In this document: piece by piece, positions 1 to 48,978 of the stretch
How positions within the stretch are numbered: position 1 is the stretch's first letter
Layout: each line of letters begins with the position of its first letter
Source of the DNA: Planctomycetota bacterium
Lineage (GTDB): Bacteria; Planctomycetota; Planctomycetia; Gemmatales; Gemmataceae
Reading direction: 5' to 3'
Length of the DNA stretch: 48,978 nucleotides
Assembly (NCBI GenBank): GCA_016873095.1
Contig: VGYC01000029.1
Coordinates: 1-48,978, forward strand
The notes under the pieces: generated by a model
What the model was told of the DNA's origin: nothing
The model's input: only the letters and a program-made list of their open reading frames with translations
Databases searched by the model: none
Made by a program: the position numbers and the translations under genes

Positions 1-1
1 C

Positions 2-148
2 CTCGAAGAGGGCAAGTTCATCACCAAGTTCCGCAAGCTTTTCGCACGTGACGAGATGAACGAGGACTTGCTGATCGTCGCGGCCCGCGAAGGTCAGCAT
101 GAGGATTTCTCCGAGTACGAAGAGATTTTGCCCACGTCGCCTCCATGA
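2..148 (+). CDS. C-terminal end of an unknown protein (5' truncated by window edge)
   Basis: An open frame enters from the left edge and runs 48 codons to a TGA. The peptide is charged and ends in an acidic stretch (EDFSEYEEI) followed by LPTSPP. No recognisable domain is visible in so short a piece, so no function is given. The frame is plausible because it is followed by a perfect 10-bp inverted repeat and then by the start of the next gene on the same strand. It could still be a chance open frame. Confidence 0.5.
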   Translation, partial: LEEGKFITKFRKLFARDEMNEDLLIVAAREGQHEDFSEYEEILPTSPP

Positions 149-157
149 TTCTGGTCG

Positions 158-197
158 CCGCTTGCGGTTGCGTGCCCTGGCGCGAAGCCGCAAGCGG
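158..197 (+). terminator. 10-bp inverted repeat downstream of the partial gene
   Basis: CCGCTTGCGG (158-167) is followed after 20 nt by its exact reverse complement CCGCAAGCGG (188-197). The hairpin lies 10 nt after the stop of the truncated gene and 14 nt before the WD40 gene start. There is no T tract, so it is at best a weak or factor-assisted terminator. It could also be a leader structure for the next gene. Confidence 0.35.
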
Positions 198-211
198 TCG
201 GGATTCTCCAC

Positions 212-2119
212 ATGCGCCACACCTGGCTTGTCCTCGCGGTTCTTGTCGTCGTGCCGATTCAGGTTCGCGCCGACGGACTCAAGGTCACCCTGCTCAACAC
301 GCTCGGCCAGCGTGAACAGGCTCCCGCGTGGTCGCACACGGCACAGTTTTCGCCTGACGGCAAGCTGGCGGTCGTCGCTGGCGCACTGCCCGCGGAGACC
401 GCTGAGGGTACCATCACGGTCTGGGATCTCGAGCAAGGCAAGGTCAAGCACGACTGGAAGATCCCCGGCTTCGAGGTAACTGGCCTGGGCATTTCCGCCG
501 ACGGCAAGCTGGCAATCGTCGCGCTGGGCTCGCTCAGCAAGGAAGGCAAGCAGCGCGGCGTCATCACGCTCTGGGACCTGGAAACGACCAGGAAGCTCCG
601 CGATCTGGAAGATTCGGACAGTATCACCTGGGCCGTGGCCATCTCGCCCGACAAGAAGCATGCCCTCGCCGGCGCTCGCGGCGAACTGAAGCTCTGGAGC
701 CTGGCAACGGGCAAGCTTGTCAAGAGCTGGAAGGGCCACGGCAATAACGAGATCTGGACCGTCGGCTTCCGCAACGACAGCGAGGCCATTTCCGCCGGCG
801 ACGACAATCGCCTCGTCTTCTGGGACCTCGACGGCAAGCAGCTACGCGCTTTCAACAAGCACGGGGCTCTGTCCTATTCTCTGTCCGAAGGCGGCAAGGC
901 TCTGGCCACCCTGGCCCGCGATCAGACGATCAAGATCTGGGATCTCGCCGGCAAGGAAAAACGCACGCTCAAGAAGGAAACGCACGACAACGGCGTCGGC
1001 ACGGTGGCCCTCACCCCCGACGGCAGGCGCTGCCTGGCAGTGCAGCAGTACACCGACCCGGTCACGGTCGGCGAGGCCAGCGCCATCACCATGTGGGACG
1101 CAGACACCGGCAAGGAACTCTGGTCGCACAGGCACCCGATCAAGGGGCTGGCGCCGATCCTGCTCACCGCCGACGGCAAGCAGGCCCTCGTCGGCGGCGG
1201 GGCCAACGCCTTCTCGCTGTGGGACCTGGACAAGGGCAGGCTGCTGCGCACCTTCGGCGGCCACAAGGGTGCGATCACCAGCGTCGCCGTCGATGAACGC
1301 GGCAGCATCTTCTCCGCCAGTCTTGACGGCACGTTGAAACGCTGGGACGCGGACGGCAGAGAATTGTTCACCTATGTCGGACACAGCGGGCCCATCAACG
1401 CCATGGCTCTCCGGCGCAACGGGCAGGTCGCGCTGACCGGCAGCAGCGACAAGACCATGAAGCTCTGGGACGCCGCGAGCGGTAAGGAACTGGCCGTGTT
1501 CAAGGGGCATGAGGGAAGCGTCACTTGCGTCGCCCTCTCGCCCGGCGGCAAGCTCGCTCTGTCGGGCAGCGAGGACCGCACAGTCAAGCTCTGGAACGCC
1601 CAGACGGGCCGCGTGCTGCGAACGCTGCGCGGTCATGGTGACCGCGTCAATGCCGTGGCGTTTTCGCCGACCGGCGGTTGGGTCGCCTCCGCTGCCGACG
1701 ACAACACGATTCGCCTCTGGCCTTTGAAAAAGCGCGACGATGTCGAGCCAAGAGTATTCGAGGACCACAAGCGTCAGGTCACCTGCCTGGCGTTTTCCCG
1801 GGATGGCAAGGAACTGCTATCCGGCAGCCAGGATCAGACCATCAAGGTCTGGGACGTGGCCGAAGGATCCGTGTTGCGGACGCTGGAAGGGCACAAGAAC
1901 TGGGTGACGGGGCTGTCGTTTCCGCGAGCGAAGCTGGCGGCATCGGCCGCCGACGATCTGACGGTGCGCCTCTGGAACCCGGCCTCGGGCAAGGAACTGG
2001 GGCGCATTGATATCGGCACGCAGGGCGAGGTGGGCCGCTGCCTGGCATTCGCGCCGGACGGCTCGACGCTCGCCGTGGGCACGGCCGGCTGGGTGATCTT
2101 TCGTTACGGGCTGAAGTGA
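212..2119 (+). CDS. Secreted WD40-repeat beta-propeller protein
   Basis: A 635-residue protein. Residues 1-20 form a signal peptide (hydrophobic LVLAVLVVVPIQ core ending in VRA before DG), so it probably acts in the periplasm or outside the cell. The rest is a run of about 12 WD40 repeats with repeated motifs such as TIKIWDLAGK, TMKLWDAASGK, TVKLWNAQTGR and TIKVWDVAEG, each preceded by a segment like AFSPDGK and a G-H pair. That is enough for two seven-bladed propellers. There is no catalytic domain, so it is probably a protein-protein interaction scaffold. The ATG start is chosen because it begins a clean signal peptide; there is no good Shine-Dalgarno sequence. The same repeat type forms the C-terminal half of the kinase at 32143. 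Confidence 0.93.
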   Translation: MRHTWLVLAVLVVVPIQVRADGLKVTLLNTLGQREQAPAWSHTAQFSPDGKLAVVAGALPAETAEGTITVWDLEQGKVKHDWKIPGFEVTGLGISADGKLAIVALGSLSKEGKQRGVITLWDLETTRKLRDLEDSDSITWAVAISPDKKHALAGARGELKLWSLATGKLVKSWKGHGNNEIWTVGFRNDSEAISAGDDNRLVFWDLDGKQLRAFNKHGALSYSLSEGGKALATLARDQTIKIWDLAGKEKRTLKKETHDNGVGTVALTPDGRRCLAVQQYTDPVTVGEASAITMWDADTGKELWSHRHPIKGLAPILLTADGKQALVGGGANAFSLWDLDKGRLLRTFGGHKGAITSVAVDERGSIFSASLDGTLKRWDADGRELFTYVGHSGPINAMALRRNGQVALTGSSDKTMKLWDAASGKELAVFKGHEGSVTCVALSPGGKLALSGSEDRTVKLWNAQTGRVLRTLRGHGDRVNAVAFSPTGGWVASAADDNTIRLWPLKKRDDVEPRVFEDHKRQVTCLAFSRDGKELLSGSQDQTIKVWDVAEGSVLRTLEGHKNWVTGLSFPRAKLAASAADDLTVRLWNPASGKELGRIDIGTQGEVGRCLAFAPDGSTLAVGTAGWVIFRYGLK

Positions 2120-2136
2120 CGCTGCAAGCTGCCCGG

Positions 2137-2301
2137 TCACGCCTTGTTCGGCTCTTGCCACCAGGGGCTGACGATGCGGATTTTTTGCAAGACCAGGTCG
2201 CGATCGCGTCCCTCCTTGGCGAGAGCCAGCTTGGCCTTCAGCTTGGTCAGCTTCTTCCTGCGACTGCGACGGCGCTTGAGTTCGGATCGACGTTCAACCA
2301 T
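2137..2301 (-). CDS. Small basic protein of unknown function (54 aa)
   Basis: A 54-residue protein beginning MVERRSELKRRRSRRKKL and ending in a conserved-looking SPWWQ segment. It is very rich in Arg and Lys with an amphipathic central part, as in small nucleic-acid or ribosome-associated proteins. The start is the inner ATG because GAGGA lies nine bases upstream; a longer frame begins eight codons earlier but has no such site. It converges with the WD40 gene (17 nt apart) and diverges from the oxidoreductase gene. I recall similar small basic proteins from other planctomycetes, but this is from memory and unverified. No function is assigned. Confidence 0.7.
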   Translation of the reverse strand: MVERRSELKRRRSRRKKLTKLKAKLALAKEGRDRDLVLQKIRIVSPWWQEPNKA

Positions 2302-2356
2302 AATAAAGAATCCTCGTGGTATCATGGAAACCTATGAGCCGGTCTGCCTGCCGGCA

Positions 2357-2408
2357 AGCTTTCAGCGATCAGCTCTGGCTGATTGATTAAAGCTGATAGC
2401 TGAAAGCT
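2357..2408. repeat. 18-bp imperfect inverted repeat before the oxidoreductase gene
   Basis: AGCTTTCAGCGATCAGCT (2357-2374) pairs with AGCTGATAGCTGAAAGCT (2391-2408), 17 of 18 positions matching, with a 16-nt loop. The repeat ends 3 nt before the GGAG of the downstream gene's ribosome binding site, so the hairpin would lie in the 5' leader. It may be a dispersed repeat unit or a regulatory structure. Confidence 0.8.
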
Positions 2409-2421
2409 CTTGGAGCAAACG

Positions 2422-4407
2422 ATGTCGAAACGCCTTTGCTTGATGTTTGTGGGCTTCGTGGTCGGCGTGGCCGGGACTCTGTACCTGGGACAGACCATGT
2501 GGGTGCAGGCCCAGCTTTCCGAGCGGCCTGGCAACTCGCTGGATAACCCGATCGACACGCCGCGCGACCTGAGCGGGCTTTCGGTCAAGAACCCGCGCAT
2601 CCGCGTCGTGCACACCACCGACCCGCCGCGCGAGGGCGGCTCGATGTACCTGCAACAGGTGGATCCCTGGCTCGGCTACCAGTGGGGCCGCAGCCTGACG
2701 CAGCGCAACTTCCGCGAGCGCGACGGCGTCTACGGCGACGCCGGCAAGATCGACGGCATCCTGCTGGCCGACGGCGTCACCAAGATGATGGACCGCAGCC
2801 ACGTCAACTCCTGCGGCGCCTGCCACAACGTCCCGTATCGTGACGCCGGCGCTGGCATGACCATCGCCAAGAATGGCGGCTCCGGCCGCAACACGCCACA
2901 CCTCTTCGGCGGCGGCCTGTTGGAAATGATCGGCCTGCAGATGCGCCTGCAAGCCCTCGCCATCGCCGATACCAACCGCGACGGCTGGATCAGCATCGAG
3001 GAAGCCAGGGGCAAGCGTCTCGTCATTCCCAACCTGGCCATGGGCGACCGCGGCGAGCGCGTCGAGATCGACTACGGCAGCTTCGAGGACAAGGACGGCG
3101 ACGGCTATCCCGACCTGAACCCCGTATTTTTCCCGGTGTTCGTCGACAAGGACGGCAAGCGCATCGCCTTCGCGCGCAGCCTGAAGTTCCCCGGCGTGGC
3201 CGGCTACACGCTCGAGGTGCAGGTCTTCGGCTTCGCGCACCTGTATCTGCCCTTCCGGCCGCCGGTGTCCACGACCATCCGGGCCTTCACGGCCACGCCG
3301 TTCGACATCCACTCCGGCCTGCAAGCATGTGACCCGACAACGCTGACCAGCCCCAAGGAGAACGGCCTCGCCCTGGTGTCGAACGCTGGCGCCCAGCAGT
3401 TCGTGACGGCGGCCGGCAAGGACCGTGGCGGCGTCAAGCACAAGTCCAAGAACGGTGTGCCCGGCATCAGCCTCGACGACCCCGATCGCGACGGCTATTG
3501 CGAGGAGATCAGCGAGGGCGACCTCGACATGGCCGAATGGTACCTGCTGAACCATCCAGCGCCCGCGCGCGGCCGCATCACCTTCGATGTCGTCACCGGC
3601 GAAAAGCTGTTCCACAAGGTCGGCTGTGCCTCCTGCCATGTGCCCGACTGGCACCTGAACGCGCATAACCCCGATGCCAGGGACTATACCGAGCGTTTCG
3701 ACGGTGACCGTCGCTTCTTTGAACTTGATGTGGCATTCAACGACAGGAATCACCGCATGGAGGGCAGGCTCCGTTCCCTGGCGGAAAAGAAAGGCAAGCT
3801 CTGGCTGCCGAAGCGCGGCGCCCACACCATTCGCGGCGTCTACAGCGACTTCAAGTATCACGACGTCGGCGAGGCCTTCTACCAGATGCAATTCGATGGC
3901 AGCATCGTCCGTCAATGGCGGACGACGCCGCTCTGGGGCGTCGGCACCACCGCTCCGTATGGACACGACGGCGCCGACCTGGATCTCGACAGCACCATCC
4001 GCAGGCACGGCGGCGAGGCCCTCGCGGCACGCAAGGCTTACACCGCGCTCTCCGATAACGAACAGCGGCAACTCATCTGCTTCCTCAACAGCTTGGTGCT
4101 CTACCAGACCGATCAGCTGCCGTGCGACATCAACGGCGACGGCAAGATCGACAAGAACTTCCGGGTCCAGGGGATGAACACCGGCCTCGAACGCTTCAAT
4201 CCGGAATGGCTGTTCCGCGTGCCCGGCAAGATCGAGGGCCCGATCCACAACGTACGCGGCGACTCCATCGTGTCGCATGCACTGACCAACGTCCGCCGCG
4301 CTTACGGCCTCGATCTCGAGTACCTGCGCGACAGCGACGGCGACGGCTTCCCGGACGTCATCGACCCGGACCCGCACCGCCCAGGCTTCCGCAACGGCGT
4401 CAAGTAG
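2422..4407 (+). CDS. Di-haem c-type oxidoreductase (DHOR / peroxidase-like) with calcium-loop motifs
   Basis: A 661-residue protein with an N-terminal hydrophobic export signal or anchor (LMFVGFVVGVAGTLYLG). There are two haem c attachment motifs: CGACH near residue 131 and CASCH near residue 402. The C-terminal block contains TTPLWGVGTTAPYGHDG and RHGGEALAAR, the hallmark region of the DHOR/DUF1111 di-haem family related to MauG and bacterial cytochrome c peroxidases. It should act in the periplasm in electron transfer or peroxide chemistry. Interspersed are calcium-loop motifs: DTNRDGWISIEEA (EF-hand-like, about residue 183), DKDGDGYPD, DINGDGKID and DSDGDGFPDVIDPDP. The start is ATG with GGAG six bases upstream; an in-frame TTG four codons earlier is less likely. 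The exact substrate is unknown. Confidence 0.9.
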   Translation: MSKRLCLMFVGFVVGVAGTLYLGQTMWVQAQLSERPGNSLDNPIDTPRDLSGLSVKNPRIRVVHTTDPPREGGSMYLQQVDPWLGYQWGRSLTQRNFRERDGVYGDAGKIDGILLADGVTKMMDRSHVNSCGACHNVPYRDAGAGMTIAKNGGSGRNTPHLFGGGLLEMIGLQMRLQALAIADTNRDGWISIEEARGKRLVIPNLAMGDRGERVEIDYGSFEDKDGDGYPDLNPVFFPVFVDKDGKRIAFARSLKFPGVAGYTLEVQVFGFAHLYLPFRPPVSTTIRAFTATPFDIHSGLQACDPTTLTSPKENGLALVSNAGAQQFVTAAGKDRGGVKHKSKNGVPGISLDDPDRDGYCEEISEGDLDMAEWYLLNHPAPARGRITFDVVTGEKLFHKVGCASCHVPDWHLNAHNPDARDYTERFDGDRRFFELDVAFNDRNHRMEGRLRSLAEKKGKLWLPKRGAHTIRGVYSDFKYHDVGEAFYQMQFDGSIVRQWRTTPLWGVGTTAPYGHDGADLDLDSTIRRHGGEALAARKAYTALSDNEQRQLICFLNSLVLYQTDQLPCDINGDGKIDKNFRVQGMNTGLERFNPEWLFRVPGKIEGPIHNVRGDSIVSHALTNVRRAYGLDLEYLRDSDGDGFPDVIDPDPHRPGFRNGVK

Positions 4408-4415
4408 CGCGCCTT

Positions 4416-4441
4416 GGGGTCTGACCGGTCTGACCCCTTTT
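4416..4441 (+). terminator. Rho-independent terminator of the di-haem oxidoreductase gene
   Basis: GGGGTC (4416-4421), a 10-nt loop that contains the palindrome GACCGGTC, then GACCCC (4432-4437) followed by TTTT. It begins 9 nt after the stop codon and separates this gene from the convergent lipoprotein gene. Confidence 0.75.
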
Positions 4442-4457
4442 CGGACAGCCTCTCAGC

Positions 4458-4904
4458 TCAGTCAGACTTGATTTTCAAGACGAACCCTGGCAGTCCGCCT
4501 TCGGGGACATCCAGCGTCCAGGGCGTCGAATCGGCATTCCGATACTGCGGATAGGGGTGCTCGACCGTCTCAATCTGGTTCATCTTCTTGTCGTTTTTCT
4601 TGTCGTCGGTCTTGTCGGGCGGAGGCGGCGGCGCTTTCGGAGGCAGGTTCAACGTGACCTTGTATTTCCCCTTCCGACACTTGAGAGTCACCTTGCCCTG
4701 GGCGTCCGCCTGACCGTTGCGCATGCTTCCCGAAACCAGGGAATGCAGCACGATGCCGTAGTTGGCCAGGGGACGATCATTCTCATCGAGCAGCGTGCCT
4801 TGCACGGCCTCCAGTTGCGGCGGAGGCGCATCGCGGCATCCGGCCAGAAAAATGCAGCCCAGCATACATCCGCAGAGAATGCCCGGAATGTCTCTTGCGA
4901 ACAC
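4458..4904 (-). CDS. Small lipoprotein with a carboxypeptidase-regulatory-like (Ig-like) fold
   Basis: A 148-residue protein. The N-terminus has a lipobox (FLAGC), with Cys22 or Cys23 the lipidated residue, so it is probably anchored in a membrane facing the periplasm. The segment VQGTLLDENDRPLANYGIVL followed by GQADAQGKVTLKCRKGKYKVTL resembles carboxypeptidase regulatory-like domains, the type often found in planctomycete lipoproteins. A Pro-rich, Lys/Asp-rich linker (PPKAPPPPPDKTDDKK) follows. The start is GTG, supported by GAGGAG six bases upstream. It lies 56 nt downstream of the DUF1559 gene on the same strand; this gene pairing is common in planctomycetes. Function unknown. Confidence 0.85.
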   Translation of the reverse strand: MFARDIPGILCGCMLGCIFLAGCRDAPPPQLEAVQGTLLDENDRPLANYGIVLHSLVSGSMRNGQADAQGKVTLKCRKGKYKVTLNLPPKAPPPPPDKTDDKKNDKKMNQIETVEHPYPQYRNADSTPWTLDVPEGGLPGFVLKIKSD

Positions 4905-4960
4905 GGCAAACTCCTCTGGGATGGCGCAAGGCGGAATTGCGATGGCTGCGCGGCTTGCCT

Positions 4961-6109
4961 TTACCAGTCCGACCCAAGCGTCATGCCGTCGCGAGGCAGC
5001 AACGCCCTTCTCCAGGTTTCCTGGGTCATGTTGGGGCTGACGACGCGCACGCTGGCATCCCCCATCGTGACGTTCATGCCACCGCGATGCCCGCTCTGCG
5101 AACGCCAGGAATCACAACCCTTCGGAGGATCGCTGGTATCGCCGGTCAGGTCGGGACTGGGATTGTCCTGGAACATCAACTGATTGATCACATGATTGGT
5201 GAGATTCGGGCTGGTGAGTCCGAAGCAGTGTCCATACGAGCCTCCCCAATCGTCCCAGACATAAAGTGCGAAGCGAGACCGGCCATCGCACAGCTTGTAG
5301 ACCTCTCCCAGGAAGACGGTATTGGAGAGCCCATCGCGGATCATCGGGAACGTCTGCGCCGGCGGCAGTCCGTCCGGATTTTGGCCGGTGGGCGAAAAGG
5401 CATTGTAGTTGGCGGCGTAGCTGGACAGGCCCCAGCCCATTCCAAGACCATCGGGCGCCGTCGGATCGGATGGACATTGCAGGACCGCGAAGACCTGGTT
5501 GTAGGACGTCCACAGACCCGCCGGCGAGCAGATGGACCCGGAGACGCCGGACGAAGTGATCGGGCAATACGTGCAGCCACTGGGCGTTGACAGGCAAGGA
5601 GGCAAGCCGTTGCCGGGGTTCTTGTACGCGCACGTCGTGCTTCCCGGTTCCGCGTGCCCGTTCTTCTGGGTTGGCGGCGACGACGTGCATTGCCAATCGC
5701 TGGGGCCGACGTACGCAGGATTGGTGTCGCACGGGATGCCCACGGTGCCCTTGGTACATGTTTGCGACGAGTAGCTGTAACCGGAACTTATGATGGTTTC
5801 TTGGATCTTCCTGTAGGTTGGCTCCTGCTCGACGTAGGGAAGCAGGTGCACAAACCAGCCGCCGTAAACACCGACCTGTGCGTTCTGGGGGACCACTCCC
5901 TGATAGGGGGGCATCGACTTGTAGACCCCTTCGAAAGCGTGGATTGCCAGCCCGAGTTGCTTGAGGTTGTTCTGGCACTGCGAACGCGCGGCCGACTCGC
6001 GCACGGCCTGCACGGCCGGGACCAGCAAGGCGATCAAGATCGCGATGATGGCAATCACCACCAACAGTTCGATGAGGGTGAATCCTCGACTACGGCACCG
6101 AGAGGTCAT
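4961..6109 (-). CDS. DUF1559 domain protein with type IV prepilin-like N-terminus
   Basis: A 382-residue protein. Residues about 9-45 hold a class III signal peptide ([18 protein letters not shown]) of the type cut by prepilin peptidase after Gly. The helix continues into [22 protein letters not shown], the diagnostic DUF1559 start, and the C-terminus carries [18 protein letters not shown], the H-X9-DG-like signature region. This family is greatly expanded in planctomycetes and is thought to build extracellular or pseudopilus-like structures; its precise role is not known. The start is the ATG at 6109 with GGAG seven bases upstream; a longer in-frame extension has no support. The central part is rich in Cys and Gly. 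It is probably cotranscribed with the lipoprotein gene downstream. Confidence 0.93.
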
Positions 6110-6170
6110 CTGAGCACTCCATTGATGGAATAGATGGGACGACCTACTCAGGATAACGAATGCTGAATGG

Positions 6171-7034
6171 TCAGGCAAGAACGGCCTGGTGGGCGTGGTG
6201 CAAGCTCACGCCCTCGCCGACACGAGCACGGCCGTTGGCCTCGCGCCATGGCGATTGCCAGTTCTTTTTCTCGAGGACGACCGAGAATTCTGCGAGAGAA
6301 TCGACGACGACTTCCGGCCCGAACGTGTAGCGCTGCAGGTCTTCCTGGCTGGTGCCGCCGCTAAGGACCAGGACGGTGTGAAAGCCGAGTTGCACGCCGC
6401 CCAGGATGTCGGTCTCCATGGTATCGCCGATGATGGTCGTCTCGTCGGTGGACAGGCCGAGTTCCTTGCGTGCGGCCCGCATCATCACCGGGCTGGGTTT
6501 GCCGACGCTGAAGGCCTTCACTGCCGCGGCAGACTCGAGCATGGCCACCATGGCGCCGCAGCCGGGTCGCAGGCCGTGGTTCGTGGGACAGTTCGGATCG
6601 AGGTTCGTGGCGATCAGCTTGGCCCCGCGCAGGATCATCCGCACGGCCGCTTCCACCAGTTCGAGATTGAAGGTCCGCCCCTCGCCGACGACCACGTAGT
6701 CCGGATCGTGATCGACAACGGCGTAGCCGTTCTGGTGCAGCGCGGTCAGCAGGCCGCCCTCGCCGATGACGAACGCCGTGCCTCCAGGCTTTTGCTGCGC
6801 CAGGAAACGGGCCGTCGCCATCGCGCTGGTGAACACGTGCTCTTCCTCGACGTCGATGCCCAGGCGGCTGAGCTTGGCGACCACGTCGCGGCGCGTGCGC
6901 TGGCTGTTATTGGTCAATAGCCGAAAGGGAATCGAGCGCGCGCGTAACTGTTCGATGAAGTCATTCGCCCCCGGGATCAGCTCGCTGCCACGATAAAGGA
7001 CGCCATCCATGTCGATAAGGTAGCCGTGTCGCAC
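6171..7034 (-). CDS. HAD-superfamily IIA sugar-phosphatase (NagD-like)
   Basis: A 287-residue protein. The DxD nucleophile motif lies in [13 protein letters not shown] at the extreme N-terminus, motif II in [13 protein letters not shown], and motif IV in [18 protein letters not shown] and the central C2 cap place it in the HAD-IIA (NagD/AraL/phosphoglycolate phosphatase-like) group, soluble Mg-dependent phosphatases of small phosphate esters. The GTG start at 7034 is preferred: AAGG lies six bases upstream and it gives the usual short N-terminus before the DxD motif. An in-frame ATG at 7070 would add 12 residues but has no ribosome binding site. The substrate cannot be told from sequence. It lies 61 nt upstream of the DUF1559 gene on the same strand. 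Confidence 0.9.
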
Positions 7035-7226
7035 GTCTTGCCTTTCTAGCAGTGGGAAAAAGGGAGTCATCCGGGAGAGGTGAGGAAGCTTGGTGAGAGC
7101 AATCCGTGTGCCAAAAGCAGATCTGCGGAATCGTGGCTACAACTCATTTGCGACACACGACATCGGCGTACAGGCCTTGCAGCGCTCCACCGGCGATCTT
7201 GCCCAATTGGTGGGCGAAGAGTGCTT

Positions 7227-8615
7227 TTACTCGTGGCGCAGCGCTTCGATCGGATCGAGACGCGAGGCACGCCGGGCCGGGTACCAGCCGAAGAGGATGC
7301 CGACGTCCACGGCCACGGCCAGGGCCAGGAATATCGACATCTGCACGATCTGGGCGGGCAACGTCTTGTCCGTGAATTGCGTGTACGCCCAGGGGATCCC
7401 GTAGACTGCGGTGAGGCCGAGGCCGAGGCCGAGCAAGCCTCCCCCTGCCGTCTGCACCATCGCTTCCAGCAGGAACTGCAAGGTGATGTCCTTGCGCTTG
7501 GCCCCCAGCGCCCGGCGGATGCCGATTTCGCGAGTACGCTCGGTGACCGTGGCCAGCATGATGTTCATGATACCGATGCCGCCCACCATCAGCGAGATGC
7601 TGGCGATGAGCACGAGCAACAGCGTGTAACGATTCTTGGCACGCTCGGCCTCCTCGAGGCGGTCGAGCGGCACCGTGACCGCCCAGTCCTGCTTGGCGTG
7701 GTTCTGCTCGAGCTGATCGCGGATGGCGTCGCCGGCCCCGCGGACCTTGTCCATGTCGGAAATGGTCAGGGTCACCTGGTGCAACTCCACCTGTTCCGCG
7801 GAGCGCGATCCCGACTGGCGCACGAAGATTCGGGAGCCGTACCGGGCCCAGCAGGTGCGCAGCGGGATGTAGACGTCCTTGTTGAAGTCCTCAGCTGCCT
7901 GGCTGCCGCCGCTGCCGCCCGTCGGCATGCGATCCGCCAGCACGCCCACGACGACATAGTGCTGGCTCTGCAAGACGACTGTTTGACCGACGGGATCTTC
8001 GAAGGGGAAGAGCTGGTGAGCGATATCGGAGCCGAGGACGGCGACGTTGCGCATGTAGTTGTCGGCACCCTCGTCCTCATAGTTGTCGGCGTCCAGGAGA
8101 AAGCGGCCCTTGGCGATATCGATCTTGTTGACCTTCTGGTAGTCGGCGGTCGTGCCCACGACGCGGCCAAGGACCATGCGGTGCAACCGGCGCACCTCTT
8201 GCGGAAAGATGCGCATGGGTACGCTCTGCACGACCGAATTGATCGTGAGAAAGCGCTCGTGATCCTGGCGCGTGAGCCCGTAGGCCACCACGAAAGTGCG
8301 TTTCTGGCTGGTGGAGTTATCCGGCGGCTTGACGCTGCGGACGATGACGTTGGTGGCCCCTTGCCGCTTGATGTCCTCCAGGGCGTCTTGCATGCTGCCT
8401 TCGCCGAAGGCCATGAGGGCGATCACCGCCGCCGTGCCGACAATGATGCCCAGCACAGACAGGAACGAGCGCAGCTTGTGCAGCCACAGGCTGCGCAGGG
8501 CCAGGACGATGTTGCGCCGCCCCTTGGCCACGAACAACATGATGCCGAAGAACACCGCCAGTCCGCCCAGATTCAGGAGCACCAGCGTCTGCACGAAATC
8601 GCGGATGGAGAGCAT
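7227..8615 (-). CDS. ABC transporter permease, MacB/FtsX family
   Basis: A 462-residue membrane protein. A first hydrophobic segment ([19 protein letters not shown]) precedes the usual first helix ([23 protein letters not shown]), so it may have one more helix than the four-helix MacB type. A large periplasmic MacB_PCD-like domain follows (about residues 85-300), then three C-terminal helices including [30 protein letters not shown], the FtsX signature. It ends [17 protein letters not shown], as in MacB. It probably works by mechanotransmission with the ATPase encoded just upstream, driving export with the adaptor and TolC-like protein of the same operon. The ATG overlaps the ATPase stop codon by one base (TGATG), indicating translational coupling. 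Confidence 0.94.
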
Positions 8616-9376
8616 CACAGCCTCTTCAATTCCGGCCAGTCGCCGATGGCCACGGCCAAACTACCCTTGAGCTCGGGCAGCGGCCGCGGCGGGTTTTTCT
8701 GCTCGGACTCGATATGGCCGTCACGCATGTGCACCACGCGACGCGCCCAGGCGGCAATGTCGTTCTCGTGCGTCACCATGATGATCGTCTTGCCCTGCTG
8801 GTTCAAGCGCGTGAGCAAGACCATGATCTCGTCCGAAGTCTTCGAATCGAGGTTGCCCGTGGGTTCGTCGGCGAGAATCACGTGCGGGCTATTGACCAGG
8901 GCGCGGGCGATGGCGACACGCTGTTGCTGTCCGCCCGAGAGCTGCATCGGCCGATGGTCGAGACGCTCGCCCAGGCCTACCAGTTCCGCCATGCGAATGC
9001 AATGGGCACGCGTGCTCTCATCGAGTCGGCCACCCTGATAGACAAGCGGCACCTCGATATTCTCGACCACGGTGTACTGCGGCAGCAGATTGTACGACTG
9101 AAAGACGAAGCCCAGGTAGCGGCTGCGGATTTCCGAGAGATGATCGTCGTCCATCTCCGACACGTCCTGATCGCCCAGGAAGTATTGCCCGCTGGTCGGG
9201 CGGTCCAGGCAGCCAAGCAGGTTCAGCAACGTCGATTTTCCGGAGCCGGACGGCCCCATCAACGCCACGAAGTCTCCCTGGTTGACGGTCAAGGTCACGC
9301 CGCGCAACGCGCGCACCACCACCGCTTCCAGGTAGTAGTTCTTGACCAGGTCGATTACTTTCGCGACAGCGGCCAT
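8615..9376 (-). CDS. ABC transporter ATP-binding protein, MacB/LolD family
   Basis: A 253-residue ATPase. Walker A is GPSGSGKST, the Q-loop lies in [22 protein letters not shown], the signature is [15 protein letters not shown], Walker B is [13 protein letters not shown] and the H-loop is IIMVTHEND. The YNLLP and ENIEVPL sequences are typical of the LolD/MacB/FtsE group. It powers the adjacent FtsX-type permease at the inner membrane. The ATG at 9376 is chosen because it places a normal short strand before ALRGVTLTV; the open frame continues upstream into poor sequence. It starts 70 nt after the adaptor gene stop and is coupled to the permease by an overlapping TGATG. Confidence 0.95.
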
Positions 9377-9446
9377 GAGTTCTCGTTTGCCAGCGTCGCC
9401 GCACGCCTCATCATGTGTGGCGTCCAGCACAGGAGCAGGTGCCTGA

Positions 9447-11603
9447 TCAGTTCGGAATGTCCAGTCCCTTGGCCTTGAGCTGCTGGCGCACCTTGTCGCG
9501 GTACTGCTCGGGAACCTGGTCGAGCATGTCGCGGCGCTCGGCCGGGCTGGCTTTCTGAAAGCGCTCGAACATCTGTTGAGCTTGCTTGGCGCGATCGCCG
9601 CCCTTGCCGGTCTTCTTCTTCTTGCCATCGACGTCGCCGCCGGGACCCGCGGGCGTGTCGCCGTTGCCCTTCTGCATCGCCGGGGCGGCGGGTCGCAGCT
9701 TGCTGTTGTCCCCCAGGATGGCGCGCGGATTCAGCACGACCTGCTCGCCCTCGCTGAGGCCGGATTTGACCTCGACCATGCGGATGTTGCTCATGCCGAC
9801 GACAATGTCGCGCTCCTGCGGCTGGCCGTCCCGATCGACCACGAAGCACTTGCGCTGCGCTCCCATCGAGATATTGCCAACGACCGCCTGGATGGGGATG
9901 GTCAAGACCTCCTCGCTGCTTTCCTCGGCGTGAATGGTCACCTCGGCGCTGAAGCCGGGTCGCAGGTTCTCGACCGCCTCGTCAATCGACACGATGGTCG
10001 GATAGACCTTGACATCAGTGGACAGGAAATCCGTTTGCGAGGGCACGGTGGCGACGGTCTTGACGTGGCCTCGAAGCAGCCGGTTGGGATAGGCTTCGAC
10101 GCGCACCGAGGCCGGCTGGCCGGCAAAGGTCAGCTCGAAGTCGCGATCGCGGAAGCTGGGGCGAGATTCGACCAGCGCGTTCTGGGTTCCGACGATCGCC
10201 AGCATGTCGGTGACCGGCGCCAGTTGCCCACCCGCCAGAGGCGCCGGGCTGAGCAGCAAGGCGGCGCTGAGTGCATCCGAGAAGCCCGTCGATCGCAGCG
10301 TCTCCGGCCGCAGCCGCGAGACCATCGCCTCGTGGACGCGAACATTGACCTGCATCTTGCCGAGGTTCGGGATGCGCAGCAGTTTCTGGCCTTCCTTGAC
10401 GTTTTCACCCTGGGCCACGAGCGCCTGCTGGCCGGCGCCGAAACGACCCTGATCCGGCACGAAGTACACGACCAGCCCGTCCTGTGGAGAGAAGATCCGG
10501 CATTTGTGGATCTCTTCCTTGATCTCGGCCAGCTTGGTTTCCTGCTGCAGGTAAACCGATTTCTTGGCTTGCTTCTCGGCGACGGCCTTCTCCTTGTTGG
10601 ACTCGGCCTGGCTCTTGACGCGGTCCAGGGCGCGGTCCGCTTCCTTCACGTCGCTCCAGAGCTTCATGACCTCCTTTTGCAACGTGAAATCCTGAAGGAT
10701 TTTCATCTCACCCTGGACCTTGCGAAGCGAGATCTCGGCGCTGGCCAGCTTGGCCTCGTCCGACTCCGCCTGGCTGCGGCTGACGTAGCCCTTCTTGACC
10801 ATGCGCCGCGACCAGGTGGCTCGGTCCAGCCATTGCTCGCGGTCGGAACGGGCGTTTTCGATGCGGCCGTCGATGTCGTTGAACGTCTGCAAATAGTCGC
10901 CGCCGATCAGGTTCTGGTCCTGGGCCGATTCGCGAAACTGGTACAGATAGTCGCCCACCTGGTCGGTCTTCTCGAGCAGCAGCAGCTTCTTGCCGATCTC
11001 GTGGCCGAGAAACTTCTCCAGCTCGATCTTCCGCAGCGTGCGGTTGATCTTGGCGGTTTCGATGTCACTGAAGCTCTGGCTGCGCACGATCTCGAAATCC
11101 TGTTCGGCCTTGATCCATTCCGACCTGGACTTGTCGACCTCGATCTTCTGGCTGTTGAACTGGTCGTGTTGCGAGGAATCGTCCAGCTCGATCAGCAGCT
11201 GGCCCTTCTTGACCTCGGTGCCGTCGTCGATGACCCATTTGATGGTGGAGGCGACGCCGCTCTGGGTCTTGGCCTTGACGCGGCAGACGATCTCGCTGTT
11301 CTCGGCCGATTCGAGAGCGCCGCGCTCGGTGACCGTGACCAGCAGCTTCTCGCGCTTGACCACGTGCGTCGGACCGTTGTACGGTTCGGCGCGGAGCCCG
11401 GTCATCAGCAGGGCGGCAATGCCGACGCCGCCGGCGATGACGATCATCAAGACGATGGTTATGAGCGCCCGCTTTTTATGGATCGAGCGCCTGCGGCGGG
11501 AGCTCGGAAACTCCGAGGAGTCGCGCGTCGGCGCCGCGCTGTCCGGCCCCTCGGCCGGTTCCGGGAACGGATTCGGAAAGGTGGGTTCGTTGGCCATTGT
11601 CAT
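9447..11603 (-). CDS. Periplasmic adaptor (MacA/HlyD-type membrane fusion protein)
   Basis: A 718-residue protein, long for the family (usually 350-450). A cytoplasmic Pro/Arg-rich tail of about 43 residues is followed by one transmembrane helix (about 46-68). The first barrel/lipoyl strands come next (TVTERGALESAENSEIVCRVKA and IKWVIDDGTEVKKGQLLIELD), then an extended coiled-coil region (about 150-360) rich in Lys, Glu and Gln, then the second lipoyl half (IFSPQDGLVVYFV) and the beta-barrel domains. The C-terminus is a low-complexity tail. It should link the MacB-like transporter to the TolC-like protein. Two starts (11603 and 11597, ATGACAATG) are both possible. Its first 128 nt overlap the 3' end of the upstream TolC-like gene in another frame. 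Confidence 0.92.
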   Translation of the reverse strand: MTMANEPTFPNPFPEPAEGPDSAAPTRDSSEFPSSRRRRSIHKKRALITIVLMIVIAGGVGIAALLMTGLRAEPYNGPTHVVKREKLLVTVTERGALESAENSEIVCRVKAKTQSGVASTIKWVIDDGTEVKKGQLLIELDDSSQHDQFNSQKIEVDKSRSEWIKAEQDFEIVRSQSFSDIETAKINRTLRKIELEKFLGHEIGKKLLLLEKTDQVGDYLYQFRESAQDQNLIGGDYLQTFNDIDGRIENARSDREQWLDRATWSRRMVKKGYVSRSQAESDEAKLASAEISLRKVQGEMKILQDFTLQKEVMKLWSDVKEADRALDRVKSQAESNKEKAVAEKQAKKSVYLQQETKLAEIKEEIHKCRIFSPQDGLVVYFVPDQGRFGAGQQALVAQGENVKEGQKLLRIPNLGKMQVNVRVHEAMVSRLRPETLRSTGFSDALSAALLLSPAPLAGGQLAPVTDMLAIVGTQNALVESRPSFRDRDFELTFAGQPASVRVEAYPNRLLRGHVKTVATVPSQTDFLSTDVKVYPTIVSIDEAVENLRPGFSAEVTIHAEESSEEVLTIPIQAVVGNISMGAQRKCFVVDRDGQPQERDIVVGMSNIRMVEVKSGLSEGEQVVLNPRAILGDNSKLRPAAPAMQKGNGDTPAGPGGDVDGKKKKTGKGGDRAKQAQQMFERFQKASPAERRDMLDQVPEQYRDKVRQQLKAKGLDIPN

Positions 11604-14355
11604 TCATCCATAGGCCGCGCTCATCCACCTGCATGATTCCGGTATCCAGGTAGATGCGCTGGCGAACAATCCGGTAGTTGATCCAGATGCTGTACAGCTG
11701 ATTTTGCGCCTGGGGCAGGCTGGCCTGGGCATTGAGCAACTGCTGAGTCAAGGCGGCTTCATTGCCGGCGGTGTTGGCTCCTTGCAGCGGGTTAGGCGGG
11801 GCTCGAAACGTTTCCAGGGCGCTTTCCACGATGCGGTAGGCTAGCTCCATCTGCTTCTGCTGGATCTTGTAATTCGTCGCGAACACCCGGAGTTGCCGGA
11901 TATCCGCCCTCACCTGGAAGGCGATCGCGTCCTCCGCCGCCATGAGCGACCGTCGGGCCCGCTGGTAGGCGATCAGCACCGCCCGGTAATTGTTCCGCTC
12001 CGCATACCGCACCAAGGGCAACTGAAAGTTCATGGTCAGCTGATGTCGCGCCCGATCCTGGCTGAAGGCCAGCGGCTCGGCCAAGCCGGGCGGCGTGAAG
12101 CTATCTCCATGATACCCGACATTGAAGACGCCGAGCAAGGAATTTGCGTAAATCCGCAATTGCCGCCAGCTGTCCACCACCTCGGCCCGCACATTCATCA
12201 GATCGAGGCGCTCGTTCAGGGCCGCACGCGTGGCGATCTCGAAGGCCTTCTCCAGATCCACGGTCATGAGGTCCTCCCCGTCGATGTCGATCGGGGGCAA
12301 GTCGGGCCATTGCCGGCTGATCTGGTCGAGACGTTCGTTGCCCGCCTCGGCCAGCACCAGCTGAAACGTGTTGCGCAGGTCGCGAAAGCGCGCGACGTGT
12401 TGAAACTTGCGGGCCCGCTCATCGGCAATTTTTCGCCACGGCTCGGCCTGGTATCGCCGTATCGTGTTCTCGAACTCGCCCAGCGGAATCTCCCGTTCGA
12501 GCCGTGCCAGTTCCGCGCGCAGTTCCGACGGAAACGGCTTTCCCGAAATCTCGGCATTGGTTTTCTTGTCGTAAAGGTCGCGCCGCCGCGCACGCAGCGT
12601 CGACAGCCGATCCTCGAGCGTCTTGGCGTCCAGCTTCTTCCAGCTGGCCCAGCGCTTGGGAAAATTCTCCTTGAACAGCACCGTTTCCTTGACCAGGTCT
12701 GATTGCGTGAGCAACTTCTCCAGTCGGTCGCGCATCAGCTTGGCTTCTTCCATGGGTTCGTAGCTGTCGATGTCCTTGACGGCGTTCTCGATCTGATCGA
12801 TGACGCGCTCGAACTTGATGAGCTGTCGCGAGATGGGATAGATGAAGCTATCGTCCAGCTCGATCAGCAGATTGGTGGGCAGGCCGAGCTGGATCTTGAA
12901 ATTGTCGAGGGCATCGCGCAAGGTTTGCCGCTTGGTCAGGATGTTGCTCAGGCTCTGGTAGAGCCGCTGCTTGACCTGCTCGACTTGCAGAGGGGAAACG
13001 TTGCCGCCTTCCTCGAAGGCCTCGTACAGGCGCAGATACTTCTGCAAGTTGTCGGCGTTCTTCATTTCGGTCCACAAGTCGGTGGCGCGGAACAGCGTCG
13101 GCAGATAGCCCTGGTTCGACGGTGGCGTGAAGTTGCTGGCGTTGGTTGACAGGTCGATGCGCCCCACGGTTCCCGGCAGCAATGGCAGGGCCCCGGAACC
13201 CGAGATGGGGATGCCCGTGGTATTGATGAATCCGCCGCCACCCACCCCATCCACCACACCCGCAAAGACGGGGTTGCGGTTCAGGTCGGTGATGGGCCCC
13301 GGGAACGAATCGAGCGCGCCGCCCCCGGTGACGTACTGGTAAAACTGCTGGCGAAAGCGAGCGAAGAAGCGAATCTCGTAAAGCAAGTAGCGTTCGACCT
13401 GCGTGAGCGGCTCGAGCGTCACCGCCTTGCCGCCGCCGCGCAAGAGCGGCTGCACGAAATCGAGGCTCAGCGTGGACACGCTGGTCACCGTCCGTGGCAC
13501 GTCTCCGGAAATGTTGACGACCGTCCGGTTCGCCCAGTTCATGAGCAAGAGCGCCCCGGTCGAGAAGAGCTTGCCCACGCCGGCGGAGGAATTGACCGTC
13601 CAGCGATGCCCCTGTCTCTCGCCTGTTTCACGGCCCGAAAAGCCATAAAACGCGGAGCCGAACGCCTGGAACTGCGCCGCGAAGGAGAAACGCTCCATTG
13701 TCACGGGCATGGCCATCAGATACAGGTTCTCGCGCTCGGCTTGCAATTCGCGGCTGTTGAGCGTCCCCAGGATGACGGACTGGTCCAGGGTCAGGAAGTA
13801 CGGCTGATCGAGGTTTTGCGGCACGGCAGGCGGATCGCCGCGGCACTCGCCGCTGCCGTCCAGGGCGCGTGGCTGCGGCAATTGATCCGGCGAGTCGATG
13901 TAGGGTGTCGGCGTCGTCCGCAGCAACTCGGCAAACGAAGGCACGCTGCTGGGAATGCCTGCTTCTTGACGAACCAGCGGCTGACGGGCGCGGTTCTCCG
14001 CGTCCCAGCCGGCCATGACTTCCAGATAGTCGGGACTTTCCACCCGGCCAACACCGGAGTGATAAGGCTTCTGAGGATTGGGCGACAAGTCCTTGGCCCC
14101 GGGGTCGTCCGGCGGCATCGGTGGGCGGTCCGGATTGCTGCGGTCGCCGAAGCGCGCCATGATGTCCGGATAGGGCGAGAAGCCAAGGATCTTCCAGGGT
14201 GCCTTGTCCTTCTCCGCGAGCACCGCGAGCACCTGCCGGTCCGTCTGCTTGCGATAGAAGGCGCGCGTACAGCCGCCTCCGCTCGCCAGCGTCGCCGCCA
14301 GCAGCCCGAAAAGCCATACCTTGCTCGCCTGCCGCAGTCTACCCATGTTCTTCAT
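11476..14355 (-). CDS. TolC-like outer-membrane efflux protein (lipoprotein)
   Basis: About 959 residues, roughly twice the usual TolC length. The N-terminus has a hydrophobic stretch and lipobox-like end (LASGGGC), suggesting lipidation. The C-terminal part (LVRYAERNNYRAVLIAYQRARR and SIWINYRIVRQRIYLDTG) has the helical pattern of outer-membrane efflux proteins. Long helical segments occur at about 440-640. The start is uncertain: ATGs at 14406, 14373, 14355 and 14346 are in frame and none has a Shine-Dalgarno sequence; 14355 gives the best signal peptide. The gene runs 128 nt past the start of the adaptor gene. The expected family end lies just before that overlap (after MQVDERGLW), so the last 40-odd residues may be a frameshift product. 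It forms an export operon with adaptor, ATPase and permease. Confidence 0.88.
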   Translation of the reverse strand: MKNMGRLRQASKVWLFGLLAATLASGGGCTRAFYRKQTDRQVLAVLAEKDKAPWKILGFSPYPDIMARFGDRSNPDRPPMPPDDPGAKDLSPNPQKPYHSGVGRVESPDYLEVMAGWDAENRARQPLVRQEAGIPSSVPSFAELLRTTPTPYIDSPDQLPQPRALDGSGECRGDPPAVPQNLDQPYFLTLDQSVILGTLNSRELQAERENLYLMAMPVTMERFSFAAQFQAFGSAFYGFSGRETGERQGHRWTVNSSAGVGKLFSTGALLLMNWANRTVVNISGDVPRTVTSVSTLSLDFVQPLLRGGGKAVTLEPLTQVERYLLYEIRFFARFRQQFYQYVTGGGALDSFPGPITDLNRNPVFAGVVDGVGGGGFINTTGIPISGSGALPLLPGTVGRIDLSTNASNFTPPSNQGYLPTLFRATDLWTEMKNADNLQKYLRLYEAFEEGGNVSPLQVEQVKQRLYQSLSNILTKRQTLRDALDNFKIQLGLPTNLLIELDDSFIYPISRQLIKFERVIDQIENAVKDIDSYEPMEEAKLMRDRLEKLLTQSDLVKETVLFKENFPKRWASWKKLDAKTLEDRLSTLRARRRDLYDKKTNAEISGKPFPSELRAELARLEREIPLGEFENTIRRYQAEPWRKIADERARKFQHVARFRDLRNTFQLVLAEAGNERLDQISRQWPDLPPIDIDGEDLMTVDLEKAFEIATRAALNERLDLMNVRAEVVDSWRQLRIYANSLLGVFNVGYHGDSFTPPGLAEPLAFSQDRARHQLTMNFQLPLVRYAERNNYRAVLIAYQRARRSLMAAEDAIAFQVRADIRQLRVFATNYKIQQKQMELAYRIVESALETFRAPPNPLQGANTAGNEAALTQQLLNAQASLPQAQNQLYSIWINYRIVRQRIYLDTGIMQVDERGLWMNDNGQRTHLSESVPGTGRGAGQRGADARLLGVSELPPQALDP

Positions 14356-14529
14356 TTGCAAGCGACGGAGCATCGTCGCGCGGAATAATGCAAACAATCC
14401 GTGCATTCGGTATCGGCGGCAAATCTTGCCAACTTGATTGTTCGTGAAAATCAGCTGGGTGAGCAGGCGAGGCGCTCGCAGCGCGTCGGCACGACACGCC
14501 GCCGACGCGGCATGACTGGCAATGCCTGG

Positions 14530-16041
14530 TTACCGGCGCCGGCCGCCACCTCGGGGTTGGGACGCGGGCGAGGACCGATTGCTCGGCGGCGCCTGTCGGT
14601 AGGTGGAAGACTGGCCGCTCGATCTGCTGAAGCTACGCGTTCCATCGCGACTGACGGGTGGCGATGGGGAGGAATAGACGGACCTGCCTTGTGGCGCCGC
14701 GCTGGCCTTTGGGGAGGCGCCGGCTGCTCTTGCAGGCCCGGGGCGCACGTTTGCAGGGGGACTGGTCGGCTTCGGAGTAGCCGCCGGACGCGGCGAAGAC
14801 ACCGGCGCCCTGCTTGCCGGCGGCGATACTGTCCGCGCCGGCGCTGGAACTGCCTTGGGCGTGATGCCCCCCGTCTTCGCCGGCGGATTGACGCGCGGCG
14901 CGGCGCGGCCTGTCTCCACCTTGCCGCGTTGCACGGCCGCCTGGCGATACGCCTGAGCGTTGATGCGCTGCCGCACCAGTTGCTCCTGTGAAAGGATGGT
15001 GACGGGCGCGGTGTTCTGGCGCAGCTGATTGACCAGCGCCACCTGGGGACCGCCCTGTCCGCGCGCGAACCCCTGATAGGAGCGTTGCAGTCCGTCCAGC
15101 CAGCCGGCGTTGCCGCGGTTCTGGTTGCGGTAATAGCTCACCAGCGGGTCGAAGCGATTGGCGCCGTTGAACCACGGACGATACCCCGCCCGCGCGAAGC
15201 CCGCACCAGAGTAAGGTCCGAAGCGATAGAACGGCGAGCCGGCCCGCCAGAACAGACCGTTGAGCAAGCCGCCCACGGCGAAACGCGGGCGATGAACCCA
15301 CCCAGGCCCCCAGCCGCCACGCAGGGCCAGCGGCGCGAACAGCAACCCGCGGCGCGCGAATGGATAGTCCCAGTAACCGCTGCAGAAGATCCAGCCGCCG
15401 GGCGACCACAGATAGCGAGGACACACCCAGACCAGGCCGGGCCGATACGGCGTCCAGCAACCGGGCCGCCAGAAATATTCGCCGTCGTTGAACGCCCACC
15501 AGCCAGGAGTGTAAAAGCTGCTGTCGTCCGGCGGCGGCACGGACGGCCCCACGTCAAGCGACGCGGGCGGTTCGGTAACATACTGTGGCGCCTCGGCCTG
15601 CCGTTCCGGCGCGAAGTAGCCGGGAACCCATTGCCAGCCCTCGTCCGTGCGTGCCCAGTAACCGGGAACATACTGTCGCCCGGCCGGCACATCACGATAA
15701 AGTCCGCTGATCCAGGTGAACTCCTTGCGCTCGCCATCCCAGGCCCAGTAGCCGGGCAGCCACTGAACGTTGTCGCCCTCGGGCTTCTGCTCGGCAGGTA
15801 ACTCGGGGACCGGATCGGGGGGAGGCCGATCGATGGCGGAAGGCGGCGCGACCGGCTCCTGCGATGGATGCGCGAACGCTTCATGCACCAGACCGCGATC
15901 CAACACCTCGACTTTCGGTTCCGTGGCGCCGCCTTGATTGAACGCCACGGGTCGATCGTCTCGTTCCTGGCCCGCCAACGGTGAGGCAATGGCAAGCACA
16001 CCGAGCAAGAACGCGACCACGCACATGCGGATAGGAGCCAC
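14530..16041 (-). CDS. Secreted WXXGXW-repeat protein with Pro/Ser/Arg-rich tail
   Basis: A 503-residue protein. The N-terminal signal peptide (MCVVAFLLGVLAIASPLAGQ) directs export. Residues about 95-190 carry aromatic repeats such as VQWLPGYWAWDG, YVPGYWARTDEGWQWVPGYFAP and WRPGCWTPYRPGLVWV, the WXXGXW/YXWGXW type. Further Trp/Gly/Arg-rich sequence follows to about 300. The C-terminal 150 residues are low complexity, dominated by Pro, Ala, Ser, Arg and ending GGGRRR. The family is common in planctomycetes and of unknown function, probably cell-surface. The start is GTG at 16041 because AGGGGG lies six bases upstream; an ATG five codons later is the alternative. It diverges from the pilus operon, with 264 nt of shared upstream sequence. 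Confidence 0.85.
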   Translation of the reverse strand: MAPIRMCVVAFLLGVLAIASPLAGQERDDRPVAFNQGGATEPKVEVLDRGLVHEAFAHPSQEPVAPPSAIDRPPPDPVPELPAEQKPEGDNVQWLPGYWAWDGERKEFTWISGLYRDVPAGRQYVPGYWARTDEGWQWVPGYFAPERQAEAPQYVTEPPASLDVGPSVPPPDDSSFYTPGWWAFNDGEYFWRPGCWTPYRPGLVWVCPRYLWSPGGWIFCSGYWDYPFARRGLLFAPLALRGGWGPGWVHRPRFAVGGLLNGLFWRAGSPFYRFGPYSGAGFARAGYRPWFNGANRFDPLVSYYRNQNRGNAGWLDGLQRSYQGFARGQGGPQVALVNQLRQNTAPVTILSQEQLVRQRINAQAYRQAAVQRGKVETGRAAPRVNPPAKTGGITPKAVPAPARTVSPPASRAPVSSPRPAATPKPTSPPANVRPGPARAAGASPKASAAPQGRSVYSSPSPPVSRDGTRSFSRSSGQSSTYRQAPPSNRSSPASQPRGGGRRR

Positions 16042-16305
16042 GATCGTCCCCCTGGGTGAAAGGGCTGCAAGAATATTGTAACGGCTCCTTGACATGAGAA
16101 CAACGCGCCAGCGCCTCGAGCTTGCGCGCGTTTACCGACGAAGCGACGCGCTGGGGTCCAGGCTGGGCTCCCCGACTGCGGTTACGCGCCAACAAAGGGT
16201 GCAAACAACTTGTTTTCTTCTTGAAGGATGCACACGCGCGGTTTAATGTACATAGTGACCATTCCCATCGCGGCACGGTCCAGACCAACATTATTGGGAG
16301 CAGCC

Positions 16306-18012
16306 ATGGCCAAGGGGCGAGGCGATTTCACGGACATCCTGGTCAAGAAACAGATTCTCGGTCCCGATCAGCTTTCCGAAGCCAAGAACTTGCAGGCCGC
16401 CACCGGCGCGAAGTTGCAGGACGCCATCGTCAAGCTCGGCTACGCCACGCACGAGGACGTGATGTCGGCGGTCGCCGAATTTCACGGCATGCAGTTCGTT
16501 GACCTCACCAACGTGACCATCCCGGCCAGCGTCGTGGAACTTGTCCCCGAATCCGTGGCCCGCGAGAACGTGGTGCTGCCGCTGTCCCAGGAAGCCGGCG
16601 CCTTGAAGATCATCATCAGCGACCCTTCCGATTTCGATACGCTGCAAAAACTTCAGTTCATCCTCAACAAGGACATCACGCCGGTGCTGGCCCCGCGCGA
16701 GCAGATTGTCGAGGCCATCAACCGGCATTACGGGCAGACCGAAACCGAATCCGTGGACTCCATGTTGCAGGAGTTCACCGATACGCAGATTGACTTCACG
16801 GAAACCGAGGCGTCAGCCAACCAGGGCGTGGACGAGAGCGACGCCCCGGTTGTCAAGCTGTGCAATCTCATCATCCAGGAAGCCATCAGCCTCCGGGCGA
16901 GCGACATTCATGTCGAGCCGTTTGCCGATCGCATTCGCATCCGCTACCGGATCGACGGGGTGCTGGTGGAGCGCGATAGCCCGCCGCGGCGACTGCTGGC
17001 CCCCATGATTTCACGTCTCAAGATCATGGGCAGCATCGACATTTCCGAAAAGCGACGCCCTCAGGACGGCCGTATCAAGATGTCCGTCTCCGGCAAGCAC
17101 TTCGACCTGCGCGTCAGCATCCTGCCCACCAACCACGGGCAGTCGATCGTGATGCGTATTCTTGACCGGACGAATATACAGCTGAACATCAAGGACATGG
17201 GCTTTTCGGACGAGGACTACAAGCGCTTTCAGACGATCATCAAGCGGCCCAATGGCATTTTCCTGGTGACCGGCCCCACCGGGTCTGGTAAGACGACAAC
17301 GCTCTATGGTGCGCTGAATGAGCTGAACCGGCCTGATCGAAAGATCATCACTGCCGAGGACCCCGTCGAGTATTACCTGCCAGGCGTGAATCAGACGGAA
17401 GTGAAGCACAACATCGGACTGGATTTCCAGCGCATCATCCGGGCCATGCTCCGGCAAGCCCCCAACATCATCCTTGTCGGCGAGATCCGCGATCAGGAGA
17501 CAGCCGAGATAGCGGTGCAGGCCTCCCTGACAGGACACTTAGTTTTTAGCACATTACACACGAACGACGCGCCCAGCGCTATCACACGACTCCAGGACAT
17601 CGGAGTCCAGCCATTTCTTGTCGCCTCCAGCGTCATCGCCATCATGGCCCAGCGTCTGGTGCGGATTATCTGTCCAAAGTGCAAGGAGCCGGACAAGCCG
17701 CCGGCGGCCGAGCTTCGTGCGGCGGGTCTGACCCCGTCCCAGGTCAATGCCGGGAACTTCGCGCGCGGTCGTGGCTGTAACCACTGTCACCACACGGGTT
17801 ACCGCGGCCGGCGCGGCATCTTCGAGATGTTGCGCATGAACAGCGCCATTCGCGAAATGACCTTCAACCGCGAGCCAGCACAGGCCATTCGCCGCCAGGC
17901 GCGGCTGCTGGGCATGCGCACTCTTCTCGAGGACGGCGTCGGCAAGGCCCTCGCTGGACTCACGACCCTCGAAGAGGTCCTGAGCATCTGCCATCATGAC
18001 ATGGATAAGTAA
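16306..18012 (+). CDS. Type IV pilus assembly / type II secretion ATPase (PilB/GspE family), copy 1
   Basis: A 568-residue cytoplasmic ATPase. Residues 1-145 form an N-terminal MshEN/GspE_N-like domain. The catalytic core has Walker A GPTGSGKT (323-330), the Asp box and Walker B region (NIILVGEIRD, 387-396), and His box FSTLHTNDA. A zinc-binding tetracysteine module (CPKC 456-459 and CNHC 491-494) is typical of PilB/GspE. It powers assembly of pilin or pseudopilin fibres. The ATG at 16306 is chosen for the GGGAG five bases upstream. It is the first gene of the long plus-strand operon; a second homologue lies at 19421, suggesting separate roles or hetero-oligomers. Confidence 0.95.
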   Translation: MAKGRGDFTDILVKKQILGPDQLSEAKNLQAATGAKLQDAIVKLGYATHEDVMSAVAEFHGMQFVDLTNVTIPASVVELVPESVARENVVLPLSQEAGALKIIISDPSDFDTLQKLQFILNKDITPVLAPREQIVEAINRHYGQTETESVDSMLQEFTDTQIDFTETEASANQGVDESDAPVVKLCNLIIQEAISLRASDIHVEPFADRIRIRYRIDGVLVERDSPPRRLLAPMISRLKIMGSIDISEKRRPQDGRIKMSVSGKHFDLRVSILPTNHGQSIVMRILDRTNIQLNIKDMGFSDEDYKRFQTIIKRPNGIFLVTGPTGSGKTTTLYGALNELNRPDRKIITAEDPVEYYLPGVNQTEVKHNIGLDFQRIIRAMLRQAPNIILVGEIRDQETAEIAVQASLTGHLVFSTLHTNDAPSAITRLQDIGVQPFLVASSVIAIMAQRLVRIICPKCKEPDKPPAAELRAAGLTPSQVNAGNFARGRGCNHCHHTGYRGRRGIFEMLRMNSAIREMTFNREPAQAIRRQARLLGMRTLLEDGVGKALAGLTTLEEVLSICHHDMDK

Positions 18013-18134
18013 TTTGCCTTTTTTGCCGAAAATCGTTGATTCGCCCTGCTTGACGGAGATAATGCGGTATGAGGCGCAACTCTCCCGTCTAGAGGCGTAG
18101 GCAGCTGGCTGACAAGCTGAGAGCTGGTTGTCGC

Positions 18135-18221
18135 GTGGCCGCAAGCTGCCAGCTTGCCGGCCTGGATTCCATGTAGAGCGGCCCGTGCCGCTGAGTCGAC
18201 AAGCTGGCAGCTTGTCGCTAC
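18135..18221. repeat. Paired REP-like palindromes (REPIN 1) in front of pilT
   Basis: Two 27-nt palindromes lie in inverted orientation. The left one (18135-18161) has core AAGCTGCCAGCTT with a GTGG head; the right one (18195-18221) is the reverse complement type with core AAGCTGGCAGCTT and ends CGCTAC, giving a GTAG head on the opposite strand. A 33-nt spacer lies between. The right unit ends immediately before the GGAG ribosome binding site of the pilT-like gene. The same element recurs at 37865-37953. Confidence 0.85.
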
Positions 18222-18232
18222 GGAGTGCATTC

Positions 18233-19411
18233 GTGGCTGCCGGAACCGTTCAGATCGATAAGCTGTTGACAACCGTGATCCAGCTCAAGGCGAGCGACCT
18301 GCACATAACGACAGGTCAGCCTCCCGTCGTGCGCCACAACGGCCGCATGCGCCGCCTGGAAACCAAGATCCTCGACAATGACGACACCACCGGCCTGATG
18401 AAGAGCATCACGCCCGATCGCTGCCAGCAAGAATTGCAAGAAAAGGGCGGCTCCGACTTTGCCATCGAGTTTGTGGACGGCTACCGCTTCCGCGTCGCCA
18501 TCTTCAAGCAGCGCGGCCACATCGGCATGGTGCTGCGGCGCATTCCCAGCGCCTTCCTTTCATTCGAACAGATCGGCATGCCGGAGGCGGTGAAGCGCTT
18601 GATCGTCCGGCCACGTGGCTTGCTGCTGGTCACCGGGCCCACGGGATCCGGCAAGACCACCAGTCTCGCCAGCATGATGAACTTCCTCAACAACAACTAC
18701 GACCGCCACATCATCACCCTGGAAGACCCGATCGAATACTATCACAAGCACCTGAAGTGCACGGTGAACCAGCGTGAGATCGGCGTGGACGTGGCCGACT
18801 TCAAGGAGGGCATCAAGCGCGCCCTGCGCATGGACCCCGACATCATCCTGGTCGGCGAAATGCGCGACCTGGAGACGATTCACGCGGCCATCGAGGCGGC
18901 GGAGACCGGCCACGTCGTCTTCGGCACGTTGCACACCAACAGTGCGTCGGCGACCGTCAACCGCATCATCGACGTGTTTCCCAAGGATCAGCAGGACCAG
19001 ATCCGCACTCAACTGGCGACAGCCCTCATCGGTGTTCTGTCGCAAACGTTGCTGCCCAAGAAGCCGGAAGGCGTCGTCGCCGCCTACGAGATGATGGTGG
19101 TCACGCCCGCCATTTCCAACCTGATCCGCGAGAACAAGACGTACCGCATCGATTCCAGCATCCAGACCGGCAAGAAGGACGGCATGTTCCTCATGGACGA
19201 GAGCCTGTTCCGCCTCTGGAAGGCCGACCTGGTGGCCAAGGAAGAGGTGCTGCTGAAATCGTCCAAGCCGCTTGAACTGGCGGCCCGCATCCTCCAGGCC
19301 GAGCGCGGCGAGATGGAGGAAGACGAAGAAGACGACGACGAGGATGAAGACGAGGACGACGACGATGATCGTCCGCGCCGCCGTCGCCGCGACGAAGACG
19401 ATGACGAATAA
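18233..19411 (+). CDS. pilT: Twitching motility / pilus retraction ATPase (PilT family)
   Basis: A 392-residue ATPase. The N-terminal PilT PAS-like part has IDKLLTTVIQLKASDLHITTGQPP. Walker A is GPTGSGKT (135-142), the Asp box region is TLEDPIEYYH, Walker B DIILVGEMRD, His box FGTLHTNSA, and the PilT-specific motif is AISNLIREN (family AIRNLIRE). It drives fibre retraction or disassembly. The start is GTG at 18233, with GGAG seven bases upstream and a normal family N-terminus; a longer in-frame extension from 18128 only translates a palindromic repeat. The C-terminus ends in an unusual tail of about 35 residues, almost all Asp, Glu and Arg. It is followed 9 nt later by the second GspE. Confidence 0.94.
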   Translation: MAAGTVQIDKLLTTVIQLKASDLHITTGQPPVVRHNGRMRRLETKILDNDDTTGLMKSITPDRCQQELQEKGGSDFAIEFVDGYRFRVAIFKQRGHIGMVLRRIPSAFLSFEQIGMPEAVKRLIVRPRGLLLVTGPTGSGKTTSLASMMNFLNNNYDRHIITLEDPIEYYHKHLKCTVNQREIGVDVADFKEGIKRALRMDPDIILVGEMRDLETIHAAIEAAETGHVVFGTLHTNSASATVNRIIDVFPKDQQDQIRTQLATALIGVLSQTLLPKKPEGVVAAYEMMVVTPAISNLIRENKTYRIDSSIQTGKKDGMFLMDESLFRLWKADLVAKEEVLLKSSKPLELAARILQAERGEMEEDEEDDDEDEDEDDDDDRPRRRRRDEDDDE

Positions 19412-19420
19412 GGTAGAATC

Positions 19421-21310
19421 ATGGCCACCGATCCAAAAAAACCGCAGAAGCCCGGCGACAAGCCGCCGGCGAAAGCGCCGGGCGGCGACGCCGCCAAGCA
19501 GCCGGCCAAGCCCGGCGCGAGCAAACCGCCTGCCAAGCCCGCCAAGAGTGACGCCCCCCCGGCCGCGCCGCAGTCCGCCAAGGTCGCCAGCAGCAAGAGC
19601 GGTTCGCGCAAGTTTGGACAGGTTCTCGTCGACCTCGGCTTCATCGACGAAGATCGGCTCTGGGAAATCCTTGACAAGGCCAAGAACGCCAACGCTCCGG
19701 TCGGCCAGGCGGCCCTCAATCGCGGGCTCATTACCGAGGAGCAGCTGCTCCAGGCCCTCGCCGAGCAGTTCAATCTCCGCATCCTCAATGCCGAGGAACT
19801 CAAGCCCACCGCCGAGGCACTGGCACTCGTTCCGGAGACCATGTCCAGTGTCTACAAGGTGATGCCGCTGTCCTTCCGCGACAACGTGCTCACCGTCGTC
19901 CTCGGCGACCCCAACAACCTGCCGGCGCTCGACGACCTCCGCAACTTCCTTGGCATCCAGGAAGTCACGGCCACGCTGGCCAACCCCAAGCTCATCGCCG
20001 AGGTCCTCGCCAAGTGCTACCAGGGCAAGGAAGAGACCATCATGGACATCATTCAGTCCCTGAATGATGATCCGGAATTGAGCCATGGCGGCCGCGAGAC
20101 CAGCATCGACCTGGAAAGCATGATGGAAATCCAGGACGCCGCCCCGGTCCGCAAGCTCCTGAACATGGTCATGCTCCTGGGCATCAAGGACCACGCCAGC
20201 GACATTCACTTCGAGCCGTTCGAGGAAGAGTACAAGATCCGCATGCGCTGCGACGGCGTGCTGTACGAGATGGTGCCGCCGCCGCGGCACCTGGCCGCCG
20301 CCATCGCCAGCCGCATCAAGGTCATGTCCAATCTCGACATCGCCGAGCGCCGGCTGCCGCAGGACGGCCGCATCGAACTCAACGTCGGCGGCAACCAGGT
20401 GGACATGCGCGTCAGCGTCCTGCCCACCATGTTCGGCGAGAGCGTCGTCATCCGCGTGCTGGACCGCTCCGTCGTCTCGCTCGACCTCAACAAGATCGGC
20501 ATGGACCCCACGCTGCTGGCCACCTTCCGCGAGCTGATCCGCAAGCCCAACGGCATTGTCCTGGTCACCGGGCCCACCGGTTCCGGCAAGACCACCACGC
20601 TCTATTCCGCCCTCAACGAACTCAACCAAGTCACCGAGAAGATCATCACCACGGAAGATCCCATCGAGTACGACATCGACGGCATCGTGCAGGTGCCGAT
20701 CAACACCGAGATCGGCGTCACCTTCGCCGGCGCCCTGCGTGCCATCCTGCGTCAGGATCCGGACAAGATCCTGGTCGGCGAGATCCGCGACCTGGAGACG
20801 GCGCAGATCGCCGTGCAGGCGTCGCTCACCGGTCACATCGTCTTCAGCACGCTGCACACCAACGACGCCCCCAGCACCGTCACGCGTCTGCGCGACATGG
20901 GGCTGGAGACGTACCTGATCACCGCGACAGTGGAAGGCATCCTGGCCCAGCGGCTGGTTCGCAAGATCTGCGACGATTGCCGCGTCGAGTTCGATCCGAG
21001 TCCGGAAATGCTCATGGAACTGAACCTGCGCCGGGAGGAGACGCAGGGGCACAAGTTCTATTACGGCCGGGGCTGCGACCGCTGCAACAACACCGGACAT
21101 CGCGGCCGCATGGGCCTCTTCGAACTGGTCGTCATGAACGATGAGATCCGCGACCTGATCTCCTCCGGCATCTCGACCGACCAGCTGTACGCCGCCTGCC
21201 GCAAGCAAGGCATGACCACCCTCCGCGAGTCCGGCCTGCGCGCCATCTTCAGCGGCCAGACCACCATCGAGGAAGTCGTGCATGAGACCATCATTGCTGA
21301 TGAAGGCTGA
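19421..21310 (+). CDS. Type IV pilus assembly / type II secretion ATPase (PilB/GspE family), copy 2
   Basis: A 629-residue ATPase. It starts with a Pro/Ala/Lys-rich disordered segment (1-62), then an MshEN-type domain (about 63-200) with KFGQVLVDLGFIDEDRL. The core has SDIHFEPFE, Walker A GPTGSGKT (384-391), Walker B KILVGEIRD, His box FSTLHTNDA, and a zinc module (CDDC and CDRC) near residues 524-553. It is the assembly motor partner expected for the GspF/PilC protein encoded next. It starts 9 nt after pilT. Compared with copy 1 at 16306, it differs mainly in the extra N-terminal linker and in the zinc-module spacing. Confidence 0.95.
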   Translation: MATDPKKPQKPGDKPPAKAPGGDAAKQPAKPGASKPPAKPAKSDAPPAAPQSAKVASSKSGSRKFGQVLVDLGFIDEDRLWEILDKAKNANAPVGQAALNRGLITEEQLLQALAEQFNLRILNAEELKPTAEALALVPETMSSVYKVMPLSFRDNVLTVVLGDPNNLPALDDLRNFLGIQEVTATLANPKLIAEVLAKCYQGKEETIMDIIQSLNDDPELSHGGRETSIDLESMMEIQDAAPVRKLLNMVMLLGIKDHASDIHFEPFEEEYKIRMRCDGVLYEMVPPPRHLAAAIASRIKVMSNLDIAERRLPQDGRIELNVGGNQVDMRVSVLPTMFGESVVIRVLDRSVVSLDLNKIGMDPTLLATFRELIRKPNGIVLVTGPTGSGKTTTLYSALNELNQVTEKIITTEDPIEYDIDGIVQVPINTEIGVTFAGALRAILRQDPDKILVGEIRDLETAQIAVQASLTGHIVFSTLHTNDAPSTVTRLRDMGLETYLITATVEGILAQRLVRKICDDCRVEFDPSPEMLMELNLRREETQGHKFYYGRGCDRCNNTGHRGRMGLFELVVMNDEIRDLISSGISTDQLYAACRKQGMTTLRESGLRAIFSGQTTIEEVVHETIIADEG

Positions 21311-21314
21311 CGAG

Positions 21315-21527
21315 AATTGCAGATTGCAAATTTTAGATTGCAGATTTGCAGAGCAGGTGCACTGATGAACGCGGACGAACTGAAACGTCCTGAATACCGC
21401 GAAGAGCAAGGGCCGTAGCGCCTGAGGGGATTTTGCATTGGAGATTTGAGATTGCGGATTTGAGATTGGAGGAGATAGGCAGTCGCGGGTTTGCAAATCT
21501 GCAATCTCAAATCTGCAATCTGCAATT
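21315..21527. repeat. 38-bp imperfect inverted repeat within the pilus operon
   Basis: The AT-rich segments 21315-21352 and 21490-21527 are inverted copies of each other, matching at about 35 of 38 positions; both are built from the motif AGATTGCAGATTTG. The 137 nt between hold further copies of the same motif (about 21436-21471). No coding sequence is apparent. The region separates gspE copy 2 from gspF and is strikingly AT-rich in a GC-rich operon. It may be a mobile repeat or an RNA structure. Confidence 0.85.
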
Positions 21528-21564
21528 TCCCGCGGAGCCGTCGCCCTGATCGGGGAGCACTGCA

Positions 21565-22818
21565 ATGCCGACGTACAAGTTCGAGGCCATGGACACCACC
21601 GGCGGCGAGGTCAAGGACTCCGTCGAGGCCACCAACGAGGAAGAAGCCCAGCAGAAGATCCGCCAGATGGGTTACTTCGTCACCCGCCTGACGGAGGTCG
21701 CCGGCAAGAAGGAAAAGAAGAAGGGCAAGGGCCAGAAAAAAGGCAAGAAGAACAAGGTCTTCACCATCGGCGGGGTCAACACCAAGATGTTGTGCACCTT
21801 CACCCGCCAGTTCTCCACCTTGCAGGACGCCGGCCTGCCGGTGCTCCGCAGCCTCAAGATTCTCGAAGGCCAGATGAAGCCCGGCACCCTCAAGAACGCC
21901 CTCATCGACGTCGTCGATGACGTCGAGTCGGGCAGCACGCTCTCGGAAGCCTTCGCCAAGCACCCCAAGTGCTTCGACAAGCTTTACGTCAACATGGTCA
22001 AGGCCGGCGAGGCCGGCGGCGCCCTGGAAGTCATCCTCAAGCGCCTCGCCGAGTTCAAGGAAAAGGCCCAGAGCCTGGCCCGGCGCATCAAGGGCGCCAT
22101 GATCTATCCGTGCGTCGTCATCTTCGTCGCTGTCGCAATCCTGTCGTTCATCATGATCTTCATCATCCCCAAGTTCGAGAAGATCTTCGAAGACTTCAAG
22201 ATGAAGCTGCCCTGGCTCACCGGCGCCCTCATCGAGACCTCGCGCTGGTTCGTGAAGTACTGGTACGTCTTGCCGCTGTTCCCGATCGTCGTCTGGCTGA
22301 CACTCAAGTTGATACGCCTGAACAAGACCGGCAACTACGTGCTCGACCGCATTAAGCTCGCGGTCCCGGTGGCCGGCAACATCATCGAAAAAACCGTGGT
22401 GGCCCGCACCACGCGCACGCTGGGCACGCTGATCTCGTCCGGCGTGCCGATTTTGGAGGCGCTGTCCATCTGCCGCGAGACGAGCATGAACGCGGTCTTC
22501 GAGGCCATGTACCAAAAGGTCTATGAATCGATCCGCGAGGGCGAAACCATTGCCCAGCCCATGAAGGAAAGCCGCCTCGTCGACGACATGGTCGTCAACA
22601 TGATCGACGTCGGCGAGGAGACCGGCGACCTCGACAGCATGCTCTACAAGGTCGCCGACGTCTACGACGAGGAAGTCGACGTCCTCGTCGAGGCCCTCAT
22701 CAGCTTGCTCGAACCCATCATGATCGTCGTCCTCGGCTTCATCGTCGGCACCATCGTCATCGCCCTGTTCCTGCCGCTGCTCGCCCTGCTGGAAGGCTTG
22801 AGCGGCAACAAGATGTAG
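21565..22818 (+). CDS. Type IV pilus / type II secretion inner-membrane platform protein (PilC/GspF)
   Basis: A 417-residue membrane protein. The N-terminal MPTYKFEAMDTTGGEVKDSVEA and the segment TRQFSTLQDAGLPVLRSLKIL are diagnostic of the GspF/PilC family. Two T2SSF domains are present (about 75-200 and 278-400), with helices near 180-205, 232-255 and 385-410. The second domain has RTLGTLISSGVPILEAL and VDDMVVNMIDVGEETGDLD. A Lys/Gly-rich linker (about 47-65) joins the N-terminal strand to the first domain. It forms the platform on which PilB/GspE and PilT motors act. GGGGAG lies 8 nt upstream of the ATG. Confidence 0.95.
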   Translation: MPTYKFEAMDTTGGEVKDSVEATNEEEAQQKIRQMGYFVTRLTEVAGKKEKKKGKGQKKGKKNKVFTIGGVNTKMLCTFTRQFSTLQDAGLPVLRSLKILEGQMKPGTLKNALIDVVDDVESGSTLSEAFAKHPKCFDKLYVNMVKAGEAGGALEVILKRLAEFKEKAQSLARRIKGAMIYPCVVIFVAVAILSFIMIFIIPKFEKIFEDFKMKLPWLTGALIETSRWFVKYWYVLPLFPIVVWLTLKLIRLNKTGNYVLDRIKLAVPVAGNIIEKTVVARTTRTLGTLISSGVPILEALSICRETSMNAVFEAMYQKVYESIREGETIAQPMKESRLVDDMVVNMIDVGEETGDLDSMLYKVADVYDEEVDVLVEALISLLEPIMIVVLGFIVGTIVIALFLPLLALLEGLSGNKM

Positions 22819-22824
22819 CGAAGA

Positions 22825-22882
22825 ATTTTTGATTTTTGAGTCCTGATTCTTGAGTCTCGATGATCGATCAAAAATCAAAAAT
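22825..22882. repeat. 15-bp perfect inverted repeat between gspF and gspG-like genes
   Basis: ATTTTTGATTTTTGA (22825-22839) and its exact reverse complement (22868-22882) flank a 28-nt loop. It begins 6 nt after the gspF stop, and the second arm ends one base before the AAGGAG of the next gene. It resembles the AT-rich repeat at 21315-21527 in style. It could reduce translation or transcription of downstream genes, or be a dispersed repeat. Confidence 0.85.
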
Positions 22883-22895
22883 GAAGGAGATTGTC

Positions 22896-23654
22896 ATGCT
22901 GGCCGCACGACCCCATCGCCCTGGATTCACGCTCGCCGAACTGCTGGTGGTGATCGCCATCATCGCCGTGCTCGGGGCGCTGGTCAGCGCCGGAGTTTTC
23001 AAGATCCTTGAGGCGATCCCGAAGACGACGACGACGCAAGAATTGAGTCAGCTCACGATCGCCGTCGAGAATTTCAAGTTGAAGTACGGCATGTATCCGC
23101 CCAGTGCGATCGTCTTGCCGCCGCCGGCCGGTTCGGCATCGGCGACTTACTTGAGCCGGATCTGGAGTCGCATCGATTTCGCGCAGTGCTCGTGGGGCGG
23201 CGCCGGCACGCTCGAAGGGGATCAGTGCTTGGTCTACTTCCTGCAGGGTCCGACAGGCGACGGCTGGTCCACCAAGCCGCAAAACCCGACCCAGGCAGGA
23301 GGCACGCGCATCCTTCCGTTCTTCAATTTCAAGCAGGAACGGCTGTATAAGCGCGGCGGCAGCGACTTCTACTCCTACAAGGATCCCTATGTTAACGTCC
23401 CCTCCAAGGACAAGCCCTACGCGTTCTTCAGCAGCTCGCCCGGCTATGCAAACGATTGTCCCAGCCTCATCAGTGGCGGTCCCTACACGAAGAATGGAAA
23501 ATTCATGAATCCCACGTCCTTCCAGATCATATCGGCCGGGCGCGATCAGACATTCGGCAGTGGCGGAGTCTGGGCGCCGAACAACAACCTGGGAGACGTC
23601 GGCTTCGACGACCAGTCCAACTTCTCCAGCGACTTCCTTGGCGTGGCGCCTTAA
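22896..23654 (+). CDS. Type II secretion / type IV pseudopilin (GspG-like)
   Basis: A 252-residue prepilin-like protein. The class III signal [26 protein letters not shown] is cut before the Phe by prepilin peptidase, leaving an N-methylated helix. The next region (AVENFKLKYGMYPPS) resembles the GspG major pseudopilin, and a long beta-rich C-terminal domain follows. The ATG at 22896 is chosen because AAGGAG lies six bases upstream; an in-frame ATG at 22860 would put the hydrophobic part further from the N-terminus. It is the first of five consecutive prepilin-like genes. Its length is nearly twice that of enterobacterial GspG, as is common in planctomycetes. Confidence 0.88.
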   Translation: MLAARPHRPGFTLAELLVVIAIIAVLGALVSAGVFKILEAIPKTTTTQELSQLTIAVENFKLKYGMYPPSAIVLPPPAGSASATYLSRIWSRIDFAQCSWGGAGTLEGDQCLVYFLQGPTGDGWSTKPQNPTQAGGTRILPFFNFKQERLYKRGGSDFYSYKDPYVNVPSKDKPYAFFSSSPGYANDCPSLISGGPYTKNGKFMNPTSFQIISAGRDQTFGSGGVWAPNNNLGDVGFDDQSNFSSDFLGVAP

Positions 23655-23664
23655 GGGGTGATCG

Positions 23665-24624
23665 ATGGTGCGTCGTGACATTGCCGGATCAGCGCGTGCC
23701 TTCACGCTCGTGGAGTTGCTCGTCGTCATTGCCATCATCGGCGTGCTGGCAGCGCTCACCGTCACCGGCGTCATGCGCGTTATCGACGCGCAAAATGAAT
23801 CGAACACGCGCACGGCCATCCAGACGGCCTACTCGATCCTGCAGAAGCACTGGGCGAAGGTCGTCGCCGACGCCAAGAAGGAGACGCCCTCGACGGCTGC
23901 TCTGCAGCTTGCCGGCAATGATCCACAGCGGGCCCAGGTCGTGTGGGTGAAGCTGCGTCTGATGGAGGCGTTTCCGGCCAGCTATGACGAGGTCAGGACA
24001 CCGCCGCCGTACCAGCATTATCCGGATTTCGCCAGCGGCACGCCGCTGATTCCCGATACCCAGCGGCGCAACATCGGCACGTATCAGAGAAAGCTCGGCA
24101 CCGCGAGTTCCGCGAACGTGCAGGCGCAGAGCGCCGCCTGCCTGGTGATGGCGCTGTCGGTCAATCGCGGCGGCGTGGTCCTGGACGAGGAGAAATTCGG
24201 CCCCTTCTTGAAAGATAGCGACCGCGACGGGATTCCCGAACTGGTGGACGGCTGGGGCACCCCCATCGCCTTCTTTCGGTTTCCGACGCAGTATCCCAAC
24301 CTGCTCAGCGCCAGCGGCAGCCAGTGGCTGAACCCGGCGAAAACGGGACGGGGAGCGACCTTTTCCGATCCCCTCGATCCCGACGGTCTGCTGCAAAACA
24401 CGGGCAGCTACGACTACGCGTATTTCACGGGCACGCTCAAGGCACACGCCGTCGCCTCCGGCAGCTACATCATCCCCGCGCTGGCGTCCAGCGGCAGAGA
24501 CGGCAAGCTCGGTCTCAACTTCCAGTCCTACAGCGCCGGCAGTGACATGGGTTTGACAGGCGACGGCAGCGCCGACGACAACCTTTACAGCTTCTTCCTC
24601 AACGTGGGAAGCACCGGCAATTAG
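23665..24624 (+). CDS. Prepilin-like protein (pseudopilin)
   Basis: A 319-residue protein with class III signal [25 protein letters not shown] after a 12-residue leader; the residue before the Phe is Ala rather than the usual Gly. The rest has SNTRTAIQTAYSILQKHWAKVV and a long polar domain with DSDRDGIPELVDGWGTP, similar to the calcium-type loops of some pseudopilins. It starts 10 nt after the previous gene; AGGGG is present just upstream. I cannot place it with confidence among GspG, H or I. A structural or minor pseudopilin role in the same apparatus is inferred from its position. Confidence 0.85.
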   Translation: MVRRDIAGSARAFTLVELLVVIAIIGVLAALTVTGVMRVIDAQNESNTRTAIQTAYSILQKHWAKVVADAKKETPSTAALQLAGNDPQRAQVVWVKLRLMEAFPASYDEVRTPPPYQHYPDFASGTPLIPDTQRRNIGTYQRKLGTASSANVQAQSAACLVMALSVNRGGVVLDEEKFGPFLKDSDRDGIPELVDGWGTPIAFFRFPTQYPNLLSASGSQWLNPAKTGRGATFSDPLDPDGLLQNTGSYDYAYFTGTLKAHAVASGSYIIPALASSGRDGKLGLNFQSYSAGSDMGLTGDGSADDNLYSFFLNVGSTGN

Positions 24625-24632
24625 AGGGTCTG

Positions 24633-25547
24633 ATGCTTCGGCTCACTCACAATCCCGATGCTCGGCCATGCTGCGAACTCGACGCGCAAGCGGTTCGGCA
24701 GGTGCCCCCTCCCGCTGCGGATCGCCGCTCGCCCCGGGGCGGGTTCACGCTTGTCGAATTGCTGGTGGTGATCTCGCTGATGCTTGTTCTGGCAGGCATC
24801 CTGGTCATGTTCTGGCCGGGCGTGAGCGACAGCCAGCGTGCCGCCGAGGGCGGCAGCCTGCTGGAAGGCTGGCTCAGAATCGCCAAGCAGCGCGCCTTGC
24901 GCGACCAGGCGCCGCGCGGCTTGCGACTGTACATCGAGTCCGGCAAGGTTTTTCAGGCGCAGTACATCGAACAGCCCGCCGATTACAACACCGGAACGGT
25001 CTCGCAACCGAACGCGGCGGATCTCAGCACGGTTCAGGTATCGAGCCTCAACTTGACCGGCGGCACGACCGATATCGTCGAACCGGGCGACTATCTGGAA
25101 TTGGAGGGATCCAATCGCGTGCACCGGATAGCGTCCGTCGGACCGCCCAAGAATCTGGGCCTGTCGCCCCCGTTGCTGGCCGCGATTGCCCCGACGACGA
25201 AGTTTCGCATCATGCGCGCGCCGCGGGCCGCCGACGGCGACCGGCTGGAGATGCCCAAGGACATCGGTGTTGATCTGGCCTTCAGTCAATACAGCGGCGC
25301 CGGCAGCGCGTTCGATATCCTGTTCGCGCCATCGGGCAGCGTCATCGGCTCCCAGGCTCACCTGGATTTTCTCGTCCTCTGGGTTCGCAACTTGACCTAC
25401 ACGAGCGGCGCCAACCCGGAGTTCGAGGGCGAGCCCTCGCTCATCTCGGTGCACGTGCGTTCGGGACTGGTGGCCGCTTATCCGCCCAACCACGATCCGA
25501 GCGATCGCTACAAGTTCGTCCGCGAGGGAGGGACGACTGGACCATGA
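24633..25547 (+). CDS. Prepilin-like protein (GspH-like minor pseudopilin)
   Basis: A 304-residue protein. The class III signal GGFTLVELLVVISLMLVLAGIL follows an unusually long leader of 36 residues with two Cys. The segment SLLEGWLRIAKQRALRDQAPRGLRLYIE matches the GspH pattern, in which the helix is followed by ARSEAI/ALRR-type sequence. It starts 8 nt after the previous stop with GAGGG just upstream of the ATG. It overlaps the next gene by 4 nt (ATGA), so translation is coupled. It probably forms part of a minor pseudopilin complex with the following three genes. Confidence 0.83.
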   Translation: MLRLTHNPDARPCCELDAQAVRQVPPPAADRRSPRGGFTLVELLVVISLMLVLAGILVMFWPGVSDSQRAAEGGSLLEGWLRIAKQRALRDQAPRGLRLYIESGKVFQAQYIEQPADYNTGTVSQPNAADLSTVQVSSLNLTGGTTDIVEPGDYLELEGSNRVHRIASVGPPKNLGLSPPLLAAIAPTTKFRIMRAPRAADGDRLEMPKDIGVDLAFSQYSGAGSAFDILFAPSGSVIGSQAHLDFLVLWVRNLTYTSGANPEFEGEPSLISVHVRSGLVAAYPPNHDPSDRYKFVREGGTTGP

Positions 25548-26491
25548 CCTCCGTCAGCCGCAAAGCCTCTGCTCGGCAAGCCAGATCCGGCATGACGCTG
25601 ATCGAAGTGCTGGTGGCCATTTTCGTGATGGGCATCGGCCTCATTGCCTTGCTGGCCCTGTTCCCGATCGGCGTGCTGCGCATGGCCCAGGCCATCCAGG
25701 ATGGCCGGACCGGGCACATCGCCAAGAACGCCGACGCCGTGGCTGCGGCCAAAGGCGCGCGCACGGATGCCCAGCTCAACTTCATTCCTCCCGGCGGCTT
25801 TCTGGGGACGGGCCCGTTCGACTACTTCAAGTATCCGAAGGGCCCGGTCTGGCCGGCGCCCTATACGGCCGACGACGCGGGGCAAAGCTTTCCGGTGTTC
25901 GTCGATCCGATCGGTTATCAGAGCAATACCGGTCCCGTGGCGAACGTGGACTGGGTGCCGCGGCGCACCCTCAGTTTTGCCACCACTGCGGCGCAAGCAA
26001 CGCGCTGGTTCATGTTTCTCGACGATATCTACTTCAACACCGACGGGACTGTGGGCAGCGCTTTTGAACGGGAGTACCGCTACCAGTGGGCCTACATGCT
26101 GCAACGGCCGACGGCATCGAACACGAGCATCGTCGATCTGAAGGTGGTGGTGTACAAGAACCGTCCGCCGCTGGTCGCGGGCAGCACGGAAAGGCTGTAT
26201 GCCGCCAAGTTGCTCGAGCAGAACGTGGTGCGCATCGACTGGAGCGCGGTGGGAACGTATCCACAGGTTCGACCCGGCGAATGGCTGCTGGACGTGACGC
26301 TGATGCCGGTGGCCGGCGTGGCCAACAAGAGTTCTCGCGCCGATTTTCATCGCGTCGTCGCCATGAAAGACAGTTCCACTACCGAGGTGGACATCGAAGT
26401 GCAGACGCCGTTTCCGAGCGGCAACGTAAACTTGCAAATCGTCGTCATGGAAGGCGTGGCCGAAGTTTTTCGACGCGGGACGGGACGTTGA
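25544..26491 (+). CDS. Minor pseudopilin (GspI/PilV-like)
   Basis: A 315-residue protein with prepilin signal RSGMTLIEVLVAIFVMGIGLIALLALFPIG. Met at +1 and the IEVLVAIFVMGIGLIAL helix are typical of PilV/GspI proteins. The C-terminal domain has beta-rich sequence without recognised motifs. It overlaps the gspH-like gene by 4 nt. Its position between GspH-like and GspJ-like genes supports the GspI role in the I-J-K-type tip complex. It is about three times the length of a classical GspI. Confidence 0.85.
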   Translation: MTSVSRKASARQARSGMTLIEVLVAIFVMGIGLIALLALFPIGVLRMAQAIQDGRTGHIAKNADAVAAAKGARTDAQLNFIPPGGFLGTGPFDYFKYPKGPVWPAPYTADDAGQSFPVFVDPIGYQSNTGPVANVDWVPRRTLSFATTAAQATRWFMFLDDIYFNTDGTVGSAFEREYRYQWAYMLQRPTASNTSIVDLKVVVYKNRPPLVAGSTERLYAAKLLEQNVVRIDWSAVGTYPQVRPGEWLLDVTLMPVAGVANKSSRADFHRVVAMKDSSTTEVDIEVQTPFPSGNVNLQIVVMEGVAEVFRRGTGR

Positions 26492-26516
26492 TCGTCACGC
26501 GGATCGAGGTGAACGC

Positions 26517-27644
26517 ATGCGTCAACCGCAAGGCCTGACTCGACGAGCTTTGACAGCGCAAGGGTTGACCCGGCAAGGTTCGAACCGGCAGGGCTTCACC
26601 CTGGTGGAAATGCTCGTGGCCATGGCGCTCACACTGTTCATCATGGTCATCCTGTCACAAGCGTTCATCGCCGCCCTCGACACGTTTCGCGGGCTGAAGG
26701 CCATCGGCGACATGGACGAGGGGCTGCGCACGACCGTGAACAGCCTGCGCGCGGACCTGTTGCTGGATCATCTGACAGACGCGACCGGCAAGCCGATCCG
26801 CTTGAAAAGCCTGGCCGTCCCGACGGAAGGATTCTTCCGCGTCCAGCAGGGCGTTAGCGGCGCCGCGGAAGCGACGGACTGGGAGCGCATCTCGTCCTAT
26901 CCAAACGCGGCCATGCTTTCGCGACGCGAAGCGACGCACATACTGCATTTCTCAGTCTACGCCAAGGACATTTACCTGGCGGGGGGGACCACGGTGGTCA
27001 ACCGGCCGGAGAATTTCTTCGTTGCCGCCGTCAAGCCGAAGGCGCTCGGCGCTTCACGACTGCTGGACAATGCCATTGACTTCGTCTACCCCACGGGCGG
27101 CGTCACGCCGCACCGCAACGGTGACACCGTGAGCAGCCTCTGGGCCGAAGTCGCCTACGCCATCGATCCTGTTCAACAGGGCACGACCGACCTGCCCAAT
27201 GGCGGCGCTTCCGGGACGGGAACGCCGCTGTATCGCCTGTGTCGCTGGCAGTATCTGGTGCCGGCCGACAACGCCAACCTCAACAACGGCACCAAAGAGC
27301 CATTTGCCGATCGCGCGAAGTATTACAAGAGCGTGAGCTGTCAGGCCGACGTCGTGCCGACGGATCTCTGGTTCAACAGCCCGGCGGACCTGAAGGCCGG
27401 CAAGCGGCGCTTTGTGAATACCGACACGGACGGCCGCACGATCCTGCTCAATAACGTGGTGTCATTCTCCGTGCAACTCATGAAGGCAGGCGAGGCCGAT
27501 TTCTCGGATGTGGGCGCCGCCACCCCTTATGACACCAGCAGCGTCATCTTGCCGGTGCCGCTCGTGGCCGTGCAGATTTCGGTTCGCGTCTGGGACGCCA
27601 AGACCCAGAGCACCCGGCAGATCACGATCATTCAAGATATGTGA
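26517..27644 (+). CDS. Minor pseudopilin (GspJ/PilW-like)
   Basis: A 375-residue protein with signal RQGFTLVEMLVAMALTLFIMVILSQAFIAAL, typical of PilW/GspJ. The leader holds a short internal repeat (GLTRRALTAQGLTRQGSNRQG). GAGG lies seven bases upstream of the ATG. The long C-terminal domain has no motifs I recognise. With the GspI-like gene before and the GspK-like gene after it, it completes a G-H-I-J-K order, so a minor pseudopilin function at the fibre tip is inferred. Confidence 0.85.
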   Translation: MRQPQGLTRRALTAQGLTRQGSNRQGFTLVEMLVAMALTLFIMVILSQAFIAALDTFRGLKAIGDMDEGLRTTVNSLRADLLLDHLTDATGKPIRLKSLAVPTEGFFRVQQGVSGAAEATDWERISSYPNAAMLSRREATHILHFSVYAKDIYLAGGTTVVNRPENFFVAAVKPKALGASRLLDNAIDFVYPTGGVTPHRNGDTVSSLWAEVAYAIDPVQQGTTDLPNGGASGTGTPLYRLCRWQYLVPADNANLNNGTKEPFADRAKYYKSVSCQADVVPTDLWFNSPADLKAGKRRFVNTDTDGRTILLNNVVSFSVQLMKAGEADFSDVGAATPYDTSSVILPVPLVAVQISVRVWDAKTQSTRQITIIQDM

Positions 27645-27764
27645 GTCGATTTTTGATTGGTAAGTTTTGATTTCGATTGCAGAACGCGCAGCCATCGTAC
27701 AGGTATTTTCATCCCGTCGCCGTGGTGTGGTTCGCAGGTTGTGGGGGCATCGAGGAGAAGAGTC

Positions 27765-30700
27765 ATGGTATTTGTTCCAGAAATGTTGACGGCGGGAACC
27801 GCGGGCAAGGAACGTCGCGGCGTGGTGCTGCTGGTGGTCATGGCGCTGCTCGCGCTGTTTGCCGCCGTCGGGCTGAGCTTCGTCTTCTATGCAGATTCGG
27901 AGGCGGCGGCATCCATGACGTTCCGCGAGGCGGCGGACATCGGCGTTGACCATTACAACGTCGAGGCCCTGGCCAACTTCTTTCTCGCCCAGTTCCTGTA
28001 CGACGGCGACGACACCAACGGCGTCTACTCGGCGATGCGCGGCCATAGCCTGGCCCGCAACATGTACGGTTACCAGGCGGGCGCGATCAACTGCGCCGCC
28101 TTCAGCGGTCTGGGACGGGCACACTTCAACCAGACGGCGGCGGCCATCAACGGGCAGGACAACTTCAACCTCCTCAACTACACATACTATCCTTCGGATA
28201 ACTTCATCCGCGACCCCGAGCGCATGGGCCATCGCGCAGACAACAAGGCGGCCCAGACCAATCCGTTCGTGGCCAGCAATGTCTCGTACACCTATCCGGA
28301 CCACAACAACGTCTACCTGGGGGCAGTGAACGCCAGCTGGGAGGTGCTGCTGCAATCGTACCGCCGTCCGTGGCTGGGCGCCGGCAAGTACAACATGCTC
28401 CAACCCGATCCCACCTGGAACCCGGTGCTGTACGCCAGCTTGCCGGATGCCGACGGCGGCGGCCACGTCAAGAACCTCGAGAATTCGCCCGGCACCGTCT
28501 ACTACGACGGCATGGGCAACAAGAAGTACTACAAGAACGACAGCTACTGGATGGATCTCGGCTTTCCAACGCTGGTTGCCAACGGCGTCAAGTACAGGCC
28601 ATTGTTCGCGCCGCTGATCATCGATTTGGACGGCAAGCTGAACCTGAACGCGCACGGCAATATCCGCGCGGCGGGCAATAATCATGCCTCGAGCCACGGC
28701 ATCGGCCCGTGGGAAGTCAACCTGGCCCGGGCCATGACCAACCAGCCAGACCTGGCCAAGCTCTTCCTGGGCACGACGATTGCCATGAAGACATACAAGG
28801 GCCGCTACGGTCCCAACGGCAAGCCTGCCAGCGGCGGCACATTCAGCTTTCCGGCCGCCCCCTACTATTCACGCCTGGATCTGAATGGGGTCGATTCGAG
28901 CGCCGCACCGTCAGCGAAGTTCTTGCTGCCCGGCGAGGGAGGCAACCCAAATCCTGGCTATTACCCATGGCCGTACTACGATGCCAACGCGTATGGCGAC
29001 CCCCAGGACCTGACCGATCATCCGGGACTTTTCAATGCGCTGACGGCAGTCGCGGACGACCGCATTTTCGACTGGACCGATCAGGAGGCGTTGTTGCGCT
29101 ATGGCCTGAAGGGAAGCATCGGCAGCAAGTCGGAACTGTTTCAGCTCTACCCGAACTTCGGGACCATTCCGCGCGTACGCGGCCTGGTGGGTTCCAAGAG
29201 TTTCGACGTGGGCCGGCCGGGGGCGACCGGCTGGCTGATACCGACCGATGCCGCCCATGTTCCGTACGACTGGAAGTCCGGCGACCCGTACCCGATGGCG
29301 GCCGCTTCGCCGTTTCCCTCGGCCAGCTTCCCCGCCACGCCGACCGCCGAATTCGGCGCCGGCTGGAGCGGCGCCAACATCGGCCTGGGCAAGCTGGACC
29401 TCAATCGCGTGCTGTCGGGCTATCCGGGAGTGGATGGGACGACGGGGCAGATCACCGACCTGCCAGGCTTCAACGCAGCGCAGAGCGAACGCCAGCAGTT
29501 CGCCCGCGACATCTACAACCGGCTGCGCCTGGTGACCACCGGCAAGTCGCCGACCGTTTTCCCGACCAAGGGGACGGATGAGTGGAACGCGCTGCGCTGG
29601 CTGGCCCAGCTGGCCGTCAACATGGTTGACTTCCGCGACTCGGACGATTACATCACGCCCTTCAACTGGGACACGACCGACAACTCGGATGCCGAGCGCT
29701 GGGTGTACGGCACGGAGTTGCCGAAGCTGGTCATCAACGAAAGCTATGTCGAGGTGATCACGGACACGGCCGATCCGCTCGATGGCGCCATGAAAGCGAC
29801 GATGCCGTACCGCGTCAACATCTGGGTGGAGTTGCTGAACCCGAAGAAGGACGACGGCGCGGGGACAAACACGGCGCGGTTGCAGATCCCGGCGGTGGGC
29901 GCGTCGCCGATGGTCCCGTCCTACAAGCTGACGATCGCGGCGCCGCCCGGCTCCGGGTCGCCGTTCATCGATCTGAACACCGGCAAGCCGGACCCGAGCA
30001 ACACCAAGCTGGAGGTCGCCGACTTCTCGCCCGAAGGGGCGCCGACGCCACAACCACTGGCGGGCGTGGATGTGCACCTGGTCCTGCCGGCCAACACGAA
30101 CTACTCCGGGACCAACGGCAAAAACGAGGGCTTCTATCTGCTCGGCCCCAAGGACGATTTCCCATCCACGGCCGGAGCGACGCCAACGCCGCCGCTGGCG
30201 ACGCTGCGCGTCAAGGAACAGACACTGAGCGGAGTCAAGAGCGCGATGACCTACACGATTCCGAACAGCACGCTGCCGGCCAACTTCCCCAGCCACAACC
30301 TGTTCCTGCGCCGGCTGGCGTGTCCGTATCTGCCCGAGCAGTCCGACCCCAAGGCTGCCAATTACAATCCGTACATCACCGTGGATTATGTGACGAGCGT
30401 ACCGGCGCGGGACGGCGTCAAGAATGACACGGTCATCGGCCCGCGGACGCCGACGGCCATCTATGCCCGTCGCGCGGTCGGCCGCATGCAGCCCTACGCC
30501 GCGCACAGCTCGCAGCAGGTCAACCAGGACCCGAGCACGGCCAACACCAATCAGCCGCAGCACACGTTCTTCAGGCACAACGGTCGCGAGGCCAGCGCCC
30601 CGACCAACAGCGCGACGCTCACGCAGCCGTTCAACTGGCTGGTGCAGATGGATCGCTTTCTGACGAGCCCGGTGGAGATCATGCAGGTGGCGGCGTTTCA

Positions 30701-31805
30701 GCCGTATCAGCTGACGCAGCAGTTCATCACGGGCAATGCCGCCAATCAGAAATACACGCACCGGGCGCCGTGGTTCGATCCGGCGACGAGGCTGTACCGC
30801 TTCTTCGAGTTCGCCGAGGTTCGCAGTCTGGGGATCGGAGTTTCCACGGGCGGCCGTATCCCCGGCAAGATCAACGTCAACACGATCTACGGCCCGGAGA
30901 AGGGAGCCGACACGGGCGATATCGAGATCTTCCGGGCGCTAGCCGATGCTCAGGGGATCAGCTCCTTCACGGCCGCGGACGTGGACACGATCTTCTCGCG
31001 CATGCTGGCGGCCCGCAACGGCGGCGGCGGCACCCCGGGAATCCCAGGGTCGAACGGCCTGAACGAAAGGCCGTTCAAGAGCTTGGCCACCGGCAATATC
31101 GCCTCCGGCGATCCGCAGTTTCCGCTGGGCAGCGGCATCGACGACACGCTGCTGCGCGTCGATCCGGTGGACAACACCAAGCGGCTGTTCGAGTTCAACC
31201 CCGCCGCCGGGTCGAACCCGCACCTGAAGTTGGAACTGCTCAACAAGATCTTCAACAACGTGACGACGCGCAGCAACGTCTTCGCGGTCTGGCTCACGGT
31301 GGGCTTCTTCGAGGTCGTGGACGACACGGTGAAACCGGCCAGGCTCGGCGCCGAGATCGGCCGCGCGTCGAACAAGCACATCCGCCACCGCATCTTCGCC
31401 ATGGTGGACCGCACGCAGCTGAAGTTGTTCCCGAAAATGGGGGCAGTGCTCACCGGCAAAGTTTCGGGCACAACCCCAGGAACGCAGACCATAACTTGCC
31501 AGACCAAGAGTATCGATGGCGTCAATAGCACGCGCTGGGATATTCAGCCGGGCATGCTGCTCGAGATCGATTCCGGCAGCGGTAACACCGAAACCGTTGT
31601 GGTCTTGCCAGGCGTAACCCTTGGCTCTCCTGGTTCATTCAGTGCGATTTTCACGCGCAATGTTGGCGCAACCGTGAACATCACCTGCCGCGGCAACCCT
31701 GGTCCGGTGTCGTCGTCGAACCCGGCGGTGCCCCCGGGCACGAATCCGACCTACGACTTTCGTCAGGATCCGGCGGTAGTGACCTATTTTGGGGTCATCG
31801 ACTAG
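27765..31805 (+). CDS. Very large GspK/PilX-like protein
   Basis: A 1346-residue protein. The N-terminus (ERRGVVLLVVMALLALFAAVGLSFVFYADSEA) has the RGV-hydrophobic pattern of GspK/PilX minor pseudopilins, which lack the FTLxE form. The remainder is a long extracellular-type sequence rich in Asn, Pro, Gly and aromatic residues with no catalytic motif I recognise. Classical GspK is about 330 residues, so this is about four times longer. The ATG at 27765 is chosen because GAGGAG lies seven bases upstream; an earlier in-frame start at 27657 lacks one. It is the last gene of the operon and is followed by a hairpin. A tip-cap or adhesin role is inferred from position and is not shown. Confidence 0.75.
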   Translation: MVFVPEMLTAGTAGKERRGVVLLVVMALLALFAAVGLSFVFYADSEAAASMTFREAADIGVDHYNVEALANFFLAQFLYDGDDTNGVYSAMRGHSLARNMYGYQAGAINCAAFSGLGRAHFNQTAAAINGQDNFNLLNYTYYPSDNFIRDPERMGHRADNKAAQTNPFVASNVSYTYPDHNNVYLGAVNASWEVLLQSYRRPWLGAGKYNMLQPDPTWNPVLYASLPDADGGGHVKNLENSPGTVYYDGMGNKKYYKNDSYWMDLGFPTLVANGVKYRPLFAPLIIDLDGKLNLNAHGNIRAAGNNHASSHGIGPWEVNLARAMTNQPDLAKLFLGTTIAMKTYKGRYGPNGKPASGGTFSFPAAPYYSRLDLNGVDSSAAPSAKFLLPGEGGNPNPGYYPWPYYDANAYGDPQDLTDHPGLFNALTAVADDRIFDWTDQEALLRYGLKGSIGSKSELFQLYPNFGTIPRVRGLVGSKSFDVGRPGATGWLIPTDAAHVPYDWKSGDPYPMAAASPFPSASFPATPTAEFGAGWSGANIGLGKLDLNRVLSGYPGVDGTTGQITDLPGFNAAQSERQQFARDIYNRLRLVTTGKSPTVFPTKGTDEWNALRWLAQLAVNMVDFRDSDDYITPFNWDTTDNSDAERWVYGTELPKLVINESYVEVITDTADPLDGAMKATMPYRVNIWVELLNPKKDDGAGTNTARLQIPAVGASPMVPSYKLTIAAPPGSGSPFIDLNTGKPDPSNTKLEVADFSPEGAPTPQPLAGVDVHLVLPANTNYSGTNGKNEGFYLLGPKDDFPSTAGATPTPPLATLRVKEQTLSGVKSAMTYTIPNSTLPANFPSHNLFLRRLACPYLPEQSDPKAANYNPYITVDYVTSVPARDGVKNDTVIGPRTPTAIYARRAVGRMQPYAAHSSQQVNQDPSTANTNQPQHTFFRHNGREASAPTNSATLTQPFNWLVQMDRFLTSPVEIMQVAAFQPYQLTQQFITGNAANQKYTHRAPWFDPATRLYRFFEFAEVRSLGIGVSTGGRIPGKINVNTIYGPEKGADTGDIEIFRALADAQGISSFTAADVDTIFSRMLAARNGGGGTPGIPGSNGLNERPFKSLATGNIASGDPQFPLGSGIDDTLLRVDPVDNTKRLFEFNPAAGSNPHLKLELLNKIFNNVTTRSNVFAVWLTVGFFEVVDDTVKPARLGAEIGRASNKHIRHRIFAMVDRTQLKLFPKMGAVLTGKVSGTTPGTQTITCQTKSIDGVNSTRWDIQPGMLLEIDSGSGNTETVVVLPGVTLGSPGSFSAIFTRNVGATVNITCRGNPGPVSSSNPAVPPGTNPTYDFRQDPAVVTYFGVID

Positions 31806-31824
31806 CAGGACGGCTCTTGACGTT

Positions 31825-31860
31825 TCCTGACCCGTCCGTGCGACCAGGGACGGGTCAGGA
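31825..31860 (+). terminator. Hairpin terminator of the pilus/secretion operon
   Basis: TCCTGACCCGTCC (31825-31837), a 10-nt loop, then its exact reverse complement (31848-31860). It lies 20 nt after the stop of the GspK-like gene. No T tract follows, so it may act with Rho or mainly as an mRNA 3' stabiliser. Confidence 0.6.
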
Positions 31861-31901
31861 GATCGACAATCCTCGGCCGTCACACGGCCGTGCTGAGGCG
31901 A

Positions 31902-31918
31902 CAACGCTGGCAGCGTTG
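31902..31918. repeat. Single REP-like palindrome
   Basis: CAACGCT, loop GGC, AGCGTTG, preceded by TGCTGAGGCG and followed by CCCACGC. The loop GGC and the GTGG-type head on the minus strand match the REP-like units at 18195 and 37926 with compensating stem changes. The hairpin at 38351 shares the loop and similar flanks. Confidence 0.5.
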
Positions 31919-31954
31919 CCCACGCGACTGCGTTCACAGATTTCCGCATCGATG

Positions 31955-31992
31955 TTTCATGTCACGATGGTATCAGCCTCGGTGACATGAAA
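31955..31992. repeat. 11-bp inverted repeat upstream of the kinase gene
   Basis: TTTCATGTCAC (31955-31965) and its exact reverse complement (31982-31992) are separated by 16 nt. It lies about 90 nt upstream of the predicted kinase promoter. The rest of the 337-nt gap between 31806 and 32142 holds no gene that I can support. Confidence 0.6.
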
Positions 31993-32081
31993 ATCATTCT
32001 TGGCGGGCAGCGAAGTATCATGGATTCAGGACCGTTGCCTGCGCCGCTCTCAATCACGCTTGGTCCGCAGCATGGATGATC

Positions 32082-32110
32082 TGCACAGCGACCTGCGCAG
32101 CAATTATAAT
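32082..32110 (+). promoter_or_regulatory. Predicted promoter of the kinase-WD40 gene
   Basis: A perfect -10 box TATAAT (32105-32110) has TGCACA (32082-32087, four of six matches to TTGACA) exactly 17 nt upstream. Transcription would begin near 32117, leaving a leader of about 26 nt. The start codon itself has no clear Shine-Dalgarno sequence. Confidence 0.5.
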
Positions 32111-32142
32111 GCATACGCCCGTTGACCGCTTAGCTGAACATC

Positions 32143-35100
32143 ATGTCCGACGCACCGAAAGAGACCGGCAGCGATCCGACCCTCGTGGAAGGACTCGGCG
32201 GCGGCGCGCCCATCACCGGCAAGTGGCTCGAGGGGCCGGAGCATGAACCGATCGGCAGTGTCCACCTCGGCGCCGGCGGTCCACTGGTGCGTTTCGGCGA
32301 ATACGAGCTGCAGGAGGAGATCGGCCGGGGCGGCATGGGGGTCGTCTACAAGGCCCGGCATGTGCGGCTCAACCGCATCGTCGCCTTGAAGATGATCATG
32401 GGCGGCGCCCTGGCCGACAAGGACGACCTGTACCGTTTCGAGACCGAGGCCGCCGCGGCCGCTCAGCTCCAGCATCCCGGCATCGTCGCGCTCTACGAAG
32501 TCGGTACGCACGACAGTCAGCCGTACTTCAGCATGGAGTACATCTCCGGACACAACCTTGCCCAGGCGGTGGCGACCGGACCGTTGCCCAGCCGGCTGGC
32601 CGCTCGCTACCTCGAGCTTACCGCCCGGGCCGTTCATTACGCCCACACGCACGGCATCATCCATCGCGACCTCAAACCGGCCAATGTGCTGCTGCAGATC
32701 AACGATGGCCGGCTACAGGCGGACGGTCTCGGCGCCGCATCCGCGAGCGCGTCGGACATCCACCACCTGGAAAGCGCGATTCCCAAGGTGACGGATTTCG
32801 GTCTGGCCAAGGTGATCGCCATGGATTCAGGCCGCACCCGCACCGGAGCCGTGCTGGGGACGCCGAGCTACATGTCGCCGGAACAGGCGGCCGGCAGCAA
32901 GTCGGTGAGCTCGGCCAGCGACGTTTACAGCCTGGGCGCCATCCTGTACGAGTTGATCACGTCCAAGCCGCCGTTTCGCGGCGAGACGACGCTGGGCACG
33001 CTCGCGCAAGTTGCCGATCTCGATCCGATCCTGCCGCGCGTCCTCAATGCCGAGGTCGATCGCGACCTGGAGACGATCTGCCTGAAGTGCCTGGAGAAGG
33101 ACCCGGCCCGGCGCTACGCCTCGGCCGAGGCACTCGCCGACGACCTGCACCGCTACCTGGAAGGCGAACCGATCGCGGCACGGCGGATGAGCGCCCTGCG
33201 GCGAACGGTGCGCTGGTGCCGCCGGCATCCGGCGGCAGCCGTGTTGCTGACGCTGGTGCTGCTGGCGCCGCTGGCATTCGGCGTTCTTCACTGGCAGATC
33301 GCCCGCGAGGAACGCGAGCTGCGCGATCTCTCCGAGATTCGCGAACGCGGCATGCGCAGGCTCCTGTACCTGGCCCAGGTCCGCCAGGCTCATCAGGCTC
33401 TCGACCAGTCCGACCAGGATCGGGCCATCGACCTGCTGCGCCGCTGGCTGCCGCGCAAGGGCCAGGACGACCTGCGCGACTGGGAGTGGTACTACCTCTG
33501 GGACCTCTGCCAGGGACGCTATTCCCTGCGCGCCTATCAAGGACAGGCGGTCGCTGCGATCTATCGCCCCGGTCACACACAGCTCATCAGCGCCGGCGGG
33601 CCGGTCGGCAAGCCGGGGGAAATTCGCGTCTGGGACGCCGACACCGGCAAACCCGTTCGCAGATGGGCCGCGCACGCCAACGCCATCACGGCCATCGCCT
33701 GCAGTTCGGACGGCAAGCGGCTCGCTTCCGCCAGTTTCGACCGCACGGTACACCTCTGGGATCCGGACACGGGAATCGAGATTCAGAAACTCGGACATCG
33801 CGACAACGTCCGGGCCATTGCCTTCGCTCCCGACGGCAAGCGGCTTGCCAGCGCCGGCGCCGACAAGATTATCCGGCTCTGGGCGCCGGACCCCAGACAA
33901 GCGAGCCGCTGGATCGAGATTCGCTCCTGGCAGGCGCACGCAAGCGTCATTCTTGCAATCGCCTTTTCGCCCGACGGCAACTGGCTCGCATCCGGCGGGA
34001 CCGACCGCAAGGTGAAGCTGTGGCATGCTGACTCCGGCCAGCTTGCGCACACGTTCGAGGGCCACGAGGGCGAGATCGCCTGCCTTGCCTTCAGCCGGAT
34101 CGGCACCATCCTGGTCTCCGGCGGCGGGCGGGGCAGCAATCAGGGTGAACTGCGCTGGTGGAACGTCGCGAAGAAGGAAGCGCTCACTCATCACTACGGG
34201 CTTTCCGACAAGGTGTTGACGGTGGCGATGGGACCGGAAGGACGGCTCGCTGCCGGCGGCTCCGATGGACTCGTCCGTATCTGGGACAAGATACAGTCGA
34301 GCGAGCCGATCGTATTTCGCGGCGACCTCATGCGGGTCCAGGGGCTGGCGTACAGCCCGGACGGCGACCACCTGGCCACGGCGGGTGGCTCGGGGCGAGT
34401 CAACATCTTCAACAGCGATGGCGGACAGGGGTTCGTCACCTTGACCGCAAAGCTGCACGCCGGCGCAATTGCATTCAACGCGACCGGCCGCTTGCTCGCC
34501 GCGGCCGGTCGCGGCCAGCAAGCCGTGGGCGAAGTCGCCGTCTGGGACATCGAGCAACGCAAGACCGTAGCCTCGTTCAAGGAAGAGACGGGCGCGATCA
34601 CCGCGCTGGCGTTTGGCAAGGACGAGTTCCTGCTGGCCGTTGCGGGCGCGGATCGCAACATTCGCCTCCTCGACGTCAAGGACCCGACCAAGGCGCCGCT
34701 GATGCTGCGCGGGCACGCCGACCGAATTCTGGCCGTGGCCTTTGATGCCGCCGGCGACCGGCTCGCTTCCGGCTGCGACGACGGCAGCATCCGCCTCTGG
34801 AACGCACGCACGGGCAGTCTCGACAGGGTGCTGGCCGCCGACCCGGATGCAGCGACCGGGCACAGGAATAGCGTCGTCGCCGTCGCGTTCAGTCCGAATG
34901 GCCGGCTGCTGGCATCCGGCAGCTTTGACAAGACGGTGCGCGTCTGGGACGTGGACACGGGTCAGTCGTTCGTGCTCAGCGGCCACGGCGGCACCACCCG
35001 TGCCGTGACCTTCAGTCCCGACGGCTCGCAGGTGGCCTCAGCCAGTACCGACAAGACAGTTCGCCTCTGGGATCTGCAAACGCACAAGGAGCATCTGCGC

Positions 35101-35337
35101 CTGGAAGGCTCGCCGGGACAGGTCCTGTCGCTGGCGTTTCATCCGGGCGGCCGACGGCTGGCCAGTGTCGGTCAGGACAGCTCGGTATGGATCTGGGACC
35201 TGGTGACGACGCAGGAAATCCTGAAGCTGGACGGACCGGCCAACGCGCTGTCAGCCGTCGCCTTCAGCCCTGGCGGCCGCCGCCTCGCCGCCGCCGGCGG
35301 CAACCGCATCCGCGTCTGGGAAGCGCCGCATCCGTGA
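32143..35337 (+). CDS. Membrane Ser/Thr protein kinase fused to WD40 propellers
   Basis: A 1064-residue protein. The Hanks-type kinase domain spans about 54-340: glycine loop GRGGMGVVYK (61-70), Lys83 in ALK, catalytic loop HRDLKPAN (174-181), DFG (218-220) and SPE (245-247), all intact, so it should be active. Between the catalytic loop and DFG lies an extra stretch of about 30 residues (INDGRLQADGLGAASASASD and on). One transmembrane helix follows (about 364-385). The C-terminal part, about 455-1064, has around 13 WD40 repeats with TVRVWDVDTGQ, TVRLWDLQTHKE and similar motifs. Topology puts the kinase in the cytoplasm and the propellers outside the inner membrane. This architecture is common in Gemmata-type planctomycetes; targets are unknown. 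Confidence 0.95.
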   Translation: MSDAPKETGSDPTLVEGLGGGAPITGKWLEGPEHEPIGSVHLGAGGPLVRFGEYELQEEIGRGGMGVVYKARHVRLNRIVALKMIMGGALADKDDLYRFETEAAAAAQLQHPGIVALYEVGTHDSQPYFSMEYISGHNLAQAVATGPLPSRLAARYLELTARAVHYAHTHGIIHRDLKPANVLLQINDGRLQADGLGAASASASDIHHLESAIPKVTDFGLAKVIAMDSGRTRTGAVLGTPSYMSPEQAAGSKSVSSASDVYSLGAILYELITSKPPFRGETTLGTLAQVADLDPILPRVLNAEVDRDLETICLKCLEKDPARRYASAEALADDLHRYLEGEPIAARRMSALRRTVRWCRRHPAAAVLLTLVLLAPLAFGVLHWQIAREERELRDLSEIRERGMRRLLYLAQVRQAHQALDQSDQDRAIDLLRRWLPRKGQDDLRDWEWYYLWDLCQGRYSLRAYQGQAVAAIYRPGHTQLISAGGPVGKPGEIRVWDADTGKPVRRWAAHANAITAIACSSDGKRLASASFDRTVHLWDPDTGIEIQKLGHRDNVRAIAFAPDGKRLASAGADKIIRLWAPDPRQASRWIEIRSWQAHASVILAIAFSPDGNWLASGGTDRKVKLWHADSGQLAHTFEGHEGEIACLAFSRIGTILVSGGGRGSNQGELRWWNVAKKEALTHHYGLSDKVLTVAMGPEGRLAAGGSDGLVRIWDKIQSSEPIVFRGDLMRVQGLAYSPDGDHLATAGGSGRVNIFNSDGGQGFVTLTAKLHAGAIAFNATGRLLAAAGRGQQAVGEVAVWDIEQRKTVASFKEETGAITALAFGKDEFLLAVAGADRNIRLLDVKDPTKAPLMLRGHADRILAVAFDAAGDRLASGCDDGSIRLWNARTGSLDRVLAADPDAATGHRNSVVAVAFSPNGRLLASGSFDKTVRVWDVDTGQSFVLSGHGGTTRAVTFSPDGSQVASASTDKTVRLWDLQTHKEHLRLEGSPGQVLSLAFHPGGRRLASVGQDSSVWIWDLVTTQEILKLDGPANALSAVAFSPGGRRLAAAGGNRIRVWEAPHP

Positions 35338-35378
35338 TTCGCCCCGGCAAACTGCCCGCAATTCGTCCCCCCCATGAT

Positions 35379-37820
35379 TCACTCGCCGTCCTTCAGCATC
35401 TTCGCATACACCGCCCGGGCCGCCTCGAACTGTCCCTGCACGTGCCGGCGCAGCTCCTCGGTCGGGATGCGGTTGCGCTCGCGCTGCATCACGGCCAGCC
35501 GGTCCAGCCAGTTGAGCATGAACAGGGCATCCGCACGCGAGCGCGCCGGCTTGCCGGCGACCTCGACATAGATCGGGTTGCTGTGGGCATAGAGGGCGGG
35601 CAGCGGACTATCCGGATGGCCTGGGCCGGTGGCGCGGACGGCCAGCCAGCCGCTCCTGTCGATGAGCAGCTGGCGCTCGATGGTCGCGGACTTCTGGTCC
35701 GGCTCGACGCCGACGACGGCCTTGCCGTTATAGAGCACCTCCAGCTTCGCCAGCGGAAACGCAGCGATTGCTTTCGCGCGGACGGTAATCTTCCGCGGCT
35801 CGGCGGCCTTGATCGTGTCGCCGATCTGACTCTTGTCGATGGTGAACTCGAGCATCGGACCGTTCGTGACGAACGACCTGCCCTCGCGCAGCCCATCGAT
35901 CCAGCGCTCGTAGGCGAGCGGGCCGTCGATCTTGACGTAGCAGCGGTCGCCGCCGGGAAGCTGGCTCACGATCTTGTTGAGAAAACAATCGGTCCCCGCC
36001 GTCGCCGGCAGGCGGAAGCCAAGGTTGAGGAATCGATGCCAGACCGGGACGGTTCCCGCGTAACTGTTATTGATGTCGAGCGAATCGATCTTGCCCAGGG
36101 CGATGTCCACCGGCATCGCCTTGCCGGCATACGGATTGGACAGCGGATCCTCGGCCGTCTGCACGCCGTGCGTGTAGTTGACGTGCCCTTTTTGCCAATG
36201 GGTCCGGTCGGCGATGTCGGAATTGGTGGGAATGTCCCACGGGTTGGTCGTGTCCTTGAAGCCGGTCATGATCGGTTCGACGACCTGCTTCAGATTGACG
36301 AGCGTCATGTGCCCCCACAGCGTGCTGCGAAACTCCTGGTTCCAGTAGAGGATCGTCTCCTTCGTTGACAGCGGATCGGGCCGGCCGCGGAAGAAGGCGC
36401 GGTCGAAGATACCGTCGGTGTCGGAGTTGGCAACCATGAAGTTGCAGACATTGAGATCCTCGCCGGCGCACTGCTGGAACATGGTCGCCGGCGTGTTGTA
36501 CCACTGCCCGTAGCCGTAGTTGGCGTGGATGTGGTTCTCGCCGGAAAACCAGCCGGCCTTGGCCTGGTGCGTCCAGCGTTCCATCTCGACCTTCAGTTCG
36601 TGCGTCTTGCCGGCGGCGACGTCGATCTCCTGGGCGGCGACGCTGTACTCCGGCCCGCGAAAGGCCCGCACATGATACGTGCCAGCCGGCACCTCCATCT
36701 CGACGGCGCCATCGCAATAGAAGTGCGCGTAGTTGCGAAGGATGCGATAAAGCGACCCCGGCGGCGCGTAGTACTTCCCCTTGTCCTGCTTGAGCGAGAC
36801 ACGGGCAATGACCGGCTTGCCGCCGTCGTGCGTCGTCAGTTTCAACCTTCCGGTCGGCCGTTTGAAGTCCATCCTGGCGATGGCCACGGTCCGCTCGCCG
36901 CCGTCCTTGAGATCGCGCAGCATCAGCGACGTGGCGCCGGCGTGGTTGTCGGTGTACAGCAGCCAGCGGCCATCGCGCGACAGCGATGGCCGATCCTCGT
37001 CCGCCTGCCCGAACGTCAGTTTCGTCATGCCGCGCAGCGGATCGCTGAGCGGCAGCCGCCAGAGGTCGTAATGCACGCCGCTCAGGTCAGAGACGATATA
37101 GAGCGACTGGCCATCGGCGGCCCAGGAGAGGTCGTGGATGCGCGACGGGAAGCGGACGATCTTCTCCGCCTTGCCGCCGGCGGAAGAGATCTTCCACACA
37201 TCCACGTGCGGCCCGTTGTTGCCGCCTTGCTGGCCGGAGATGTCCATCGTCTCCGTGTAGGCGATCCACTTGCCGTCATGCGAGATTCCCCAGCGGCTCC
37301 AGGCGGGTGGCGTCAGCAGCGACTGCACGGCGCCGCTCGTGACGTCGTACCAGGCCAGGCCGTGATCCTTGCCATCGACGCGGAAAACGCCGAGGATGCG
37401 GTTGCCGTCCGGATGGAACTCGAGCTTGTGAAACAAGATGGTGCCGCGAACCAGCACCGGCTTCGGCAGCGCGATGGGCTTACCGTCGGCGTGGATCAGC
37501 CGCAGGTCGCCACCGTACAGGTTCGGCGAATTGAAGTAGGCGATGCGCTTGCCGTCCGGCGACCACACGGGTTCGACATCGAAGCCCGCGCCGTCGGTGA
37601 GCCGCGTCATGGTCCCGCCGGCCCGCTGCATGGTCCAGATCGAGCCAAGGTAGGAGAAGGCGATGCTGTTGCCGTCCGGTGAGATGCGCGGATGGATGGG
37701 GCCGAAAGCGGCGGGGAATCTGCCGGGCATCGCCTTGGCGTCGTCATTGCCGCGCTGTGAGCCGATAACGGCCAGGACAACCAACACCAGTGACGCCGCG
37801 GCCAGGGCTAGTCGTTTCAT
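35379..37820 (-). CDS. TolB-like propeller fused to CehA/McbA-type metallohydrolase
   Basis: An 813-residue exported protein. A signal peptide (MKRLALAAASLVLVVLAV) is followed by a TolB/WD40-like propeller (about 35-320) with repeats such as PRISPDGNSIAF, PVWSPDGKRIAYF and PSLSRDGRWLLY. The second half has a PHP-like/CehA-McbA signature, GWFSGENHIHANYG (HxH near residues 428-430), and further metal-site-type His/Asp residues. CehA/McbA enzymes hydrolyse esters, carbamates or nucleoside-type bonds; the substrate here is unknown. The ATG at 37820 has AAGGA eight bases upstream; the frame extended upstream runs into a REP-like repeat. It diverges from the UGA-containing gene at 38050. Confidence 0.87.
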   Translation of the reverse strand: MKRLALAAASLVLVVLAVIGSQRGNDDAKAMPGRFPAAFGPIHPRISPDGNSIAFSYLGSIWTMQRAGGTMTRLTDGAGFDVEPVWSPDGKRIAYFNSPNLYGGDLRLIHADGKPIALPKPVLVRGTILFHKLEFHPDGNRILGVFRVDGKDHGLAWYDVTSGAVQSLLTPPAWSRWGISHDGKWIAYTETMDISGQQGGNNGPHVDVWKISSAGGKAEKIVRFPSRIHDLSWAADGQSLYIVSDLSGVHYDLWRLPLSDPLRGMTKLTFGQADEDRPSLSRDGRWLLYTDNHAGATSLMLRDLKDGGERTVAIARMDFKRPTGRLKLTTHDGGKPVIARVSLKQDKGKYYAPPGSLYRILRNYAHFYCDGAVEMEVPAGTYHVRAFRGPEYSVAAQEIDVAAGKTHELKVEMERWTHQAKAGWFSGENHIHANYGYGQWYNTPATMFQQCAGEDLNVCNFMVANSDTDGIFDRAFFRGRPDPLSTKETILYWNQEFRSTLWGHMTLVNLKQVVEPIMTGFKDTTNPWDIPTNSDIADRTHWQKGHVNYTHGVQTAEDPLSNPYAGKAMPVDIALGKIDSLDINNSYAGTVPVWHRFLNLGFRLPATAGTDCFLNKIVSQLPGGDRCYVKIDGPLAYERWIDGLREGRSFVTNGPMLEFTIDKSQIGDTIKAAEPRKITVRAKAIAAFPLAKLEVLYNGKAVVGVEPDQKSATIERQLLIDRSGWLAVRATGPGHPDSPLPALYAHSNPIYVEVAGKPARSRADALFMLNWLDRLAVMQRERNRIPTEELRRHVQGQFEAARAVYAKMLKDGE

Positions 37821-37864
37821 GGGATTCGTCCTTCGTGGGTAACCGACCACGCCGGCGTCGGCAC

Positions 37865-37953
37865 GTAGCCGCAAGCTGCCAGCTTGCCGGCTTGGCGATT
37901 GCAAGAGCCGCGACGACTTGCCAAAGCCGACAAGCTGGCAGACTTGTCGCTAC
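37865..37953. repeat. Paired REP-like palindromes (REPIN 2) in a divergent promoter region
   Basis: Left unit 37865-37891: GTAG head, core AAGCTGCCAGCTT. Right unit 37926-37953: inverted, core AAGCTGGCAG with one extra base in the stem, ending CGCTAC. The total is 89 bp, against 87 bp for the copy at 18135. Sequence and spacing agree closely with that copy. It lies between the divergent genes starting at 37820 and 38050. Confidence 0.88.
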
Positions 37954-38049
37954 GACGTCGCGACACTTCCCAAAGAGCGAGTGTCAGTGTATGCTGCCCG
38001 TAACCGCGTGAAAGCGCCCGCCGGCTCGAATTTCGGGAGGAAGGTCCAC

Positions 38050-39483
38050 ATGCGAATGAGCAAACTCAAGGCGGCGGCTGTGGCCGCAATCTTGATGAGC
38101 GCGGCAGGCGGCCGCCTTCTGGCCCAGCAAGCCGCCTCCAAGTTCGACTTGACGCCCACGAGCTTCGAAAAGCTACACGCCCTCATCCGCCCGCATGACA
38201 ATGAATGGCGGCACCTGCGCGTCCACTGGCTCACGGACGTGATCGCTGCTCGCAAGAAAGCCGCGGCCGAGGACAAGCCGATCATCATCCTCTACACCGG
38301 CGGCGCCGGCTACAACGAGCCGCTGGGCATTTGCTGAAGCGCTGCGTCCCACCACCTGGCAGGTGGTTCCGCCACGCTGACCGACGAGGCCATCAAGCTG
38401 CTCAACGATAAGGTCGCCTGCTTCGCCCCCGGCTGGTTCATCAACAGCGACGACAAGGTGTACCAGGATGCGTGGAAGCGCTTCTACATCGCCAAGCCGA
38501 AGCCCACGGAAGGCAACGGCTGGCTGCGCGGCACGCAACTCGTGATGATGACCTCCACCGGCCGGTTGCTTGCGGGATCCGTCAAGTACGGCGACCGCAA
38601 CGGACTCGGCCCCGCCCTCAGAGAAGTTCTGCAGGAATACGCGAAACTTCCCGAGGCGGAGCGCCGCGCCAGCTCCGTCGCCGGCAAGGAAAAGCCAGTG
38701 CCCGCGCCGCCGCCCGGCGGACTGGTTCTGACCATCTACGACCGCCCGCTGGGGCGCGTCGCAACCAAAAGCGCGCCGGAAGTGTCAGCGACCGGAGAAT
38801 ATCGCCTGCCCGCCGGCCGCGATTTCGACGGCTTCCGCACGCACGCCCCGCACGGACAGCGCGGCTCGCTCTGGCTGACCGAGCAGGAATGCCGGTCGCT
38901 CGTTCCGCAGGAACTCCGGGTGGGCGCCAGCAGCAAGGTTCCCGCCAAGCTGGTCAAGCGCCTTTGCCTGCTCGGCATGTGGCCGCAGACCCTCTGGGTC
39001 GTGGAGCAGGCCTGGCAACCGGATTCGCTGCGCGATGGCGCGTTGCAACTGACCGTCGAAAAGGTCGGCGAGCGGACGGTGCGCCTACGCGTCAACGGCA
39101 ACGTGCTCCTGTCCGGCAAGGGCCCGCTCAAGCTCTATCCGACCGGCAAGGTGTTGAAGACGGTCGAGAACCGTTACGATGCCCGCCTGGAAGGAGTTCT
39201 GGAGTACGACCGGGCCTCCAGGCGCATCACGCGCTGGGACATGGCGTCGCTGGGTGACTACACCGGCTGCTGGTTCGCCGGCAACGACGGCTGGAAGGAG
39301 GCCACGTCCGGCTCGCCGTTGCCGCTCGGCTTCGCCTTCGAGATCGATCACACGGCGTATCAGGTTCCGGCGGAGCGCCGTCGGCCGCGTTCCTTTGTCC
39401 ATGCCTACATCTTCCGGGAGCGGGAACCGTTCTACTGGGATCCGGAACTCTGGCATGAGGACTGGAAGAAGCGGCAACGCTGA
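38050..39483 (+). CDS. Secreted thioredoxin-like protein with in-frame UGA (candidate selenoprotein)
   Basis: Read through one UGA, the frame gives 477 residues. Residues 1-26 form a signal peptide (KAAAVAAILMSAAGGRLLAQ). A thioredoxin-like half follows, with VIAARKKAAAEDKPIIILYTGG and the active-site region YNEPLGIC-U, where U96 is the UGA codon at 38335-38337. After it the same frame continues without interruption: ATLTDEAIKLLNDKVACFAPGW, then a C-terminal domain of unknown type. The ATG at 38050 has AAGG five bases upstream. I recall related planctomycete proteins with PLGCTU at this place, which would put U96 on the known Sec position; this is memory, not a search. Alternatives are a pseudogene or two separate genes; the downstream part has no good start of its own (GTG at 38458, no Shine-Dalgarno). 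Confidence 0.7.
38335..38367 (+). promoter_or_regulatory. In-frame UGA with candidate bacterial SECIS hairpin
   Basis: UGA 38335-38337, then 13 nt, then ACCACCT (38351-38357), loop GGC (38358-38360) and AGGTGGT (38361-38367). A 3-bp lower stem (38344-38346 with 38370-38372) is possible. The apical loop begins 20 nt after the UGA and starts with GG, as expected for bacterial SECIS elements (loop roughly 16-37 nt from the UGA with a G at its start). The same GGC loop occurs in local REP-like palindromes, so this could instead be a repeat. Confidence 0.5.
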
Positions 39484-39548
39484 GCCGGCGCGCGCTGTGG
39501 CGATCATGGCAACGGCGGAATGCAGATCCCGCGATCAGAAATTCTTTT

Positions 39549-39577
39549 TTGACAATGTCGTGAGTAGATGCTAGGCT
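39549..39577 (+). promoter_or_regulatory. Predicted promoter of the RTX-like protein gene
   Basis: A perfect -35 box TTGACA (39549-39554), a 17-nt spacer, then an extended -10 element TGCTAGGCT with TAGGCT at 39572-39577. The start point would be near 39584, giving a leader of about 124 nt before the ATG at 39708. Confidence 0.45.
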
Positions 39578-39707
39578 TTTCCAATCGGCACCCCGTCTGA
39601 GTGCGTCCATCACTCAAGCCGATCATTGCTTGCACTGAATTCCCGTCCGGATTGCAATAACCCCGTCCACGACTCGTATTCGGTTCCCTCATTGAAGGAG
39701 CATCAAC

Positions 39708-42614
39708 ATGTTGTGGTCACGGTCCGCGCGCGGGCGTCGCTGGACATGCAAGCGTCGCTCGAGCCAGGCGATCTTGGGCGTCGAATGGTTGGAAACGCGG
39801 GCGCTGCCCACGTCGAGCGGCTGGGCACTGGCGCTGACGGGGGGATTATCGGCGACCGACGCTGCGCGGATCGCGCTTGTTGCGGGTCTGGCGAGCTTCG
39901 ATCAGACGTTCACCGGCACTGGCCGCAGTGATGAGTTTCGCGCCGGCTCGGGCAGACAGCTGGTGATCGGCCTGGGTGGCAACGATCATATCCGGTCGCT
40001 GGCCGACGGCGGCGAGCCTGACCCCGCGCAGACGGGAGGCGCTGGCCGCATCAATGTGCGGATTCCGGCTGGCGCTGCCGACGACGTGTTCTTCGGCGGC
40101 GCGGGGGCGGATATCTTCGAATTCATGCCCCTGCTCAACGGTCGCACCGAGGTTGTCGATCAGTACCGTAGCCACAGCAGCGGCAAGGTCAACTGGCACG
40201 AAGTCGCCGGCGAAAATGACAATGTCCACGATCACTGGGTCGAGGGATTCGGCAACGACATTATCGTCGACTACAGCAAGGCCGAGGGTGACCAGATCAA
40301 GATCACGGGACACACGGTGGCGCTGGCCGGGATCGATTACGGTGTGGATGCCGGCGGCGCCTTTTCGCTGATCACCATTCGCAGCGACCAGGGGGCCGGG
40401 GGCGGCGCCCACAACGGCGATATCCTCGGCACCATCAAGGTTTACGGCGACCGAGTGACGGCGGAAGATGTCTGCCTCGACGCCGGCCCGCACAACGGCA
40501 TCGAACGGCTGGCAGAGGCGGATCGTTTGGCCGCAAACAACGGTGGCGGTGGCCGGGAAGTCGTCTCAGCCAGCAACGGCGACACGTTTGGCGGCGCCGG
40601 ACGGGTCGTGGACCTTGTAACGCTTGGACGCGGCAGCCAGACGATTGATACCGGCGCCGGCAATGATCGGATCGTAGTCCTGGGCGATGGCGGCGAACCC
40701 GCGCCCGCGCAGCAAGGCGGCAAGGGGCGCGTCAACGCCGCCGTCGATTCCAGCCTGTCCACTGACGTGGTCCGCGGCGGACTCGGCAAGGACCAGTTCG
40801 TCTTCCGGCTCATGTTGAATGCCAGGAAAGAAATCCTGGCAAGACACACGCGCGCCGACGGAACCATCAACTGGCGACGTGTTGCCGGTGAGAACAAGAA
40901 TGTCCACGATCACTGGGTCGAAGGCTTGGGCAACGATGTGATCCTGGACTTCAACAAGGGTGACGGCGACCAGATTCGCATTGAAGGCCACACGGTCTGC
41001 ATTGCCAGCATTTCCTACGGCGTCGATGCCGGTGGCGCCTTCTCGTTGATCAGCTTGAAAAGCAACCAGGGCGCGGCCGGCGCACACAACAAGGACTTTC
41101 TGGGCACGATCAAGGTTTACGGCGACAAGGTGACCAGGGCCGACGTGACCGTCACGGCCGAGGTGTATCACGGCATCGATCAACTCATGTTGGTTGACGC
41201 ACTTGACAACAGCGCCGGCCGGGCTGCCGGAATGCATGGAGCGCCCAGCAGCGCGTTCCAGGAATACGTGCCGGATCGCACCATCGTGCAGACCTTCCTC
41301 GGCTCCGAGCGCGGTGACAAGATTCGCGCCGGCTCCGGCAGGCAGTTCGTGGATGGCGCAGGCGGCAATGACCACTTTCTCTCGTTTGCGGACAACGGCG
41401 AACCCGACCCGGCGCAGACGGGAGGCAGCGGACGTGCCACCAGGGCCGTGCCCGCCGGCGCTGCCGACGACGTCTTCCGTGGCGGCGCGGGGGCAGACAC
41501 GTTCGAGTTTCTCCCTCTCCTGAACGCGCGACCCGAAGTTCTTGACCAGTATCGCAGTCACAACAGCGGCTGCATCGACTGGCATAGCGTCGCCGGCGAG
41601 AACGACAACGTTCACGATCACTGGGTCGAAGGCTTCGGCAACGACACGATCCTTGACTACAGCAGGGCGGAAGGCGACCGCATCAAGGTGACCGGTCACA
41701 CGGTGAGGCTGGCGAGCATCACCTATGGCAGCGATGCGCGCGGGACCTTCTCGCTGATCACCATCCGCAGCGATCAGGGGGCCGGAGGCGGGGCGCACAA
41801 CGGCGACATCCTGGGCACGATCAAGGTTTACGGGGACAAGGTGACGGTCAAGGACGTGGCCATCAATGCCGCGCCGCACAACGGCATGGAACTGTTGCGC
41901 GAGGCCGACCGACTCGCCGAGCACAACGGCGGCGGGACGCGCGTCGTCACACTCACGTCTGCCGGCGCCACATATGTCGGCGGCGCGCGCGTCACGGACC
42001 TGGTCACGCTCGGCCGCGGCAATCAGAGCGTCGATACCGGCGCCGGTAATGATCGCATCGTCATCATGGGCGACGGCGGCGAACCCGACCCTGCTCAGAC
42101 CGGCGGCAGCGGCCGCATCACTTCCCCCGTCGATCCATCCCTCTCCACCGACGTGGTCCGCGGCGGACTCGGCAAGGACCAGTTCGTCTTCAAACTCTTT
42201 CTCAACGCCCGGCCGGAAATCATCGCCAAGCACACACGCGCCGACGGCAGCGTGGACTGGCACGGCGTGGCCGGCGAGAACAACAATGTCCACGACCACT
42301 GGGTCGAGTCGCTTGGCAACGACGTGATCCTGGACTTCGACAAGGGTGACGGTGACCAGATCCGCATCGAGGGCCATACCGTTTCAATCGCCGCCATCGA
42401 ATATGGCAGCGACGACGGTGGCACGTTCTCACTCATCATCCTGCGCAGCGACCAGGGCGCCGGTGGCGGCGCCCACAACGGCGACCTTCTCGGCACGATC
42501 AAGGTCTACGGCGACCAGGTAACCGAAGGCGATATCTGCGTCGATGCGGGAGTGCATCATGGTATCGACCAGCTGAATGCCCTGGTTGCCGCCAGCGCGC
42601 ACGACGCGAAATGA
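39708..42614 (+). CDS. Surface protein with RTX-like repeats and planctomycete LEPR-like N-terminal motif
   Basis: A 968-residue protein. The N-terminus has a basic segment and VEWLETRALPTS, close to the LE-x-R motif found at the start of many large exported planctomycete proteins. The rest is four units of about 230 residues arranged A-B-A'-B'. Each has RTX/haemolysin-like calcium motifs (GGAGADIFEF, GGLGKDQFVF, GAGNDRIV), then VAGENDNVHDHWVEGFGND, GDQIKITGHTV and GTIKVYGDKVT. It is probably calcium-stabilised beta-roll structure on the cell surface or secreted. AAGGAG lies seven bases upstream of the ATG, and the predicted promoter lies at 39549. There is no enzyme motif. Function unknown. 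Confidence 0.88.
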   Translation: MLWSRSARGRRWTCKRRSSQAILGVEWLETRALPTSSGWALALTGGLSATDAARIALVAGLASFDQTFTGTGRSDEFRAGSGRQLVIGLGGNDHIRSLADGGEPDPAQTGGAGRINVRIPAGAADDVFFGGAGADIFEFMPLLNGRTEVVDQYRSHSSGKVNWHEVAGENDNVHDHWVEGFGNDIIVDYSKAEGDQIKITGHTVALAGIDYGVDAGGAFSLITIRSDQGAGGGAHNGDILGTIKVYGDRVTAEDVCLDAGPHNGIERLAEADRLAANNGGGGREVVSASNGDTFGGAGRVVDLVTLGRGSQTIDTGAGNDRIVVLGDGGEPAPAQQGGKGRVNAAVDSSLSTDVVRGGLGKDQFVFRLMLNARKEILARHTRADGTINWRRVAGENKNVHDHWVEGLGNDVILDFNKGDGDQIRIEGHTVCIASISYGVDAGGAFSLISLKSNQGAAGAHNKDFLGTIKVYGDKVTRADVTVTAEVYHGIDQLMLVDALDNSAGRAAGMHGAPSSAFQEYVPDRTIVQTFLGSERGDKIRAGSGRQFVDGAGGNDHFLSFADNGEPDPAQTGGSGRATRAVPAGAADDVFRGGAGADTFEFLPLLNARPEVLDQYRSHNSGCIDWHSVAGENDNVHDHWVEGFGNDTILDYSRAEGDRIKVTGHTVRLASITYGSDARGTFSLITIRSDQGAGGGAHNGDILGTIKVYGDKVTVKDVAINAAPHNGMELLREADRLAEHNGGGTRVVTLTSAGATYVGGARVTDLVTLGRGNQSVDTGAGNDRIVIMGDGGEPDPAQTGGSGRITSPVDPSLSTDVVRGGLGKDQFVFKLFLNARPEIIAKHTRADGSVDWHGVAGENNNVHDHWVESLGNDVILDFDKGDGDQIRIEGHTVSIAAIEYGSDDGGTFSLIILRSDQGAGGGAHNGDLLGTIKVYGDQVTEGDICVDAGVHHGIDQLNALVAASAHDAK
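39903..42600 (+). repeat. Intragenic duplication of a 1386-bp two-unit block
   Basis: Matching landmarks in the first and second halves of the gene are exactly 1386 nt apart: CAGAC at 39903 and 41289, the NVHDHW codons at 40221 and 41607 and again at 40899 and 42285. Near the end of unit B the offset becomes 1389, so one codon was gained or lost. Units A and B within a block are more distant from each other than A from A' or B from B'. Confidence 0.85.
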
Positions 42615-42673
42615 CATGCGTCACGCGACCGGCCGGCTTGGGGCCTGGACGCGATGCGTGGGGATGTTGCCGG

Positions 42674-43351
42674 TCACGGGCAGCGCTTCCGCTGCACCGC
42701 CTTCTCGATGTACGGGACGGCGTCCGGTGTCTTGCAACATGTCTCGCCATGGTCAACCTCGACCTTGCCGATGCGCCTGGCTGCAGCAAGCGCCTGCTTG
42801 CGGAGCGCCGGCTTGTAGATGCCGATGGAGATCAGGGCGCCGTTCATCGCATATCGCGCCCAGTTCGGCGAACGGTGGATCTCCTTCTCGATCGTCAGCA
42901 GCACGTTTTCGGCGTCCGCGTCGCTGATGGAATCCGGGTTCTCCTTCAGTCGGACGCTGAACATGCCGTAGCCCATCTCGCGGTGGGATTCGTCGGGCGC
43001 TTTCATCCAGGCGCGCATCGTCGCGCCGTTAAGCGGACTGCGGGCCAGCAGCAGGGACAGATAGCAGCCGACGAAGCGGACAGGACCGTCTGCGATCCAG
43101 CCGTCCGCATCGGCCCGCGTCAGCTTCGTCGGGTCGGCGACCTGGAGTGCCAGGATGCGCGCCTCGGCGTTCCCGGTCTTCCAAAGCGCTCCGGCAAGCA
43201 CGTGATCGACCTTGATCATCTTCTGAAGCTTGGCGATCTCCGAGGTCAACACGCCGAAAACATTGTCTCCGGAACCGTGCCGCTTGTAGACCGCGGCCGT
43301 CTGCGGTTTGCCAAGCTTCTTGAGCGTCACCAAGATCTCTCGGGCGTTCAT
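42674..43351 (-). CDS. DNA alkylation repair protein (AlkD-like HEAT-repeat family)
   Basis: A 225-residue, all-helical protein. The sequence AAVYKRHGSGDNVFGVLTSEIAKLQKMI, then DHVLAGALWKTGNAEARILALQVADP, is the signature of the AlkD-like/DNA alkylation repair family (PF08713), built of HEAT-like repeats. The Trp and Asp residues of ALWKTGNAEAR and DADGW are in the positions usually used in DNA contact. GAGAGGAAG lies just before the ATG. It diverges from the helicase gene across a 220-nt region containing an inverted repeat. It may excise alkylated bases, but many family members have no tested activity. Confidence 0.85.
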   Translation of the reverse strand: MNAREILVTLKKLGKPQTAAVYKRHGSGDNVFGVLTSEIAKLQKMIKVDHVLAGALWKTGNAEARILALQVADPTKLTRADADGWIADGPVRFVGCYLSLLLARSPLNGATMRAWMKAPDESHREMGYGMFSVRLKENPDSISDADAENVLLTIEKEIHRSPNWARYAMNGALISIGIYKPALRKQALAAARRIGKVEVDHGETCCKTPDAVPYIEKAVQRKRCP

Positions 43352-43366
43352 TGCTTCCTCTCCAAA

Positions 43367-43561
43367 GTAGGCATCACGCTCCGCGTGATGCGGCCGCTTG
43401 CGCTGGCGTTAGGCGCCGCGCCAATGACTTACCGAAGTCGCCTCGCGGCTCCCCTCTCCCCCGGTACTCCGGGGGAGAGGGGGTTCGGAATCGGCAAGTT
43501 ATTTCGGCGCGGATCCTTACAACACTTGCATCTTATGCATCACGCGGAGCGTGATGCCTAC
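43367..43561. repeat. 195-bp element with 25-bp perfect inverted ends (REPIN-like, second family)
   Basis: Left end 43367-43391 and right end 43537-43561 are exact reverse complements, starting GTAGGCATCACGC, with an inner palindrome ATCACGCTCCGCGTGAT. The middle holds a further perfect 14-bp hairpin (CCCCTCTCCCCCGG at 43451, TACT loop, complement at 43469-43482). No coding capacity. It ends 10 nt before the helicase ATG. It has the GTAG head of the other REP-like elements but a different stem. Confidence 0.9.
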
Positions 43562-43571
43562 AATACTCCCC

Positions 43572-45569
43572 ATGTCCAGCGCGTCGATCCTGGGGCCGGG
43601 CGGGGCGATCGCTCGCAAGCTCGCCAACTACGAGCCGCGGCCACAGCAGCTCGAGATGGCGGATGCCGTTGCAGGGGCCATGGCGGGCAGGCATCATCTC
43701 ATGGTCGAGGCCGGCACCGGCGTCGGCAAGAGCTTCGCCTACCTCGTGCCGGCCATCCAGCATGTCCTCGCCGATGCCGAAAGCCGCGTCGTCGTCTCGA
43801 CCCACACCATCGGCCTGCAGGAGCAACTGGTCCAGAAGGACATCCCGTTCCTGCAATCGGTCATGCCGGAGCCGTTCGACGCGGCGCTCGTCAAGGGGCG
43901 CGGCAACTACATCAGCCTGCGGCGACTGCGCGTCGCCAATCAAAAGAGCGGCAATCTCCTTGAAAACCATTACCAGCAAGACAACCTGAACCTCGTCTCG
44001 CGCTGGGCCAGGGGGACGAAGGACGGCAGCCGCAGCGATCTCGATTTCCGGCTCGACTATGCCGTCTGGGACCTGGTCGAGAGCGACAGCGGCAACTGCC
44101 TGGGCCGCAAGTGCGCCGATTACAGCGATTGCTTCTACTTCAAGGCGCGGGCGCGGATGCAGAAGGCCAAGGTGCTGATAGTCAACCATGCCCTGTTCTT
44201 CTGCGACCTGGCCATGCGCCGCTCCGGCGAGTTCGGCATCCTGCCCAGGTACAACGTCGCCATCCTCGACGAGGCTCACACGCTGGAGGACGTCGCCGCC
44301 GAGCATCTCGGCCTGCAGGTCACGCGCGGGCAGGTCGAGTACCTGATGAACCGCCTGTACTCCGACCGGCACAATGAAGGCCGGGGCCTGCTCACGGGCG
44401 GCGGCTCCAATGAAGCCATGCAACAGGTTATTGTCGTTCGCGACGCCGCCGATGCCTTCTTCCAGTCGATTCGCGACTGGTTCCAGGAGCAGCCGCGCAA
44501 GGGACGCGATGAAGAAAGTCCTGCGGCCGTCGGCTCCATGCGCGTCCGCCAGCCAGATATCGTGGCCGACGTGCTGACCGATGAGCTGAAAAAGCTGGCC
44601 GTCCTCATCACCCGTGACGCCGAGTCGTTGCACACCGAGGAATTGCAGATCGAGTTCACGTCGGCCGCCAACCGCTGCAAGGCCCTGGCGGCGACGACGG
44701 CCGACTGGCTCGGCCAGAAACTCGCCGAGCAGGTCTACTGGATCGATCTCTCCGGCAAGCGCACCACGCTGGCGAGCGCACCCATCGACGTCGCCCCGCT
44801 GGTGCGCGAACTGCTCTTCGACAAGGTCCCGTCGGTGATCGTCACCAGCGCGACACTGAGCATCGGCGGCCACAACGGCTTCGAATATTTCCAGAAACGG
44901 CTCGGCTTCCCTGAGGACGATCCGGCCATCCAGCTCGGCAGCTCGTTCGACTATCGGAGGCAAGCCGAACTGCACCTGTTCCCGTCGATGCCGGATCCGC
45001 GCGACACGGCGGCCTTCGAGCGCGCCTGCCTGGTCAAGATCCGCGACTTCGCGCTGCTCACCGGCGGCCGAACCTTTGTGCTCTTCACCAGCAACCAGGC
45101 CATGTCCCGGGCCGCCAATCAGCTGAGGCAATGGTTCCAGGAGAACGGCATCCGCCTGCTGTGCCAGAACGACGGCATGCCGCCGGCGCGAATGGTGGAG
45201 GAGTTCAAGAAGTCCGCCAAGGCGGTGCTGTTCGGCGTGTCAAGCTTCTGGCAAGGAGTGGACGTGCAGGGCGACGCGCTGCGGAACGTCATCATCACGC
45301 GGCTGCCATTCTCACCGCCGACGCGCCCGGTCGTCGAAGCCCGCGCCGAGGCCATTGACAAGCAGGGTGGGCAATCATTCTTCGACTACCAGGTTCCGCA
45401 AGCCGTGATTCGCCTCAAGCAGGGCTTCGGCCGGCTCATCCGCACCAAGCAGGACACCGGCATGGTCGTGATCCTCGACCCGCGCGTGTCCACCAAGGCA
45501 TATGGCCGATCGTTTCTGGACGCGCTGCCGGAGTGCCGACGGTTTGTGGATGGGGTTGAGGTGAAATGA
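43572..45569 (+). CDS. DinG/XPD-family ATP-dependent helicase
   Basis: A 665-residue superfamily 2 helicase. Walker A EAGTGVGKS (46-54), motif Ia region VVVSTHTIGLQEQL, DEAH box (233-236), motif III TSATL, and QGFGRLIRTKQDTG near the C-terminus (motif VI) are all present. The iron-sulphur region has CLGRKCADYSDC (C176, C181, C187), with the same spacing as three of the four E. coli DinG ligands. The first ligand position, in KGRGNYISLRRL, is Ser115 instead of Cys. DinG enzymes unwind forked DNA and R-loops. The ATG at 43572 is preferred; earlier in-frame starts lie in a repeat element, and there is no clear Shine-Dalgarno sequence. Confidence 0.93.
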   Translation: MSSASILGPGGAIARKLANYEPRPQQLEMADAVAGAMAGRHHLMVEAGTGVGKSFAYLVPAIQHVLADAESRVVVSTHTIGLQEQLVQKDIPFLQSVMPEPFDAALVKGRGNYISLRRLRVANQKSGNLLENHYQQDNLNLVSRWARGTKDGSRSDLDFRLDYAVWDLVESDSGNCLGRKCADYSDCFYFKARARMQKAKVLIVNHALFFCDLAMRRSGEFGILPRYNVAILDEAHTLEDVAAEHLGLQVTRGQVEYLMNRLYSDRHNEGRGLLTGGGSNEAMQQVIVVRDAADAFFQSIRDWFQEQPRKGRDEESPAAVGSMRVRQPDIVADVLTDELKKLAVLITRDAESLHTEELQIEFTSAANRCKALAATTADWLGQKLAEQVYWIDLSGKRTTLASAPIDVAPLVRELLFDKVPSVIVTSATLSIGGHNGFEYFQKRLGFPEDDPAIQLGSSFDYRRQAELHLFPSMPDPRDTAAFERACLVKIRDFALLTGGRTFVLFTSNQAMSRAANQLRQWFQENGIRLLCQNDGMPPARMVEEFKKSAKAVLFGVSSFWQGVDVQGDALRNVIITRLPFSPPTRPVVEARAEAIDKQGGQSFFDYQVPQAVIRLKQGFGRLIRTKQDTGMVVILDPRVSTKAYGRSFLDALPECRRFVDGVEVK

Positions 45570-45583
45570 TAGTTGGAGGAGGA

Positions 45584-46183
45584 TTAGTGTCCGATCTGCT
45601 CTATAGCTTGGAGTGCGCGTCGAAGGCTTGGGCTCCTGGTCTGGGCAACAAGAGGCTGCCAGTGCTCTCGTATGAACTCACCCATGCGGGCGGTGTAATT
45701 TGGTCCGACTAGGCCGGACGTTCCTTGCTTTGGGACAAGATCCATACGTAAAAGCCGTGATTTCGACTTGCGCGCCAGATTGACGATCGTGCGCTTAGCA
45801 TGGACTTCTTGATCGGGTTCAACTGGGACCTTGGCCGCCGAGATCTTGAGAAAGGCAGCCAGCGCGTCATGATGAGCGAGCAACCAGCTTTCCAACATGC
45901 GCACAGCAAGTCGTAGGACGAGCTGGGGATTCCTTCCGTGCGGCAAATGCTGTTGGAACAACGCGGTTACACATGCCTCCATCTCCAGATCGGCTAGGGC
46001 CAGGACCGGAGCATATTGGGCTGCCTCGTTGTAGCGGCGTATGTCCGACCAGAACTTGTGTCGCCCGCCTTTGCTCATGGCCGGGGGCGCGCCTTCGTCC
46101 AAACCGAGGACGCCGAGAATCCTTGCAGCGGCGGCTACCTCTAGCGTCCCCTCGACGACGATCAGGCGGAACGGACAGACCAT
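45584..46183 (-). CDS. DUF4276/TOPRIM-like partner protein
   Basis: A 199-residue protein. The N-terminal LIVVEGTLEV contains the Glu (E11) of a TOPRIM-like strand, followed by LALADLEME (D65, E67, a DxE where TOPRIM has DxD). The helix MLESWLLAHHDALAAFL matches the EAWLLADPEAL signature of DUF4276 proteins. Such proteins are found beside OLD-like AAA ATPases in suspected phage-defence or DNA-processing pairs. The gene begins 2 nt after the ATPase stop codon, so the two are cotranscribed and coupled. It converges with the helicase gene, 14 nt apart. Nuclease activity is possible but not shown, and the substituted acidic motif could mean altered activity. Confidence 0.75.
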   Translation of the reverse strand: MVCPFRLIVVEGTLEVAAAARILGVLGLDEGAPPAMSKGGRHKFWSDIRRYNEAAQYAPVLALADLEMEACVTALFQQHLPHGRNPQLVLRLAVRMLESWLLAHHDALAAFLKISAAKVPVEPDQEVHAKRTIVNLARKSKSRLLRMDLVPKQGTSGLVGPNYTARMGEFIREHWQPLVAQTRSPSLRRALQAIEQIGH

Positions 46184-46185
46184 AC

Positions 46186-47343
46186 CTAAACTTCCAGCTT
46201 GTCGAAAAGTGGCGTATCGATTCTGGATTGCGTGCGCGGAATGGCAATATCGCTGGCGGGAATCGACGCTTGCATCAACTGCTTGATTTCCGAGATTGAT
46301 GCCGCCGGGATGACCTCGGAACCATTGTCTCCTGGCTGCACGAGTAACAACTCGTCAGCACTTATGCCCTCATCGGCCAGAAGATCGACGCTGTGTGTGG
46401 ACAACAACACTTGCCGGCCATGGTTGCGCTGGGCGCGATAAATGAAGGGCGCCAACCGCCGGACGATGGCAGCATGCAACGAAAGCTCAGGTTCTTCCAG
46501 GAGGAGTGGGCTAGATTTCTCCTGCAGCGCCCATAGCAGGCCGATCAGGCGCAATGTGCCATCGGAGAATTGCGTTTCTCGCTGATACGCCCCCTGCGGA
46601 CGCCAGTGCTTGAATTTGGCTTGCAGATGGGGTCGCCCTTCTTCGTCTTGGACTAGAGACAATTCCTCGAGTTCGGGCGTTACCACATGTAAGACTTTCT
46701 CGATGCGAGTCAAGCGACCCCGGCGGAGCTTGCTTGAGCAACTCCGGATACGATTGAGCAAATCGCGGCCAAATGGGTCTTCGCCAATAGCCGTAAGCGG
46801 CGCGTTGATTCCCTCGCGCATCAAGTGCGGGACGACATGGATGTAAGAGACATTTCGGAAAAACTCAGCCAACTCACGGAATTTCTGGTTTGCCGTCACT
46901 TGTTGAATCGCCGTTTGCCGCAATCTCTCGGCATCTACTCTGTCTTCAGCATCAGGCCGCTCCAAGATGATCTCGCTTCGCTGCTGCGTCAACTTGCTTA
47001 CTTTCTCGCGTGAGATGACCGGGACGGGGTTCTGTAGCGTCCTATGGGTGAACGCGAGTTCATAACGCCACGTGGATTCGGCAATGACAACGTCCACAGC
47101 GATCTCGATAGTCGAATTACTTCGTGCAAAAAGAGAGCGCACTCGGGGCAGGCGTCCTCGCACCTCCACTGCCTTGTTCAAGCCTCCTCCCTCTGTCACG
47201 AGGTCGCGCAAGAAGCGGAAGGAATCAAGCAAGTTTGATTTGCCGGACGCGTTTGGTCCAACAATGATCACGCGGCGGGCCAAGGCCACGTCAACCTTGG
47301 TGAAATTTTTCCAGTTACCGAGCTGTAATCGCGTAAATTGCAT
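46186..47343 (-). CDS. AAA ATPase of the OLD/RecF-like type (AAA_21)
   Basis: A 385-residue protein. Walker A GPNASGKS (29-36), signature FSDGTLRLIGLL, Walker B LLLEEPELSLH and H-loop LLSTHSVDLL are intact. The order and spacing fit SMC/RecF-like ABC ATPases of the AAA_21/AAA_15 group, here without a C-terminal TOPRIM domain of its own. The next gene encodes a TOPRIM-like protein, so the two together correspond to a split OLD-type arrangement. The ATG at 47343 is supported by GAGGAG five bases upstream (a GTG at 47349 overlaps it). No DNA-binding motif is visible. The role is inferred: possibly anti-phage or DNA repair. Confidence 0.88.
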   Translation of the reverse strand: MQFTRLQLGNWKNFTKVDVALARRVIIVGPNASGKSNLLDSFRFLRDLVTEGGGLNKAVEVRGRLPRVRSLFARSNSTIEIAVDVVIAESTWRYELAFTHRTLQNPVPVISREKVSKLTQQRSEIILERPDAEDRVDAERLRQTAIQQVTANQKFRELAEFFRNVSYIHVVPHLMREGINAPLTAIGEDPFGRDLLNRIRSCSSKLRRGRLTRIEKVLHVVTPELEELSLVQDEEGRPHLQAKFKHWRPQGAYQRETQFSDGTLRLIGLLWALQEKSSPLLLEEPELSLHAAIVRRLAPFIYRAQRNHGRQVLLSTHSVDLLADEGISADELLLVQPGDNGSEVIPAASISEIKQLMQASIPASDIAIPRTQSRIDTPLFDKLEV

Positions 47344-47693
47344 TCGCACTCCTCATTTAGGGATTCTAGCAACAGCAAATCGACGAAGCTACCCGTCCTA
47401 CTCCGCCACCATGAAGCGGAACCCGCTAGAGTTCCGAAAGCCGGCGACAACGAACCTTCTTCGGACCAGGGCGGTGTAGCCGGCGCTGCGCAGGATGATG
47501 CCACCCAGCAGCTGAGATTGGAATCGCGGGCTTGCCCTTGGTTTGCTCCTGCTCCCGCTTCTTCTCCTTTTCCTCGATCTTCTTGTAGAAATTGCGATGG
47601 CGGACGGTCTTTTCATCGATCGTTGACCGGGCAGAGCGGGCCACCAGGTTCTGGAACTGTGGCGAGAAGAGCATATCTAGCCGAGGTGCAGCA
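47344..47693. other. Non-coding stretch with no confident gene
   Basis: This 350-nt gap between the ATPase gene and the sialidase-like gene holds no gene I can support. On the minus strand a short open stretch ends with RRRFVVAGFRNSSGFRFMVAE-like residues (47398 onward), faintly like the C-terminus of formylglycine-generating-enzyme-type proteins, and an overlapping frame has a Lys/Glu-rich segment (YKKIEEKEKKREQEQ). Both are short, have no start signals and lie in different frames. They could be a decayed gene remnant. Confidence 0.4.
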
Positions 47694-48719
47694 TCACTTT
47701 CCCTGCAGCGGCACGCGCGCCAGATAGATGTTGGCGGTCCCTTCGTGCGCGGAGTGGTAGCTGACCCACATCTCGTCGCCGACGCGGATGGCGTTGGCGT
47801 AGGCGCAGTCGCCGGACGCAGGAAGCTTGCAGTACGGCGTCAGCTTGCCGTCGGCATCGAAGGTGTAGATCATGGTGCCGACGAACTCCTTCTTGTCTTC
47901 GCGGCGGATGGTCCGCGAGATGAGGTAGTGGACGCCGTCGAAGGTGTAAGCGCTCTGGCCGTTGAGCATGACCGGCAACGGCCGCGGCTCGTCCCACTCC
48001 GTGTAAGGCGCCTTCGCCGACATCAGGAAACCGTTGGTCCGGCCGGCGTCGCGATGGAAGGCCAGCAGCCTGCCGCCGGCCACGAATTGCAGTGTCGTCT
48101 CGGTTTCCGAGTGGCCCTGGCGCATGGTCGCGATCTTTTCCCATTTCAGGCCGTCATCGGAGCGGACCAGGTCCAGCACGCGCTTGCCGCGGGCGGCCGG
48201 CTTGTAGGCGGTGGCCCAGAAGCGCCCCTCATGCAGGAACGGCCGCCACAGCACGAACTGCGTCTCGTAAACCTGCGCCAGCTTGCTCCAGGTCGTGCCG
48301 TCATCGGTCGTGGTGACGTAGGTGACGACGGCGATGCCCTTGCCCGGCGCCCGCTCGACCACGGGGATGTAGAGAAACAGCCGTTTCGGCGTGGCCACAA
48401 GCTGCACGTCGCGTTCATCAAGCGGCGAGTCGATGCCGTGCACGTTGTCCCATTTCTTGCCGTCGCTGGATACGAGCACGACCGTGGCGCCGTCCGGGCT
48501 GGCGTGCTTGGACCCGGTGCGGAAGGCAAGCCAGTAGCGATCTTGCCAGCGAACGAACGCCGTGTTCATGTTGTGGCGACCATCCGCGTAGACCTTGGTC
48601 ACCGAGCGCGGCTTGACCGCTGTCTCGGGGCCATCAGCCGCGACATTGGCGAGCGCCGCCAGCATCACCATTGCAACCACGATGGCAACCTCACCTGCGA
48701 TCCACGTCCAGCGCTTCAT
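47694..48719 (-). CDS. Secreted sialidase/BNR-like propeller protein
   Basis: A 341-residue protein. The signal peptide region is WTWIAGEVAIVVAMVMLAALANVAADG. The mature part has repeated beta-propeller strands with Asp-box-like stretches (SSDGKKWDNV, TTDDGTTWSKL, RSDDGLKWEKI), characteristic of BNR/Asp-box exo-sialidase-like proteins (GH33-like fold). The conserved Arg triad of active sialidases cannot be confirmed here, so it may instead bind or hydrolyse another glycan. The ATG at 48719 has GAGGAGGA eight bases upstream; the longer in-frame extension has no support. It is probably periplasmic or extracellular. Confidence 0.83.
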   Translation of the reverse strand: MKRWTWIAGEVAIVVAMVMLAALANVAADGPETAVKPRSVTKVYADGRHNMNTAFVRWQDRYWLAFRTGSKHASPDGATVVLVSSDGKKWDNVHGIDSPLDERDVQLVATPKRLFLYIPVVERAPGKGIAVVTYVTTTDDGTTWSKLAQVYETQFVLWRPFLHEGRFWATAYKPAARGKRVLDLVRSDDGLKWEKIATMRQGHSETETTLQFVAGGRLLAFHRDAGRTNGFLMSAKAPYTEWDEPRPLPVMLNGQSAYTFDGVHYLISRTIRREDKKEFVGTMIYTFDADGKLTPYCKLPASGDCAYANAIRVGDEMWVSYHSAHEGTANIYLARVPLQGK

Positions 48720-48846
48720 CGGCGGGTCCTCCTCATGATCCTTGATTCTATTGGGCTGCCGGCATGAAACCCGTGGTTGCACTCTCCACTTATTCCCAGC
48801 GGATGGAGAAGCCAATCTTGTTTCCGCGAAAGAGAGACATAAGAAT

Positions 48847-48963
48847 CTAGCCCTTAATCAAGCGTAGGCTGAACGGTTTGCGGCTTGGGCGCTGGCAGCG
48901 GGCCGGGGCGCGGGATCGGCGCATCCCGTAGCCGGGTCGCTTGCGTCGGGTTTTGTCGTCCAT
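48847..48963 (-). CDS. Possible small basic protein (38 aa)
   Basis: An ATG at 48963 with GAGAGG five bases upstream opens a 38-residue frame that starts MDDKTRRKRPGYGMRRSR and is very basic (Arg and Lys). It ends in TAG at 48847. The same frame reopens after that stop (ILMSLFRGNKIGFSIRWE to 48790), so either a longer gene is broken by the TAG or this is chance. The position near the edge, good ribosome binding site and composition make a real small protein plausible. It is short, and no homologue can be named. Confidence 0.35.
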   Translation of the reverse strand: MDDKTRRKRPGYGMRRSRAPARCQRPSRKPFSLRLIKG

Positions 48964-48978
48964 GAACACCTCTCAATC

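What the first reader, a model, noticed from the sequence alone, without database searches (positions are those of the whole stretch)
38050..39483. Candidate selenoprotein: in-frame UGA inside a secreted thioredoxin-like protein
The sequence shows one continuous frame from 38050 to 39483, broken only by a UGA at 38335 (codon 96) directly after Cys95 in YNEPLGIC. Codon use and protein character continue on the other side without a new start or ribosome binding site (the next in-frame GTG at 38458 has no Shine-Dalgarno). A hairpin with a GG loop starts 20 nt behind the UGA, the spacing known for bacterial SECIS elements. From memory, planctomycete relatives carry PLGCTU in the same place. Caveat: the hairpin resembles REP-like palindromes in this window (GGC loop, similar flanks at 31891-31925), so an inserted repeat that supplied the UGA is a serious alternative.
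Basis: partly seen in the sequence, partly recalled or inferred. Interest (0 to 1): 0.88.

Follow-up and report, generated by a model that had tools for sequence, protein, structure and literature searches.

The report
New obligate selenoprotein family in planctomycetes
A stop-like UGA codon in this gene almost certainly encodes selenocysteine, and the gene belongs to an apparently undescribed family of exported thioredoxin-like proteins, common in Planctomycetota and Verrucomicrobiota, in which selenocysteine is kept and was never seen replaced by cysteine.

Summary
The in-frame UGA at 38335-38337 (codon 96) is real and best explained as a selenocysteine (Sec) codon. Evidence: (1) 36 of 39 distinct relatives from Planctomycetota genomes have exactly one in-frame TGA at the same alignment column, including four paralogues in this genome and a 75%-identical sibling gene. 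(2) A search stopping before the Sec column found 78 further loci in Planctomycetota and Verrucomicrobiota; 78/78 have TGA there. (3) The hairpin after the UGA fits the bacterial SECIS model and covaries strongly in the main subfamily. (4) selB is found in 90/98 genomes with the family versus 145/294 without (Fisher p=3e-15); the 3 family-positive genomes lacking both selB and selD have sense codons there. (5) This genome has selA, selB and selD; a complete tRNA-Sec was not found in the draft assembly, but all 15 relatives checked have one. (6) Purifying selection continues across the UGA. The hairpin is unique in the genome, so the inserted-repeat alternative fails. No Pfam or NCBIfam family claims the protein, nor does a 2026 list of 119 prokaryotic selenoprotein families. 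Sec was lost at least 3-4 times, never to Cys among about 160 genes. The likely role, an exported Sec-dependent oxidoreductase, is inferred.

The parts
38035..38044 (+). Shine-Dalgarno-like GGGAGGAAGG in front of ATG 38050
   Evidence: sequence
38050..39483 (+). selenoprotein gene, 477 residues with Sec at 96
38050..38127 (+). signal-peptide-like N-terminus (MRMSKLKAAAVAAILMSAAGGRLLAQ)
   Evidence: sequence, helix 2-27 in model; inferred, no predictor run
38212..38655 (+). thioredoxin-like domain, residues 55-202
   Evidence: VIA-align Z 11.4 to 3f9u (rmsd 3.8, 123 aligned), 9.4 to 1sen; canonical relative Z 12.4
38332..38334 (+). Cys95, candidate partner of Sec at position -1
   Evidence: Cys at -1 in 17 and at -2 in 15 of 36 Sec members, none in 4
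38335..38337 (+). UGA codon for selenocysteine 96
   Evidence: same column is TGA in relatives
38351..38367 (+). SECIS-like apical hairpin: 7-bp stem, loop GGC at 38358-38360, 20 nt after the UGA; possible lower pairs 38338-38341/38375-38378 and 38344-38346/38370-38372
   Evidence: apical stem identical in the sibling with loop GUC; covariation in the main subfamily; unique in genome
38716..39354 (+). C-terminal beta-rich domain, residues 223-435, fold not assigned
   Evidence: AlphaFold2 model; only weak matches

Best explanation
The gene encodes an exported, two-domain selenoprotein. Its UGA-96 is decoded as selenocysteine by SelB and tRNA-Sec, directed by the hairpin at 38351-38367. Sec96 sits between the first strand and first helix of a thioredoxin-like fold, at the N-cap of the helix where thioredoxins carry their nucleophilic Cys. 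The most likely function is that of a selenol-based oxidoreductase outside the cytoplasm (thiol:disulfide exchange or peroxide reduction), with the Cys at -1 (here) or -2 (main subfamily) as resolving partner and the C-terminal beta domain recognising the substrate or anchoring the protein. Shown here by sequence evidence: conserved UGA, covarying RNA hairpin, presence and co-occurrence of Sec machinery, selection across the UGA. Predicted: the fold. Inferred only: export, catalytic role, partner Cys, role of the C-domain. The confidence given is for Sec incorporation and family membership; for the oxidoreductase role it is about 0.6, and for any specific substrate low.
For: 36 of 39 distinct relatives carry exactly one in-frame TGA at the Sec column, most at about 20-35% identity, plus the 75% sibling. 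An unbiased N-terminal query (ending before the column) gave 78/78 TGA; 75 of these genes run on for 311-344 open codons, two are cut by the contig end and one is shorter (103 codons). Hairpin covariation in 56 sequences: 94% of cells paired versus 79% shuffled, 5 of 6 pairs with changes on both sides, score 0.618 versus 0.332 shuffled (0/500) and 0.12-0.16 for slid versions; invariant G in the loop. It meets the bSECIS constraints of PMC13188914. selA 571 bits, selB 381 bits (adjacent, C81) and selD 287 bits in this genome. selB co-occurrence odds ratio 11.6, p=2.7e-15. Eight family-positive genomes lack selB: three (G151, G226, G347) also lack a selD above cut-off and their members have sense codons at the column; the other five keep selD and TGA, as expected of incomplete assemblies. 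dN is about 0.04-0.4 and well below dS on both sides of the UGA; dS is lower in the 60 codons after it than further on in the pairs compared. tRNA-Sec in 15/15 relatives. Sec96, and Sec102 in the canonical model, sit at the N-cap of the first helix after the first strand of the Trx domain.
Against: No complete tRNA-Sec was found in this draft assembly (548 contigs, 95.5% complete): only a 5' fragment (C6) and a 3' fragment (C242). The window protein and its one close sibling form a long-branch clade whose hairpin differs in sequence from the main subfamily, so covariation was not tested for that subtype. No protein evidence (mass spectrometry or 75Se). The loop around Sec is low-confidence in the window model (pLDDT under 50).
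Confidence: 0.95

Rival explanations
1. The family is selenoprotein elsewhere, but this genome has lost tRNA-Sec, so here the gene yields only a 95-residue fragment.
For: No complete tRNA-Sec in the assembly; tRNA-Sec fragments that look like integration scars.
Against: selA, selB, selD intact; four paralogues with open frames and conserved UGA; draft assembly of 548 contigs. PMC5330540 reports that, in its benchmark, selenoprotein-containing genomes lacking a tRNA-Sec prediction lacked it because of the assembly.
Confidence: 0.03
2. UGA is read through with an ordinary amino acid (suppressor tRNA or leaky termination).
For: A long open frame follows the UGA.
Against: Only TGA, never TAA or TAG, at the column; a covarying hairpin follows; co-occurrence with selB, and sense codons in the three genomes without selB and selD.
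Confidence: 0.01
3. A REP-like palindrome inserted and brought the UGA, i.e. a pseudogene.
For: GGC-loop hairpins are in mild excess in the window.
Against: Hairpin unique in the genome; the sibling gene has the same UGA and stem without an indel; purifying selection on both sides.
Confidence: 0.005
4. Two separate genes, the second starting at GTG 38458.
For: A 341-codon ORF starts there.
Against: No Shine-Dalgarno; residues between UGA and GTG are conserved in frame between the window and its sibling and partly across the family, and lie inside the Trx domain; dN/dS low there.
Confidence: 0.005

Closest known systems
VPGUxxT family thioredoxin-like (seleno)protein, type 2 (NF041383)
   Same: Thioredoxin-like domain carrying Sec; weak similarity over the N-terminal part only (best 23.5 bits, E 4e-5, in L064)
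   Different: Far below its cut-off of 275 bits; different Sec motif; the window protein itself does not match
TsoC, NEPxGxxU motif selenoprotein (NF045708)
   Same: The window's NEPLGICU fits the published motif letter for letter (PMC13188914)
   Different: No NCBIfam match for the window protein, and none to this model for 36 family members, at E up to 10; many members have HPLGCxU instead, so the motif match is probably chance
Thioredoxin_7 / DsbD C-terminal domain / DsbH / AGR2-ERp18 thioredoxin-like proteins
   Same: Fold of the N-terminal domain
   Different: CxxC replaced by CU or CxU with no Cys at +3 in nearly all members; extra C-terminal domain; Sec
Glycine reductase selenoprotein A (GrdA)
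   Same: Long held to be the one selenoprotein without Cys homologues (PMC1088965)
   Different: Unrelated protein; Cys homologues have since been reported (PMC12013277)

Membership tests
Selenoprotein with bacterial SECIS | In-frame UGA at a column conserved as UGA in homologues | tested here: met
Selenoprotein with bacterial SECIS | bSECIS model: loop 3-9 nt, stem 4-16 bp, G in the first two loop positions, loop 16-37 nt after UGA, MFE at most -7.5 (PMC13188914) | tested here: met
   window: 3-nt loop GGC, 7 bp, 20 nt, -18.5 kcal/mol; main subfamily: 5-nt loop, 18 nt, G second
Selenoprotein with bacterial SECIS | selA, selB, selD in the genome | tested here: met
Selenoprotein with bacterial SECIS | tRNA-Sec (selC) in the genome | tested here: inconclusive
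   only fragments in this draft; complete in 15/15 relatives
Selenoprotein with bacterial SECIS | Cys-containing homologues (usual, not defining) | tested here: not met
   0 Cys at the column among 149 TGA and 12 sense-codon members examined
Selenoprotein with bacterial SECIS | Selenium in the protein | not testable with these tools
   needs 75Se or mass spectrometry
VPGUxxT thioredoxin-like, type 2 (NF041383) | Score above the curated cut-off of 275 bits | tested here: not met
   no match for the window; best relative 23.5 bits
TsoC (NF045708) | Match to the NCBIfam model | tested here: inconclusive
   no match at E up to 10, but presence of this model in the library was not verified; the motif alone fits
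Trx7/PDZ seleno (NF041199) | Match to the NCBIfam model | tested here: not met
   no match for the window; 4 of 36 relatives, best E 0.097
Thioredoxin-like superfamily | Thioredoxin fold with the catalytic residue at the N-cap of the first helix after the first strand | tested here: met
   predicted models only: Z 11.4 and 12.4 to 3f9u; Sec directly before helix 97-104 / 103-114

The most novel reading that the evidence does not exclude
[quoted passage not shown] That would also explain why Cys/Sec-pair search methods missed it.
Probability: 0.6. Interest if true: 0.85.

Novelty: new member of a known kind. Interest (0 to 1): 0.74.

Why it matters
It adds a large family, apparently absent from the list of 119 prokaryotic selenoprotein families (PMC13188914) and from the Pfam and NCBIfam copies used here, in two phyla where selenoproteins have been little described. 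Genomes can hold four or more copies, and standard annotation would be expected to truncate such genes at the UGA. The lack of Cys versions makes the open question of what Sec does that Cys cannot directly testable. One carrier, Limnoglobus roseus strain PX52, has a complete genome.

Tried and rejected
Repeat insertion: rejected, hairpin unique. Second gene from GTG 38458: rejected. Rfam scan of the window: no family. tRNA-Sec by RF01852: the hits checked in this genome are ordinary tRNAs, though only 150 of 1102 candidates were scored; two patterns gave nothing or coding-like sequence. One apparent Cys case (L139) is an alignment edge in unrelated sequence. Relatives in viral contigs and plasmids: none. 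A full N-terminal alignment A2 was too divergent for a collection scan; the closer A3 worked. Conserved neighbour genes: none shared by more than 13 of 74 loci. C-terminal domain fold: only weak, scattered beta-barrel-like matches, not assigned; it was not modelled alone. Literature: no paper in the held library was found to describe the family; supplementary tables, including the selenoprotein list of PMC4807772, could not be read.

Full report
Observation. The frame, UGA, upstream Shine-Dalgarno-like site and hairpin are all present. One correction: the stem begins 14 nt after the UGA and the GGC loop begins 20 nt behind it. Base composition by codon position is continuous across the UGA. 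By itself such a hairpin occurs at 0.8% of random positions and its energy is ordinary, so comparison with relatives decides.

Relatives. A search of 59 related genomes with the read-through protein found members in 22, most listed with '1 TGA'. Extracting them gave 39 distinct genes; 36 have exactly one TGA, at the Sec column. This genome holds four copies (C29, the window; C138; C38; C16) and genome G025 a 75%-identical orthologue with the same UGA. A profile search of 392 Planctomycetota genomes found strong members in 98, again mostly with one TGA. To avoid bias, a query alignment ending just before the Sec column was scanned against named genomes: 78 loci in Planctomycetota and Verrucomicrobiota, including the complete genome of Limnoglobus roseus strain PX52, and every one has TGA at the site.

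RNA signal. In 56 sequences of the main subfamily (motif mostly HPLGCxU) the hairpin covaries: 5 of 6 pairs show changes on both sides, 94% of cells pair, and the covariation score is far above both shuffled and slid controls. Most planctomycete loops read CGUGN and many verrucomicrobial ones AGGUU, with an invariant G. The window and its sibling have a different stem, ACCACCU/AGGUGGU, with loops GGC and GUC. Both types meet the published bSECIS constraints (PMC13188914). Synonymous divergence is lower in the 60 codons after the UGA than further on in the pairs compared, consistent with RNA constraint.

Machinery. This genome has adjacent selB and selA on C81 and a selD. The RF01852 hits checked in it are ordinary tRNAs, but all 15 relatives tested have a tRNA-Sec with anticodon TCA. 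Searching with the sibling's gene found only a 5' piece, ending in the anticodon loop, on C6 and an 18-nt 3' piece on C242. I read this as a gap in the assembly, possibly around integration sites. selB occurs in 90 of 98 family-positive genomes and 145 of 294 others; related genomes are not independent, so the p-value is indicative only. Eight positives lack selB. Three of them (G151, G226, G347) also lack selD above cut-off, and their family members carry sense codons at the Sec column. The other five keep selD and the TGA, as expected of incomplete assemblies.

No cysteine counterpart. Over all loci examined the column is TGA in 149 cases and Ser, Asp, Arg or Asn/Pro in about a dozen, never Cys. 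A maximum-likelihood tree needs 4 changes between Sec and non-Sec, at least 3 of them forced by well-supported branches. The deep-Sep paper states that all known selenoproteins now seem to have Cys-containing homologues (PMC12013277). More distant thioredoxin-like proteins do have Cys, so the claim holds only within this family, and the sample of non-Sec members is small.

Protein. The N-terminus looks like a signal peptide (inference). AlphaFold2 gives a thioredoxin-like domain and a beta-rich C-terminal domain (window pTM 0.81; Limnoglobus protein mean pLDDT 89, pTM 0.85). The first domain resembles the DsbD C-terminal, ERp18/AGR and DsbH group, and Sec lies directly before the first helix after the first strand. 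A Cys lies at -1 in 17 members, at -2 in 15, and in neither position in 4, so a resolving Cys is common but not universal.

Novelty. Pfam gives only weak Thioredoxin_7 hits for some relatives; NCBIfam gives none for the window and distant VPGUxxT hits for some relatives. The 2026 inventory of 119 prokaryotic families (PMC13188914) lists none that clearly fits, with the caveats that the TsoC motif NEPxGxxU matches the window by letters, that its model was not verified to be in the library, and that the last rows of the table were seen only in excerpts. It is thus, as far as these sources show, a new family of a known kind, selenoproteins, with an unusual absence of Cys versions. It may still be described in sources not held here.

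Noticed in passing
G000:C6 about 70499-70540 (L092:1499-1540); G000:C242 about 9227-9245 (L095): Fragments of a tRNA-Sec gene: a 5' half ending in the anticodon loop and an 18-nt 3' end, each joined to unrelated sequence; they look like integration scars at selC.
   Followed up: partly
G025:C64:24506-25432, G288:C82 (L225) and other relatives: selD itself contains one in-frame TGA in several relatives, so selenophosphate synthetase is probably a selenoprotein there; in this genome (C117) it lies in a 1439-codon open frame with no internal stop, perhaps a fusion.
   Followed up: no
window, e.g. 31891-31925: Perfect 7-bp hairpins with a 3-base loop are in excess in the window (14 versus 3-6 shuffled; GGC/GCC loop 5 versus 0-1); the SECIS hairpin sequence itself is not repeated.
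   Followed up: partly
window 39708-42614 (+): 968-residue repeat protein with recurring GDGDQIRIEGHTV-like segments directly downstream; no Pfam match.
   Followed up: no
L021, L043, L046, L130-L137: Family members without Sec (Ser, Asp, Arg or Asn/Pro at the site) coexist with Sec paralogues in several genomes; they may be inactive or repurposed copies.
   Followed up: partly
L059, L060, L029, L033: Four Sec members lack the Cys at -1 and -2, so a Cys partner right next to Sec is not essential across the family.
   Followed up: no
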